64,000 nt of DNA from NCBI GenBank assembly GCA_023101885.1, contig JALPQD010000625.1, positions 155,967 through 219,966 of the forward strand, read 5' to 3'. This DNA comes from Typhlomys cinereus (Eukaryota; Chordata; Mammalia; Rodentia; Platacanthomyidae). The position numbers and the translations under genes are program-made. The notes beneath the pieces are model-generated. The model worked only from the letters and a program-made list of their open reading frames with translations. It was not told the DNA's origin and did no database searches. Shown piece after piece: positions 1 through 64,000 of the stretch (the first letter of the stretch is position 1; every line of letters starts with the position of its first letter).

Positions 1-42
1 GCAGTTGTCCCTGTGAGCATCAGCCGACGCATTTCTGTGCTG

Positions 43-50
43 ATTTGCAT
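43..50 (+). promoter_or_regulatory. Vkappa promoter octamer (ATTTGCAT)
   Basis: A perfect ATTTGCAT lies 92 bp upstream of the leader ATG at 142, the usual spacing and orientation for the Oct-1/Oct-2 binding octamer of kappa V promoters. A TTTAAA at 88-93 could act as a weak TATA element. Confidence 0.9.
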
Positions 51-141
51 CGGGGTCACTAGCAATGTTCCAGCTGCTCAAAGCATCTTTAAAGGCAGCT
101 GTCAAGGTTCCAAGAAGCAGCCTCTCGTCCAGCTTTACAAG

Positions 142-747
142 ATGCTGTCAGCCGCTCTCCTGCTCTGGGTGCTGCTGCTCTGGGTTCCAGGTGAGAGATG
201 CAGGGACCTTCTGGGAACATTCACTGAGGACATCAGACACTGTGTTCTAAGCTCCTGAGCACTTGGTTATTTGATTTATGGCATTTGTAGTTGGTTTTAT
301 GTCTTCCAGTTTCCTATTTTTTAGTTCTCAGAATGATGTCTGTGATTTTAAATTGTGGAATCTCATGAAATATTCTTGAATATTGAAATGGTTTCAGTAT
401 GCCTGTGACAGCAGTTTGTGTGTTGTCATTCCAGGCTCCACAGGGGACATTGTGCTGACCCAGTCTCTAGCTTCCTTGGCTGTGGCTTTGGGACTGAGAG
501 CCGCCATCTCCTGCAAGGCCAGCCAGAATGTCAATGACGTACTTGGCGATAGTTTTATGTATTGTTATCAGCTGAAGCCAGAACAGCCTCCCCGACTCCT
601 GATCCATGAAGGATCCTATCGAGCATCTGGGGTCCCTGCCAGGTTCAGCGGCAGTAGGTATGAAACAACTTTCACCCTCAGCATCCATCCTGTGGAGGCC
701 GATGATGCTGCCACATACTACTGCCTGCAGAGTAGGGAGCGTCCTCC
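142..747 (+). CDS. IGKV: Immunoglobulin kappa V segment, IGKV3 (Vkappa21)-like; open, but FR2 Trp replaced by Cys
   Basis: This would encode an antibody light-chain variable domain after joining to a J segment. The leader exon is 142-190 (start [17 protein letters not shown]) with a GT donor at 191. The V exon is 435-747 with acceptor TTCCAG at 429-434. The mature start is DIVLTQ, the CDR1 is long, the first Cys is in the ISCKAS context, FR2 reads [10 protein letters not shown], and the second Cys is in TYYC. Length and both splice sites are normal, and there is no frameshift or stop. The oddity is FR2: the invariant core tryptophan codon is TGT (Cys), which should disturb packing of the domain and adds an unpaired Cys. 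The promoter octamer and RSS look usable, so this fits the IMGT 'ORF' class better than 'functional'. Mouse IGKV3 genes are the closest family I know. Confidence 0.88.
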
Positions 748-775
748 CACAGTGCTCTAGAGCTTAGCAAAAACC
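748..775 (+). other. V-kappa 12-RSS
   Basis: Heptamer CACAGTG (748-754), 12-bp spacer, then nonamer GCAAAAACC (767-775; one change from ACAAAAACC). It directly abuts the end of the V exon and is the RAG1/2 target. Confidence 0.92.
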
Positions 776-2510
776 TTCTGGGCTTGCTGCTCATTGAAGC
801 TCAGTTTCTCAATATCTATTCTTCACAGACATCTCAACCATGCATAACTAGAATTGGAAAAAAGTGTCCAAAGTACAAAACATATTTTTAAAAAAATCAA
901 TAAAAATTTAATTTTAGAACAATTTTGACATACAACCAATAATACGATTTTCCTACGTAAAGTCTTTACAGATTTGAAACCAAATGAGGTGGATGTGCTT
1001 ATTTATTTTTATATAAATAATTAAATGGCCTCAATATTTATACATATTTTATATTTTTCTTAGTTAATTTACATTTTGATTTTCTAATCGTCAGTCCTCA
1101 GAATACCACTTCTCAGAAAGACATAAATTTCAACACCAGAAATTTCCTGGTTAGGTTCATTACACGAAATGGTGGAAACTGTCCTCATCACAAATGAAAA
1201 TCTCTAACAAGTTTTTAGGGTATTCATGTCAACAACTGCGAATTAACAGTCTCAGAAATCATTTTCCAAAATAAAACTCGAAATATGATAATTCATTAAA
1301 TGTTAAGAAATGATAGTAAAAAGATATTAAAAGTCTTAGTTTCCATGATTGAATTCTTATGTTTCTGTAAGAGCAGAAATCCTTACACGTACATAAAATA
1401 GCCTCGATTCTGAGTTGAGATGTTACAAGCAGACTTTCTTAGTCGCCAGTAGTATGATAGCATGTGTAATCAAAACGAGCATTTTTCATTTTTTAAAAAT
1501 ATTTAATTTGTTTGTTTCACAGGGCAGAGAGAAAGTAGAGAGAGCGAAAAAGAGAGATGATGATGATATTCACGAATGTCATTGTGCACAGGTAAATATC
1601 TGAGAATACCTCCTGGAAGTCACTTTCCATCTCCTCCCATATGTGCTTTTGGAGATCACACTCAGGATGCAGACCTGGGAGCATGTGACTTCTCTCTTGA
1701 GTTGTCTTCCTAGTACCCAAGTGTGCAGCTGAGCAGTCATATCCTGGCTCTTTTGATCATGTTGTATTTAAATATGACATGTATTGTTCATGTCCACTAA
1801 CTCTCCTCCCAGTCACCTGAGTCTTTGAACATGTTTCCTCTCAATTTCTTCAGGTCTTTTGCTTGTCAAATAATTACCTGAATCCAACAAGTGCAGCTGA
1901 TACCTTCCAGTAAGGCATGGCCAATCTACCAGTGCTTAAACCTCAAAAGAAAATGATTCTCCCTGGTCCCGCAGCCGTCAACTGCCAATAGTCGCTCAGC
2001 TAAAAACGTGTCTCCAGAGCTTTCCTCTCATCCAGGCTGGGAGTTTTGACTGATTTAGTCTTGTGCAGGAAGACACAGCTGTTGTAAGCTCAGATGTGTG
2101 TTGATTGTGCCATAAACAGAAGGCACATGTCAGAGCATCCTCCTCATCCTTCCTCTGGTACATTCCTTCTAACCTCTGACACAAGATGTTCTCCCAGCTT
2201 TGGGGCAGGGAGGGTGGTTGACACAGATGTTGACAGAGATCTGTGACTGAGGGCTCTGCATTCATTTATTCTTATCCTTTGACCATGTATGAGCATCTGC
2301 ATCAACCACTGTCAACTGAAAGAGAAGTTTCTCTAACCACAGTTGAGAACAACACAAATCTATGCAGACAAACACATATATTTGGAAGTCAGTTTGACAT
2401 TATAATCACTTGACTAAAAAGAAATAGCAGATTCTGCACTAACATCTCTAACATCCCCAACCATAGTTCTTCACAAGTTTTTGACAGTAATCTCCCCTGT
2501 GGTGCATGAC
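776..2510. repeat. V-segment 3' flank, copy 1 of a three-copy duplicated block
   Basis: This AT-rich non-coding flank recurs with the same order of landmarks after the V segments ending at 10570 and 32747 (blocks 10599-12370 and 32776-34290). I see no gene. At about 1497-1745 it holds an old interspersed repeat with a GA-rich head, shared by all three copies (about 11340-11590 and 33520-33770), so that repeat predates the duplications. Confidence 0.75.
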
Positions 2511-2519
2511 TCAAATCCA

Positions 2520-3515
2520 ACAAGAAAGTGATTGATGGCTACATGGAGGAACTCAAAAGCAAGGAGATAGGGGATCATGCTTCAGTAGAGAGGAATAGGC
2601 CAAGGTCATGTATAATATGGAATTAGTGAGACATCTGGTGCAGCTCACTCTCACTTCCCTTCCTGATCACTTAGGACTGAATGAGTTTGATCTCACCAAA
2701 AATCAGTAAGGATATAGGGACTGGCAGATAGATGGTAATCATCTGGCAAATGGGACACTGACCTCTTCTCAAATTGCTGTGTCCTACTCCTATTCTTCCA
2801 TCTACCTTTTGAGTTTCCTCTTATTTTAAGATCTTCATTAAAACAGTCTTTTATCTTTGGTTAAGAGGTGACCTTCGATACCAATCAAAATGTAGCCAAG
2901 GGCAGTATAGGAAAAGCAAAATGGAAAACCATAAAAAAACATAATTCACAATACCAAGAACCAGACCAGTCAAATCTCTCTCCATCCTAAAGTTCAGGGA
3001 ACCTTGTGGAAGAGGGGGAAGCAGATTGTTAGAGCCTAAAGATGGGGAAGACCAACGATATGCAAGATACTCCACACAAGTTAGGGCTGCTGCAGGTAGG
3101 ATTGGACTTTTCCTGTCCTGCAGAATGGCTGACATATCAATGACCCCCCAAAGTCTAGCATGGATCACAAAGAAGAAGGCTCCAGGCAATATAAACTTTA
3201 GAGGGAGAGGATTAAAAGTCATAATAGACTTCACCATACTAATTGGGTGCCCAACAAGGGACACTAGACTATGCCACTGAGTCCTGAACCCTCTCTAGGG
3301 TTGAGGACTCAGAGGGTAGGTTGGCTTCCACATAAATGGATGCTCCAGGGGATGGGAGGGAGAAGTAGGGAGGGAAAGAAGGAGGAGGTGAAAGGAAAAT
3401 GAATGGGAAGGGGGAGGAGAGTGCAATGGGGGACAAATGGGGAGGGGTGGAAGTAGAGGAGAGGGGTACCTATTGAGCTTGTATGATTAGCAAAAAGATT
3501 AAATGTGGGGAAAAA
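2520..3515 (+). mobile_element. LINE-1 3' UTR fragment (old copy)
   Basis: This matches other L1 3' ends in the window, for example 31560-32540: the same run of blocks from about 2560, the polypurine G-rich tract (about 3340-3470), and the terminal GTATGA motif at about 3480. No ORF2 is present, so the copy is 5'-truncated. It is more diverged than the others and its A-tail is eroded. The open frames in it are incidental. Confidence 0.8.
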
Positions 3516-4103
3516 ACACCAAGGCACTCTTCAAAGCAAAAGAAATCCAGCTTTTCCCTGGATCATTTCCAGTGATAAATCTTGCACTGTGGCTCTAATT
3601 CTTAACTGTTGTGAAAAGTGCAGCATGAAATATGTATTGTGCAAGTTTTCCTGTGGTCTACTGACATGGACTCATTGAATACCCAGGGGTAGACAATGCT
3701 GGGTGGATCAGGCTGGCCTAGAACTTGCTCTGCTTGCAGTCTGCCCATGCTGGTGACCATCTCCCTCCTGAGTTGTGGATGCTGCAGGTTAACATCTGGG
3801 CTCCAATTATATTTTTCTCTTTCCCATGCTTTTCATATAATATTAAATTTACATTTTTCATTTATATTTGATACTTCTGATATTTGCATATAATCTGTGA
3901 TCTCTGAACCTTCCATAATTTTTTATTCACGGTGAAGAGTTTTTTATTTTAGATGCTGTGTTTCACTGACATTGTGGCATATTTTCTTCTAAAACTTTTT
4001 TATAAATGTTCATGAGGATATAGGATGGTCTGTCATCTTTCAGAGAGGTTTTCACTTGTGTAAAGTGAAACTGTCTAAACATATTCACAGGATTGTGACT
4101 TTT

Positions 4104-4349
4104 TTATTCAATTGTACATGTGTGTATATGTATGTGTAGAACCACGGGAGAATTCAGGAACCACCATGGACCTCCTTCACCTCCTTCATGTGTACTCTGC
4201 CCCGGGATTCACAGGCTCCACTCTACCAGGACCAGAAACGCAGGCCACCCTCGCTTCTACCTGGCATCTATACGTGGGGTCTAGGGTCTGAACTCAGGAC
4301 CTTCTGCCTGCAAGGCAGAGGCTTAACCCTCAGCCACCTCTTCAGTCCC
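4104..4349 (-). mobile_element. tRNA-derived SINE, family with unusual GC-rich body
   Basis: On the minus strand it starts with a tRNA-like head (A-box-like TGGCTGAGGGTTAAGC, B-box-like GAGTTCAGACCC), followed by a GC-rich body and a TA/CA-rich tail. It is flanked by a perfect 15-bp direct repeat (4089-4103 and 4350-4364), which is a target-site duplication. Two other copies are at 45662-45955 and 57783-58085. It is absent from duplicated block B, so it inserted after that duplication. Confidence 0.85.
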
Positions 4350-4392
4350 AGGATTGTGACTTTTACTCCCTTTAGAGCTCCATTTGCATGGG

Positions 4393-4600
4393 TCAGGTAG
4401 AAGGCTCACTGGTGAAAGGTACTTGCTACCAAGTCAAACAATCCTGCCTTTTAATCTTGAATGAACAACGTGGAGAGAATAGACCAAAACAGGTTGTCAA
4501 TTATACTCTGACCTCCCCACATGTGCTATAACCCCACATGTGCTGTAACCCATGCCCAATTGCTTTGGCATCTGCATATGCACAGAGATCAGAATAATCA
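4393..4600 (+). mobile_element. B4/B2-like tRNA-derived SINE (old)
   Basis: It has the typical order of a degenerate tRNA-like head, a GTGGAGAGAA motif, and a segment related to 'TCTGACCTCCACATGTG'. The paralogue in the duplicated block is at about 25090-25240. It is diverged and its ends are approximate. Confidence 0.55.
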
Positions 4601-6039
4601 GTGTTAAAAGACCTCTCTTTGCTGGAGAAATTTTAATTCAATCTGGGAAATCATTAATAGGACAAATCATGAAGAAATGATTTTGAAACATTTTTGTGAT
4701 TCATAAAATTTTATAACTCATTAAAAATAAGTGTGACATACTTTTGAAATAAGTATACTTATTTGTTTCACAAATGAGATTAAACCTGACTTAATATTTG
4801 ATGTTACAGTTTATAAAGCAATTTCAACATGTTTCGGTTTGCGTGAATGTTGTGATGTTATAATTACCAATACTGAGACTGCATCTTTGTAAACATAACA
4901 CAAATTTCAAGAGAATCTTTAGTGGATGTGAGAAAGTGTGGGAATGCTGCCTTAATCTCTAGTCAAAACTGCTTTAACTGCTTGTCATGAAACTCAAGAC
5001 AGCAACTGAGAGAGCATCTTTCAAATCATACCTTGAAGCACAATGCAGCCCAAAAACATTTGATTCATGATGAAGAGTAATGGAAATAATCTAAAGAATG
5101 TTTTCAATGAGAAAATAATCTTTGCGTCTATCGTCAAAACACTGCAGTTTGTAGCACACAATATTCTCAAACCTGAACTGTGGCTCGGATCATGACTTTG
5201 GTTTTGTTCTTGTAACTCATTGAGTTTGACAAGGGCAAGCTGTGCCCTTGGATTGGAATTCTATTTTGAAATGTGACAGAGTCACCAGTGGACACACAAT
5301 TGAAGGTAATAATTGTGCTGCATGTTCTCCCTGAATACATCAGTAGCAGAGAATTCAGCAAATCCTACTGTCATCGCCACCCATGTATGAGTCCTGGAAA
5401 GCACATTCGCATGCAAACCCAGTGCACCATCAAGATGCTTCGAGTGTTCAGCTGCATTATTCTGACTTACAGAGAGGGAGATTTCTCAGCCCTTGTCTTT
5501 GTCTTCCAGTTCGTCCATTCTTTCCACACCCATATCTTCTGCAGTGATCTCTGACCCTTATTTGGGATGGGATAGATGCGTTGTTCAGAATGGAGTGCTG
5601 AGCTGTTATTGTCACCATCTCTTGAACCCAGGAATCTTGTGTTTGTCACTCTTTATTGGAAAGAGTGTATCTTCTGATGAAGATTGGCAGTATATTTGTT
5701 TCTATGTAAAAAAAAAATCAGTGTTTGGAATGAGATTGACACTGTGTCAGTTTAACTAGGAAATAGATTTAAATTAATTCTTGGGTCTGAGACTTCCACA
5801 TAATATATTTTGAGTGGGTTTTCAGAACCAGCATGAATGATTTCCCTACTAAATAAACTAACTCCCAGCTGCTATGTCCCAGAGAATTATTTCCATGCAA
5901 TAATCTTTTATCCACAGAACACTTTCAATGTATGGAAATTTTCCCAGTCACTTAAAAACAGCATCAGACTGTGTGAAGACTGTGTCATGTGACTTTCACT
6001 CATAGGCTTATATTGTCATTTTAATGATTCACTTGTCAA

Positions 6040-6390
6040 TTTTTCTGTGTGTGTACATATTCACATGTGTGTGCTGTATGTTTTTGCATGGTGTCTGTGC
6101 CCATATACACATGCAATGATCAGAGGCTGGTCTAGGAATCATCCTGGATCGCTCTTGTGTATTAGTTTGAGAAAAGTCTCTAAACAATCCTAATGTGCAC
6201 AGAGAGGACCAGTCTGCCTAGACAACTTGCTCTTGGCATTTCCAGTCTCCTTCTGTGGGTTAATTTACAGGTGGCTGCACAACCACAAGGATTTGAATTG
6301 GGAATGAGGATCTGAAGTTCAGTCCCCTTGTAAGGACTTGGGTGCTGACATTGTGACAAATGACTGTGCCATCTCTCCAACCTCCTAATT
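6040..6390 (-). mobile_element. tRNA-derived SINE with GT-rich tail, minus strand
   Basis: Read on the minus strand, a B2/B4-like head (about 6385 downward, GGTTGGAGAGATGGCACAG) is followed by a diverged body and a (CA)-rich tail near 6045-6090. It is missing from duplicated block B. The boundaries are approximate. Confidence 0.55.
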
Positions 6391-9074
6391 TCTTATTGGG
6401 TACAACTTCCATTTGTTGAAGCTCTATAAAATCCCTCTATAGTTGATAATAAACATTGGCCTAGGCTGAATTTGGAGTTGATGTTTTGGTTAAGAGTATA
6501 TATGAAAGTGTCTCATGGGTGGCTAAACAACTGTCTTGTCTTCTTTCATTTCCCCTTTTTTTGTTGGTTAATTAGAAAGGGTACCACTGCACATTGCATA
6601 GGATGGATTTGAACTCCTGTCTCTTCCACTTGAGTTTGAATTCAAAATGCGCCAATGTTCAACAGTGTTTCACTTTGTGACTGTCTGGCACTGCAGGTAC
6701 TGTGAATTCCAGAAGCCTGATTTTGTACAGCCTCAACATTGCAGCCACACACTCTCCATCTTACCTTTTTCTCATTTAGACTGCAGTGTCTCTCCTCTTG
6801 CCAAGGCAGAAATGCAACCAAGGATCCCTTAATATTTGACTCAGTTCAGATGCAGATTTAGGCTCCTGTCCAGTTTACAGTACTGGCTCCTCATATATAA
6901 TATTTTATTGTTTGATTATCCTAATGTTCTGCAAAAAAGGAGCTGTGTTTAGTGACTTGAAACTGTTGCACATATAATGTGGGTAGGGAATGGTTAGATC
7001 CTCTGCCCTGCATTAATGGGCTGCAGTGATGTTATTGCTGAGAATACTTCCTCATCTGGAGATTAAAGATTCTTCTTCCTTCATTCTGCTTGTTTGCAAT
7101 GTTATTTTCTTTGTGATCCTGATGATGAGAGTCCCAGATATTATCAAGATACTTCCTGTAGGACAGGCTAGTGATCTATAGGCCACTGAAACTTCCCAGA
7201 TATGTGAGATAGTAGGCAAAAAAATCAGAGAATCCAGAGCAGAGACAGAATTCAGGTTTTCTCTGTCACTGCTTTTGACAATTGAACTATAATATGTCCT
7301 CATTAGTACACGTTAATTTCACATTTCTAAAAATCTGTTGAGTGACTTGCACTTGGGTGTCCATGTGTTTCTTAAGAATTGCAAAGGGTTCAGCTATTGT
7401 TCACTTGAACAGATTTTCCATGCAATGCTCCTTCTTGAACAATTACAGTGCAAACATAAACTCCTCTTTCCCAACTGGCTTATTTCATCTGGCCAGTATT
7501 CCTGCTGAGCACAGCAGCACAATTCAATGTACTTGAAAGGCTGAAGAAGACAGCTTATTTATGTGCTGCAGTTCAAAGCCACAGGGGAAAATATATTTCT
7601 GTAGAGATACATTGAAGAGATAAAAATGAATGATCAAACCTTATCCTCACTCTTGGACATTTCTTTTGGTATCAACTCTTCTCTATACTTTATTTTCTTT
7701 ACTTCACTTACTTTTTGTACTTTCACCTAAGTTATGTGGCATATATACACATGAATAAACTTATATATGTATGTATACACACAATCACATGCATGTCTAC
7801 AGATGGTTTTAGGTATATACCTCTAAGGAGCTGTTAATAATCTTAATGGTTAAAAGATGACAAAACAAAAGAGACTATTGACACTGCACCTGATTGCCTC
7901 CCAAAACTGAAGAGTAACACACTACTGCTTAAGACAATTTGCACTTTGGTCATACGATACAAAGACAAAAATTCAGAAAATGACCCCAAAATTAAATTTC
8001 AAGCTCGTTGACATACAACTAAAAGGTAATAAGCAAGCCCTTTAAGGTGAAAAGCCAACAGACTGACCCAAGGAGGAAACCTGTGAAGGTCAGCATGGTC
8101 CAGATGGAGAAGAAGATGTTTCAGGCAAAAGATTGGCATGAGTGTTATGGGATTATGTGATCATATTATAATTGAATTTAAGGGCTGTTCATCCTGAGGA
8201 AACTCGTGCCTGGCCACTGTAAGTGTGGCTAAGAGCTCTTGACTGTCCAGGCTGTGGAGGAGAACCCATAACTCCTTGCTAAGCAGACATGATAATGGTC
8301 TGACCTAATGTCATCTTCTGACCATTAGGTCCATAGACCCCTGTGGTTCTTGTCCTGCATCCACAAGGCCTTCTGTCCAATGAAATCATACAACACAGAT
8401 ACATAAGAGATCTGAGGGTCGAAAGTGAGTGACTGACAAATATTTGAACACCAAAAGAAGACCCTGACTGCCCCTTTCCTGTACCTGCCTTTACATGACA
8501 GAGGAGGGAACAGAGAAGTGAGGGGAAGAGAACTGCAGTCAGTGCCCTCTGGACATGAACAAGCACAGCCATTTAACCAAGCTTACTGTGCAAGACCTAT
8601 TCAAGGCTGGGTCAATTCCATATACAATGAATGAGGGAGAACTTCCGGCGGCCCTAGCTTCCTGGGAGAAGAAGGCATTGTGGTCAAAGCTGAACACAAG
8701 AAGGGGTCCCTTCTCGATCATTGGCACACCTACTGAAATAATACTCGCAATGGAACAGTTGCTCAAATAAACACAGGAATATACTTGTCTCATGGAACTC
8801 AGAGAGACACATGGACAGGAATAGACATTGTGGATGGAAAGAACCTTGTTGATAGAAGACATCTCTCAGAGTGGAGAGCAGGGAACAGATAAAGTAATGG
8901 TGGGAAGAAAATAAAACAAAATCATTATAATTCCAAGTGATACAAATTAAATTAAAAACTTTGTATCATAAACTATATAAATATTCTAATGTATTTAGGA
9001 CAACTGTTGTTTATGATCAGAGAACCTGAGTCCCTCATTTCTAGCTACAAGTAATTTGATAAAAGGCAGAGTAG

Positions 9075-9310
9075 AGGCTAGGAAATGGATCAGGGCTTAG
9101 AACATTTGGCTGGAAAGCAAAAGAATCTAAATATGGATCCAAGATCTCACGTATAAAGGTTGTGAGAAATGGCTGCAGCCTACACTTCTGACCCTGGAAG
9201 AAAGATCATGAGAAACCCCAGAGACATACATATTCATTACCCTCTTCAACACCCACCCCCAACACACGCGCAAAACCACACACTCATACCCACAGAGAAA
9301 AACAAGAGGC
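9075..9310 (+). mobile_element. B4-like SINE (old)
   Basis: A degenerate tRNA-like head (about 9090-9140) is followed by a 'GAGAAATGGCTGCAG' segment, a 'GACCCTGG' segment and a CA-rich tail (9235-9290). A partial duplicate is at 28400-28560, where L1 truncates it. Confidence 0.5.
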
Positions 9311-9863
9311 ATAACACACGACTAATTCCAGGATAGCAATTCTTATGTGACGGTGGCACACTATTCCAGCATTGACTTTTAAATAGGTAAATCAAGAGCT
9401 CTTGTATTTATTCTGGATGAAGAAAGTTCACAAATTAGGTTATGTTCCCAGACCTCATCTGCTTTCCTTGCTCTCGTCTCTAGCTGCTTAGTTCTTGGTG
9501 ACATTTATAGATTTGGGTTAAGGAACAGTAGTGGTGCTAACTTTCCTCATGAGCCCAACCAGGATATCTCTTCTTATCAAATAAAATTGATTCCCTTATC
9601 ATGATTCATTCTGTGAATTAATGTATTCTTGTTTGAAAATACAAAATTATTGGAGCATCATTGTCTTTTTTTTTTAAAAAAAAACATATTTTCCCATGAA
9701 ACATGCATAGTGCAATCTCCAACATGGTTCCTTAAAAGTAAAAAGATGGGAAGAATCAGAGGAACAAGTCATGACATTCTTCAGAATATGCTCGAACTAA
9801 TTCCAATAAAGTGAATGAAGAGCAGGTGTCCCTTTGAGCACCAGCCTACGCTTTTCTGGGATG

Positions 9864-9871
9864 ATTTGCAT
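9864..9871 (+). promoter_or_regulatory. Vkappa promoter octamer (ATTTGCAT)
   Basis: A perfect octamer 92 bp before the leader ATG at 9963, conserved with the copy at 43-50 although the downstream gene is broken. Confidence 0.88.
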
Positions 9872-9962
9872 CTGGGTCATTAGCAATGTTCCAGTTGCTC
9901 AAAGCATCTTTAAAGGCAGCTGTCAAGGTTCCAAGAAGCAGCCTCTAGTCCAGCTTTACAAG

Positions 9963-10570
9963 ATGGTGTCAGCCACTCTCCTGCTCTGGGTGCTGCTGCT
10001 CTGGGTTCCAGGCGGGAGATGCAGGGATGTGTTGGCAACATCAATTGTGGACGTCAATCACTGTGTCCTAAGCCCCTGAGCACTTGGACATTTGAGTTAT
10101 GACATTTATAGCTGTTTTTATGTTTCCCAGTTTCCTCTTATTTGTTAGTTATCAGAATGATGTCTATGATTTTAAATTGTGGAATCTCATGAAATATTCT
10201 TGAATATTGAAATGGTTTCAGTTTGTCTGTGACAGCAGTGTGTGTGTTTGTCATTCCAGGCTCCATAGGGGACATTGTGCTGACCCAGTCTCCAGCTTCC
10301 TTGGCTGTGGCTCTGGGACACAAGGCCACCATCTCCTGCAGGGCCAGCCAGAGTGTTAATTACTATGGCAATGAACACATGCACCGGTATCAGAAGAAGC
10401 CAGGACAGCCTCCCAGACTCCTGAGTCCACTGGGGATTCAGTAGAGTACCTGGGGTCGCTCTCAGGTTCAGTGGCATTTCATCTGGGACAGCTTTCACAC
10501 TCAGCATCCATCCTGTGGAGGCCGATGATGCTGCCACATATTACTGTCAGCAAAGGAAGGAGGTTCCTCC
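9963..10570 (+). pseudogene. IGKV: Vkappa pseudogene, IGKV3-like (frameshift, Trp to Arg, GC splice donor)
   Basis: This is a tandem copy of the first V segment. The leader exon is 9963-10011, and its donor reads GC rather than GT at 10012-10013. The V exon is 10260-10570, starting [11 protein letters not shown] with the first Cys present. Breaks: the FR2 Trp codon is CGG (Arg, in HMHRYQ). An extra base in FR2/CDR2, relative to the 142-747 gene, shifts the frame and gives a TAG stop at 10442-10444. The rest of FR3 ([13 protein letters not shown] in the original frame) is intact, so the frameshift is recent. The promoter octamer and RSS are preserved. Confidence 0.92.
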
Positions 10571-10598
10571 CACAGTGCTCCAGGGCTGAACAAAAAGC
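10571..10598 (+). other. V-kappa 12-RSS
   Basis: CACAGTG heptamer at 10571-10577, 12-bp spacer, nonamer ACAAAAAGC at 10590-10598. Confidence 0.9.
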
Positions 10599-12370
10599 TC
10601 CTGGGCTTGCTGCTCACTGAGGCTCAGCTTCTCAATGTCTCTTCATCGCAAACCACTCAACCATGGATAACTAGAATTGGAAAAATGTGTCCAAAGTATA
10701 AAACACATTTTTTAATAAAATGTCAATGAAAAATTTATTTTAGAGCAATTTTTGACATACAACCAGTTATAACATTTTCCTATGTAAAGTCTTTACAATT
10801 TGACACCAAATGAGATGAATGTGCTTATTTATTTTTTCATGAATAATTAAATAGCATGAATATTTGTACATTTTTTATATTTTTGAGGTAATTTACATTT
10901 TGATTTTGTAATCCACAATCATCATAATACCACCTCTCAGATACACAATGTTAAATATCAGAAACTTCCCAGTTAATCATTTCGTGAAATTGTGGAATAT
11001 GTCCTAATCACAAATGAAAAGCTTTAAACAAGTTTTTAGGCTATTCATGGCAACAACAAATTATCAGTCTCAGAAATTATTTTCCACAATAAAACCCTAG
11101 TTACGATAATTTATTACATGTTAGGAAATGATAGTAAGATGATATTAAAAAGGCTTAGTTTCTAAAATTGAACTCTTATAGTCCTGTTAGAGCAGAAATC
11201 TTTATATGTACAGTGGAAAATCCATTGTTCATTACATAAAATAGTGTCAATTATAAGTTGAGATGTTACAGGCAGAGTTACTTTGCCACCAGTGTTAAGA
11301 TAGCATGTGTAATCAAAATCAGAATTTTTTCATTTTTTAAAAAATATTTAATTCATTTATTACAGAGGGCAGAGAGAGAGAGACAGAAGAGGGAGAGAGA
11401 GACAGAGAGAGAGAGAAAGAGATCATGCTCATGAATGTCATGGTGAACAGGTAAATATTTGAGAACACCTCCTAGACATCAGTAAACATCTCCCATATGT
11501 GCTTTTGGGAGTCACACTCAGGACTTGGACCTGGGAGCATGTGGCTTCCTGGCTGTACCGTTTTCCCAGTGCCAAAGTGTGTAGTTTAGAAGTCATATCA
11601 TGGATCTTTTGAAAATAATGTGTATAAACATAACATGTCTTGATTGTGTCCGCTAAACCTCCCCCAATCAACTAACCCATTGCTGAACACGTTTCCTCTC
11701 AACTTGTTGATGAACTGAGTCCAACAAGTGCAGCTAATACATGCCTGGCTTCAGAACCCTCCAGTGAGGCATGGCCAATCTATCAGTGCTTTTACCTCTA
11801 AAAAAAAATGATTCTCCCTGGTCCTGCAGCCATCAACTGCCTATAGTTGCTCAGCTAAAGGTATGTTTCTGGAGTTTATCTCACATCCCAGCTGGGAGTT
11901 TTGACTTGTTCAGTCTTTGCAGGAAGCTGCAGCTGTTGTAAGTTCAGATGTGTGTTGATTGTGCCATAAACAGAAGGCGCATCCTCCTCATCCTCCCCCT
12001 GGTGCCTTCTTTCTAACCTCTGACCCAAGATGTTCTCCCAGCCTTGGGGCAGGTTGGGTGGTTGACACAGATGTTGACAGAGATCTGTGACTGAGCACTC
12101 TGCATTCATCTAGTCTTCTCCTTTGACCATTTATGAGCACCTGCATCAACCACTGTCAACTGAAAGAGAAGTTTCTCTGACCACAGTTGAGAGAAACACA
12201 CATCCATGCAGACAAACACACATATTTGGAAGTGAATTTGATGTTGTAACTATATGACTAAACAAAAACAGCAGATTCGTCACTAGCATCTCTAACTTCC
12301 CCAACTAGTTTCTTGACAAATTTTTGGGACAGTTCCTCCTCTGTGTAGCTGAACTCCAAAAAGAAAGTGA
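10599..12370. repeat. V-segment 3' flank, copy 2 of the three-copy block
   Basis: Colinear with 776-2510 and 32776-34290. It contains the shared GA-rich-headed repeat at about 11340-11590. No gene. Confidence 0.75.
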
Positions 12371-14640
12371 TTGATGAGCCATATGTAGTCATATCACCAT
12401 TGTACAAATGGCCACATCTTTCTTGTTAGGTGCTATTTTGGGCAAGACCATTGAAGTTTGCATATCATTCTCTGGCATTGTGAAAAGGACTTTCTTAAAT
12501 AGAAAATTCTTAAAGTGATCAGTGTTTGTTGTTGCATTCTATAACTTTAATAGTTTAATGATTTCCTTAGTTAATAAAATCTCACTCAACAGCTCGACAG
12601 AATGAACCTTTGTAACATTTGAGTTGCAGATGCACATTTGTAAACTTGACAAGATTAAATTCCAAGCTCAATGCACATAAAATGGTATTGTACTTGTTTC
12701 CTGCCGATCCACACTAAATTTACACAAGCTCAATAACTTGCATTTAGTCACATTTATAAATCTGAATGGGGTATGGCTGGGTCCTCTACACGGATTCCCA
12801 CTGGCACTAATGGGAAGATCTGAGCCTGAATTCAATCTGGAGCTCAAAGATTCTGCCTCTAGGACATTCAGGTGCTGTCTGAGTCACATTCTTCAGCTCT
12901 CTGTAGCTGAGGATCCTAGATTTTGTGAACCATGTACCTCAGGCCCTTCTAAGTTTCCACATTATACTGAAATTACTCTGAAGCATAGCATGCTCCGATG
13001 TTTAGCAGAAGAAAGAACCCACAATGGAGAGGATCATCAGTTTCTACTTTAGGGCTCTGGCTTGATCCAGAAAGGTTCCTCCAGGTGAACGCCTCACTGA
13101 ATTGACTCAGGGTCCATGGATTTGGAATCCTCCTCACACCCACAACACTCTTTCCTTCTGCAGTAGTTTGTAGACTAGAAGCAAATTTCACATCTGCTCA
13201 TACTGCCCAATCTCCTGATCACATAGCATGAACACCGGGTAGTAATTGTCTTTAGTCCACAATTTCTAGAGTAGTAACATTTATCTTGTTTACTTTGGTT
13301 TGTTTTAAGTTCTCCTTCTAAGCCAGTTTGTTTGACAAGTCTGTTGCAAATAAAAACACTTCCCGTACTACCAGAGGCAAATAGCATCAGTGAGATATTT
13401 CAATATAGTATGATCAACGTTCTTGATGTTTCTCCTGAGGAAATACGTGAAGTTTCCTTGATTTTGGGTCAATTTTGACAATGATTCACAAAGCAGATAC
13501 ATATACATATTAAATGTCTATGCTGGAAAAGAATTAAGAACCCCTCAGATTAGGGATTAAATTTTCTTGCTCTAGCAAGCACGCAGGCACAAATCATCAA
13601 AGGCAAAGCAGATGAAACCCAGTGGGCCATGCATGTGGAAAGACATGAAAGTAGGAGGGAAAACTGGCAGGTAAGAAGATGGATGATAATGAGAAGAGGG
13701 AATGGAATTGGGAATAAAGTGTGAAAGATCATACATAAACTATAATCATGCAGGAAACACTAAAAAATAAAAATACTCTGAAAAACATCACATGAAAGCA
13801 AACGAAAGGAAGAAAACAATAAAATATTAGGTAGAAAACCAGTGAAACAGAACATGAACAAAAAAACAGTGAACATAGAACACTGCTCCTATTGTGAGGA
13901 AGGAAAGTCCTTTGATTTGTGGCTGTATTTGAGCCCTTGACCCATTGTCTTTATAAAGCAATGGAAAAACTGTAGTTGGTTCCAAACTAAGAGCTGTGAG
14001 CTCTTGAGTATCAGGTTGATCACTGGATTTGCATCATTGCTTCACTGGTGGTGTTGGTTCCAGTCACTATGTATAAGCAGGAAATACCTAGAAAGTAGCA
14101 TGTAATATGTAGGTTCCATATCACAAACTAGAACACTAGTCTCCCCATTTTTTGTTGGCTTGATGTTCATAAACTATGACCTGCACAGATATTAAAACCT
14201 GAATCAGACCTCGGTTTATAATATGATCAAAATAATTATTATCATAAATTGTAATGAATTTTTGTGAGCATTTCTTCAAGTTTCTCAAAACTGACATTTC
14301 CTTCACTTTCAGAGTTGTAAATTTCTTCTGCCTTACTGGGTTTATTTTATGTGGAGGTAACCAGTGAATGACTGTGGGGGAGCTTGTTCTGAGTACATCT
14401 AGGCTGAAGAGCTTGAACGGAGATGTAAATTTCCCCAGTGTCCTATGGGTATAAAAGTTCTTCAGAAAAACCTCAGGGAAAAGGGGAGATCAGTGTTTAG
14501 AGGCTTAATATTTTCCAATATACGTATCAACTAGAGACATCACTTGAATTTTGTGATAATTTACAAAACCAATATACCTTTTCAACTGCTCAGCATAGCT
14601 TTCCTTGTCGATTACTTCCAGTGGGTCAATCAAGAGCAGG
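12371..14640. other. Non-coding spacer, no gene seen
   Basis: AT-rich sequence. At about 13560-13780 there is a match in layout to 41935-42130, which looks like the 3' end of an older L1. The longest open frame (12738-13052) has no domain or composition I recognise. I assign nothing else. Confidence 0.5.
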
Positions 14641-14779
14641 CGTCCTTTAGAGTACCATACCCAAGGTTTCCTAAGTTGATTGGAATGCTGGGAATGATAT
14701 AATGGTCCAGGTTGCTCAAAAGTCTTTAAAAGCGGCCTGTCTGTACACTAAAAAGTAATTACTGGTCTAGCCATCGAGG

Positions 14780-15521
14780 ATGTCATCAGCTGCTCAACTG
14801 TTCTGGATTCTGTTGCTCCGAGTTCCAGGTGAGAGGTACAGGGAGGTGCTGGTTCAGTGTGTCTGTCAGTCACTATTCTCTAAGCTTCTGGGCTCACCAT
14901 TTTGTATGTGTAGTATTTATAAGTTTTTTAAATTTTATTTTATTTTTTTATTTACAATGTAGGTTTATGTCTTTGCCCTCACTCCTTCCTACGCACCTCC
15001 CTCCTCTCCAATCTCCCCTAGCACACACCCTTCTTGCATATTCTGTCCCTTCATCTGTTCCACTCTGTCCCAACACCCTCGGTAATCCATGTTAAGCATC
15101 CCAGTTCCATTTTACTTTCTGATTTCTGGGAGTTGCAGGAGTCACAATAAAGTGTGTTGCGGTTGAAGGGTTTCAGTAAAGCATAAGCTATTGACTTTTC
15201 TTCTGTCATTCCAGAATCTCCTGTGACATTGTGCTGACCTAGTCTCCAGGTGTCTTGGCCTTGGCTCTGGGACAGAAGCCCACCACTGCTGCAGGGCCAT
15301 CCTGTGCCAGGGACATACTTGGCATTAGTTATGTGCAATGGTAACAACAGAAACCAGGACAGCTTCCAGACTCCTGACCTATGGAGCACATGATCAAGCA
15401 TCTGGGGTCCCTGCCAGGTTCATGGCAGTGGGTCTGGGACAGCTTTCACCCTCACCATCCATCCTGTGGAGGCCAATGATGCTGCCACATATTACTGTCA
15501 GCAGGGTAAGGAGCTTCCTCC
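14780..15521 (+). pseudogene. IGKV: Vkappa pseudogene, IGKV3-like (multiple stops and indels)
   Basis: The leader exon is 14780-14828 (MSSAAQLFWILLLRVP) with an intact GT donor at 14829. The V exon is 15215-15521 after acceptor CCAG (15211-15214). A TAG follows the DIVLT codons, a second in-frame stop (TAA) directly follows the FR2 Trp, and several small indels disrupt FR1, CDR1 and FR3. The FR3 end still reads ATYYCQQ in one frame. A T-rich insertion of roughly 180 bp lengthens the intron (from about 14920). The equivalent promoter octamer position (about 14680-14690) is degraded. This is the most decayed of the plus-strand copies. Confidence 0.9.
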
Positions 15522-15549
15522 CACAGTGCTCCAGGGCTGAACAAAATCC
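15522..15549 (+). other. V-kappa 12-RSS
   Basis: CACAGTG at 15522-15528, 12-bp spacer, nonamer ACAAAATCC at 15541-15549 (one or two changes from consensus). Confidence 0.85.
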
Positions 15550-15699
15550 TCCTGGGGTTGCTGCTCACTGATTCTCTCTGATGTTTCTCTCCCTGGTCAC
15601 TCCATGATCACTGAAACATATGATTCCAGGAGCTTTTAAAGAAAGGATGATAACTTCATCCCACCTCTACCATAGCTTGCTGAGCACATTCTCATACTT

Positions 15700-17100
15700 G
15701 AAATCCAGTCAGCACAGAAGATGCTTCCACCCATGGCCTGAGCCAATTTATCTCTCCTAATAATTGTTGTAAACTGGTGATAGTAATATTGCCAGGCACA
15801 TTCATAAATGGTCTGAGAGGTGATGCCCGCGTGTCAAATGGGTCCTTAAAACCCTGAAATGAGGCACCTGTTGGACCTTATCAGGGGCAATACGTAAGTT
15901 TCCCCTTTTTAAGTAATCACCTCTTGCATAAGGGATTGCAATTTAGTTGGATCTTTATGTGCGATGATAATATCATCCATATAGATATATAAGAACATCT
16001 TTATGTTTGAGCAATGGTTCAATCAGTTTATAGATATAAGTCTGACAAAAGGCTGGACTATTAGCCATTCCTTGTGGGAGCACTAGCCATTCATACCTTT
16101 GGTCAGCGCCTGAAAAGTTCATAGATGGGACAGAAAAGGCAAACTTTTCACAGTCCTCAGGGTGCAGTGGAATAGAAAAAATACAGTCTTTAACATCAAA
16201 GACCAAAAAAAAAAAAAAAAATCAATGACCAGAATGGTATAGTCCGAGGGGATGGCTGCTACCCAGGGCATCCCTCTAAGGGGAGGGGGGTGCCCACTAG
16301 CTTCATCCGTTTGTTAATCAACCTAAATCTTATAACATGTGCCACTTCCCAGAGGACTTTTTAACAACAAACACTGGTGTATTCCACGAACTCATAGACG
16401 GGCAGATGTGGCCTTGTTTTAGCTGTTGATCTACTATTTCTCCTAGGGCCTTTAGTTTTTCTTGGGGTAGGGGCCACTGCTCCACCTAGGGCGGATTACC
16501 TGGTTCCCATTTGATCTGGGGGCTGCAAGGGGCAGCGTTCCTTATAATTGGGGGTGAACCTGAGGAACTTTTGGGGTCTCCCCCCGATAGTTATGAAAGT
16601 TAGAGAACTTGTTTTCAGGCACTGTTTCTATTGGCTCAGGAAACCTAGAGGCCTCCTCATGATCTAACAGGTCTTCATAGAAGGCTCTATCATCAGTAGT
16701 CAGGGCTGCTTGCATTTGCCCCAGGATGTCCTGCCCTAGTAAATTGACTGTGAGTCCCACGAACACCAGGGGTTGCACTTCTCCCTTGGAACCATCAGCA
16801 TCCTGCCACCCTACCCAGGATGCTGTTTATTCTGACTGTATATTCCCTCCCACCCCCAGAACCTCAGGGCCTGTCGTTAAGCCCCATGAGCGGGGAATTT
16901 CCTCTTTCCTTAGGACTGTTTTATCTGCCCCAGTGTCTATAAGGCAGTGGAAATGCTTGCCATTGATAAAGATGCTCATTTTAGGACGGAGACCTTCTAC
17001 CAGGGGAACAGTCCAATGAGCCTGAGGCCTTTCTTTTGTAGACCAGTCTAATTAAAAATCCTCAAGGGTCTTCCTTTTTAAGGGCCCCCATGCTCCTCCT
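15700..17100 (-). pseudogene. pol: ERV pro-pol remnant (protease and reverse transcriptase)
   Basis: The protease keeps the retroviral active-site motif DTGAD at about 16928-16942. An in-frame TAA lies about 35 codons later, after which the same frame continues to about 16542. RT fingers are readable at about 16240-16500. The palm segment at 15973-16206 shows the LPQGMANSP block typical of class II ERVs. The YMDD catalytic motif is present at about 15968-15985 but in a shifted frame. A run of A's at 16203-16219 interrupts the palm. An INWLRP-like motif at about 15740 marks the continuation of pol. No functional enzyme can be made. Confidence 0.88.
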
Positions 17101-17131
17101 TTGGTTAACGAGGCTGGAGGCTGCCCTGGAG

Positions 17132-18902
17132 CTAGTTTAAGGGCTTGCCCTCTTGATCAAGTTTCGATCTACAGTCTCTTCTCCAGTGAAGCCCTCTGTG
17201 GCACCTAGGGCATGGAGTTGTAGGGGCCTTAGCCCCTCCTACCTCCCTCGGCTTCCTTTCCTTGCCCTGGGGACACTCCCTCCTGAAATGCCCCATCTGG
17301 CCACAACTAAAACAAAGTCCATTGTTTCCCCTCCCCTCTTGGCCCTGTAGACTGGGTGTTGGCCTCAAGGCTAATGCCAGCACCTTTGTTTGTGTCTCTA
17401 GGGCCGCAGCAAATGTCTGACTCTGGTGTTTTTGAGTCCCCACATCCTGTGAAGCAATAATCCAGGTGCCCACGGATCTCTCCTTAAGACCTGCATGTGC
17501 TATTTTGTGATCCCCATTCATCCCTTCCCATACCAGCAATTTAGCAAATTGTTCCCTTAGGGGTTCTGGGGGAAGTTTACGACAGAGGCTTTTTTCCACC
17601 TGGCCAATGAACTCAGGGAGGGTCTCACCCAGTTTTTGAATAATGCCTACTAGAGGCCTTTCAGAAGGACCTTCATCTAGCTTTTTCCAAGCCGCTAAAC
17701 CTATCAAGCGGACTTGGTCTTGGTATGGGGCTTCTATGGCTGGCTGCTGGACCCCAGTAGAAAATTGATCTGAAGTTACAGCTAACATTCCGAACGTTAT
17801 AGGCACCCTGGGCTGCACTCAGCTTGGATCCTACATTCTTTCTTAAATAGCGCTGCCCACTTAATGAACGTGGGACTGGGGAGCACCGCTTTGGCCATAT
17901 CCATCCAGTCCTTAGTAGTACAGGGTTGGTGAGCTAGATCTTGAAGGAGGGCCTCAACCCAAGGAGAATTTGGACCATCCTCTAGCACGGCCCGCTTTAA
18001 TTCTTTGAAGTCTTTTGCTTCCCAAGGATACCACACTGTAGGGTGATTGCCTCCTGGATTTAAGTGAACAGGATAGGCTTGTACTTGATACGCCCCAGCA
18101 CATGCACACATGGGCTCCAGCCCTGGGTTCCCTGCTCTAGCCTGGCAGGGGCCAGTGTGCCCACATGCTGGCCCACCCGCTGGTCCGCTTTTGTGAATCT
18201 CTGTCACCCCGCTGTGCGCAGCCTCCTGGCAGCCACGTATGGCTCCCCCTCTGCATGGTTCCACATCCCCACATGTTGCCCTGCTACAGCCTCGCACAGT
18301 CTCTCCACTGCGGCGGGTGGCAGCTTCTCCAGTACTGGTACCACGCGCTCCTGTCACAGCCCACAACTCTGTGTAATGTTTTCGGTGCACGCACAGTGAT
18401 GGGTTTTCATTCTCTAAACAGCAGGCATGCCCACCATTCCCATGAGATCCTGCACCCTGCCATGGGCCAGTGCAATCTCTGCCGCACCACCCTGGCTCCT
18501 GGGCGGAACCTGCTTCAGGGTGCCCGGGATGGCTAGTTGGCTCCAACCCCCCTGGAGCCATACTCCAGAATGCCTCTGGCCCCTCCCTCTCTACCTGCAT
18601 CTTTCACTCTGATGCAGGCTGAATTGGATTGGGAAGGAAAACCATCTTGGGCGCAGAAATTGTGGAATAAAATTCCACGGAAGGCAGCATATTATGATTT
18701 TTTTCTGCTCTCTGGCTAGACCTTCTATTTTATTCCACGTGTCCCATGACAATATGTTGGTGGCCTGAGCCCACGGAGCCAACTCAAGAGTCAGTTCCCA
18801 CACTCTGTCAATGCCTGGATCAGAAATGTCAAACCCGCGACTCCTTAATATGGACTTGAGTGCTGATGGCACTGGATCCAGCCTGCACGTTGAATTCCCC
18901 AT
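17132..18902 (-). pseudogene. gag: ERV gag remnant (matrix, capsid, nucleocapsid)
   Basis: Gag is the structural polyprotein. The likely start is ATG at 18902 (MGNST, an N-myristoylation-type start), 59 bp downstream of the primer-binding site. The matrix part is readable to about 18600 and is followed by a Pro/Ala/Gly-rich stretch. Capsid N-terminal sequence (KDFKELKRAV) is at about 17960-18020. After a frame change, the capsid C-terminal half (major homology region at about 17585-17650) and two CCHC zinc knuckles follow: CX2CX4HX4C at about 17270-17310 and again near 17170-17220. Two or more frameshifts break the frame. Two knuckles and the order of domains fit a betaretrovirus/IAP-type gag. 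Confidence 0.87.
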
Positions 18903-18960
18903 ATTTCCCAAGTTTTTACTTACCCCGAAGACTGCTTAGCTTCGTCTGATTTCAGAAGTG

Positions 18961-18977
18961 TCCCTTCGTGGTCGCCA
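18961..18977 (-). other. Retroviral primer-binding site (class II ERV)
   Basis: On the minus strand TGGCGACCACGAAGGGA starts two bases after the LTR's terminal CA. Its start (TGGCG) and end (GGGA) resemble a tRNA-Lys-type PBS, with internal differences. The tRNA assignment is tentative. Confidence 0.65.
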
Positions 18978-18979
18978 CT

Positions 18980-19397
18980 TGTGGGAGCCAGTGCCCACTC
19001 ACGTACTCATTCACTCACTCACACACACAGCTGCTGGCTGTGATGAAAGCAGGTTCCAGTCGTCCCCACCTCCGCCTCTACCCCCAGAGACTCAGCACAG
19101 GATGGGGAGATTGTCAGAAGCAGATCTCTCTTTATTGGGGGGAGAAAAGGAACTTTTATAGACAAAGGCCACCAAGGCGCGAATCGGGCATCCAATTGTG
19201 TCACAAGGTCAAGACATCCTACAGGTGTTAATGGTCAAGTTCAATGTCACTCAGCACAGGAGGCAGGTAGATACCTGAAAGCCAATTAGGGCTCTCTGTG
19301 AAGTGATCAGGTTATGCCCAAGACCCTTGTCCTCATCGCCATCTTTAGTCCCATGTGCTCGGCCATGCCCTGGGGTAAATCCTGGGCGGGCCCAACA
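18980..19397 (-). repeat. 5' LTR of the class II ERV
   Basis: On the minus strand it begins TGTTGGG (19397) and ends CTCCCACA (18980), an imperfect inverted terminal repeat. A TATA box (TATAAAAG, about 19155-19162) and AATAAA (about 19131-19136) lie close together, as in IAP-type LTRs with a short R. It is about 418 bp long. Confidence 0.85.
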
Positions 19398-19491
19398 CTC
19401 CCTTGCTTGTCTTCTCAAACTGTATCAGGGATTTTCAATGATAGTTTTAAGAGAAATAACATGCGAATGCATCTGGACCCCACAAGGAGGG

Positions 19492-19519
19492 AAGCTTTGT
19501 TCTGGGCTACATCACAGTG
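19492..19519 (-). other. V-kappa 12-RSS, degenerate heptamer
   Basis: On the minus strand the heptamer is CACTGTG (19519-19513), with a 12-bp spacer and nonamer ACAAAGCTT (19500-19492). The heptamer's fourth base differs from CACAGTG. Confidence 0.7.
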
Positions 19520-19810
19520 CGAGGGTAATATGAACCTTGCAAACAGTAATAAACTCCAGCATCCTCAGCCTATACCATGCTTCTTTGGAATGAGTAATTT
19601 GTCCCTGGACCACTGAGCTTGTCAAGAACCCAAAGAACCCTGTGAGAAACCTTATAAACCATGTGCTGTGGAGACTGGTTTGTGCACAAGACAAAGCAAG
19701 AAGGTGTTTCCATCAGTGTGCACCAGGCTCTGACCCCGCTTGCGGGAGACAGGCTGCTGTCTGTGGTATTTCCTTTGGGTTGTGCGCGTCACAGATTTCT
19801 CCAGGATACT
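19520..19810 (-). pseudogene. IGKV: Vkappa pseudogene, divergent IGKV1/IGKV2-like
   Basis: The FR3 end and CDR3 are clear ([12 protein letters not shown]), and the CDR1 region matches the 'SLVHSDGNT' type, but frames change several times and FR1 is scrambled. A stop lies just before AEDAG. The upstream minus-strand flank (19815-20380) is colinear with that of the pseudogene at 36571-36862, so both come from one duplicated unit with an aberrant FR1. I find no leader adjoining it. Confidence 0.82.
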
Positions 19811-20379
19811 TCGTGGAGGAGCCACCTTGGCCTAGAAGCAAAGTAAGATTTCTCTGACATGTGGCCTGGTCAGTGGTCAAACAACAGCAATCAGGGAAGG
19901 GAGGGAATTCAGGTTTTCTCTTTGTTCTTTGCTTTGAAATTTTCTCCTGATATGCTTTGAATATTACACTATTGGTTAAAACGGTTAGAAATCTGTTGAG
20001 TTACAGCACCTGGCTGTCCTTATGTTTCCTAAGACTTGGAAGAATTGCTGTTAATTTGGACAGGTTTTCTTTAGAATTCTTCTATCATAATATCTGCAGT
20101 GCAAACATTGGTTTGTATAACAATGTTCTATAAGACTTAGAGACTTTCACATTTCCTGTTAATTATTCTTCTAACAAATTGTAATCAGACACAGGCCTGT
20201 AGTTCTAGCTTCATGTAGTTCTAGTTCATGACCAATCTGAGGAATATTTTTCAAGAGTGCTCCCTTGCAGAGTTCCCCATGAATGATTACATCTAGTCCT
20301 CAGTCTCAGGGACATTTGTTCTGCTTCCTCTATTCACTACATGCTATTGGCTCGATTTTTTAGAAAAAATTAAATTTAT

Positions 20380-20387
20380 TTATTTAA

Positions 20388-20419
<32 letters not shown>

Positions 20420-20550
20420 TGTATGTCCCTATGGAGGCCTAAGGGTCACTTCAGGAATCATCCTGGATTGCTTCCACCTCCTCCTTATTTCCCTCTGGGA
20501 TTTGCCAGGCTTCATCCACCAGAGCTAAAAATATAGGCTGCTGCCATTTC
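20380..20550. repeat. (GT)n microsatellite with attached SINE-like sequence
   Basis: A pure GT run at about 20389-20413 is followed by a 130-bp segment that recurs after the GT run at 38579-38786, in the paralogous V unit. Here the segment runs directly into an L1 fragment. Confidence 0.7.
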
Positions 20551-20559
20551 TGCCTGCAG

Positions 20560-21080
20560 TTTTAGGTGGGACGCTAGAGACAGTAGGAATTGAAGGAACC
20601 TTTATCAATATAATAAAAGCTGTATACAACAAGCCCACAGCAAGGATTATGCTCAATGGGGAACAATTGGAAGCATTCCCAGTTCGATCAGGAACTAGAC
20701 AAGGCTGTCCACTCTCACCACTTCTATTCAATATTGTACTTGAAGTCTTAGCTGAAGCCATAAGACAAGAAAGGGACAGAAGAGGGATTCAAATCGGCAA
20801 GGAAGAAGGCAAGCTATCCCTATTTGCAGATGACATGATCTTATACCTGAGTGACCCCAAAAACTCCACCAGGAAGCTCCTGGAACTAATTGAGAAGTAC
20901 AGCAGGGTGGCAGGATATAAAATAAATGTGCAAAAATCAGAGGCCTTCCTATATGCCCAGAATGAAAGAAGTGAAAAAGCCTTGAGAGAAACAATCCCAT
21001 TTACTGTAGCCCCTAAAAAAATGAAATACCTTGGTATAAACCTAACCAAGGAGGTAAAAGCCCTTTACAGCCAGTCAAAA
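20560..21080 (+). mobile_element. LINE-1 ORF2 fragment (reverse transcriptase domain only)
   Basis: It encodes part of the L1 ORF2p RT in the plus frame: the [10 protein letters not shown] block at about 20689-20718 and the FADDM catalytic motif at about 20823-20837. It is truncated at both ends, with no 3' UTR or poly(A). It lies between a SINE-like segment and the remains of a Vkappa intron and replaces the V exon expected for the leader at 21717-21765. Confidence 0.88.
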
Positions 21081-21149
21081 TTTTATAAAAAATTATTATT
21101 GTGATTTGATTTAAACACAAATGTACAAAATTGTAAATAATCCATGAAT

Positions 21150-21534
21150 TGCGCAGGGCTTTTCGGGGGACACGACAGTGGTGAGAATGATGGCACCCCT
21201 GAGAGACAGAGAGACAGGCACCAGAGACACCACGCTTAGGAAAGATGGTGTCCACTGTATTGTGCAGGAACAAAGACATATATAGGGGGAGCTGGCCTAT
21301 CCAGCTGCTGGCACATACCCAGGGTCCCTTTTGGGGGCCAACCAGACCACAAGTTCTGATTCCCATTCTAAGGCACCCAGAGGCAGGGGGATTGCGTAGA
21401 GGCACTGGGAGTCTGTGTGTGAGCAGGCCAAGCCACCAGTAAGAGCTTAACTGGCTTTTGAACAGTGTGGCCTTTGCTCACTCAGCAACCTGACCACTGC
21501 GGTCACCTAGCCCTGGACCCCGCGCTCGCCTACA
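21150..21534 (-). mobile_element. Probable solo LTR inside a Vkappa intron
   Basis: About 385 bp absent from the otherwise similar intron at 23364-23605. On the minus strand it starts TGTAGG and ends GCGCA, with a TATATA-like box (about 21278-21284). The terminal dinucleotides fit TG...CA, but I see no clear target-site duplication. The family was not identified, and it differs from the LTR at 18980-19397. Confidence 0.6.
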
Positions 21535-21716
21535 GGCTATCTAGAATTCCCCATCACCACCCTTTTTGCTGGTAACATTCCTCTCCAGAGGCCAGGTCTC
21601 TGGTCCTGAAGGAAACATCATCACATCTCACATGTGTATAAAACACACAGGGGATCCAGCAGGCTCTGGAGCTCACTCAATGGTCCTGTTCTCCTCCTAG
21701 AAGCTTCTGTCCTGAC

Positions 21717-21765
21717 CAGTAACCCAGAACATTAGCAGCCCCAGGAACTGAGCAGGGAGCCTCAT
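21717..21765 (-). pseudogene. IGKV: Orphan Vkappa leader exon (L-PART1)
   Basis: On the minus strand the ATG is at 21765 and the exon encodes MRLPAQFLGLLMFWVT with a GT donor at 21716-21715. It is nearly identical to the leader at 23606-23654. The intron start is recognisable, but an LTR-like insert (21150-21534) and then an L1 fragment follow. The V exon that belongs to it is gone. The octamer position (about 21865) is also degraded. Confidence 0.88.
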
Positions 21766-21769
21766 TGTG

Positions 21770-23020
21770 GGACAATGAACTGAAGGGTCCAACCCAGTGG
21801 AAGTAGGATGAGAACTCAGCTTTTATCTCATGATGAAGAGCAGGGCAAACCTAGAAGACTTATACTAACTGCCAAGTGGGTAAAGCAAAGAGTACAAAGC
21901 AAAGGGGAGTCTGGGAGGACTGTGAAGTGAGATGCTGACACAAAATGCACCTGCATTAGGGAAACCCCTGCAGCACTGGGGTCCTAAGCACATTCCTGTG
22001 CCTTGTGCAGACATGAGATTTTTTCTCTAGTCTCCACCTTCCAGATCTCACATTCTTTCCATCCCATCTGCACTGTTCTCTGACCCTTAGTGGGGGTGAA
22101 ACCAATGTCTTGTTCAGGGCTGAGCCCTCCACTGCTGTTTATCATCAACTCCTCTGCAGGGAGGAATCTCTGTGCTGCACCATTTCCTGGAGAACTTAAC
22201 ACAAGGATCCCATGTAACAGTCAGCTTGCCTCACCTGCCTGTGCCTGCCCTTGCCGGTTTGCAATCCCAGCTCACCGCATATGCCATTATATTTTTGCAT
22301 TAGTCTTCAGTGTTCCACACAAGTGAACAGAAATTCAGTGATTGAACACCACTCCCATTTGCCCTGTGATCCTCTCCTATCTAGTTGACACATGGGCAGA
22401 CACAGCCCATGGTGAGTAGGACTCGGCTCTGAACAGGTGAATAAAATGCAGAGAGCTGGTTGAGGACCAGTACATCCTTCAGGATACTTGCCCAGCCATG
22501 CTGCTCTGCTAAGTAAGGACCATCCCTCACTCAGCTGTTATGAGGAGTGAAAGAAATTCAGCTTTTCACTGAGTCATTTACAGTGATAAGTATTGTACTG
22601 TGGCTCTAATTCATAACTGATATAAAAGGAGGAACAATGAACACATATTTGTGTGCAAGTTTTATTGTGACAAAAACGTAATTTGAAACCCATAAAGAAG
22701 TAGAAATCTCTTGAATACTCTCTAGAATACTCCTGTGTTTCAGAAGAACACAGGTTGTTGAGTCGTCTAATGACCTATTTGATATCAGCTGCACCTATGC
22801 ACTCAGAATAAGCTTGTATCATTTTTAAATTTTGGATGCACATGCTGTGCTGTGCAGTTTGTGCCTGGTGGCATCATGAATGTTCTTTGCTGGGTTTGCC
22901 CATGGGACAGAGAACTCAGCTGTGTCTTGCTGCTCTGTTGCTCTTCCTCACATGCAGGGTCAGAGAAATATTTTAATGATGAACTTGAGGGAACTAACGC
23001 TTAAGACATCATCAAGTGGG
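21770..23020. other. Vkappa intergenic flank, no gene
   Basis: Upstream flank of the orphan leader and 3' flank of the next V gene. A stretch at about 22545-22680 resembles 3535-3670, another sign of duplication. No coding feature is seen. Confidence 0.55.
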
Positions 23021-23022
23021 GA

Positions 23023-23050
23023 GGTTTTTGTAAGGGGCTGTACCACTGTG
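23023..23050 (-). other. V-kappa 12-RSS, consensus
   Basis: On the minus strand CACAGTG (23050-23044), 12-bp spacer, and a perfect ACAAAAACC nonamer (23031-23023). Confidence 0.93.
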
Positions 23051-23654
23051 TGAGGAACTTTTGTACCTTGCCAACAGTAATAAACTCCAGCATCCTCAGC
23101 CTCCACCCTGCTGATTTACAGTGTGAAATCTGTCCCTGACCCACTGCCAATGAACCTGTCAGGAACCCCGGAATCCCTGTTGGAAACCTTATAAATCAGG
23201 CGCTGTGGGGACTGTCCTGGCTTGTGCACGACCCAATTCAAGTAGGTGTTTCCATCACTGTGCACTAGGCTCTCACTGGACTTGCAGGAGATGGAGGCCA
23301 CCTCTCCAGGAGCAACAGACAGAGACAGTGGGGTCTGGGTCATCTCCACATCTCCAGAGGACCCTAAAATGATGAAACACAAGCAGAGAATCAGCCATCT
23401 TGATTTTGGTTAACATTTTGTACAAAATTGCACTTGTGGCTTTGATTCAAAGACACAAGATATCCAATTAAGAATAATCCATTAATTGTAAAATTCAGCA
23501 ACCTCTCTAGAATTTGCCCTACACATCACCTGTTAGTGTGTGACGGTCCTCCCCAGAGCTCACCCACTTGTCCCTATCCTCCTCCTAGAAGCCCTCCGTC
23601 CTTACCATGGACACAGAGCATTAGCAGCCCAAGGAGCTGAGCAGGGAGCCTCAT
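23051..23654 (-). pseudogene. IGKV: Vkappa segment, IGKV1/IGKV2-like, single nonsense codon in FR3
   Basis: The leader is 23606-23654 (MRLPAQLLGLLMLCVH) with donor GTAAG. The V exon is 23051-23363, starting after a TTTTAG acceptor. Mature [17 protein letters not shown], first Cys in SISCKSS, CDR1 [10 protein letters not shown], Trp in [12 protein letters not shown]3 [17 protein letters not shown], then TAA at 23118-23116 where the family has Lys (AAA), and the frame continues [17 protein letters not shown]. One base change accounts for the defect. Promoter octamer, splice sites and RSS are all intact, so it is a very young or possibly polymorphic pseudogene. Tyr of the WYQ/WYL motif is replaced by Val. 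Confidence 0.93.
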
Positions 23655-23752
23655 TGTCATATGGGGAACTGAGAAGTCCAGTGCAGTGGAAGCAGGAACA
23701 GAACTGAGCTTTTATCTCATACTTGAAGGGCAGGGCCTCCCTAGGGAGACAC

Positions 23753-23760
23753 ATGCAAAT
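23753..23760 (-). promoter_or_regulatory. Vkappa promoter octamer
   Basis: ATGCAAAT on the plus strand, which is ATTTGCAT for the minus-strand V segment, about 99 bp upstream of its ATG at 23654. Confidence 0.9.
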
Positions 23761-24239
23761 TGCTTAGTGGGTGAAGCAATCTGTAAAGAGCAAAGGGGAG
23801 AGTGGGAGGCCTGTGAGGTGAGACACTGATACAAATTCTCTATGTGTCAGGAAGAGGCCTGCAGCACTGGAGAGGAGGCGGCTGTGTAAGTCTGTTGTGT
23901 CTGAGGACAGGATGTGCACTGCCCTCAGCCCAACACAGCAGTGGTGACCTCACAATGGACATGTGTGCAGTCCAGTGTCTGAGGGAAAGTTGCACTGCTT
24001 GTCTCCCTTCCAGCTACACACACGTAGAAGTAGGTCCCGTGCCCACGTGCTGGTCTTCAGAGCTTCCTGCCATTTATAGAGCTGAGTGGAGCTTAGTTAA
24101 TATCTTCTCGCTCTGCAAGCAGATGAGTGATGAGAACGCTGGAGGGCTGGAGCTGGGCCTCGTGGTCGGCTGCTTGCTGAGAAGCAGGAAGCCTGCTGCA
24201 AGTATTCTGAACGTTACTGACAGAACAAACTGCCTTAAG

Positions 24240-24530
24240 TAACAAGGGATTTAATTTTTGCTTGCTGTTTTCTGGTTACAGTTCCTTCCAGTCTGGGCAG
24301 GAGAGCACCAACACCTAGGGCTGAGGAAATTGCTCAAACCATTTCCATGTAACTGAAAGAGAGACAATCTTCACTTGCCAAACTAACATGTCCGACCAAT
24401 GTTTTCAAACATTTCCCTCCTTCTTTTGACCGCCAAGGGATTAGTCTTGGTTACCATGGGCTATATTTTCCCCATCAGTTGGCCAATCTCCTGAGAGTTC
24501 TCTCTGGGTTGAGCTCTCTACAACTGTACT
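24240..24530. repeat. Interspersed repeat, LTR-like, shared with 58415-58690
   Basis: A segment with 'GGTTACAGTTC', 'GGCAGGAGAG' and 'CAATCTCCT' in the same order and spacing occurs at 58440-58670. The composition resembles rodent MaLR-type LTRs read in reverse, but I cannot assign the family. Confidence 0.45.
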
Positions 24531-24649
24531 TCTGATTCTCTACATGAAATTGTCACTTGTATCAATGACAGGGGTCTATACTCAGTACCTTACTACCTTA
24601 CATAGGTCCTTGTACCTTGTTGATCACTAACTTTTTCAAGCTTGATTTC

Positions 24650-27600
24650 TGTGCACTACCTTGCTAGGTGGGTCAGGCTGGCCATGCTGGTGACCTGTCT
24701 GCCTCCTGAATGTGGATGCTGAGGTGAGCATTTGGGCTCCAGTTGTATTTTTTCTCTTTCCCATGCTTTTGATATAACATTAAATTTATATTTTATATAT
24801 ATTTGATATGTCTGATGTTTGCACTTAATACGTGCTCTCTGAACTTTCTATACATTTTTATTCATGCTAACAAGTTTTTTTTTTTAATTTGAGATGCCAT
24901 GATTCACTGACTTTGTGGAGTATTCTAAAACTTTTTAGTAAAGGTTCATGAGGATTTGGGATGGTCTATCATGTTTCAGGGAGCATTTCACATGCATAAA
25001 GTGAGACTATGCAAACATATTCATAGGATGGTGACTCCTACTCCCTTTAGAACTGAGACTATTAGATTTCTATGCTCAAACCCATGTGTCACCTGGAAGG
25101 CTCATTGGTGAAAAGCACTTGCTGGCAAGTCAGACAGTTGACTTTTTACCTTGAACCCACGTGGTGGAGAGAACAGACCAAAACACATTGTCAATTGTAC
25201 TCCGACCTCCCCACATGTGCTGTAACACATGCACATAGATCAGAATAATCAGGGTTAAAAAGACCTCCCTTCACTGGAGAAATTTTAAATCAATCTGAGA
25301 AACTATTAATAGAACAAATCATGAAGAAATTGGTTTTGAAACATTTTTGTGATGCATACAATTTTATAATTCCTTAAAGATAAAAAAGTTTGACATACTT
25401 TTGAGATAAGTATACTTATTTATTTTCAGAAGTGTGATCAAACCTGACTTAATATTTGATGTTATAGTGTGTAAAGCAACTTCAACATGTTTCACTTTGG
25501 GTGGATATTGTGATGATATTATTGCCAATACTGAGACTGCTGCTTTGTAAACATGTAACACAAATTTCAAGAGAGTGTTCAGTGCATGTGAGAAAGTATG
25601 GAAATGCTGCCTTAATCCCCAATCATAATTGCTTTATCTGATTGTCATGAAAATAAAGACAGCATCTGAGACAGCTCTTTTAAATATCATGACTTGTAAC
25701 ACAATGCACCCCAAAAACATTTGATTCATGGTGAAGAGTAATGGAAATAATCTAAGCAATATTTTCAATGGGACAATAACTTTGTATCTATAGTCAAAAC
25801 ATTGCAGTTCATAGCACACAATATTCTCAAACCTGAACTGTGGCTCAGATCATGACTTTTGGTTTGTTCTTCTGACTAGTTGAGTTTGACGAGGGCTATT
25901 TGTGCCCTTGGACTGGAATTCTCTTTTGAAGTGTGGCAGAGTCAGCAGTGGACACACAACTGAAGGCAATGATTGCACTGCACATTCTTTCCCTGAATAT
26001 ATCAGAAGCAGAGAATTTAGCAAATCCTACTGTCCTCCTCACCCATGCATGAGTCTTGGCAAACACATTCCTGTGCCAACCCAGTGCACCATCAAGATGT
26101 TGGGAGTGTGCAGCTGCATTGTTCTGTCTTGTAGAGAGGGAGATGTCTAGCCCTTATCTCTGTTTTACAGTTCTTTCATTCTTTCCAATCCCACCTCTTC
26201 TTAAGTGTTTTCTGACCTTTATTTGGGATGGGATAGATGTTTTTGTTCAGGGTGGAGTGCTGAGTTGTTATCATCAGCATCTCTTGAAGTTGAAAAGATT
26301 ATCTTTTCTTATGAAGATTGAGTTTAGATTTGTTTCTATGTAGGAAGAAAATTATTGGTGTCTGGAGGGAGGTTGACACCTTTTTTGTTTAACTAGGAAA
26401 TAGATTTAAGTTAATTCCTTGGCCATGTGACCTCCACATCATGTAATTTGAATGGTTTCCAAATCCAGCATGAACGATATCCCTATTAAATAAACTAACT
26501 CCCTGCTATTATTCTCTGTGAATTATTTCCATGCAATAATCTCTTACCCACAAAAATATTCCTCTGTCCTCTCCCTCCCCTCCACCCCTCCCTGGCACCC
26601 TCTACCACTTTTCCCTTTCTTTTCATCCACTTCCCTCATTTTCTCCCAGTGCCCCCCCCCCCCCCCCCCGGTTCCCTCTCCCATTCCCTGGAGCATCCTT
26701 TAGTTTGAATGTCAAACTTCCTCCACTCTGGTAAGGTGTTAAATCTCAGTGGCTTTGCCCAGAGCCCTTTCTTGGGCTCCCCTTTAGTATGGGAACACTA
26801 TTATGACTGCTTAAATGCTTTTTTCAAATAGCCAGTATTCCTGCTGAACATAGCAGCAAATTACAAGGTACTTACAAGGCTGAGGAAGAAAGTTTGTGTG
26901 CTGCAGTTCAAAACCACAGGGGAAAATATATTTCTGTAGAGACGCATTCCAGAGATAGAAATGCATAATCAAACCTTGTCCTCACTCTCAGACATTTTCT
27001 TTGGTATTGAAGCTTCTCAGTCTTTAAACCTTATTCTCTTTACTTCACTTATTTTTTGTACTTTCATCTAAGTTATGCAGCATACATACACATTTATAAA
27101 CTTATATGTATAAACTTATATGTATATGTACCCACAATCTCATGCATGTCTATAGATGGTTTTACATACATACTTCTAAGGAGCTTTTAATAATCTTAAT
27201 GGTTCAAAAGATGCCAAAACAATATAGACTATTGCCACAACACCTGGTTGCCTCCCAAAACTGAAGAGTAACACACTACTTTTGAAGACAATTTACACTT
27301 TGGTCACAGGATATAAAGACAAAAATCCAGAATGTTACCCCAAAGTTAACTTTCAAGTTTGCTCACATACAAGTAAAGAAAGCTGCCTAAGGTGAAAAGC
27401 CAACAGACTTACTGAAGGGGGAACCTTGTGAACGTCAGCATGGTCCAGATGCAGAAGAAGGCATTTTAGGCACAAGAGTGGCCTGAAAGCTATGGGATCC
27501 GCTAGTCCCTCTACAATTAGATGGAAGGCCTATTTGTCCTGAGGCAACTCAGGCCTGGACAGTTTAAGCATGGCTAAAAGCTATGGCTCCAGGCTGTGGA

Positions 27601-28600
27601 GGAGAACCCATAATAACCTTGCCATGCAGACATCATAAAATATCACCTTCTCACCACTAGACCCCTATGGTTCTCATCTTGCATCCATGAGGCCTTCTGT
27701 TCAATGAAATGGTCAACACAGATACATAAGCTATCTGAGGATAGAAAGTAGGTAATTGATGAATATTTGACCACCATAAGAAGATCCTAACTGCCCCTTT
27801 GCAATACCTGCTTGTACATGACATAGGATGGACCAGAGAAGTGAGTGAGGGCCAGACCAGGAGAAGAGAACCTAAGTCAGTGCCCTCTGGACATGAACAA
27901 GCACAGCCATGCAACCAAGCTCACCACCCAAGACCTGCTCAAGGTTGGGTCAATACTATGTATGATGAACAAGGGACAAATTCCAGTGGCCTTAGTCCCC
28001 TGGGAGAAGAAGCTGTTAGTGGTCAAAAGTGAGCCCAAGAAGGGGTCCCTTTACACCATAGGCACACCTACTGAAATGTTTCTTAGGATGGAGTAATTGT
28101 ATAGGAATATACTTGTCTTATAGAACTCAGTGAAAGACATAGACTGGATTGGATATTGAAGAAGGAAAGAATCTTAGAGGTAGAAGACATCTCTCAGATT
28201 GAAGAGCAGGGAACAGATAAGATATGGGAGAAAGAAAATAAAACAAAATCATTATAATTCTAAGTAATACAAATTAAATTATAAACAATAAATTACATAA
28301 ATATACTAATATCTTTAGGACAACTGTTGCTTATGATCAAAGAACCTAAGTTCCTCATTTCTAGCTATGAGTGAATTTAAAAAAGGTAGAATAGAGGCTA
28401 CAAAATGCATCAGGGATTGAATAAAGCATTTGCCTCAAAAGCTAAAGAACCTGAGTATGGATCTCAGATCCATGTGTAAAGGCAGTGAGAAATGGCTGCA
28501 CTCTGCACTCTGGCATTGGAAGGAAGCTCATGAGAAACCACAGAGCAATGAAATAAGGAAGTTGATGGTACAAGCCACATTTGGTCCACAACAGACAGAC
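24650..28600. repeat. Duplicated spacer block, copy B (no gene)
   Basis: Colinear with 3680-9300 but shorter. An L1 3' end fragment (26555-26815) lies where copy A has 1.5 kb of other sequence. The block stops at about 28613, where an L1 begins. In copy A the same block leads straight into a V segment. Confidence 0.72.
26555..26815 (-). mobile_element. LINE-1 3' UTR fragment, minus strand
   Basis: C-rich on the plus strand, the complement of the G-rich L1 3' UTR tract. It includes an 18-bp C run at 26652-26669 and the 'GGAGCATCCTTTA' block shared with 39103-39115. It is truncated at both ends. Confidence 0.75.
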
Positions 28601-28613
28601 ATATTTGAGTACC

Positions 28614-31600
28614 CTCTTCTAGGCTTTATCCCAGGCACACAAAGTTGGTTCAACATATGCAAATCAATAAACGTAATTCACCATATAAACCAGTACAAAC
28701 TCCAAGACCACATGATACGCTCCATAGATGCAGAAAAAACTTTTGACAAGATCCAACAGCCTTTTTTGATCAAAACCTTAGAGACAGTTGGAATGAAAGG
28801 AACCTTTATCAATATAATAAAAGCTATATACAACAAGCCAATAGGAAGGATTATACTCAACGGGGAAAAACTTGAAGTATTCCCGCTTCAATCAGGAACT
28901 AGACAAGGCTGTCCACTCTCACCATTTCTATTCAATATTGTACTGGAAATCTTAGCTGATCTCACCAGAAGGGAGGGCATATAGTCTAGCAGATAGAAAG
29001 TAACCATTTTACAAATGGGTGATTGACCCTTCTCTCACCGCGGTCTCCTACTTTTATTCCATCTACCTTTAAATATACTCTTATAACAAGACTTTAATTA
29101 AACAGGTTTTTATCTCTGGCCTGGGAGTGACATCCAATACCCATCAGGATGGAGCCAAGGTCATTGCAGGAGCAGCAAATCTGAAAAAAAATCAGCAAAA
29201 CATAATTCAGAACGTCAGAGGTTCTATATCAACCACCTGGAACTGGGCCAGCCTAATCTCTACCCATCCCAAAGCTCAAGGAAATTTGCGGAAGAGGGGG
29301 CGGTAAGATTGTAAGAGCACAAGGATGGGAGGAGTAATGATATGCAAGATACTCCACACAAGTTAGGGTCGAAGCAATCATGATAGGACTTTGCATTACC
29401 TGTGCAATGTCCAACACATTATTGACTCCACAAAGTCTAGCATGGACTAAAGGCACTAGGATCCTTAGAGGTAAGGTATTGACAGTCACAATTCCTATGC
29501 TTAAGGGGAATACAGGAAAGTGTTTTGGAAAATGCACCCTTGAGGAGGATCCAGAGGAGAGTTTGGCATGCACATTAAAGGATGCTCCAGGGCTGGGAGG
29601 CACTGGGGGATTGTGAGGGAGGGGGGAAGGGAAGGGTGAGCAGGGGGGTCATGGGGAGGTGGAGGGATGGAAGGGACCAGTGTACCTGTTAAGTTTGTAT
29701 GAGCAGAAATAATAATAATAATAATAAAAGAAAAGAAAGGGAGATAAAAGGGATTCAAATTGGCAAGGAAGAAATCAATTTATCTCTATTTGCAGATGAC
29801 ATGATCTTTCATCTGAGTGATCCTAAAAACCCCACCAGGAAGCTCCTGGAACTAATACAAGAGTTCAGCAGTGTGGCAGGATGCAAAATAAATGTACAAA
29901 AATCAGTGGCCTTCCTATATGCCCAGAATGAAAGAAGGGAAAAAGCCCTGAGAGAAACAATCCCATTTACTATAGCCCCTGAAAAAATGAAATACATTGG
30001 TTTAAACCTAACAAAGGAAGTAAGAGTCCTTTACAATGAAAACTTTAAAACCCTAAAGAAAGAAATTGCAGAAGGCACCAGAAGGTGGAAAGACCTCCCA
30101 TGTTCCTGGATTGGCAGAATCAACATCGTAAAAATGACCATCCTACCAAAGGCAATATACAGATTCAATGCTATACCAATCAAAATCCCAAAGCAATTCT
30201 TTAAAGAGGTTAACCAAATAATTTCAAAGTTCATATGAAGGCACAAAAAACCAAGGATAGCAAAAATAATCCAGAGTAATAAAAACGCTGCTGGAGGTAT
30301 CACCATACCAAACCTTAATCTATACTACAAATCCATAGTTATAAAAACAGCCCGGTATTGGCTCCAAAATAGACACACAGGTCAATGAATAAGGGTTGAA
30401 GACCCAGATATAAGCCCACACAATTACACCCATTTGGTCTTTGACAAAGGGGCCCAAAAATACAATGGAAAAAGAACAGTATCTTCAACAAATGGTGCTG
30501 ACAAAACTGGATTTCCACATGCAGAAGATTAAAACTCGACCCATATTTGTCACCATGTACAAGACCTCAATATAAGGCCAGAGACTATAAAATGTTTAGT
30601 TGAAAGGGTAGAGAACTCCCTTGAACTAATTGGACTAGGCCAACAATTCCTAAATGGAAATCCAATAGCACAGTCACTACAACCAACACTCAACAGATGG
30701 GATCTTATGAAATAAAGAGCTTCTGTTCAGATAAAGAGATTGTAACTGGAGCACAAAGTCAACCAACAGAATGGGAGAAAATCTTCACTAACCACATATC
30801 TGATAGAGCTCTATTATCCAGAGTGCACAAAGAACTTAGAAAACTAAACACCAAGGAAACAAATGGGCCAACTAAAAAATGGGCCTTGGCACTTAAAGGA
30901 AACTTTACCAGGAAAGAAATTAAAATGTCTAACAAATATCTTAAAAAATGCTCTGCATCCTTACCCTTGGGGAATGCAAATCAAAACCTCCCTGAGATGT
31001 CACCCTGATCAGAATGGCCAAATCCACAATATAAACAATAACAAATGCTGGAGAGGATGTGGAGAGAGGGGAAATCTCCTACATTGCTGGTGTGAATGCA
31101 GGCTCATACAACCATTCTGGCAAGCCGTCTGGCGATTCTTAAAGAAATTAAAGATTGAAATGCTATATGACCTTGCTATTCCACTTTTGGGAATAACACC
31201 CCATACAGCAAAAATTCACCTTGATAGCACAAGCACGACCATGTTCATAGCAGCACTGCTTACAATAGCAAAGTCATGGAATCAACCCAAATGTCCAACA
31301 GTTGATGAGTGGATAAGGATAATGTGGTACATTTATACAATGGAATACTACTCAGCCCTGAAAAATAATGAAATAATGAAATTTTCTGGGAAATGGATGG
31401 AATTAGAAAAAAATTATATTGAGTGAAGTATCCCAGACACAGAAAATCAAGTGCTGTGTATCCTCCCTAATAGGTGGATCCTAGTACCAAACCTACTTAG
31501 TGACACAGTCAAAGATAAATCACTGTAATGCCTATTACATTAATTGCAAAGATTATAAGCAGGGAGGGAAGGGGAAGGAGGGCCCTGTCAGAATCAAGGA

Positions 31601-32538
31601 GAGAGGGGATCATACCACAGTAGCGAAAATAGGCCGCCATCAAGGACTGCAAGTAAGAAATGAGACATCTGGTTAAGCTCACAGACTTTTCTTCCTGGTC
31701 ACTTGCAACTGAGTAGGTATCATCTCACCAGAAAGGGAGGGCATAGAGTCTGGCAGATAGAAGGTAACTATTTTGCAAATGGGAGATTGATCCACCCCCA
31801 ACTGCGGTCTCCTACTCTTATTCCATCTACCTTTGAATCCACTCTTATAATAAGACTCTATTTTAACTGCCTTTTATTTCTGGCCAGGGGGTAACATCCA
31901 ATACTCATCAGTATGTAGCCAAAGGCATTGCAGGAGCAGCAGAAAAAGAATCAACAAACCATAATTCAGAACATCAGAGACTCTATATCAACCACCTGGA
32001 ACCAGACCAGCCTACTCACCTCCATCCTTAAGCTCAGGGAAATTTGCAGAAGAGGGGGGCGGTAAGATTGTAAGAGCCTAAAGATGGGGAGGAGCAACGA
32101 TATACAATATACTACATACAAGTTAGTGCCGAAGTAATCATAATAAGACTTTGCATGACCTGCGCAATTACCAACATATCATTTCACCCTCAATGTCTCA
32201 ATGTCTAGCATGGATCACAGCCTTAGAGGCAAGTGATTAACAGCCACAATAGTGTTCCTATACTAAAGGAGAACAAAAAAAGAGCTCTACGTAATGCTAC
32301 TGAGTCTTTATACCTCATCAGAGTGGAGGACTCAGAGGGAAGTTTGACATGCACACTAAAGGATGCTCCAGGGATCGGTGGGTGGGGCGGGGATAATGGG
32401 AGAAAGAAAAGGAGGGAGGGAAAGGAAGGGAAAAAGAGGGGAGAGAGCAAGGCAATCAAGGGAGGGGTGGAGGGAGGGAGGGCAATGAGGTACCTATCAA
32501 GTTTGTATGAGTGGAAAAAATAAATAAAACAAAAAAAG
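28614..32538 (+). mobile_element. LINE-1, 5'-truncated, with ORF2 remnant, 3' UTR and a nested L1 3' end
   Basis: ORF2 begins inside the RT domain (28614-28960, with [10 protein letters not shown]). It is interrupted by 28961-29725 and resumes through FADDM (about 29791-29805) to the ORF2 C-terminus, which ends in a TGA after LEKNYIE near 31426. There are several internal stops and frameshifts, for example a TGA near 30236. The 3' UTR follows, with its G-rich tract (about 32380-32490) and an A-rich tail (32513-32538). ORF1 and the endonuclease are absent. It lies directly against a truncated V exon. Confidence 0.9.
28961..29725 (+). mobile_element. Nested LINE-1 3' UTR with (AAT)n tail
   Basis: This starts at the same kind of 3' UTR block seen at 31726 and ends GTATGAGCAG followed by AATAATAAT repeats (29707-29727). 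It interrupts an ORF2 reading frame whose two halves are otherwise contiguous apart from about a dozen lost bases. It is a 5'-truncated insertion into an older L1, with a small target deletion rather than a clear duplication. Confidence 0.75.
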
Positions 32539-32747
32539 ACCTATGGAACTGATCTTTTGTACTGGTATCAGCAGAAACCTAGACAGCCTCCCAAATTCCT
32601 GATCTATGAAGCATCCAGTACCTCACCTGGAGTCCCCCCCAGGTTCATTGCCAATGAGTGTGGGACATATTTCACCCTCAGCATCCATCCTGTGGAGGCT
32701 GATGATGCTGCCACATATTACTGTCAGCAGGGTAAAGAGAATCCTCC
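32539..32747 (+). pseudogene. IGKV: Vkappa pseudogene, IGKV3-like, 5' half replaced by L1
   Basis: Only CDR1 (from YGTDLLY) to CDR3 remains: [10 protein letters not shown], a CDR2 with [10 protein letters not shown]3 ending [13 protein letters not shown], and CQQGKENPP. The frame is open and, unlike its two sisters, it keeps the FR2 Trp. The leader, octamer, intron and FR1 are missing. An L1 poly(A)-like tail abuts CDR1. Comparison with the 9300-10350 interval suggests that about 1.1 kb was lost. Confidence 0.92.
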
Positions 32748-32775
32748 CACAATGCTCTAGAGCTTGACAAAAACC
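32748..32775 (+). other. V-kappa 12-RSS, heptamer variant
   Basis: Heptamer CACAATG (one change from CACAGTG) at 32748-32754, 12-bp spacer, perfect ACAAAAACC nonamer at 32767-32775. Confidence 0.85.
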
Positions 32776-33543
32776 TCCTGGGCTTGCTGCTCACTGAGGC
32801 TCAGCTTCTCAGTGACTCTTCCTCACAGACATCTTAACCATGAATAACTGGAGTTGAAAAAAGTGTCCAAAGTATGAAACAAGTTTTTTAATAAAATATC
32901 AATATAAATTTTATTTTACAACCATTTTTGACATATCATCAATTATTACATTTTCCTAAATAGAGTCTTTACAAGTTTGACAGCAAATGAGATGGATGTG
33001 TTCATTTATTTTAACATCAGTAATTAAATGGCCTGAATATTTGTACAATTTTTATATTGTTCCGATTTAATTTACATTAGCTTTTCTAAGCCTCAATCTG
33101 GAAACTAACTCCTCTCAGAAAACACATGAAGTTAAATATCAGAAACATCATAGTTAGTATCATTTTATGAATTGGTTGAAACTGTCGCAAACACAAAGAG
33201 AAATCTTTAAACAAGTTTTTAGGATATTTATGCCAACAACTCAATTAACAGTGTCAGAAATCATTTTCCACAATAATCCCTAGATATAATAATGTATTAC
33301 ATATTAAGAAATGATAGTAAGATGATATTAAATGGCTTAGTATCTATAATTGAACTCTTACGTTTCTGTAAGAGCAGAAATCTTTATATGTGCACTGGAA
33401 ACTCTGTCGTTCATTTCATAAAATAGTGTCAATTCTGAGTTGAGATGTTACAGGCAGAGTACTGTTGTGGCCCGTGGTATGAGAGCATGTGAAATCAAAA
33501 TCAGCATTTTTAAAACAATATTTAATTTATTGATTTCAGAGGG

Positions 33544-33597
<54 letters not shown>

Positions 33598-34290
33598 TCA
33601 TGCTCACAAATGTCACACAGTGCACAGGTAAATGTCTGAGAACACCTCATAGACGTCAGTTAACATCTTCCCCCATATGTGCTTTTGAGGGTCACACTCA
33701 GGATTTGCACCTGGGAGCAGGTGTCTTCCCTGCTGTGCTGTCCTCCCAGTGCCCAAGTGTGCAGTTGAGGAGTCATGTCGTGGATCTTTTGAAAATGTTG
33801 TTTATAAATATAACATGTTTTGGTCATATCTACTAACCCTCCTCCGGTCACCTGAGTCTTCTCTGAACATGTTTTTCTCCTAACTTCTTGGTGAACTGAG
33901 TCCAACAAGTGCAGCTGGTACATGCCTGGCTGCAGAACCTTCCAGCAAGGCATGGCCAACCTACCAGTGCTTGTACCTCAAAGAAAATGATTCTCCCTGG
34001 TCCTGCAGCCATCAACTGCCAATAGTCGCTCAGCTAAAGGTGGGACTTGGGACCTTATCTCCTGTCCACACTGGGAGTTTTGACTAGTTCAGTGTTGTGC
34101 ATGAAGCCACAGCTGGTGCAAGCTCACATGTATGTTGATTGTGCCATAAACAGGAGGCAACATTTCAGAGCATCCTCCTCATCCTCCCTCTGGTACATTC
34201 TTTCTAACCTCTGACGCAACATGTTCTCCCAGCTTGGGGGAGGGGAGGGTGGTTGACATGGATGTTGACAAAGATCCACCTTAAACAAGT
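32776..34290. repeat. V-segment 3' flank, copy 3 of the three-copy block
   Basis: Colinear with 776-2510 and 10599-12370. In the shared repeat (33520-33770) the GA-rich head has expanded into a pure (GA)n microsatellite at about 33548-33594, which the other two copies lack or have only in interrupted form. Confidence 0.75.
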
Positions 34291-34980
34291 GTCAAACTGA
34301 CAGCTGAAACCAAATAGTAAACCTTCCAATACTTTCACAGTTTATTGCTTAGAACAGAGTAACACATATACCAGACCCACAATTGCTACCATGATTATGT
34401 GCTGAAATACAAGCATGAAGACAATGTAAGAATGGAAAACTGCCCACTTGATTTAATGTCCTAATCTGACGAGGCTCATGATGGATGGGATGATGCTCGC
34501 ATGCAGAATCAACAGAATTCACTGAGAATAGGAACAAAGATTATCATGGTTCTCAATGCACAAAGAAGTCCTATGAGGAAGAAATGGAATATGGGCAGGA
34601 ACAGTACCAATGAGCATGTGATTTGGAGGAAGAAAGAAAAAGAAACAATGACAAGACTGTGAAGTGATGATGAATATGTGAGTGTTGCACACTTGGGAGA
34701 AGGCTGGTGTCTTCCTGAATCTGCATCACAGGTGCAGTTAGAGATCAATGGATGAATGCCTTCAGCAAGCTGTCAGCTATACTCTAATGCTTTCCTCTTA
34801 TGTCTTCTATGGGCTGAGTCGTCCCTCATGAATTATGTAATCTGGAAAACATTTGGTAGATATGCTCAGGGGCCTTCCTTAATAGGTAATTTCTCATATA
34901 TGTATTGAGTAGCCCATCTCTTAGCACTTATACATAGCAAATTATTCCCCTTAAACTATTTGAATTGAGTTGATTTGTAT
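34291..34980. other. Spacer with an unrecognised hydrophobic minus-strand frame
   Basis: A minus-strand frame at 34509-34748 has two hydrophobic runs. A second one (34349-34537) follows in another frame, and AATAAA occurs on the minus strand near 34344-34349. It could be a decayed retroposed transcript or chance. No family is recognised. Confidence 0.25.
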
Positions 34981-34984
34981 CCTG

Positions 34985-35150
34985 CTATTGTAACATGCCA
35001 TTGTACATGGGTGTAGATCAGAGAACAACCCTTAGAATTGATCGTTTCCTTAAGGCATGTGGATTTCTGGGGATTGATCTCAGGCTGCTGGGCTCCAGAG
35101 CAGACAAATGACCAGCTGAACTATCTCCCCATTCTCCCTCAAGAAGCTAC
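34985..35150 (-). mobile_element. tRNA-derived SINE fragment, minus strand
   Basis: On the minus strand the sequence near 35136 downward reads GGGGAGATAGTTCAGCTGG and is followed by a B-box-like GAGATCAATCCCC. Both are typical of a B2/B4-type head. The body is short and diverged. Confidence 0.5.
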
Positions 35151-35399
35151 ATTTCAAGAGGTCATTCTATCCCCAGATTGTTGTGGAATCCCCCACAGTC
35201 TTGGTCACTTTCCCTCATGTCTTCTGCCTGATCATCATGTCATCCCGGACTTGTGAGGGATCTTTATGCTCTTATAAGTTGACAAGGAGCTTCTGCTCCA
35301 TCCAAGCAAGATCAGAATTAAAGCTCAGGACTATCGAGTTCAATTATGATGCCAGCACAAGCTATAATATGTGTGTGCATGTTTTAGGAACTCTGTGCA

Positions 35400-35540
35400 A
35401 AAATTTTTTTCTTTCTTTTTCTTTTTTTCTTTTTATTTTCTTTCCTTCTTGCTTTCCTTCCATCCTTTCTTTGCTTTCTCTTTTTACTCTCTCTCTGTCT
35501 CTCTCTTTGCCTTCTCTCTGCCTCTCTCTCTCTTCAAGCC
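35400..35540 (+). repeat. Polypyrimidine tract (TTTC/TCTC-rich)
   Basis: A 140-bp almost pure T/C strand passing from T-rich to (CT)n. Low complexity; the long open frames here are artefacts of composition. Confidence 0.85.
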
Positions 35541-36542
35541 CATGTCTGTCTGTGTAGTACTGACCATGTATTCCACAGGCATGCATACTGATATATTCCT
35601 CAACTTTCCAGATGCTTGGATTATATGAACATGTCCTCTTACTCAGAAAATTGTAATTCTTGAAATCCTAATATGTTTTAAGTTCAGAACATTGGTAATT
35701 GTTTGTAGGAATCTGTGCAAGAGCAATGTTAAAACCATAGAAATGTTGCTTCACTTGATCACCAGGAATCCTAAGAATGAAAAATCTCAAAGCACTGAGC
35801 TGCTCTTCACTTATTACCCTTTATCCACTCACTATAGATGTTTAATTGTGCATATGATTTCATTGTCAGCATGAATAAGACTAGTGCTTTTGTGAGGAGA
35901 GTAATCTTACCCTATTTCCCTTGCTACAACAAGAGGTCACTGCGAACTGCAGACTTTGTCCTGGGGATATGCTGTTGCAGAGAGTTGTGTGAAGTTGAGA
36001 AATTATAGGTTTTTCCTATATCTGAAAAAATTCCACAGTGTTCATGTGCCATATTTTATTAATTATCTCTCTGGATACTAGGAAAGTTCTGGGTCTTAAC
36101 TCTTATGAAAAAGTCTCTCTGTGTTCTTCCACCTATCTGACTTAGATGAATACCCAAACATGGTTTGGCTGGATCCTGTTGTTAGATTTCAAGTTTCTTG
36201 AGGTTCCATATATTGATTTCAATGGTTGCTCCACCCTGATAGCAGTGCATAAGAAAATCTGTTTCACTCCACCCTTGTAAGCATTTGATGTCATTTTCTG
36301 GATTTTCCTTTTAAGCAATTATGTCAGGCCAAGTCAATTTTTTTCATTGTATTTTTTTTTGCTATTAAGTTGCAATGAAAGAACACAATCTATAAGCAAC
36401 TTAGGAAGCCCTAGAATTCTTCATCCTCCTTGATTATTTGTTTGCACTTTTTGCTTCTCTTCTCAATCAGTTTCAGGGAATTTTCTATCATGCTTTAAAG
36501 AGAAATAACATTTGAATACATCTGGACCCCCACAAGGAGGGA

Positions 36543-36570
36543 AGTTTTTGTTCTGGGCTGCATCACAGTT
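36543..36570 (-). other. V-kappa RSS, decayed heptamer
   Basis: On the minus strand the heptamer position reads AACTGTG (36570-36564). The 12-bp spacer and nonamer ACAAAAACT (36551-36543) are preserved. Confidence 0.65.
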
Positions 36571-36862
36571 TGAGGGTAACATACACCTTGAAAGCAGTAG
36601 TAAATGTCAGCATCCTCAGCCCACTCTTGCAGATTTGGAGTATGAAATCTGTCCCACAACCACTGCCAATGAGCCTGTCCAGAACCAGAGGAACTGTGGG
36701 AAATCTTAGAAATCAACCACTATGGAGAAAGTCTTGGCTTGTGCACAAGCCAAAGCAAGAAAGTGTTTCCATCACTGTGTTCCAGGCTCTGACTCAACCT
36801 GAAGAGAGAGGTTGCCAGTGATGTAATTCCTTTTGGATTACGTGTCTTGGATTGCCAGATTT
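36571..36862 (-). pseudogene. IGKV: Vkappa pseudogene, divergent IGKV1/IGKV2-like
   Basis: It keeps a recognisable CDR1 (LEHSDGNT type), a '..HKPR' FR2 and a FR3 end AEDADIYYCFQG, but the frame changes at several points. FR1 shares the same aberrant sequence as the copy at 19520-19810. The upstream minus-strand flank (36865-37440) matches 19815-20385. No leader was found. Confidence 0.8.
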
Positions 36863-37189
36863 TTCCTAGTATTCTTCCTGGAGGACACTGAAGTGCCAGG
36901 TGGAGGACTGAAATATCCCTGATACATGGTATGCTCAGTAGTCAAACAAAAGGAATCACAGAAAGGGGAACTAAGGTTTTTCCCTCTGTTCAGTTTCCTA
37001 CATCTGGATGTCCTTATCTTTCCTAAGATTTGAAAAAGTTTTTATTTATTTGAACAGATTTTATTTACAATTCTTTTTCTTCCATAATATCTGCAATGAT
37101 AAGATTTGTTCTAATGTTCCATAGAGACTTACACCTTTCCTGATAATTCTTTTTCTCATAAATGGTATTAAGGAATGATGTTCAGGTGC

Positions 37190-37300
37190 AGGCCTGTAGT
37201 CTAGTTACATGGAAAACTGAGATAGGCAGATCATTTGAGTCCTAGAGTTTAAGACCAATCAAGGAAATATTTTTCAATATTGTTATCTTACAGAATTTTA
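37190..37300 (+). repeat. Old Alu/B1-like (7SL-related) fragment
   Basis: The run 'GGCCTGTAGTCTAG...ACTGAGATAGGCAGATCATTTGAGT...TTAAGACCAATC' resembles a very old 7SL-derived SINE. A shorter, more decayed paralogue is at 20185-20260. Confidence 0.5.
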
Positions 37301-37441
37301 CATTAGCAATTACATCTTGTCCTCAATCTCAGGAATATTTTCTCTGCTTCTTCTCATCACTGGATGGTAGATTGGCTCCATTTCTTTTGTTTAATTTTTT
37401 AATTTTTAATTCATTCATTTAGTGTGTGTGTGTATGTGTGT

Positions 37442-38553
37442 ACAAATGTGCAAGCATGACCATGTTCATAGCAGCACTGTTTACAATAGCAAAGTCATTT
37501 AATCAACCCAAATGCCCAACAGTTGACGAGTGGATAAGGAAAATGTGGTACATCTATACATTGGAATACTACTCAGCCATCAAAAATGATGAATTACTGT
37601 TATTTGCAGGGAAATGAATGTCATTAGAAACAATTATATTAAGTGAAGTATCCCAGACACAGAAAATTAAGTGCTGTATGTACTCCTTAATAGGTGGATA
37701 CTAGTACCAAACTCACTTAGAGACACACTCAATGATAAATCTTGTAATACCTACAGTAATTGCAAGGATTATAAACAGGAGAGAAGGGGAAGGAGGGTCT
37801 CTCTAGAAACAAGAAGAGAGGGGATCATGCTACAGCAGAGAAAATAGGCCACCATCAAGGACTGCAAGGGGTGACATCCAATACCCATCAGGATGGAGCC
37901 AAGGGTATTGCAGGAACAACAAAACTGAAAAAAAATCAACAAACCATAATTCAGAACATCAGAGACTTTATATCAACTGCCAGGAATCAGGCTTGCCTAA
38001 TCTCTCCCCATTCTGAAGCTCAGGGAAATTTGCGGAAGAGGGGGTGGTAAGATTTTAAGAGCACAAGGATGGGAGGAGTCATGATATGCAAGATACTCCA
38101 CACAAGTTAGGGCCGAAGTAATTATAATAATACTCTGCATGATCTGTGCAATGACCAACATATCATTGACCCCTCAAAATCTAGCATGGACTAAAGGCAC
38201 TAGAATCGTTAGAAGCAAGGGATTAAGAGTCAGAATAGTGTTCCTATACTTAAGGATACAAGAAAGAGTTCTAGGAAATGCCACTGAGTCCTTATACCTC
38301 ATCAGACAGGAGGACCCAGAGGAAAGTTTGATATAGGCATTAAAGGATGCTTCAGAGATGGGGGGGCACCGGGAGACAGGGAGGGAGGGGAGAAAGGAAG
38401 GGGAAAAGGGAAGAGGGAGGACGGAGGTCCAGGGAGGGGTGGAGGGAGGGAGGTGACAGGGGTACTTATTACATTTGTATGAGCAGAAAAATAAATTAAT
38501 TTTAAAAAGTATATAAATAAAAAACATTCTAATGCCAAAAAAAAAAAAAAAAG
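37442..38553 (+). mobile_element. LINE-1 3' end (ORF2 C-terminus plus 3' UTR) inserted in a GT microsatellite
   Basis: The ORF2 C-terminal segment at 37450-37620 has the same TMFIAALFTIAKS block as 31240-31275. The 3' UTR follows, with an internal deletion near 37869, the G-rich tract (38355-38460) and an A-rich tail ending about 38553. GT-repeat sequence flanks both sides (37421-37441 and 38579 onward), and comparison with 20380-20550 shows the microsatellite is the insertion site. Confidence 0.85.
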
Positions 38554-38575
38554 AATGTGCAGGTGTTTGTGAGTG

Positions 38576-38578
<3 letters not shown>

Positions 38579-38637
<59 letters not shown>

Positions 38638-38662
38638 AGTGTGTGTGTGTGTGTGTGTGTGT
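38579..38662 (+). repeat. (GT)n microsatellite
   Basis: About 80 bp of GT repeats broken by two GAGT units. It continues into a SINE-like segment (38663-38786) shared with 20414-20545. Confidence 0.92.
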
Positions 38663-38786
38663 ATCAAGAGGGCACTGTGTGTCTCTGTGGAGGAACAAGA
38701 CTGACTTTGAGGATCAACCTGGATTGCTTTTACCTGTGGTAGCTTGGCTCTGGGTTTTCCCAGTCTCTGCCAACCAGGGCTGGAAG

Positions 38787-38907
38787 TGTTTCCAGCACTG
38801 TCTAACAGGCTCTATCTTGATCTGCAGGAGATGGACGGCTGTCCAATCTGCAGGAGCAATAGACAGAGATGACAGAGTCTGGGCCACTTCTTCATGTGCA
38901 GGGGATC
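38787..38907 (-). pseudogene. IGKV: Vkappa exon fragment (FR1 to CDR1)
   Basis: On the minus strand a TTTTAG acceptor at 38913-38908 is followed by exon sequence that begins GSPAHEEVAQT and matches FR1 of the 23051-23363 gene (SLSIAP). A one-base insertion then shifts the frame, and a TAG lies near the CDR1 start. The match ends at CDR1, where the SINE-like segment begins, so FR2 to CDR3 and the RSS are missing. The leader is not found; two L1 pieces follow upstream. Confidence 0.82.
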
Positions 38908-38965
38908 CTAAAAGCAGGAGAGACAAGCACATGGTGACATGCACAGCACCAGCCTTTGAAGTCTT

Positions 38966-39611
38966 TTTTTTTTTTTTCCACTCATACAAACTTAACAGGT
39001 ACACCGGTCCCCTCCCTCTCTCCAAACTCCCACAACCCTATGCCCCCTTCCCTCCCTCTCCCTCCCCATTCCCCAGTGTCAACCCCTCCCATCCCTGGAA
39101 CATCCTTTAATGTATGCCAGACACTCTTCTGGGTCCTCCTGTCCAATGAGGTGCAAGGACCCAGTGGCATTCCCCTGAACCCTTTCCTGTGTTCCCCTTA
39201 AGCATAGGAACACTACTGTGGCTGTCAATCCTTTGCCTCCAAGGATCTTGGTGCCTTTAGCAGATGCTAGACTTTGTGAGGTCAATAGTGTGTTGGACAT
39301 TGCGCCGGGCATGCAATGTCCAATTATGATTGCTTCGGCCCTAACTTGTATGGAGTATCTTGCGTATCATTGCTCCTCCCATCCTTGTGGCCCCACAGTC
39401 TTAACGCCCCCTCTTTCACAAATTTCCCTGAACTTCTGGATGGGGAGAGATTAGTCTGGCCTAGTTCTAGGTGGTTGATATAGACTCTCTGAAATTCTGG
39501 ATTATGGTTTGTTGATTTTTTTCCAGTTTTGCTGCTCCTGCAATGTCTGATGGGTATTGGATCCCCCCCCCCCCACGGCCATTGATAAAAAGCTGTTAAA
39601 CTAGAGTCTTG
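38966..39611 (-). mobile_element. LINE-1 3' UTR, minus strand (outer)
   Basis: It starts with a T-run (38966-38978, the poly(A) of the element) and continues with the complement of the L1 3' UTR, including the C-rich tract at 39010-39090. It is cut at 39611 by the tail of a second L1. Confidence 0.85.
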
Positions 39612-41310
39612 TTTTTTTTTTTAACATTTTTTATTATTATTTCCGCTCATACAAACTTAATAGGTACACCGTTTCCCTCCCTCCCTCCTCCTCCCCCCGA
39701 CCCCCTGATCCCCCTACCCTAACCCCTTCCTTCCCATCCCCCAGTGCCTCCCCCCCAATACCCAGAGAATCCTTTAATGTGCATGCCAGACTCTCCTCTG
39801 GGCCCTCCTCTCCGATGACGTACAAGGACCCAGTGGCATTTCCCTGAACCCTTTCCTGTGTTCCCCTTAAGCATAGTGGCTGTCAATCCCTTGTCTCCAA
39901 GGAACTTGGTTCCTTTAGCAAATGCTAGGCTTTGTGGAGTCAGTAGTGTGTTGGGCATTGCGCAGGTCATGTAAAGACCAATTATGATTGCTTTGGCCCT
40001 AACTTCTGTGGAGTATCTTGTATATCATTGCTCCTCCCCATCCTTGTGCTCTTACAATCTTACCGCCCCCTCTTCCGCAAATTTCCCTGAGCTTCAGGAT
40101 GGGGAGAGATTAGGCTGGCCTAGTTCTAGGTGGTTGATATAAAGTCTCTGAGGTTCTGGATTATGGTTTGTTGATTTTCTTTTGCGGTTTTGCTGCTCCT
40201 GCAATGCCCTTCACTCCATCCTGATGGGTATTGGATGTCACCCCCTGGCCAGAGATAAACAGCTGTTAAACTAGAGTCTTGTTATAAGAGTATATTCAAA
40301 GGTAGATGTAATAAAAGTAGGAAACCGCAGTGAGGCAGGGATCAATCACCCATTTGCAAAATGGTTACTTCAGATCATACCCCTTCAGTTGTAAATGATC
40401 AGGAACGAAAGTCTGTGAACTTAACCAGATGTCTCATTACTTACTTGCAGTTCTTGATGGTGGCCTATTTTCTCTGCTGTAACATGGTCCCCTCTCTCCT
40501 TGTTTCTGGTGTGTCCCTCCTACCCCATCCCTCCTGTTCATAATCCTTGCAATTACTGTAAGTATTACAGAGATTTATCCTTGAGTGTCTCTAGGTGGAT
40601 ATGGTACTAGGAGCTCCAAATTAGGGAGTACCTAAGGGGCTTAATTTTCTGTGTCTGGGATACTTCACTCAATATAATTGTTTCTAATTCCATCCATTTC
40701 CTGGCAAATTCCATTAATTCATCATTTTAGATGGCTGAGTAGTACTCCATTTTATAGATGTACCACAATTTCCTTATCCACTCGTCAACTGTTGGACATT
40801 TGGGTTGATTCCATGACTTTGCTATTGCAAACAGTGCTGCTATGAACATGGTCGTGCTTGTGCTATAAAGATGAATTTTTGCTGTATGGGGGGTTATTCC
40901 TAAAAGTGGAATAGCAGGGTCATATGGCATTTAATTTTTAATTTCTTTAAGAATCGCCAGACAGCTTGCTAGAGTGGCTGTATGAGCCTGCATTCCCACA
41001 AGCAATGAAGGAGAGTTCCTTTCTCTCCACATCTTCTCCAGCATTTGGTGTTGTTTGTATTGTGGAATTTTGCCATGCTGATGGGGTTAGATGATATCTC
41101 AGGGAAGTTTTGATTTGCATTTCCCTGATGGCTAAGGATGTGGAGCATTTTTTATGATATTTGTTAGACATTTTAATTTCATCTCTAGTAAAGTTTATTT
41201 TAAGTTCCAGGGCCATTTTTTTTAATTGGGCCATTTGTTTCCTTCGTGTTTAGTTTTCTATGTTCTTTGTGCACTCTGGACATTAGAGCTCTATCAGTGT
41301 AGATTTTCTT
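39612..41310 (-). mobile_element. LINE-1 3' half, minus strand (inserted into the previous copy)
   Basis: It starts with a T-run, then the complete 3' UTR (39630 to about 40640), then the ORF2 C-terminal coding region on the minus strand (about 40690-41300) with the TMFIAALFAIAKS block and a VERKELS-type segment. Frames are broken. It is 5'-truncated at about 41310. Confidence 0.87.
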
Positions 41311-42440
41311 AATTCCTTGAGATGTGAGAAGTAGAAGCAGAGATTACCTTATCCACCAGCACTTGCAGTCAGATAGAAGAATAGAGCCAGGACTATGGAA
41401 TCCCCAGAATGGTGTAATGGACCATTGGCGGCATCAGGACTGCAACAATGGCCTAACACTGACAATCTCAGGATCCCACGATTGAGCAGCACATACTTCG
41501 ATTCACATGTGACTTCTGGTTTCTAGATGAACATTGGAGTGTCTCCTGCATCTAATATCAGCCTCCTGACCACCACACCTCCACCTTCCCCAAACCAGCT
41601 ATTGGTGTTAGCATATAATTCAATGTTGTTTATTAAATTAATTTGTGTTTGGAACATTAAAGGGAAAGTAGGATGTGACCACACAATATCTTCTGGACAT
41701 GATAGGGATTCTGCTTCCATTAACTTATTGGAGTTCTGTGAACTTCCATGAGACATGCACAAGATGTGGTCTGTCAACATTTCACCTTGGAATGTGGAAG
41801 GTCTCAGGAGGCACTACAATTCCCTGAGAGGCTGTTGAGGGCTAATTTTAGACAGGAGAATCGGACCTACTTTTCTTCTACTTTCCTTAATTAATTCCCT
41901 ATTAATTACTCATCCATGCCCCAGCATTACTCAGACACTTGCTAGTGACAGGCATCCAAGATGAAACCCAGTGTGGCATTCCATACAGAAAGAAGTGAAA
42001 GGAGGAGGGAGACTGATTAGAAATGAAAAATATGCAATGAAAAGGAATAGAGATGAGATGATGTCTTAAATGGTGAACATGATGTAAATTCATTGTGTTC
42101 ATGTATGAAATTCTAAAAGAATTAAAAACTAAAACTGGTAGCTTGTTTTCCTCCATTTGAATTAAACCGATAGTACAAGAGATGCCTCAGAATATATAAC
42201 TTATTACTTATTGCTAAATCTTAGCTCATTACTTAAAGATATCATATACTTAACATGGTCGGGGGGGACACAGTCATTTCTGAGCTATTGAAGCAGAGAA
42301 GAATAGAGAATTAGGATGTGAGTTACTTTCTGTACTCCATCAAACCTAAATGCATATTACAAAATAAATGTTCTCAGCTTGTGGCAATACCCAGATACAC
42401 TTCTGGGGCCGTCCAACATCAAACTTTCTCTTCCTTTGGG
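41311..42440. other. Spacer, old L1-like tail, no gene
   Basis: At 41935-42140 there is a diverged L1 3'-end-like segment also seen at 13560-13780. I see no V exon or leader and no other gene. Confidence 0.5.
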
Positions 42441-42445
42441 TTTTT

Positions 42446-42473
42446 TTTTTTTTTCATGACTTTTATCACTGTG
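42446..42473 (-). other. V-kappa 12-RSS with homopolymer nonamer
   Basis: On the minus strand CACAGTG (42473-42467), 12-bp spacer, nonamer AAAAAAAAA (42454-42446). The C's of the nonamer have been lost. Confidence 0.8.
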
Positions 42474-42953
42474 AGAGGCGAGGTATTATACTGTTGACAG
42501 TACTAAGTCGCAGCACCTTCAAGCTGCATGCTGCTGATACTGAGGGTGAAATCTGTCCCAGACCCACTGTCACTGAACCTGGAGGGGACCCCAGTGTCTA
42601 AACTGGTTGCATGGAAGATCAGGTGTTTGGGGGCTTCTCCTAATTTCTGCTGAATCCAGATTACATTATTGCTGATTCCCTCACTTGTACGACATTTGCT
42701 GGTGACTCTGTCTCCTAGAGATGCAGACACAGATGATGGGGACTGTGTCTTCTGGACGCCACCCTGGGCACCTGGGAGTGAAAACATACAATTAGCAGCC
42801 TTTACTGATCAAGCTACTGAAGAAAGTACCCAAAGACCAGGCAGCGCAGACCACAGTGCATAAGCAAACTTCTAGTGCTTATTCCTCACCTGGGAGCCAG
42901 AGCAGCAGTAGTCCCAAGAGCTCCAGGAGCTGAGTGTGAATGCTCATGTCCAT
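42474..42953 (-). pseudogene. IGKV: Vkappa pseudogene, human IGKV1-clan-like, nonsense in FR3
   Basis: The leader is 42890-42953 (MDMSIHTQLLELLGLLLLWLP), a 64-bp first exon with a GTGAG donor. The V exon is 42474-42771, starting after CTCCCAG. Reads [14 protein letters not shown], Cys, Trp in [15 protein letters not shown]3 [17 protein letters not shown], then TAG at 42505-42503 in place of the FR3 Tyr just before the second Cys. The remainder reads YCQQYNTSP. Trp is followed by Ile rather than Tyr. The promoter is split by an L1 insertion (43015-43393). Confidence 0.92.
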
Positions 42954-43014
42954 CCTGGCTCAGGACTAGATCTAACTCCTCCACAGCTGTGAAAACCTAT
43001 TAAGAGTCCCTCGG

Positions 43015-43393
43015 GCTTAAGGGGAACACAGGAAAGGGTTCAGGAAAATGCCACTGGATCCTTGTATGTCATCGGAGAGGAGGGCCCAGAGGAGAGTCTG
43101 GCATGCACATTAAAATATTCTCTGGGGACTGGGGGGGGAGGCACTGGGGGACTGGGAGGGAGAACAAGGGGGTCAGGGGGAGGAAGAGGGAGGGAGGGAA
43201 CTGGTGTACCTACTAAGTTTGTATGAGTGGAAATAATAATAAAAAATGTTAAAAAATGATGACTTTAGAAAAAGAAATGCTGCATTATATTTTGTAAATT
43301 AAGTTCACTCTGTTGTATCTTACAAAGCAGAGAGACTAGGATTTTATTGATGAACAATAAAGGTCAACTGCTGACTCATGCTCAGAGAAAAAA
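43015..43393 (+). mobile_element. LINE-1 3' UTR insertion with a probable 3' transduction, in a Vkappa promoter
   Basis: A 5'-truncated L1 3' UTR (43015-43256, ending GTATGAGTGG plus AATAATAAT) is followed by about 130 bp of non-L1 sequence containing AATAAA (43358-43363) and then an A-run (43388-43394). A 12-13 bp direct repeat, AAGAGTCCCTC plus one or two bases, flanks the whole unit (43002-43014 and 43394-43406). It inserted between the octamer and the leader of the minus-strand V pseudogene. Confidence 0.8.
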
Positions 43394-43429
43394 AAGAGTC
43401 CCTCAGGCAAATGGCTGTGCTGTGGTCAC

Positions 43430-43437
43430 ATGCAAAT
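43430..43437 (-). promoter_or_regulatory. Displaced Vkappa promoter octamer
   Basis: ATGCAAAT on the plus strand (ATTTGCAT for the minus-strand gene). It is now about 480 bp from the ATG at 42953. Removing the L1 unit and one direct repeat brings it to about 90-100 bp, the normal spacing. Confidence 0.82.
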
Positions 43438-43439
43438 CA

Positions 43440-45660
43440 TCAGGGGTTGGGCAAGGCTGGGCACAGCTAAAGGTGTGGGCACAGTTGCCAGTTTGCACAC
43501 TTTGCATAACTGGAGACAAGGATCTGAGAGAGTCAGGAAGGACCCAGGGCCCCAGGTTTTGCAAGCCAATGAAAGAAGTGTTGATCTACCTACAAAGAAT
43601 GTATAGCTTTCCACTGGGAAAAAGGGTATCATTAATATCATGTACTGAGAAGAGCATGTTATTTTAATTAATTGGATCTGTAGAACCTGCTTTCCTTCTT
43701 CTGCTCTATCTACTAAAGACATTTTTTTCACTGTCCCAAAACTGCAAAAGCATTCATCAATACTACTTTCAACAATTCCACATCCTTACTCCCTTTCTCT
43801 GATAACACTTGTGAACTGAGTTCAAAAAATTACAATAAAGAAACATTCATAATTTGTAATGAAGGGCGTGTTCTGCCTTCACTAACCTGTGTCATCATAA
43901 TAGCAATTCGCATCATAAAACATATGGTTCTCCAGTTGTGTTCCTTCCATCATGGATGACTTCAGGGATTTCCTCCCTTCTCATTTGTGTGACACTTTCC
44001 TTGAGAGACATCATGCAAAGGGCTATTCACCTCTGATACGAATTCAGTGACAGCAATGGGTAATAGCAATACCAATGTCCATACTGATAAAACAATGAGT
44101 TTATTAGAGTTCAGGAATATGGGTGAGGGTTATAATGGGAGCAAGGTGACCAATGGGAGCTACCTTACCCAAAGGCTCACCTCTTATGCAACCTGCAACA
44201 TGGAACTCTGCAGAAGTCCCATCCAGCTTGGTTTTCTAAGGCATCTCCTCTAACTGCTTCATTTGGTCAGGGAGGGTCTTAGTGCTCCTCTCACCTTGTT
44301 GGTGGGGTAAAGCCTGTGAGTACTGTTAGTTTAACAACTTCCTAAGACCTATGAAGATAGATGGGCAGGAGGAGGAAAGCACTTAGGGTTCTCGATGTTG
44401 GGGTCAGACTTATGCTGAATGAGGCTGATACCCCTGTAGGTGCACAGAGACAGTGAAGTTCACAAAGGATCTTCAGAGTAGAGAACTGCATGGTTGTACA
44501 TGCGATGTCTGCAAAGGCGACACAGGAGATGCTGACAGAGACAGACTTTGTGCAGGGAATTGGTTAAATGAGGCAATTAGCGAATGAAGTACCAGCCATT
44601 ATATTCATTTTTAGAAAAGGAAGCTACTTTTCTGGAGACAAATATTTTTAAAAGTATGCATTTCTGAATGCAATTAATGATAGCCATTTCATCTTCTGTC
44701 TTTTTAGCTACAGACATAGATAGGTGTATCTGTGTGTGCATATCTGGACAGGGAGGAAATTAGCTAATTACTTCTAATGTAGAAGGAATTGACTGCTCTA
44801 GTCATTATAAGCAGCCATACTTCCTAATTAGTTATTCCGAAGGAACTACTTGCTCTTTGACAGAATGTATAACATCATAAATCACTGTTTCTTCTTCTTA
44901 CTAAAAAGGATGACTCTTGAATTTGAGATTAGAATAAGAAGACCAGAAACTATTCATAAACATTCTAGTGAAAGTAAATTTTATCCAAAGCTAAAATTTT
45001 GAAAATTCTTGGAAATGAACATCCATCTCTTTTACAAATTTGGAAGAGTATCTGTTATTATCTCTTTCAATGTATTTCCTCTGCATTTATTGTGTGCCTC
45101 TACCCATTCTTTGCCCATGTTTATTCTTCCAACAGTCACAGTGGTCTTCTATGCTCTAGTCATATTTTTGTACTTTTTATTGCATAAATCTGTTGTCTAT
45201 GTTGTCTTTAGTTCCTGAATCCATGTGTTAACACTTAATCAAGTGTATTTTTTTCATGGTGAATTTACTGTTTATTTCCCTTTCATGACTTCTTTAATTT
45301 GACTCACTTTTTATTAACAGATTTTTGTTGTTTGATAATTCCATACATGTGTACTATGTATTTCAATTGTTTATCCTTCTTTTTCCTCCTATTTATCCTA
45401 AATGATCCTCTTCTTGTTTACAGATCTTTTTCAAAAGTTTATATTCATGCTTTTTATTTTCAAAGTTTTGTAATTGAACTTTCTTTTTATTCTTTTAGTG
45501 TCATATATTCATACAATTACCTGAAGCTCTCAGTTCTTATTACACCATCCCAACTCCCCCCTTCTTTTTCCACTGAAATAGTCATGCAATGAGAAGATTC
45601 CTTAATACATTACTACCTTTCATGCTAATGATGGAAATAAGTCTGTCGAGAAGTGAACAT
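43440..45660. other. Non-coding spacer, no gene seen
   Basis: AT-rich intergenic DNA; part of 45240-45590 is very T-rich. No V exon, leader or recognisable retroelement ORF. Confidence 0.45.
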
Positions 45661-45661
45661 A

Positions 45662-45856
45662 TGGGCTGGAGAGGTGTTACAGGGGTTAAGCCTCTGCCTT
45701 GCAGGCAGAAGGTCCTGAGTTCAGATCCTAGACCCCATATATAGACGCCGGGAGGAAGCGGGGGCGGCCTGCATTTCTGGTCCTGATAGGGAGGAGCCTG
45801 CAAATCCCTGGGCAGAGTAAACAAGGAGGAGGTGGAGGCAGTCCGTGGTCTTTGGT

Positions 45857-45901
<45 letters not shown>

Positions 45902-45955
45902 GCGTGCACACATACACACACACAATTGAATAAATAAGAAAAAAAAGAAGAGAAC
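45662..45955 (+). mobile_element. tRNA-derived SINE, family with unusual GC-rich body
   Basis: The head is GGGCTGGAGAGGTG with an A-box-like stretch and B box GAGTTCAGATCC, then the GC-rich body shared with 57783-58085 and 4104-4349 (about 45740-45840), then (CA)n and a TGAATAAATAAG tail. Possible target duplication: GAACATATG at 45655-45663 and GAACACATATG at about 45953. Confidence 0.85.
45858..45899 (+). repeat. (AC)n microsatellite in the SINE tail
   Basis: About 20 AC units. Each of the three family members has a CA- or TA-rich run at the same place before the A-rich tail, so the repeat belongs to the SINE. Confidence 0.9.
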
Positions 45956-46566
45956 ACATATGTTCTAGCATCATATCTAAGGATAGACATTGGTACCTAT
46001 CTAGTTTTGTGTGAGATATTTTTAGTCAATGGATATTGGAAAATAGTTTCCAAATTTTTATCAATGTTTTAGCTTTCCAGGAGAAGATGTATGAAATGAG
46101 AATATATATACTTGTTCGTAATTTGAAGCTTTGATAACTGTCTTATATTAGTTTTTATTAATTACATGTACCCCTTTCCACAGTGATGGACAAGCAATGA
46201 GATAGTGTTCTTAGCATTTCATCGAAATAATGACAACAAGAATATCTTCTGTTCTGTGGTTCTTAACCCTAGCGACATGGCTAGAATCTCTGATAAGTGA
46301 CTTGTGAATCTAGATTTCTTGTCACTGTTCCTCACTAAGTCATAAATAATTCAGAAGTGATGATTTCCAGAAACCTCTGCACATTTTTAACCTTATCCTG
46401 TCTTCTCCATCTGTACATTTCCCTTTGTAAGTGAATTCAGCCCCTTAATGAAATTCATTCCTGGGATCACAGCAGAAATATTTCTGATTCTGTCACATGC
46501 CAACCAAACCCTTGGCTAAGTTTCATTCACTGAAGGGGAAGCAGCTGGGCCTCCCTGAGTGGAAGC

Positions 46567-46594
46567 AGTTTTTGTTCCAGTCTGTAGCACTGTG
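46567..46594 (-). other. V-kappa 12-RSS
   Basis: On the minus strand CACAGTG (46594-46588), 12-bp spacer, nonamer ACAAAAACT (46575-46567). Confidence 0.92.
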
Positions 46595-47106
46595 TGGGTG
46601 GACTAGTGTTCCACTGCTGACAGAAATATGTCGCTGCATCTTCAGCCTCCATGCTGCTGATCGACAGAGTGTAAGAGGTCCCAGACCCACTGCCACTGAA
46701 GCGACTCGGGACCTCAGAAGCCAGGGTGGATGTTCTGTAAATCAGGAGTCTAGGAGAGGATCCCAGCTTCTGTTGGTACCAGTGCAAGCGATCGGTGCTA
46801 ATACTTGAGCTGGCCAAGCAGGTGATGGTGACCTTCTCCCCTGGAGAAGCCGCCAAGGATGCTGGAGACTGAGTGAGCAGGATGTCTCCATGGGACACTA
46901 GACATAAAGAGAGAGAGAAGTTAGTAGAAAGAGACATGCAAGATGACTGCATACCATACACTGTGCAGAAAAGACAAAGGTAAAAACATCTTCTCTTTGA
47001 CTAAAGCTTCCATGAGACATAGATCTTGCGTTTTATTCATTGAGCCTCCTGTCTTACCTGTGACACTGATCAGCAGGAGACTGAAAAGTAGGATCAGAAA
47101 ATGCAT
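46595..47106 (-). CDS. IGKV: Immunoglobulin kappa V segment, IGKV4 (Vkappa4/5)-like, apparently functional
   Basis: The leader exon is 47058-47106 ([16 protein letters not shown]) with donor GTAAG. The intron is 46898-47057, and the V exon is 46595-46897 after a TTATGTCTAG acceptor. Mature [19 protein letters not shown], first Cys in ITCLAS, CDR1 [10 protein letters not shown], Trp in [12 protein letters not shown]3 [16 protein letters not shown], second Cys in TYFCQQW. There are no stops or frameshifts. All conserved residues, both splice sites, the RSS and the promoter octamer are in place. It would contribute the V domain of secreted or membrane kappa chains after VJ joining. The minus orientation relative to the IGKV3 genes means one of the two groups must rearrange by inversion. 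The closest family I know is mouse IGKV4. Confidence 0.95.
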
Positions 47107-47197
47107 CCTGCTTTCTGATCTTTCTCAGCCCACACTCTTCACAGAAGTGCATCTCTTAAAAGCAACTCTGAGGCATTTGTGGTTTCTGAGCAGGACT

Positions 47198-47205
47198 ATG
47201 CAAAT
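47198..47205 (-). promoter_or_regulatory. Vkappa promoter octamer
   Basis: ATGCAAAT on the plus strand (ATTTGCAT for the minus-strand gene), 92 bp upstream of the leader ATG at 47106. Confidence 0.93.
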
Positions 47206-47299
47206 AGCAGGCTGCAGGCCTGGTGGTCCTTGACTTATGCTCCCAGGTGGTTTTCTGAATTAGCTGCAGGAGTTAAACTGGCAAGACAGGGAAGTGCTC

Positions 47300-48340
47300 A
47301 CTTTTTCCCCTCTGTGATGGTACTTGGTGTTGGTCCAGCACATTGCCAAGGTCTTTCTGTGACTTACTGGGCAAGGCTAATTCTACCAAGGAATTTGTGA
47401 GATATATTTCTTTTATGATCAGGGTTGTTAAGGATGACAATGTGCAATATATCTCAAAAAAATCTTACAATCTACAAAATATTTCCTTCTTTCCTTGACA
47501 GCTGCTCAGTTGAGTACTAGTGTATCCATCCCAGTCTAACTGAATGATTCAGAGCCCAGAAAACATCAGGAAAGCTAAAATCCCTGTACGTGTCCTGGAG
47601 CCCAAATATATTCAGGGATACTTCCAAGAAAGTCAAACACAGAATCCCATTTAGATGATAAAGAGAAAAATAAAACTTTTATGAGAAAGAAGAAAATACA
47701 GTTATGATTTTATACCAGATGGCTTTTGTTTTGCATCCTACTCAATGCTATTGTCTCTCTCTCGAATAGATTAATATTCCACAAAATATTGACAATAAAG
47801 ATTTTCAATATGAATCACTAAAGTAAGTAACTGTTTAACTTCATGTTATATTATTATCTGGGAATGCTCCAATGTTCAAATAAATTATATCTTAGTTATC
47901 AAAGCATAGACTTTCTTTTCTCATGCAGATATGTGCTTTTTTCTCCCCCAATAATTTCTTATTCTTAGCATTAGCATCAGCCAAACTGGGTTTATTGCAA
48001 ATACTTGTGGCATTTCTGCCACCAGGTGATTCATAAGGATGACAGGGTCGTGCATTTAAGTTTTTTTCACTGCACATAAGAAACTGTACTCTACAAATGT
48101 CCTCATGTACAAAAAGCATGGAAGAAAGATTATTTTAATACTGATGTCTTTGAATACAGATATATAGAAGGGACGAAGTGTCTTTTAGATAACATCCTAT
48201 GGTTTTAAAGATTCAAACATCCTAGTGCTCTCTGTTTAGGAGTCAGCCCTTCCTGACTTTCTCCCAGTGCTTTGCTTCAGCAGAAACATAGATGTGTCCA
48301 GTGTTATTGGGGGAAACATATGAGGTGGTGAGGATTTGAT
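47300..48340. other. Upstream flank of the IGKV4-like gene, no gene
   Basis: Non-coding. The part at 47920-48150 recurs at 62950-63230, evidence of a second, now lost, copy of this V unit. Confidence 0.6.
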
Positions 48341-48344
48341 GAAC

Positions 48345-48620
48345 TGTATCAGTCAGCTCTCCCTTCATGTGACAAAACAGCAAAAGAAACAACTGGAAGA
48401 AGGAAGGATTTATTTTGACTTGCTTTCAGACGCTTGAGTCCATGGTTGGCTTCTTTGACTGTGATCTAAAATGAGTTTGAAATATCTTAGAGGAAGGACA
48501 TGGCCCGAGCTCGCTCCTTAATTCATGTCTGCTGGAAGGACAGAGAGACAGAAAGGACCAGACAGAAGTTATACTCTGGTGACCTCCATCTTCACACCAA
48601 AGCCCATCTTTTGTTTTCCC
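48345..48620 (-). repeat. LTR-like interspersed repeat (MaLR-type?)
   Basis: The layout 'CAGTCAGCTCTCCCTTCATGTGACAAAACAGC...GGATTTATTTTGACTTGC...GTCCATGGTTGGCTTC' is reminiscent of rodent LTR repeats that occur genome-wide. The family was not confirmed and the orientation is uncertain. Confidence 0.4.
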
Positions 48621-48624
48621 CATT

Positions 48625-50160
48625 TTTTTGTTTCCACTGTATTTTTATTAGTAATATAAAAATATTATAAAAATGCAAGTAGGGGGAATGAGGGGATAAG
48701 AGATAGGAGGGACAGAAGTACTTATAGAAAAACCCTATAATTGAGGAAAGTAACCCCATAGAAACTTAGTATGGTAGTAATATATTAAAAATGTCTTTTT
48801 CAGAAAGAAACAAGAACAGGCTGTCCCTATGTAGAGGAGCACAGAGTGAGGAAAACAGAGGGAAAAAAGCACTGAGCTGATCCACTTAGAACCCACTGAC
48901 AATTAACACTATATTAGAAGTAAAAGGAATATGACAATTCCTAGTAATATTTTGGTCAGAGAGGTGTGAAAGTCCCCCAAACATGATAGGGTTTTCCCAT
49001 TGCTCTTGGTTGCTCTCCAAACATCTGTCTGTAAGACCCTATTAATGAAGATGCAGCAGTTATGGATCAGCGAACATGGGTGAAATATTCCAGCTGAAAC
49101 TCATCTGAGAACACCCTACTTGCTGGATAGCTTACACAGTACCAAGGATACTGTAGAAGCTACTGGTGGAGAGAAATAATCACAGGCCTCATCAACACAT
49201 GAGATCAGCAGTTGCCATCAAAATCACCTTGACAATAGGTGATTACCAGTGTAATAAGGACACAAGGATAAAGAGACAACCAAGAGCTTTCTGATTGAAC
49301 TCAAGATCTGCTTGTCAGAACAGAACACATTCCTGTTACTGTTAACTACAACCACAACCCACAGAAGGGAAAGAAATATATCAATGGGGAAAAACAGCCA
49401 ATGAACCTACAGGCAGCAAAATTATGCCCTGAACTGCTCTGTAAATAGCTGCTATTATACCCTAGATATTCAGAACACTCAACACTCAACCCAGAAGTCT
49501 TCTTCTACAACAGTAGAGGATCTCAACACCCGGACAGGATTCAGCCTGGAAAGCAGAAGAGCAGTGAAGTGGACAGCAATGGCCGCCACAGTGCAGAGCA
49601 CTGGTGACCCAGCGAGGCTCAGCAGAGCAAGGCCAACCTAATCCCTCTCCATCCTAAGGTGACTTGGGGTCTCCAGGCTTTCTATTGATCAAGGGGGGGC
49701 AGGGGAAGGTTCCAGAAAGTTAAGAGGTTCAATGGGATTCTCATCCTCCTTGTCCCCAGGCGCAGACAGAAGGGGCTGCTGGGAATTCACTGCCGCTGAT
49801 AAGCTTCTTTCATTTTGGCATCATGGCCGCCCCACTGACTCCAGCAGGATTTGAAGAGCAGTCCACTTCTTGTTTCCTTTAGCTTGAGCAACACCAGTAA
49901 ATTATAAATCATCAATCTGTTAATCCAAGAACGATTCAGAAATCTCAATACCCAATAACTCAGTAATGGACCCAGCAGCCAGGGACCAAATCGGTCACAT
50001 AAGAATCCTTTAAGAAACACACTATGTTCCATCCCCAATCCCAGATACACTACAGAGTGGAGTCTAACCCTTATCTATAATTATGATATACAGTGAGTTG
50101 ACCCAAGGGGTAGCCACTGTAATTCTAAAAGAAGTAGGGGAAAAAACAAGTTTTCCTCAG
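48625..50160. other. Unclassified repeat-like sequence; ERV-like fragment possible
   Basis: About 1 kb (48625-49680) of A-rich plus-strand sequence that looks like part of an old retroelement; I cannot name it. At 49787-50050 the minus strand has an 87-codon frame with a hydrophobic run (PWLLGPLLSYWVL) that faintly resembles the end of a gammaretroviral envelope TM domain. I do not rely on it. Confidence 0.3.
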
Positions 50161-50163
50161 AAT

Positions 50164-50174
50164 AACAATCTGAG
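50164..50174 (+). repeat. 5' target-site duplication of the retroposed ERV
   Basis: AACAATCTGAG immediately precedes the first base of the R region. The same 11 bases occur directly after the poly(A) at 56808-56818. Confidence 0.88.
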
Positions 50175-50315
50175 GCCGCTTCAGTCTCTCCTGCGTGAGA
50201 GGTTGCTGGAGCCGCCCGGCGCGTCGTTAAATAAAACCTCATGCTATTGCAGCGAGAAGGGTCTTGGTCTTTCTCTCGGTGGCCTCGTTCCTGACTGAAA
50301 GACGGGGGTCTTTCA
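50175..50315 (+). repeat. R-U5 of the retroposed element
   Basis: R = 50175-50250, with AATAAA at 50230-50235. U5 follows to TCTTTCA at about 50315. Identical in layout to the 3' R at 56705-56780. Confidence 0.88.
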
Positions 50316-50318
50316 TTT

Positions 50319-50336
50319 TGGGGGCTCGTCCGGGAT
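50319..50336 (+). other. Primer-binding site, tRNA-Pro type
   Basis: TGGGGGCTCGTCCGGGAT, the same 18 bases used by murine leukaemia virus-type gammaretroviruses with tRNA-Pro. It starts three bases after the LTR end. A strong splice-donor-like GAGGTATGT lies about 40 bp downstream. Confidence 0.95.
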
Positions 50337-50339
50337 TCG

Positions 50340-53300
50340 AGACCCCCGAGAGATTGCCCCAACACCGGCCTCGGAGGTATGTGAGCGCTCCTGTCTGTCT
50401 TTACTTGTGTTTTGTTTAAGTCTGTGTCTGTTTGTGTTTGATACTGTGTCTGTTTGTTTCCTCTTATGAGGTTCGGGGCGGTCAGTAACTGCGAGACAGA
50501 CGTGTCATATCGCAGAGACCGTGAGGGTCCCAGGGGACGCCCTGGACTCTCTGTAGGGGAAAGGACAGAAGTGTCCGTTCCCCATCTGGTTTTGTCTGAT
50601 CTGCAGTCTGTAGTTTGTCTGATCTGCAGTCTGCAGTATTTGTGTCTTGTCTATCTTGTCTTGAATCACTAAAAGGATATTAGGAAAAGAACCCAAACTC
50701 TGAGTGTTGAGGTCGAAAATTTTGCCTGTGATGATAGTTACTTCAAATGTTCTAACTTGATTGGTTACTTGGATTTCTTATAATATGTGGGTTTTATGTT
50801 TCAAAATAACAAGCTGTGGCCACTATAAATTTCATTGCGCGCTTATGATCACATTTTGGTTTTTGACTCTGTTTACTATTTGGCATGCTCAATTTAAATG
50901 CACGTGCACACTTAGGAATAAATCATTTTGATGATGTAAAAAGGCCTGAGTACGTACTGACCAAAATATCTTGTTTTATCTTGAAGCTTCACAAAAAGTG
51001 GCATTGTGTTTTTACCTAGGATCTGGTAACATCACTTTTGTAGTTCCTTTAAAAGTTTGTTTTCCCATGAGTAATACCAACATATCTAACAGCCAGAAAG
51101 GAAAACTGATTTCTGAAAAATTCATTGGAATTCCTTCATTCTCCTGGTATGTATGAGTTCCCTTTCTTGGGGACAAATCTGCTTTCTAATTCCCTGTTCC
51201 CAGGTGTACTCCTGTGTTCTGCTATATAATGATTTTTAAGATAAGGTCTACTGCTTCTTTTAAAGGATATTTCTTACAGGATAACTAATGTGAAAACAGC
51301 AGGAAACCATCAAATAGAAAGAAATATATATTTATAGTACGTAGAGGTAAAGAAGGTTTTGGGATGAGATATGTTACTTAGAAAGTTAAAGTATGTGCAG
51401 GAGGTTTATGAGTTGGTTACTTAAAAAGAATGTTAAAGTATGTTATGAAGGTTTGTGGGATGTAGAGTTATGAGAAGACTGAAAATAAGAGATGATGGTT
51501 AAAGAAAATATTATTTGTTATGTTTCTTCCATGTTATAAAACAAAAGATATTGAGCCTCAGAAATTAGAAATTAAGAATTAAGCTTCATGTATTCAAATG
51601 TATTTCAGTTGTCTGTTTAAAGCAGAAAATTGGTTACTTCTAAAATCCCAACTTCTCAAGGACAGTAGGAATCTAACCAGTGGGGTCATAAATGAGAAGT
51701 CTGAGACCAGGGCCCTTCCTGCCCCCAGGGAGGTGGCCAGCAGAAGCTGAGGCCCCGCCTCAGCTGCAGCTTGGAACAGACTCAAGGCCAACTAGGGAGT
51801 TTCTCTAAATCTTGGACTTTATGGTAAAAGAGACTGTGCTAAACCAACCTCTGCTCACCTTTTGGAGCAGGCCTCTCTTGGAGGGGGAGGAAAAGGGCAC
51901 CTGCAAAATGGGGGAGGGAATATTTTAACCTCTGTATGAATGTGTGAGTGAGTGTCGGCCTGAGGTGGGAAACCTGTAACACCTCTGGCTCGAGTTTGTA
52001 GTCCCACGGCGAGATCCCTAAGATCTCTTAAAGCCACGGGATTCGATTGGGCCAGTTCTGCGTTTCCATGGTGATAACATATGGTCTAGGGTGGGATCGG
52101 ATTAGAATCCGATCGCAAGTCACGAAACAGCTGAACCCACTATGGCTAAGTTATCACCCATGACTCTGCAAAGAGTGTGGCCAGACTGGTACTTGAATGA
52201 TCTCTCCTGGAGGGATTCCCAACCTTTGTCTGTCTGCGTCGTGTGGTGGGGATCAATGTGACTCTAGCTCTTGGTCTACGTAGTACAGTGGGGATCAATG
52301 TAACTTTAGCTTTTGTTAGTCAATGGAAGGGAATTCCTAAAAATGTTTGCCCTGAAGGAAAGTGTTTCAAGTCTGAGACAATGACTATGCTGTTTAAATA
52401 GCATAGGGAATACAGGAAGCTTCAGGCATGTGTGGACCATGGACTCTCCCCTTTTAGTGTCATCGGGTGGGGCTCTGGTGGCGTTGGGTGGAGTGCTGGC
52501 CTCCCCGGACCACACCACGGGCAGTGTCAGTGGATGTCTTTGCTGACAACACTGTGTATAGTGATTATCAGAACTCTGCTAAGCCACGCGTCCTTTCCTC
52601 AAGTCCAGGTTCACTAATTGAAGCCAGAAGAGAGCGATTTCCCCTTCCTGTGTCCAGGGACTATCTAGAAATTGTGAATGCTTAGTTCTACCAACCTAAA
52701 AGAGGGTCAAGTCATAGCATATTCTCAGACATGCCCTGTATACATCTTAGACAAGAGATGATCCCAGGAAGATCTTTAAGTTATACTACCATCCAACTAG
52801 ACAAACAAATGCCAGAAAGTTGAGAGACTATAGAGCTGGACCAAAAGTACCAGTTAGTAACTCAGGAAAAGCTTTGCCTCTCAATGCCCTCAAGACTAAG
52901 GTGAAACAGACAGGAATTTCATTTAGCTTCCATGTCAGCCAAAGTCCTCATCTGTCAGAGGAAAGTAAACTCTCATGTGGAGGACAACAGGGCTTTCATC
53001 TGTTGAGGGAAATAGGTCCCCATCTGGAGGATAGCATCCTCATCTGTAAGGGAGAGGTTGGTACCATCAGGAAGCTTTCATTTCTGTCTTGGAGGTAGAA
53101 TCCTTTGTTTCTGTTTGTCCTAGGATTTTAAAAATAGGACAGGTGACCTAGGACTTAGTATAAAAAAGAAAAGAAAGAAAGAACTAGAAAGCAAAGAAAT
53201 CAGAACTTGACATTTGCCTTAGGGGATAGGTTAAACAGGCACCCCAAGCAGATCAACCCAGGACCCCTCCCGACAGGGGAAAGGTAAAGATGCTTCGAAT

Positions 53301-54235
53301 ATGACCAGACTGGGCGCTTTGAGACTGTTGTGAGCACAGAAAGCTTTCATGTGGCCTATGTCCCAACTATGGGAATTTCCACTGGAGGAAGATTGCCCCC
53401 TGAACCTCAGGGCCCAGGGGTCGAGCGAGTTCTCTGGAGACCAATGAAATGGCCTGAAGCTCTTAGCTTCCCTCCGATGGGAAAAAGGAGTTTGCCACTG
53501 ATATCCAGCAAAAGGAAGCCCAAAAGTGCCAGGTTGAGCATCTCGTGAGAACCTTGGGTTTAACGTGCAAATGGGAAGCCTCTTTGTTTCTATGTTAATA
53601 GACAAGGGAGCACAAAATTCTAGTGCTCAACTTCCTTCCTAGGCTTTTGTCAACTTTTGATTTTACTAAAATGTTTAAGATCAGGAAAATGACAGGCTCA
53701 TTGCACTCACAAAGTAACTACTGAGATTCCTTATATGCTTAATAGTGATGCTTTTTAGGCATTCCTTTGTTTACATGCCTGAGTGCCCGAATATTCAAGG
53801 TTTAGGCTTAATAGAATAAAATAGTTTAGCACTGTTATAAAGTCATCCACGTGGCTCTGGTTTTAGACGCACCAAAGGTATTAAAAGAGAAAATCATGGG
53901 TTACAGAAAATGTCAGATAGCATGTAACAAAAGTCTGCAGTTTAAAGACCCTAAATGCTGCATCCTTATCCAACCATTCTGATGGATAAGATTCCAACCT
54001 GATAAGATATTATCTCAAGGAAACATTTTCTGGAGAAAAGACATGGCTTATTTAGGAGAGATAAAAAACATAGAAATTGTCAGGTCTTGGTGTTTCTTCC
54101 TAGTTCAGGCCTAAAGCCTGTTCCCTGGGGAAGGTCACTGTAACCCCATGGGCAGGTGCTAGGAATTTCTTGGTATGTCACAATAACGCCCAGGGACAGG
54201 TGCTAAACATTCTTTCCTAGGTAATTTACATTTTG
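50340..54235 (+). other. Internal region of the retroposed element, mostly non-coding
   Basis: The leader (50340-50690) has GTCTGT-rich tracts like gammaretroviral leaders. No gag is readable. At about 53585-53640 a short stretch reads MLIDKGAQNSS, resembling a gammaretroviral protease LVDTGAQ active site with Thr changed to Lys. No long open frame exists, as in VL30-type defective elements. I cannot assign 50700-53500. Confidence 0.55.
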
Positions 54236-54870
54236 CCCCGGGCTGGCGTGAGCCCCCAGGCCGAGCCGGCCTAGACCCCTTCTGCCCCTGCCGCACCCCT
54301 CTCCACCCTGGCCATAGGGGTTTGGGCTCTGTGGTTGTTGACCTCCTCTACTAGAGAGATTAAGAAAACTGGAGTGGTGTCTGACGCCAGCTTGTTCCTG
54401 CTGCTTTCCTTGACAGTATTCAGCATCGTGAGTGTGACGGCCTACATTGCCTTGGCCCTGCTCTCTGACTATCAGCTTTAGAAGGGCATGATCCAAGCAA
54501 TCCAGAAATCAGATAAAGGCCACCCATTCAGGGCATATTTGGAATCTAATGTTGCTAGATCCGAGGAATTGATTCTGCTCTCAGTCATGTGAACTGCACC
54601 ATAAAAGAACTCAGGTGCCTTTTCTTAGTTGATGATTTAGTTGATTCTCTGAAGTTTGCAGTGTTAATATGGGTGTTTACTTATGTTGGTGCCTTGCTCA
54701 ATGGTCTGACACCACTGATTTTAGCTGATTTCACTCGTCAGTATTCCTGTTATTTATGACTGACATCCCAAGTGCAGATAGATCATTACCTAGGACTTGC
54801 AAGCAAGAATGTTAAAGATGCTATGCCTAAAATCCAAGCAAAATTCCTGGATTGAAGCACAAAGCAGAAA
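54236..54870 (+). pseudogene. Rtn4-ps: Spliced reticulon-4 (RTN4/Nogo-B) cDNA segment inside the ERV
   Basis: This corresponds to the mRNA of reticulon 4, an ER-shaping membrane protein. It starts in the Pro-rich end of exon 1 (VSPQAEP at about 54249-54269), joins directly to the reticulon homology domain (VVDLLY from about 54331, as in the short Nogo-B splice form) and runs to the C-terminal GLKRKAE-equivalent codons at about 54850-54868. FSIVSVTAYIALALLS, HVNCTIKEL, LVDDLVDSLKFAVL and QIDHYLGLA are all recognisable and fit RTN4 rather than RTN1 or RTN3. Stops (for example TAG for the Trp in LLYW) and small deletions break it. There is no intron, no RTN4 3' UTR, no long poly(A) and no obvious flanking repeats. 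It has the same orientation as the ERV. Confidence 0.9.
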
Positions 54871-56271
54871 AATAAAAAGATGCTATCATAGGAAAAATTA
54901 TTCTTTTAATAATTATATTGCTTAAGCCCATGCTGGGACTTATAAAATGTTGGGGACACATATAGTTAATTGTAAAATATGTTCCTTACTGAAATCAAAA
55001 GGAGCTCAATCTTTCTCTGTATATATAAAAAAAAATGCAGTCTCTGTTACAAGTATGTGGGCTCAGCCTCTTGGCTATCTGGTGCAGCAATATAGACTGG
55101 CTAGATTTGGAAATACTGAGAGAATATTTATGTTAAGTGCCATTATCCTCAAGCAATGGGATAGGTTCTTGGAAAAAATGTCCTTCCTAAAAGTAAAGCT
55201 GTCACAGAAGTTTCAGTAAACGGGTCCAGATTCACTAAGCCAAGAGAGTTGTTTTTGTTCTCCATTCTGCTGACTCCTTGCCTCACCTGATCCAGGGGAG
55301 CCCTGGTCTTGAGGCTGCAGCTCTGGCCTAAGGCACCCAAGAAAGACAGTTTATGCTATAGAATTAAAACCAGAGACATAGGTTGGCGAAAAGTTTAATA
55401 AAGTTTTTCCCTTGTCCTAAAAGGTTGCCTAAAGTTAAACTCAGTGCTTGACAGAGGGAAAAAGCAATGGCAAACTTAAGAAGTAAACTAAGAAAAACAG
55501 CAAAACTCCAGGTGTAGCTCCAGAGCAGCTCCATTAGCTAATCAATGCTGGCTTTTCATTTAGATCAGAGAAATGGTGCTACATCCCTTTGGTCCCCCAA
55601 AAGAAGAAGACTTATGTTGCTTTATTTTTCAGAATAAAAAAGGAGGATAATTTAGATTGCTCTGTACAAAGAATCAGTTCGCATTGTTTTGGACAGGTTT
55701 TAAAATATGATCTACAGTAGCCAGAGGAAAAAGATCTCCTTGGCTTTTACACCTTGTAAATGTGTTCTTTTACTAACTCCTGCTTGCTTGTACCCACAGC
55801 AAGACTGCTGAGCTTGTTCGGTTTATCTCATGTGCCTTCCCAATTACAATGATCTGGTCCTTCTATAGATTCTGGAGACTCAATTTGCCTGTGTTTTGTC
55901 TCTTTTAGACCAACCTTGAGGTAATAAAGCCATCTATCAAAGACCTCTAGACCAACCCAGCATTTCATAGATGAGAATGTCAGACTGCTCTTATTTTCTT
56001 CGCCCCGATTAAGCAGGAAGCAGCAAGATCCGAATCATCGCCCTTTATCCCCAGAGCAGTCTGAATTCTCAAATAGGTTTATGGGAAAGTGAGGCAGGAT
56101 TAGAGCAGCTATGCTGGGATGGGTCTCTCAAGGTCTTTGGAATTCTGAAGAGACATCTCCTACTGCTGGAATCGCCTGGAAAGAACACCCCTGCTGAAAA
56201 ACTGACTCCAATCCTCCCAGAAATTTACCGCAAGAACTGTGACTAACACTCCATGATTGGAGTGTGCCTAT
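54871..56271 (+). other. 3' internal region of the retroposed element
   Basis: A run coding for a hydrophobic IILLIIILL-type stretch at about 54897-54930 may be an envelope TM relic. At about 55985-56050 the sequence resembles the stretch between env and PPT of gammaretroviruses (AAGCAGGAAGCAGC). No open gene. Confidence 0.5.
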
Positions 56272-56283
56272 AGAAAAGGGGGG
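56272..56283 (+). other. Polypurine tract
   Basis: AGAAAAGGGGGG directly before AATGTTGGACC, the start of U3; the standard plus-strand primer site of retroviruses. Confidence 0.85.
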
Positions 56284-56780
56284 AATGTTGGACCCTGAGA
56301 CCCTCGCCCTAAAATTCACAAAGCAGGCTGGTTCAAGCCCACAGTATAGCCCTTGCTTGTAGTCATTCAGGCATCCATTGTTTATAGCCATCCAAGCATC
56401 CATTGTTAGTCATTGCTTAAAACTATGTACAGCCTTGAGCTTTTTACAGGTACTTCCCCACCCCTTAAGACCTCCAGCCCTTCAGTTCTGGAAAAGCAAG
56501 TTTGCCCAAAGGGAATTCCATCAATGAAGGTCACCCAGAATGAACAGCCTGCGGTTAAGCAGGTGGACTGGAACGATCACCAAGAGCCAACTCCACCCGA
56601 GCTCTTGCCGACCAATGACTGTAAAGGTCATAGAAAATTCCTCAGCTAAGCAACCCCCCCCTACCCCAAGACCCCTTAAAAACCCCTTGCCCGAGCTGCT
56701 CGGGGCCGCTTCAGTCTCTCCTGCGTGAGAGGTTGCTGGAGCTGCCCGGCGCGTCGTTAAATAAAACCTCATGCTATTGC
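56284..56780 (+). repeat. 3' LTR lacking U5 (U3-R)
   Basis: U3 is 56284-56704 with a TATA-like TTAAAAA at 56676-56682, 29 bp upstream of the R start (56705). AATAAA is at 56760-56765, 15 bp before the poly(A). U5 is absent because the RNA was cleaved and polyadenylated at the end of R. Confidence 0.87.
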
Positions 56781-56818
56781 AAAAAAAAAAAAAAAAAAAC
56801 AAAAAAAAACAATCTGAG
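56781..56818 (+). repeat. Poly(A) tail and 3' target-site duplication
   Basis: A19-C-A9 (56781-56809) followed by the repeat AACAATCTGAG (56808-56818), which overlaps the last A's. It matches 50164-50174. Confidence 0.88.
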
Positions 56819-57345
56819 CACATTGTGATCTGCAACATGAAAGTGCACATCTGTGTTGTGCACCTGACCACTGAACGAAGTGAGGCAGGAATGTGTTCAG
56901 TTCTGGCTGGTGTTTCCACAGTGCTGTTGTCCTTCATAGAGTATCTTACTCAGAACTCCTGACATGGTCATGAACCACAGCCATGACCACAGAAGAGACA
57001 GACTATGAGCCCTTCAGAGCTACTGTATTCCTCTTATTATGTTTGACAAACAGAATTTGGACCTTACAATATGGATGTCCAGTCATTTTAGGAAAAAATC
57101 CTGTTGTGTTAGAAAAAGAAGAGAACATCACTTCTTGAGCACAAGCTAAAGCCTTTTCGTACCATTCTGGTGATGAGCTCAGTGGGAAGAGAACACTCAG
57201 GTGCCCTCTGGTACACATGCCCCTCCCACACAAACAAATAAACAAATTGAGGGTATAAAAGACAAATTTAATATGGGGATTCTCTATCATAGAAGAATGC
57301 AGTAGTGATACAGGCTGTAATTTAAATGAACTCTTAACACACGCT
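56819..57345. other. Spacer, no gene seen
   Basis: This is the original genomic sequence continuing from 50174. Only short chance frames and a possible SINE remnant near 57150-57240. Confidence 0.4.
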
Positions 57346-57349
57346 GAGG

Positions 57350-57720
57350 ATGACTCAGAAGTTGAAACACTTGCCACACAAGCAAAAGAACTTTAGATAA
57401 CATGGTTCCCACATAAAGCACTGGAAGGGATGTGACGGCCCTCCTGTTATTCTGATGTTCAGAAGGCAGAACTTAGGACTCCCCAGAACAAGCTGGGTAA
57501 GCAGACTGTCCCCAATGGCCTGTTGTGGGTTTGCTTGATATCCTGGCTCACAATAAAAAGGTGGAAGAGCCATTGAGGAGGAGAATTCCCAGAATCACTC
57601 TTGAACCTTCACAGGCACGTGCCCTCCAGTTCACTGATGTGTGTGCACTGATCCCTGTGCAGAAACACACATGTATGCACCCTATACACACATACATGAA
57701 AGGAAAATTAAATCCAACTT
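57350..57720 (+). mobile_element. B4-like SINE (old)
   Basis: A tRNA-like head and a body with diverged B4-type blocks end in an ACACAC-rich tail (57660-57695). The limits are approximate. Confidence 0.45.
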
Positions 57721-57721
57721 G

Positions 57722-57780
57722 GGACTGGGGACTTAGCTGAGGTGGTAGGAGTGTTTGTTTGACATTAAAAACCCCTAGGC
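57722..57780 (+). mobile_element. ID-like SINE fragment
   Basis: GGGGACTTAGCTGAGGTGGT followed by a degenerate B box resembles a rodent ID element (tRNA-Ala/BC1-type head). It directly precedes the next SINE. Confidence 0.5.
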
Positions 57781-57782
57781 TG

Positions 57783-58085
57783 GGGGCTGGAAAGGTGGCT
57801 CAGGGGTGAAGCCTCTGCCTTGCAGGCAGAAGGTCCCTGAGTTCAAATCCTAGACACCAGGTATAGACGCCAGCGGAAGCGGGGGCGGCCTGCGTTTCTG
57901 GTCCTGATAGGGAGGAGCCTGTGAATCCCGGGGCAGAGTAAACAAGAAGGAAGTGGAGGCGTCCATGGTGGTTCCCGAATTCATCCGTGATTCTACACAC
58001 ACACATACACACACATACACATGCACACATGCGCACACACGCATACACACAGAATTGAATAAATAATAAATAATAATAAAAAAAG
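57783..58085 (+). mobile_element. tRNA-derived SINE, family with unusual GC-rich body
   Basis: The best-preserved copy: head GGGGCTGGAAAGGTGGCTCA, A box and B box GAGTTCAAATCC by 57848, GC-rich body 57855-57965, a short link, an ACAC/ACAT run (57995-58048), then TGAATAAATAATAAATAAT and an A-rich end. Confidence 0.88.
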
Positions 58086-58414
58086 AAAGTTGATTCTTTT
58101 ATAAAATATTTTAGGATTTTTTTTTTTTGAACAGAAAGAAACTGGGAGAGAGAGTGTGGCTTCCTCGGTATCCCCTATCTCCAAGCTCAGGAACATCATG
58201 TCACTGGCTTGCTTTGGACAGTTCCATTAAGTAAGACTGGTGGATTAACCCAACTTTGCGCAGCGTTATGTATCAAGTTCCATGAGCCAACCCATCTGCA
58301 ATTCTCTCCTGAGTTAGTGCTTCAACATGTTTACTGTGTCCATAGTGACTCTCAGCTGGGGCAGCACAGCAGTTAGCCTGCATCACTACTGACAAATTCA
58401 AGATGAAGTGACTT

Positions 58415-58690
58415 ATAGGGGAACAAGGCTTTTATTTTCTTTTAAAATTGTCCGGTTACAGTTCTTAATCCAGCTTGGCAGGAGAGTCCACTCCAACACC
58501 AGGGACCAACATTCATTTATCCACGGGACTCCTGAGAGAGGGGCAGTTCCTACTTGCCAGACCAGCACTTCTGGCCTAGTTTACCAAAGGACGCCAGTTT
58601 CCTCATCCAGCTCCCTCCATCTTGTTCACCTGCCTAGGGACCAATCAGTCAGACAATCTCCTACAGGCTTGCTGGACTGAGCTACTCAGA
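58415..58690. repeat. Interspersed repeat, LTR-like, shared with 24240-24530
   Basis: Second copy of the repeat described at 24240-24530, with the same ordered blocks. Family unknown. Confidence 0.45.
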
Positions 58691-59234
58691 GCCCTCAGTT
58701 GCCAAGCTAACCCCTGCCTCTATGTCAGATAGTTCAGTTCTTCTACCTGTCCGCTCTGGCTTGGAGTCTTTGCCCATTCATTTCTGACAGAGACACTTTA
58801 CAGAGGAGGAAAAGAGGTCATGGAGGAAACAGGAAGGCTGTGAGCTTCCCCCAGATCACCCCGCCAATAAATTAGAAACTGCATTGAAACCCACCACACT
58901 TTCATCCTCCTGGGACCTTCCTTCCAACTCCTGAGACAGGTGTTGCTTGTCTGTTGCTCGGTGATCCACTGCCCCCACGTGGCCACAGTCAGAGCTTCAA
59001 CCCTGTTTGGTTCCAAACTATGAAGAGCCTCACTCACCCTGATTAGAAAACAAACCCCTGCATGTCTCTGACAACAAATTGTGACCTGTGACAGAATCCT
59101 TTTCTCTCCTCCTCCTCTCTTGCTCTCTCTCCATAAGATGCTAACAGGGTAATTACAGGATGAAGTAACAGAGTCCATCTAAATTTCCTGATGGACCCGA
59201 TGTACTATGGTGCTCCACACTGTCTGAAAAATGA

Positions 59235-59455
59235 GGTGGTAGACGGGCTTGGTCAGAGAGCTTAGTGGGTAACCACATGCTTGCCCACCTGGGTGACTTG
59301 ATTTGGATACCTGGAAAATCACATGATGGAAGGAGAGACGTGACTTCTGAAAGTTATCCTCTGATCTCCACTGTGTGCCATGGCTTGCATACTCCCTCTC
59401 TCCCTCCTTACCCCCTCTCTCTGTCTCATAAGTTGATAAAATATATATTTTTGAA
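59235..59455 (+). mobile_element. B2/B4-like SINE
   Basis: The head has 'GAGAGCTTAGTGGGTAA', followed by 'GATGGAAGGAGAGACGTGACTTC...TCCTCTGATCTCCACTGTGTGCC', a common layout in rodent tRNA-derived SINEs, and ends in a CT-rich tail. Confidence 0.6.
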
Positions 59456-59461
59456 ATGAAG

Positions 59462-59733
59462 TGTCTGGCCAACAATGTGACTCACAAGCAATCTGAGTTC
59501 ATATCCTGGAATTCACATAAAATGCCAGAGGTGGCATCAACTCTGCACTCCTAGGGCAGAATGGGAGGCCCAGACAGGAGAATAGCAGGAATCTCTCCGG
59601 TTTACAGTACACTGCATACCGCACAGTGGGAAGCTGTAGGAAAGACCCTGTCTCTACCTGGTTGGAGGCAAGAACCAACTTCTGAAAGTTGACTTCTGGC
59701 ATCTCCATGAGTGCATGTGAGTACACACACACA

Positions 59734-59772
<39 letters not shown>

Positions 59773-59789
59773 ACACACACACACACGCT

Positions 59790-59822
<33 letters not shown>

Positions 59823-59861
59823 ACACACACACACACACACGCTCACACACACACACACACA
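59462..59861 (+). mobile_element. B4-like SINE with long (AC)n tail
   Basis: Degenerate tRNA-like head (59467-59520), B1-like middle ('GGGAGGCCCAGACAGGAGAATAGCAGG', 'AGACCCTGTCTC'), a 'TTGACTTCTGGCATCTCCATGAG' end, then a long AC tract (59725-59861) with ATAC and GCTC interruptions. The interruption pattern repeats within the tract, suggesting an internal duplication. Confidence 0.6.
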
Positions 59862-59999
59862 CGTTAAGAAACAAGGGAGCCTCTGTCTTCTTCGCGCCTC
59901 CAACACAATCAAGCTGAAAGGACAACTGCAAACATGGGGGTGTGGTCCTCCCCACCAGGCCATAGCTTGTTAGGCGCCTTAAAGAGAAATTTGATTCAA

Positions 60000-62650
60000 C
60001 AATCTCGTTTTTCTCTTTCCTCTTCTTGTTTCTCTAAAGCTTTACGCTAGCATGGTAAGTAGTTTATAGTTGATGTTCTATTTTTTGATGTAGGCATTAA
60101 TGGCTATAAACATACGTCTTAGGATAGCTTGATTGTGCCCAGAGATTTTGAAGATGGGGGGTATTTCATTATCATTTCTTCTAGGCATCTTGAATTTTTC
60201 TTGACCCAAATTTCATCCGCATCATAGTGTTCAATTTCCAGGATTTAGTGTATTTCTGATGTTGCTGTGTTGCAGTTTTCCCAAGCTTTAGACCATGGTG
60301 GTTGATAGGGTACAGGCTAGAATTGTCAACTTTCCTATAACATGGCGATTCATTTTGTCGACCAACTGTGGTTATTTTGGAGGAAAGTTTCGGTGTGCTA
60401 CTGAGAAACTGTGTGTTCTTCGGGTGTGGATTGATGATGAAAAACTTCGATAGAGATCTGTAAGGTCAAGTTCAGTAGAGTTTGATTGATTTCAGGATCT
60501 CTGTTAAGTTTTTGACCTGTTGATCTATCCCACGTTGAGAGTATGAAATGGGTATTGAAATCCCCCAAGTACTATAATTTTGGGGTGATTTCTCACTTTA
60601 GACGCTTGTGTCGCATGCCTTAATGAATGTGGAGGAGCCCAATATAGGTGCAGAAGGGTCAGTATTGTGAACGTTTCTTACTGTGAATTGTACACTGTGC
60701 TAAAATTAGTATCTTTTTTGTCTCCTGATTTTTTTTTTTTTTTTTTTGGTTTGAAGTCCTTTATCAGGTAGCATTAATTTCTACCCATGCCTGTTTTCTA
60801 TTTCCAAATTAGCTTGCCAGTTTTTTTGACAGCCTTTTACTTTAAATGGTTTATCTTTTTTGGTGAGATGTCTGTGTTCTTGAAGGCAAAAGATGGATAG
60901 GTTTGATTCTAATCCAAGTTGGTTATTTTGTAATTGTGTCTTTTGATGGTGAGTAATTCGTTGACATTTAGTGCTATAGGAGAAATTACTTTTAATTCTG
61001 ACACATTGTTATGTTTAGTAATTTCATAATTGTCTATTGGCTTTAGATTTTTGATGGTTATACTTCCCTCTGTCCTCGGATATGATTGTGTCCTTCAAGC
61101 TGAGTATCTTTTCTAGCATTTTTTAGCTAGTTTGGTAGACATGTCAGTCTTCAAGTTGGCTTTGTTGCTGGAAAATTGTTCGTTCACCCTCATCATGAAT
61201 GGTAGTTTTGCTGGGTATATCAGTTCTGGATTGACATTTTTGCTCATTGGATACTTGAAGTAAGTCTCTCCTAGCTCTTGCTTTTACTGTTCAGTGAGAA
61301 GTCATTTGTTATTTTATTTTATTTAATTTATTTTTGAAGAGTAAATTCTTCACATTTTTTAACATTTTTATTATTATTTCGCTCATACAAACAATTAGTA
61401 GGTCCCCGTTCCCTCCCTCCCCCCCCTACCCTCATCCCTCAGCCCCATCCCCCAGTGCCTCCCCCTCAATCCCCCAAAGAATCCTATAATGTGCATGTGA
61501 GGACTCTCCTCTGGGCCCCATCGCACTACGTGTGTACAAGGGAACCCAAGTGGCATTTCCCTGAACCTTTCATGTGTTCCCCTTAACATTAGGAAGCATC
61601 TGTGGGCGTCCAACCTTGCCTCCAAGGATTCTTGGTATTACAGGGTTTATCTTGATTGTCTCTAGGTGGGCTCGTGTTACAATTCTTTTTAGAACAGAAG
61701 TTTCTTTAATTCACAGCTCCCAACTGTTTTGTGAGAGGTTTGGTAGCAGTGACTGGCCATTGGATGTCTGTTTAGGGAAATGTTGGGCTAGCCCAATCAC
61801 TTCAAGCGAGTTCCTTATCCTTTCAACATGGTTTTTATAGGTCTCTGGCCTTTATATCAAGGTCCTGATCCATTTGGATTAAGTCTTGTACAGGTGACAA
61901 GTTACGTGTCCAGCATTCATCTCGTTGCATGTGGAGATCCAGTTTTGGCCAGCACCATTTGTTGAAAGATACTGTTCTCTTTTTCCATTGAATTTTTTGG
62001 GACCCCTTTGTCACAAGACCAAAGCTGTGGATTTTGTGCGGCTTGATCTGGGTCCAACCTTATCCATGATCTGTATGTCTAGTTTGGAGCAGTACCAGGC
62101 TGTTTTATACCAATGGATTTGTAGTTAGACTAAGGTTGGTATTATGTGATACCTCACAGCAGGTTTTGTTACTCAGGATTGTTTTTTGCCTTTAGCAGAT
62201 GCTAGAGTTTGTGGAGGGTCAATAGTGTGTGGACACTAGCGCGGGCATGCCAATGTCCAATATCTGATTGCTTCATATTGTGTCGGAGTATTTGCATATA
62301 TTACTCCTCCCATCCTTGTGCTGTTCTTACAATAACTGCCCCCTCTTTCACAAAATTTACCTGAGCTTCCGGATGGGGAGGAGATTACGCTGGCTTAATT
62401 CCAGGTTGTTGGATATAGAGTCTCTGATGTTCTGGATATGGGTCTGTTGATTTTTTTTCTTTTCGTTTTGCTCCTCCTGCTATGCCTTTCCTCCATCCTG
62501 ATGGATATTGGATTCATCCCCCTGGCTAGAGATAAAAACCTGTGAAATTAGAGTCTTGTATAAGAGGTATATTAAGGGTAGATGAATAAAAGTAGGAAAC
62601 CACGGTGAGAGAGGGGTCATTTGCCCATTTGCGAAATGGTTACTTTCTAT
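60000..62650 (-). mobile_element. LINE-1-derived sequence, minus strand, rearranged and dense in small indels
   Basis: 60000-61330 reads like antisense L1 internal sequence. 61360-61640 is the L1 3' UTR (compare 39640-39910), 61640-62190 antisense ORF2-like, and 62190-62620 again L1 3' UTR (compare 39255-39610 and 40220-40340). Against those copies it shows single-base insertions and deletions every few tens of bases, and no frame is open. The order of parts is not that of one intact L1. Confidence 0.7.
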
Positions 62651-62696
62651 TTGCCCAGACTATATGCCCTGCCCCCTTCTGGTAAGAGATCGCTGC

Positions 62697-62709
62697 CTCT
62701 CTCCTCTCT

Positions 62710-62768
<59 letters not shown>

Positions 62769-62790
62769 CCCTCTCTCTCTCTCTTCCCCT
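62697..62790 (+). repeat. (TC)n microsatellite
   Basis: A near-pure CT tract with short T/C interruptions; long frames on both strands come from it. Confidence 0.9.
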
Positions 62791-62949
62791 TATGCTGAGC
62801 AACTTGCTGCTTCCCTTCTTCCTTTGAAAGGAGGGGACTTTCTTTTTCCTGTGAAGTTCTTCTGTTTTGCCATTTCAAAAGAAAGGAAGGTAAAATAAAA
62901 CATGCTGTTATATTGTACCGTGGAATTGATTACAGTCGAACTTTAGGCT

Positions 62950-63230
62950 TATTTTTTTCAGAGATGAAAAGAATAAAAAGAAGATTTCACATAGATATGT
63001 GCTCTTGTCTTCACAATAATTCTGATTCTAGCATTCATCAGCAGGAAATGGATTATTCCATGGGCTTGTGGCATTCTGCCACCCAGTGATACATAAGAAT
63101 GGTAGAATCATGTGTTGAAAAAGGTCTTTTGCTATACATGGTAAACTAAACTCTATAAATGTTCTAATGCAAAACATGGAAGAAAAAAATATTGTGATAC
63201 TGATGGTATGGCCTGTAGGAGGTAAATAAA
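62950..63230. repeat. Duplicate of the IGKV4-like gene's upstream flank
   Basis: Colinear with 47920-48150 (for example the 'GATATGTGCT', 'CTTGTGGCATT' and 'ACATGGAAGAAA' blocks). The matching V gene would be expected at lower coordinates, where only L1 sequence and microsatellite are found. Confidence 0.65.
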
Positions 63231-64000
63231 ATGAGAGTATGTTTCTTCACATCAGTAGTCTTCTTCCCACGTTTATTCACTTATTCTGCTATCTCCCAAA
63301 GGCATATCCTCTCCTGCAATGAATTTCTTGTTCTCACATCCCAACCTCTCTAAGAGACTCCAAGTTAGACTCACAGCGTGGAATTAAATCTTTTGGCAAG
63401 ATTGCCCTTTGGTGATGTCTTCTCATGAAATCTTGTCATTTGCTTCTTCCATCTTGTAATGTATTTGAGCCCTCTTTCATTAACCAGCCCCAGAGAGGAA
63501 TCCTGCCCAGGTTGTCTCAGGTTCAAGAATACTTTTAAGATTCAGGTCCCTCTCAACCTATTCTGACTCACCTACAGGCAGGAAAAAGCCAGTGATGCAA
63601 TATGTGAGCCTGGAATGTGAGATCCTTCACCTGTCAGGGCCTGGTAAGCAATATCACACACCCTGTGTTTAGGCATGCTGATGAACACACAATCCAGGCT
63701 GACAGGGACGCTCCATTGTAAAGTGCTCGTACATCAGTTTGAGGACCTGTTCTGATCCCAGGCCCCACATCAAGTGTACTGGTGTAATAACATCAATATT
63801 CCCACACTTCTGCAAGATGGCAAGGAATTGTAGAAAACTCGAAGAAGCTCAGAGATGAGTTAACTTAGTGTACACGTGCCAAAGGAGACCCTGTCTCCAG
63901 GTGGAAGGTGGGGACTGGAAACCCAGGTTGATCTGTGAACTACACAAGGTCCATATGTCATAGAGTAGCAGGTGCTGGTCTGGAAAACTGTATCTGTTTT
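63231..64000. other. Spacer with an old B4-like SINE (about 63700-63930)
   Basis: 'GTAAAGTGCTCGTACATCAGTTTGAGGACC...GATCCCAGGCCCCACAT' and a later 'GAGACCCTGTCTCC' fit a diverged B4 element. No gene is seen. Confidence 0.45.

What the first reader, a model, noticed from the sequence alone, without database searches (positions are those of the whole stretch)
54236..54870. Cellular RTN4 (Nogo-B) mRNA segment carried inside a gammaretrovirus-like element
Seen: an intronless RTN4 stretch joins exon 1 directly to the reticulon homology domain, in the same orientation as the ERV. It begins inside exon 1, stops within a few bases of the stop codon, and has no RTN4 3' UTR, no long poly(A) and no evident flanking duplication. 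Known: LINE-made processed pseudogenes normally keep the 3' UTR and poly(A), whereas retroviruses that capture host genes take internal cDNA segments. Inference: the element acquired RTN4 by template switching before its RNA was retroposed here. A short A-rich stretch at the 3' junction (54868-54880) leaves the nested-pseudogene explanation open.
Basis: partly seen in the sequence, partly recalled or inferred. Interest (0 to 1): 0.9.

Follow-up and report, generated by a model that had tools for sequence, protein, structure and literature searches.

The report
Virus-like element family carrying RTN4 piece
This window holds one LINE-1-pasted copy of a recently active, non-coding retrovirus-like element of a rodent-like genome, and in every copy examined the element carries the same spliced, worn-out piece of the cell's own RTN4 (Nogo-B) messenger RNA.

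Summary
Window 54236-54869 is an intronless RTN4 piece: seven exons of this genome's own RTN4 gene (contig C270), joined. It sits in an element running R to R with a poly(A) tail and a target duplication, so this copy is a LINE-1-retroposed viral RNA. The decisive test came from the genome: 40 scored matches (this window and 39 others, of 427 candidates) are full length and 97-100% identical. All 36 copies behind the 41 scored flank matches carry RTN4 at the same 5' junction (28 read; 8 by adjoining coordinates). Of 17 copies whose ends were read, 14 are two-LTR proviruses with 0-4 LTR-LTR mismatches. No RTN4-less copy was seen, though only the best candidates were scored. Thirty substitutions and eight indels against the host gene are shared by at least 39 of 40 copies: captured once, decayed, then multiplied. 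Each of 59 copies has at least five frameshifting indels. Capture route (template switching, or insertion into a founder) is unsettled.

The parts
50161..50174 (.). target-site duplication, 5' copy (AATAACAATCTGAG; core AACAATCTGAG)
   Evidence: 13/14 match to 56805-56818, reached by 3 of 1000 shuffles
50174..50251 (+). 5' R region; the element begins here, without U3
   Evidence: 77/78 identical to 56704-56781
50252..50315 (+). U5
   Evidence: U3-R-U5 LTRs in 14 proviral relatives
50319..50336 (+). primer binding site, exact match to the proline-tRNA pattern TGGGGGCTCGTCCGGGAT (pattern recalled)
   Evidence: in the nine proviruses the 22 nt printed differ by at most one base
50337..54235 (+). 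non-coding leader and interior upstream of RTN4
   Evidence: no retroviral Pfam hit in 80 forward pieces of at least 24 aa from 50300-56290 outside RTN4 or 7 reverse pieces
54236..54869 (+). RTN4 spliced mRNA segment, part of exon 1 plus six exons; approximate exon blocks 54236-54327, 54328-54531, 54532-54653, 54654-54724, 54725-54770, 54771-54830, 54831-54868
54869..54880 (+). A-rich 3' junction within about 10 nt of the RTN4 stop codon
   Evidence: some other copies read GCAGAGAAATGAAAAG here (e.g. L006), so it is not a clean poly(A) tail
54881..56271 (+). non-coding interior downstream of RTN4
   Evidence: 96.8-99.6% identical with seven other copies over about 52.7-56.4 kb, RTN4 included
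56272..56285 (+). polypurine tract
   Evidence: sequence; the 200 nt ending here adjoin U3 in relatives
56286..56703 (+). U3
56704..56781 (+). 3' R region, ending at the poly(A) addition site
56782..56809 (+). poly(A) tail (A18 C A9)
   Evidence: a second copy (C958) also ends R plus A20
56805..56818 (.). target-site duplication, 3' copy

Best explanation
The window holds a LINE-1-made DNA copy of the RNA of a non-autonomous, non-coding LTR retroelement (works like VL30 and other defective gammaretrovirus-type elements). A founder of that family acquired one internal piece of spliced RTN4 mRNA, probably from its own host lineage. The piece lost its reading frame, and the founder's descendants multiplied by ordinary retroviral reverse transcription and integration, so RTN4 is now an inherited passenger of the family. 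Three of the 17 copies whose ends were read, this one included, have LINE-1-type ends instead. Shown: spliced RTN4 inside the element, the same junctions across copies, proviral copies with near-identical LTRs and short target duplications, decay shared by the copies, LINE-1 ends on this copy. Inferred: mobilisation by proteins supplied in trans; a single capture by template switching between co-packaged viral RNA and RTN4 mRNA (my preferred route, about 0.6); a passenger rather than a functional role.
For: Genome search with the RTN4 piece: 427 first-look candidates, 40 scored (the window and 39 others), all full length at 97-100% identity. Seven other loci align with the window over about 52.7-56.4 kb at 96.8-99.6% with the same junctions. 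The 41 scored flank matches come from 36 copies; 28 were read and all 28 hold RTN4 at the same 5' junction (25 of them not in the RTN4 list), and the other 8 adjoin RTN4 matches. Fourteen of 17 copies with ends read are two-LTR proviruses, 0-4 mismatches and 0-2 gaps per about 560 nt, with an exact 4- or 5-bp duplication in 12 of 14 as I read the printed flanks. Versus the host gene, 30 substitutions and 8 indels (6 frameshifting) are in at least 39 of 40 copies. One copy (C100, 4.5% from the others on average) lacks deletions found in most others but shares further ones, which points to stepwise decay inside the lineage. The host gene has residues S273, I327 and S346 as the piece does. Within the window alone, R and R differ at 1 of 78 sites where 6.7-9.1 are expected had RTN4 entered after LTR formation (P 0.0007-0.009).
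Against: No coding helper provirus sharing these LTRs was identified (the PF02093 search did not complete). Fourteen of the 30 shared substitutions are at CpG sites (14 of 58 CpG sites against 16 of 629 others), which suggests that the piece aged as methylated germline DNA before amplification; this fits an old RTN4 pseudogene or insertion into an old provirus as well as mRNA capture. Scored matches are those most like the query, so older relatives without RTN4 may be missed. Duplications in C447 (3 bp) and C783 (3 of 4) are imperfect. For C958 and C100 no target duplication was tested.
Confidence: 0.82

Rival explanations
1. The RTN4 cDNA piece entered the DNA of a founder provirus (repair of a break with a reverse-transcribed mRNA fragment, or an internally primed LINE-1 insertion), and the founder then multiplied.
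For: No poly(A), no 3' UTR and both ends truncated match the RT-product-mediated break repair described in mouse zygotes (PMC4516963, passages). The shared changes are concentrated at CpG sites, as expected if the founder sat in germline DNA. A weak flank similarity exists (72-241 of 1000 shuffles; lenient 79-109 of 2000).
Against: No significant, flush duplication. Same orientation as the element, which template switching requires and insertion gives one time in two. No RTN4-less copy was found to compare with, so this rival is not excluded.
Confidence: 0.3
2. The element captured an already decayed RTN4 processed pseudogene by read-through or recombination, not RTN4 mRNA.
For: All 59 near-complete copies carry at least five frameshifting indels, and 17 sites differ from the host gene in every one.
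Against: The C100 copy lacks the deletions at 86, 94 and 365, present in 56-57 of 59 copies, and that at 268, present in 45, so part of the decay happened inside the element family. No RTN4 3' UTR or poly(A) came along.
Confidence: 0.1
3. RTN4 is a later nested processed pseudogene present only in this copy, or was joined by LINE-1 template switching when this copy was made.
For: Short A-rich stretch at the 3' junction; LINE-1 chimeras with mRNAs are known (PMC13174262, passages).
Against: Same junctions and same indels in proviruses elsewhere in the genome; R-R divergence too low.
Confidence: 0.01
4. The copies are segmental duplications of one locus rather than transposed elements.
For: Two copies lie 6.35 kb apart on contig C589.
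Against: The 8-nt flanks printed for the 14 two-LTR copies all differ, with short duplications at the LTR ends in 12; the 40 scored matches lie on 39 contigs. Longer flanks were not compared.
Confidence: 0.02

Closest known systems
FAM8A1 transduced by a human endogenous retrovirus (Jamain et al. 2001; seen only as cited in PMC6987440, passages)
   Same: Host gene sequence inside an endogenous retrovirus of a mammal
   Different: Different host gene and element; FAM8A1 is described there as ubiquitously expressed, whereas each of 59 RTN4 copies examined is frame-broken and the piece is shared by a many-copy, recently active family
VL30 retrotransposons of mouse (PMC4859993, passages)
   Same: Non-coding LTR element with near-identical LTRs, PBS, PPT and no intact gag, pol or env; proline is among the primer tRNAs listed for VL30
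   Different: VL30 keeps regions related to gag and pol; none was found here by Pfam. A captured RTN4 piece is not mentioned in the passages read
HERV-W processed pseudogenes made by LINE-1 (PMC5016936, passages)
   Same: R-U5 at the 5' end, U3-R at the 3' end, poly(A), 5-15 bp duplication
   Different: Different virus and host; here the retroposed RNA also carries host mRNA
Oncogene-capturing retroviruses and retroviral patch insertions of host RNA (reviewed in PMC4997597, passages)
   Same: Piece of host RNA joined into a viral genome
   Different: No evidence of an expressed protein; inherited in the germline as a repeat family
LTR-mediated retroposition of host mRNA (Tan et al. 2016, as described in PMC5408686, passages; the paper itself is not held)
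   Same: Partial mRNA inside LTR element sequence; template switching at short similarities is the proposed route
   Different: The review says that LINE-1-linked retrotransposition dominates in mammals; this is a mammalian case with many descendant copies

Membership tests
LINE-1-processed endogenous retrovirus | 5' end at R (no U3), 3' end at R (no U5) | tested here: met
   full LTRs exist in proviral relatives
LINE-1-processed endogenous retrovirus | poly(A) tail and 5-15 bp target duplication | tested here: met
   (window copy only)
LINE-1-processed endogenous retrovirus | TT/AAAA-like insertion motif | tested here: inconclusive
   site reads AG/AATA or AT/AACA depending on where the duplication starts
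Host-gene transduction by an LTR element | spliced host mRNA segment inside the element | tested here: met
Host-gene transduction by an LTR element | segment inherited at the same junctions in two-LTR proviruses with short duplications | tested here: met
Host-gene transduction by an LTR element | acquisition by template switching during reverse transcription | not testable with these tools
   needs an RTN4-less sister element; none found
VL30-type non-autonomous LTR retrotransposon | paired LTRs, PBS, PPT, no intact genes | tested here: met
   LTRs, PBS and PPT in relatives; no retroviral domain in the window copy
VL30-type non-autonomous LTR retrotransposon | gag and pol remnants | tested here: not met
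   0 retroviral hits in 80 pieces of the window copy; the same method gave Gag, protease and RT hits in 42 pieces of a neighbouring ERV, which has longer open frames and so is not a matched control
VL30-type non-autonomous LTR retrotransposon | sequence relation to VL30 | not tested
   no VL30 sequence was compared
Gammaretrovirus | pol phylogeny | not testable with these tools
   no pol detected
Gammaretrovirus | proline-tRNA PBS and 4-bp duplications | tested here: inconclusive
   PBS exact; duplications read as 4 bp in 7, 5 bp in 5 and imperfect in 2 of 14 proviruses
Nested LINE-made RTN4 processed pseudogene | poly(A), 3' UTR and duplication around the piece, in this copy only | tested here: not met

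The most novel reading that the evidence does not exclude
The captured RTN4 RNA segment is not a mere passenger: it became a useful part of the element's RNA (packaging, stability, or interference with host RTN4 transcripts) and was kept through successive subfamilies.
Probability: 0.06. Interest if true: 0.88.

Novelty: new variant of a known kind. Interest (0 to 1): 0.74.

Why it matters
Retroviral capture of host RNA is known mainly from acute tumour viruses and single loci (recalled, and in the passages). Here a mammalian germline family has carried one captured mRNA segment through many integrations, so the history (capture, decay, amplification, LINE-1 side-copies) can be dated from indels and LTRs. 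It also shows that a host-derived, non-coding segment can ride in an active LTR element, and that retrocopy counts of a host gene can be inflated by an ERV family.

Tried and rejected
A nested pseudogene in this copy only and a LINE-1 chimera made at retroposition were rejected by the genome copies. Segmental duplication was judged unlikely from the differing flanks. An APOBEC-type G-to-A signature was looked for: among the shared substitutions outside CpG there are 7 G>A against 2 C>T, too few to claim. A junction-spanning reverse ORF found no relative (8 candidates, none at E<=1). R-region and U5-PBS patterns found nothing in viral contigs, nor did an R pattern in genome contigs. Rfam gave two hits in the region, both below the gathering score. 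The kappa V search did not identify the species. A first lower-bound dating without the parent gene agrees with the later direct evidence. This is not proof of absence.

Not completed: a count of all junction-bearing copies and a search for coding relatives (family PF02093) were asked repeatedly and never answered. The 427 and 2298 first-look candidates are not verified copies. The copies whose ends were read were not drawn at random: they came from the RTN4 list, plus two chosen for unusual RTN4 indels.

Full report
What is there. The window lies in an immunoglobulin kappa V region of a rodent-like mammal (V-gene pieces; nearest proteins mostly rodent; species not identified). The element occupies 50174-56809 on the + strand. 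It begins at R rather than U3, has U5, an exact proline-tRNA primer site at 50319-50336, a non-coding interior, a polypurine tract, U3 (56286-56703), R again (56704-56781) and a poly(A) tail, and is flanked by a duplication matching at 13 of 14 positions. These are the marks of a retroviral RNA copied in by LINE-1, as described for HERV-W (PMC5016936, passages).

The RTN4 piece. Its protein traces match Reticulon and Reticulon-4 structures. The RTN4 gene of the same genome was found with the exon-1 protein, one match among 150 scored candidates, on contig C270, and its reticulon-domain exons were located downstream. The piece is part of exon 1 plus six further exons joined without introns, ending within about 10 nt of the stop codon. 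Three residues in which the piece differs from the squirrel protein P0052 (S273, I327, S346; each also seen in some other RTN4 protein) are those of the host gene, so the donor was probably the host lineage itself.

Is it in other copies? Yes. The RTN4 piece gave 427 first-look candidates, of which 40 were scored: the window itself and 39 others, all full length and 97-100% identical. These are the most similar ones, so I also sampled by flank. A 200-nt query of the two flanks joined gave 2298 candidates and 41 scored matches, none spanning the join. The 41 matches come from 36 copies. Twenty-eight were read and 28 of 28 carry RTN4 at the same 5' junction (25 of them not in the RTN4 list); the other 8 adjoin RTN4 matches. 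In 5 of the 28 the piece is cut short, or was not followed to its end within the stretch read (L083, L088, L094, L095, L104). A pattern allowing 0-30 nt between the flanks found none in the genome, but it needs exact words and misses diverged copies.

What are those copies? I read both ends of 16 other copies in separate pieces. Fourteen have two LTRs of about 556-567 nt with, in the order read, 0, 1, 1, 1, 0, 2, 2, 4, 4, 4, 3, 0, 0 and 0 mismatches and 0-2 gaps (mean mismatch 0.28%). I read an exact 4- or 5-bp duplication at 12 of the 14; C447 shows 3 bp and C783 3 of 4. Of the other two, C958 ends at R plus A20 and gave no LTR or leader match in its 5' stretch, and C100 begins exactly at R and has only the first 160 nt of U3 in its 3' stretch before other sequence. 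With the window that makes three copies with LINE-1-type ends among 17; a target duplication was tested for the window only.

When was RTN4 captured? Against the host gene, the first 40 copies differ by 5.3-6.9% in substitutions and by 9-12 indels; 30 substitutions and 8 indels are in at least 39 of 40. Among 59 near-complete copies the mean pairwise difference is 1.7%, 17 sites differ from the host gene in all 59, and every copy has at least five frameshifting indels; six shortened or partial copies (L083, L088, L094, L095, L096, L104) were left out of the 59. C100 lacks the deletions at 86, 94, 268 and 365 (present in 57, 57, 45 and 56 of 59) but shares those at 53, 534 and 649 and the insertion at 577. 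The simplest reading is one capture, loss of the frame, and further decay while the family multiplied. Shared changes hit 14 of 58 CpG sites against 16 of 629 other sites, which suggests that the founder spent time as methylated germline DNA. The interior is also CpG-poor (0.17-0.34 observed/expected) while the U5-leader block is not (0.67).

Mechanism. Shown: RTN4-bearing copies spread as two-LTR proviruses, with side-copies that have LINE-1 ends. Inferred: proteins supplied in trans, because 80 forward and 7 reverse pieces of the window copy gave no retroviral domain (34 longer pieces), while the same method found Gag, protease and RT families in 42 pieces of another ERV in the window (that ERV has longer open frames). 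For the capture itself I prefer template switching between co-packaged RNAs: same orientation, both ends internal, 5' break in a GC-rich stretch, 3' break in an A-rich one. A cDNA patch in a founder provirus (PMC4516963, passages) remains open at about 0.3.

Known or new. Host-gene capture by retroviruses and LTR elements is an established kind (PMC4997597, PMC5408686, PMC6987440; passages only). What differs is a mammalian, non-coding, recently active, many-copy germline family with a shared spliced host segment, some of whose RNAs were also moved by LINE-1. I rate it a new variant of a known kind.

Noticed in passing
window 15700-19000, - strand: A second, different and degraded ERV with betaretrovirus-type gag (Gag_p10, Gag_p24, zinc knuckles), protease and RT remnants inside the kappa V region.
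   Followed up: partly
G000 contig C589, 111437-118424: Two RTN4-bearing copies in the same orientation 6.35 kb apart, a spacing close to one element length, perhaps two elements sharing an LTR.
   Followed up: no
L083, L094 (C320, C133): Copies in which much of the RTN4 piece has been deleted while both outer flanks remain, so its loss is tolerated at least after insertion.
   Followed up: partly
window 4273-4342 (-) and 57794-57859 (+): A tRNA-like SINE, tRNA-Ala by ARAGORN at the first place and a sub-threshold Rfam tRNA hit at the second, with a CA-rich tail; family not identified.
   Followed up: no
window 50252-50700 versus interior: U5-leader CpG observed/expected 0.67 against 0.17-0.34 in the interior and U3 blocks; the interior looks older than the ends.
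   Followed up: partly
window 52232-52315 and 50591-50636: Short tandem duplications of 42 nt and 23 nt in the non-coding interior and leader.
   Followed up: no
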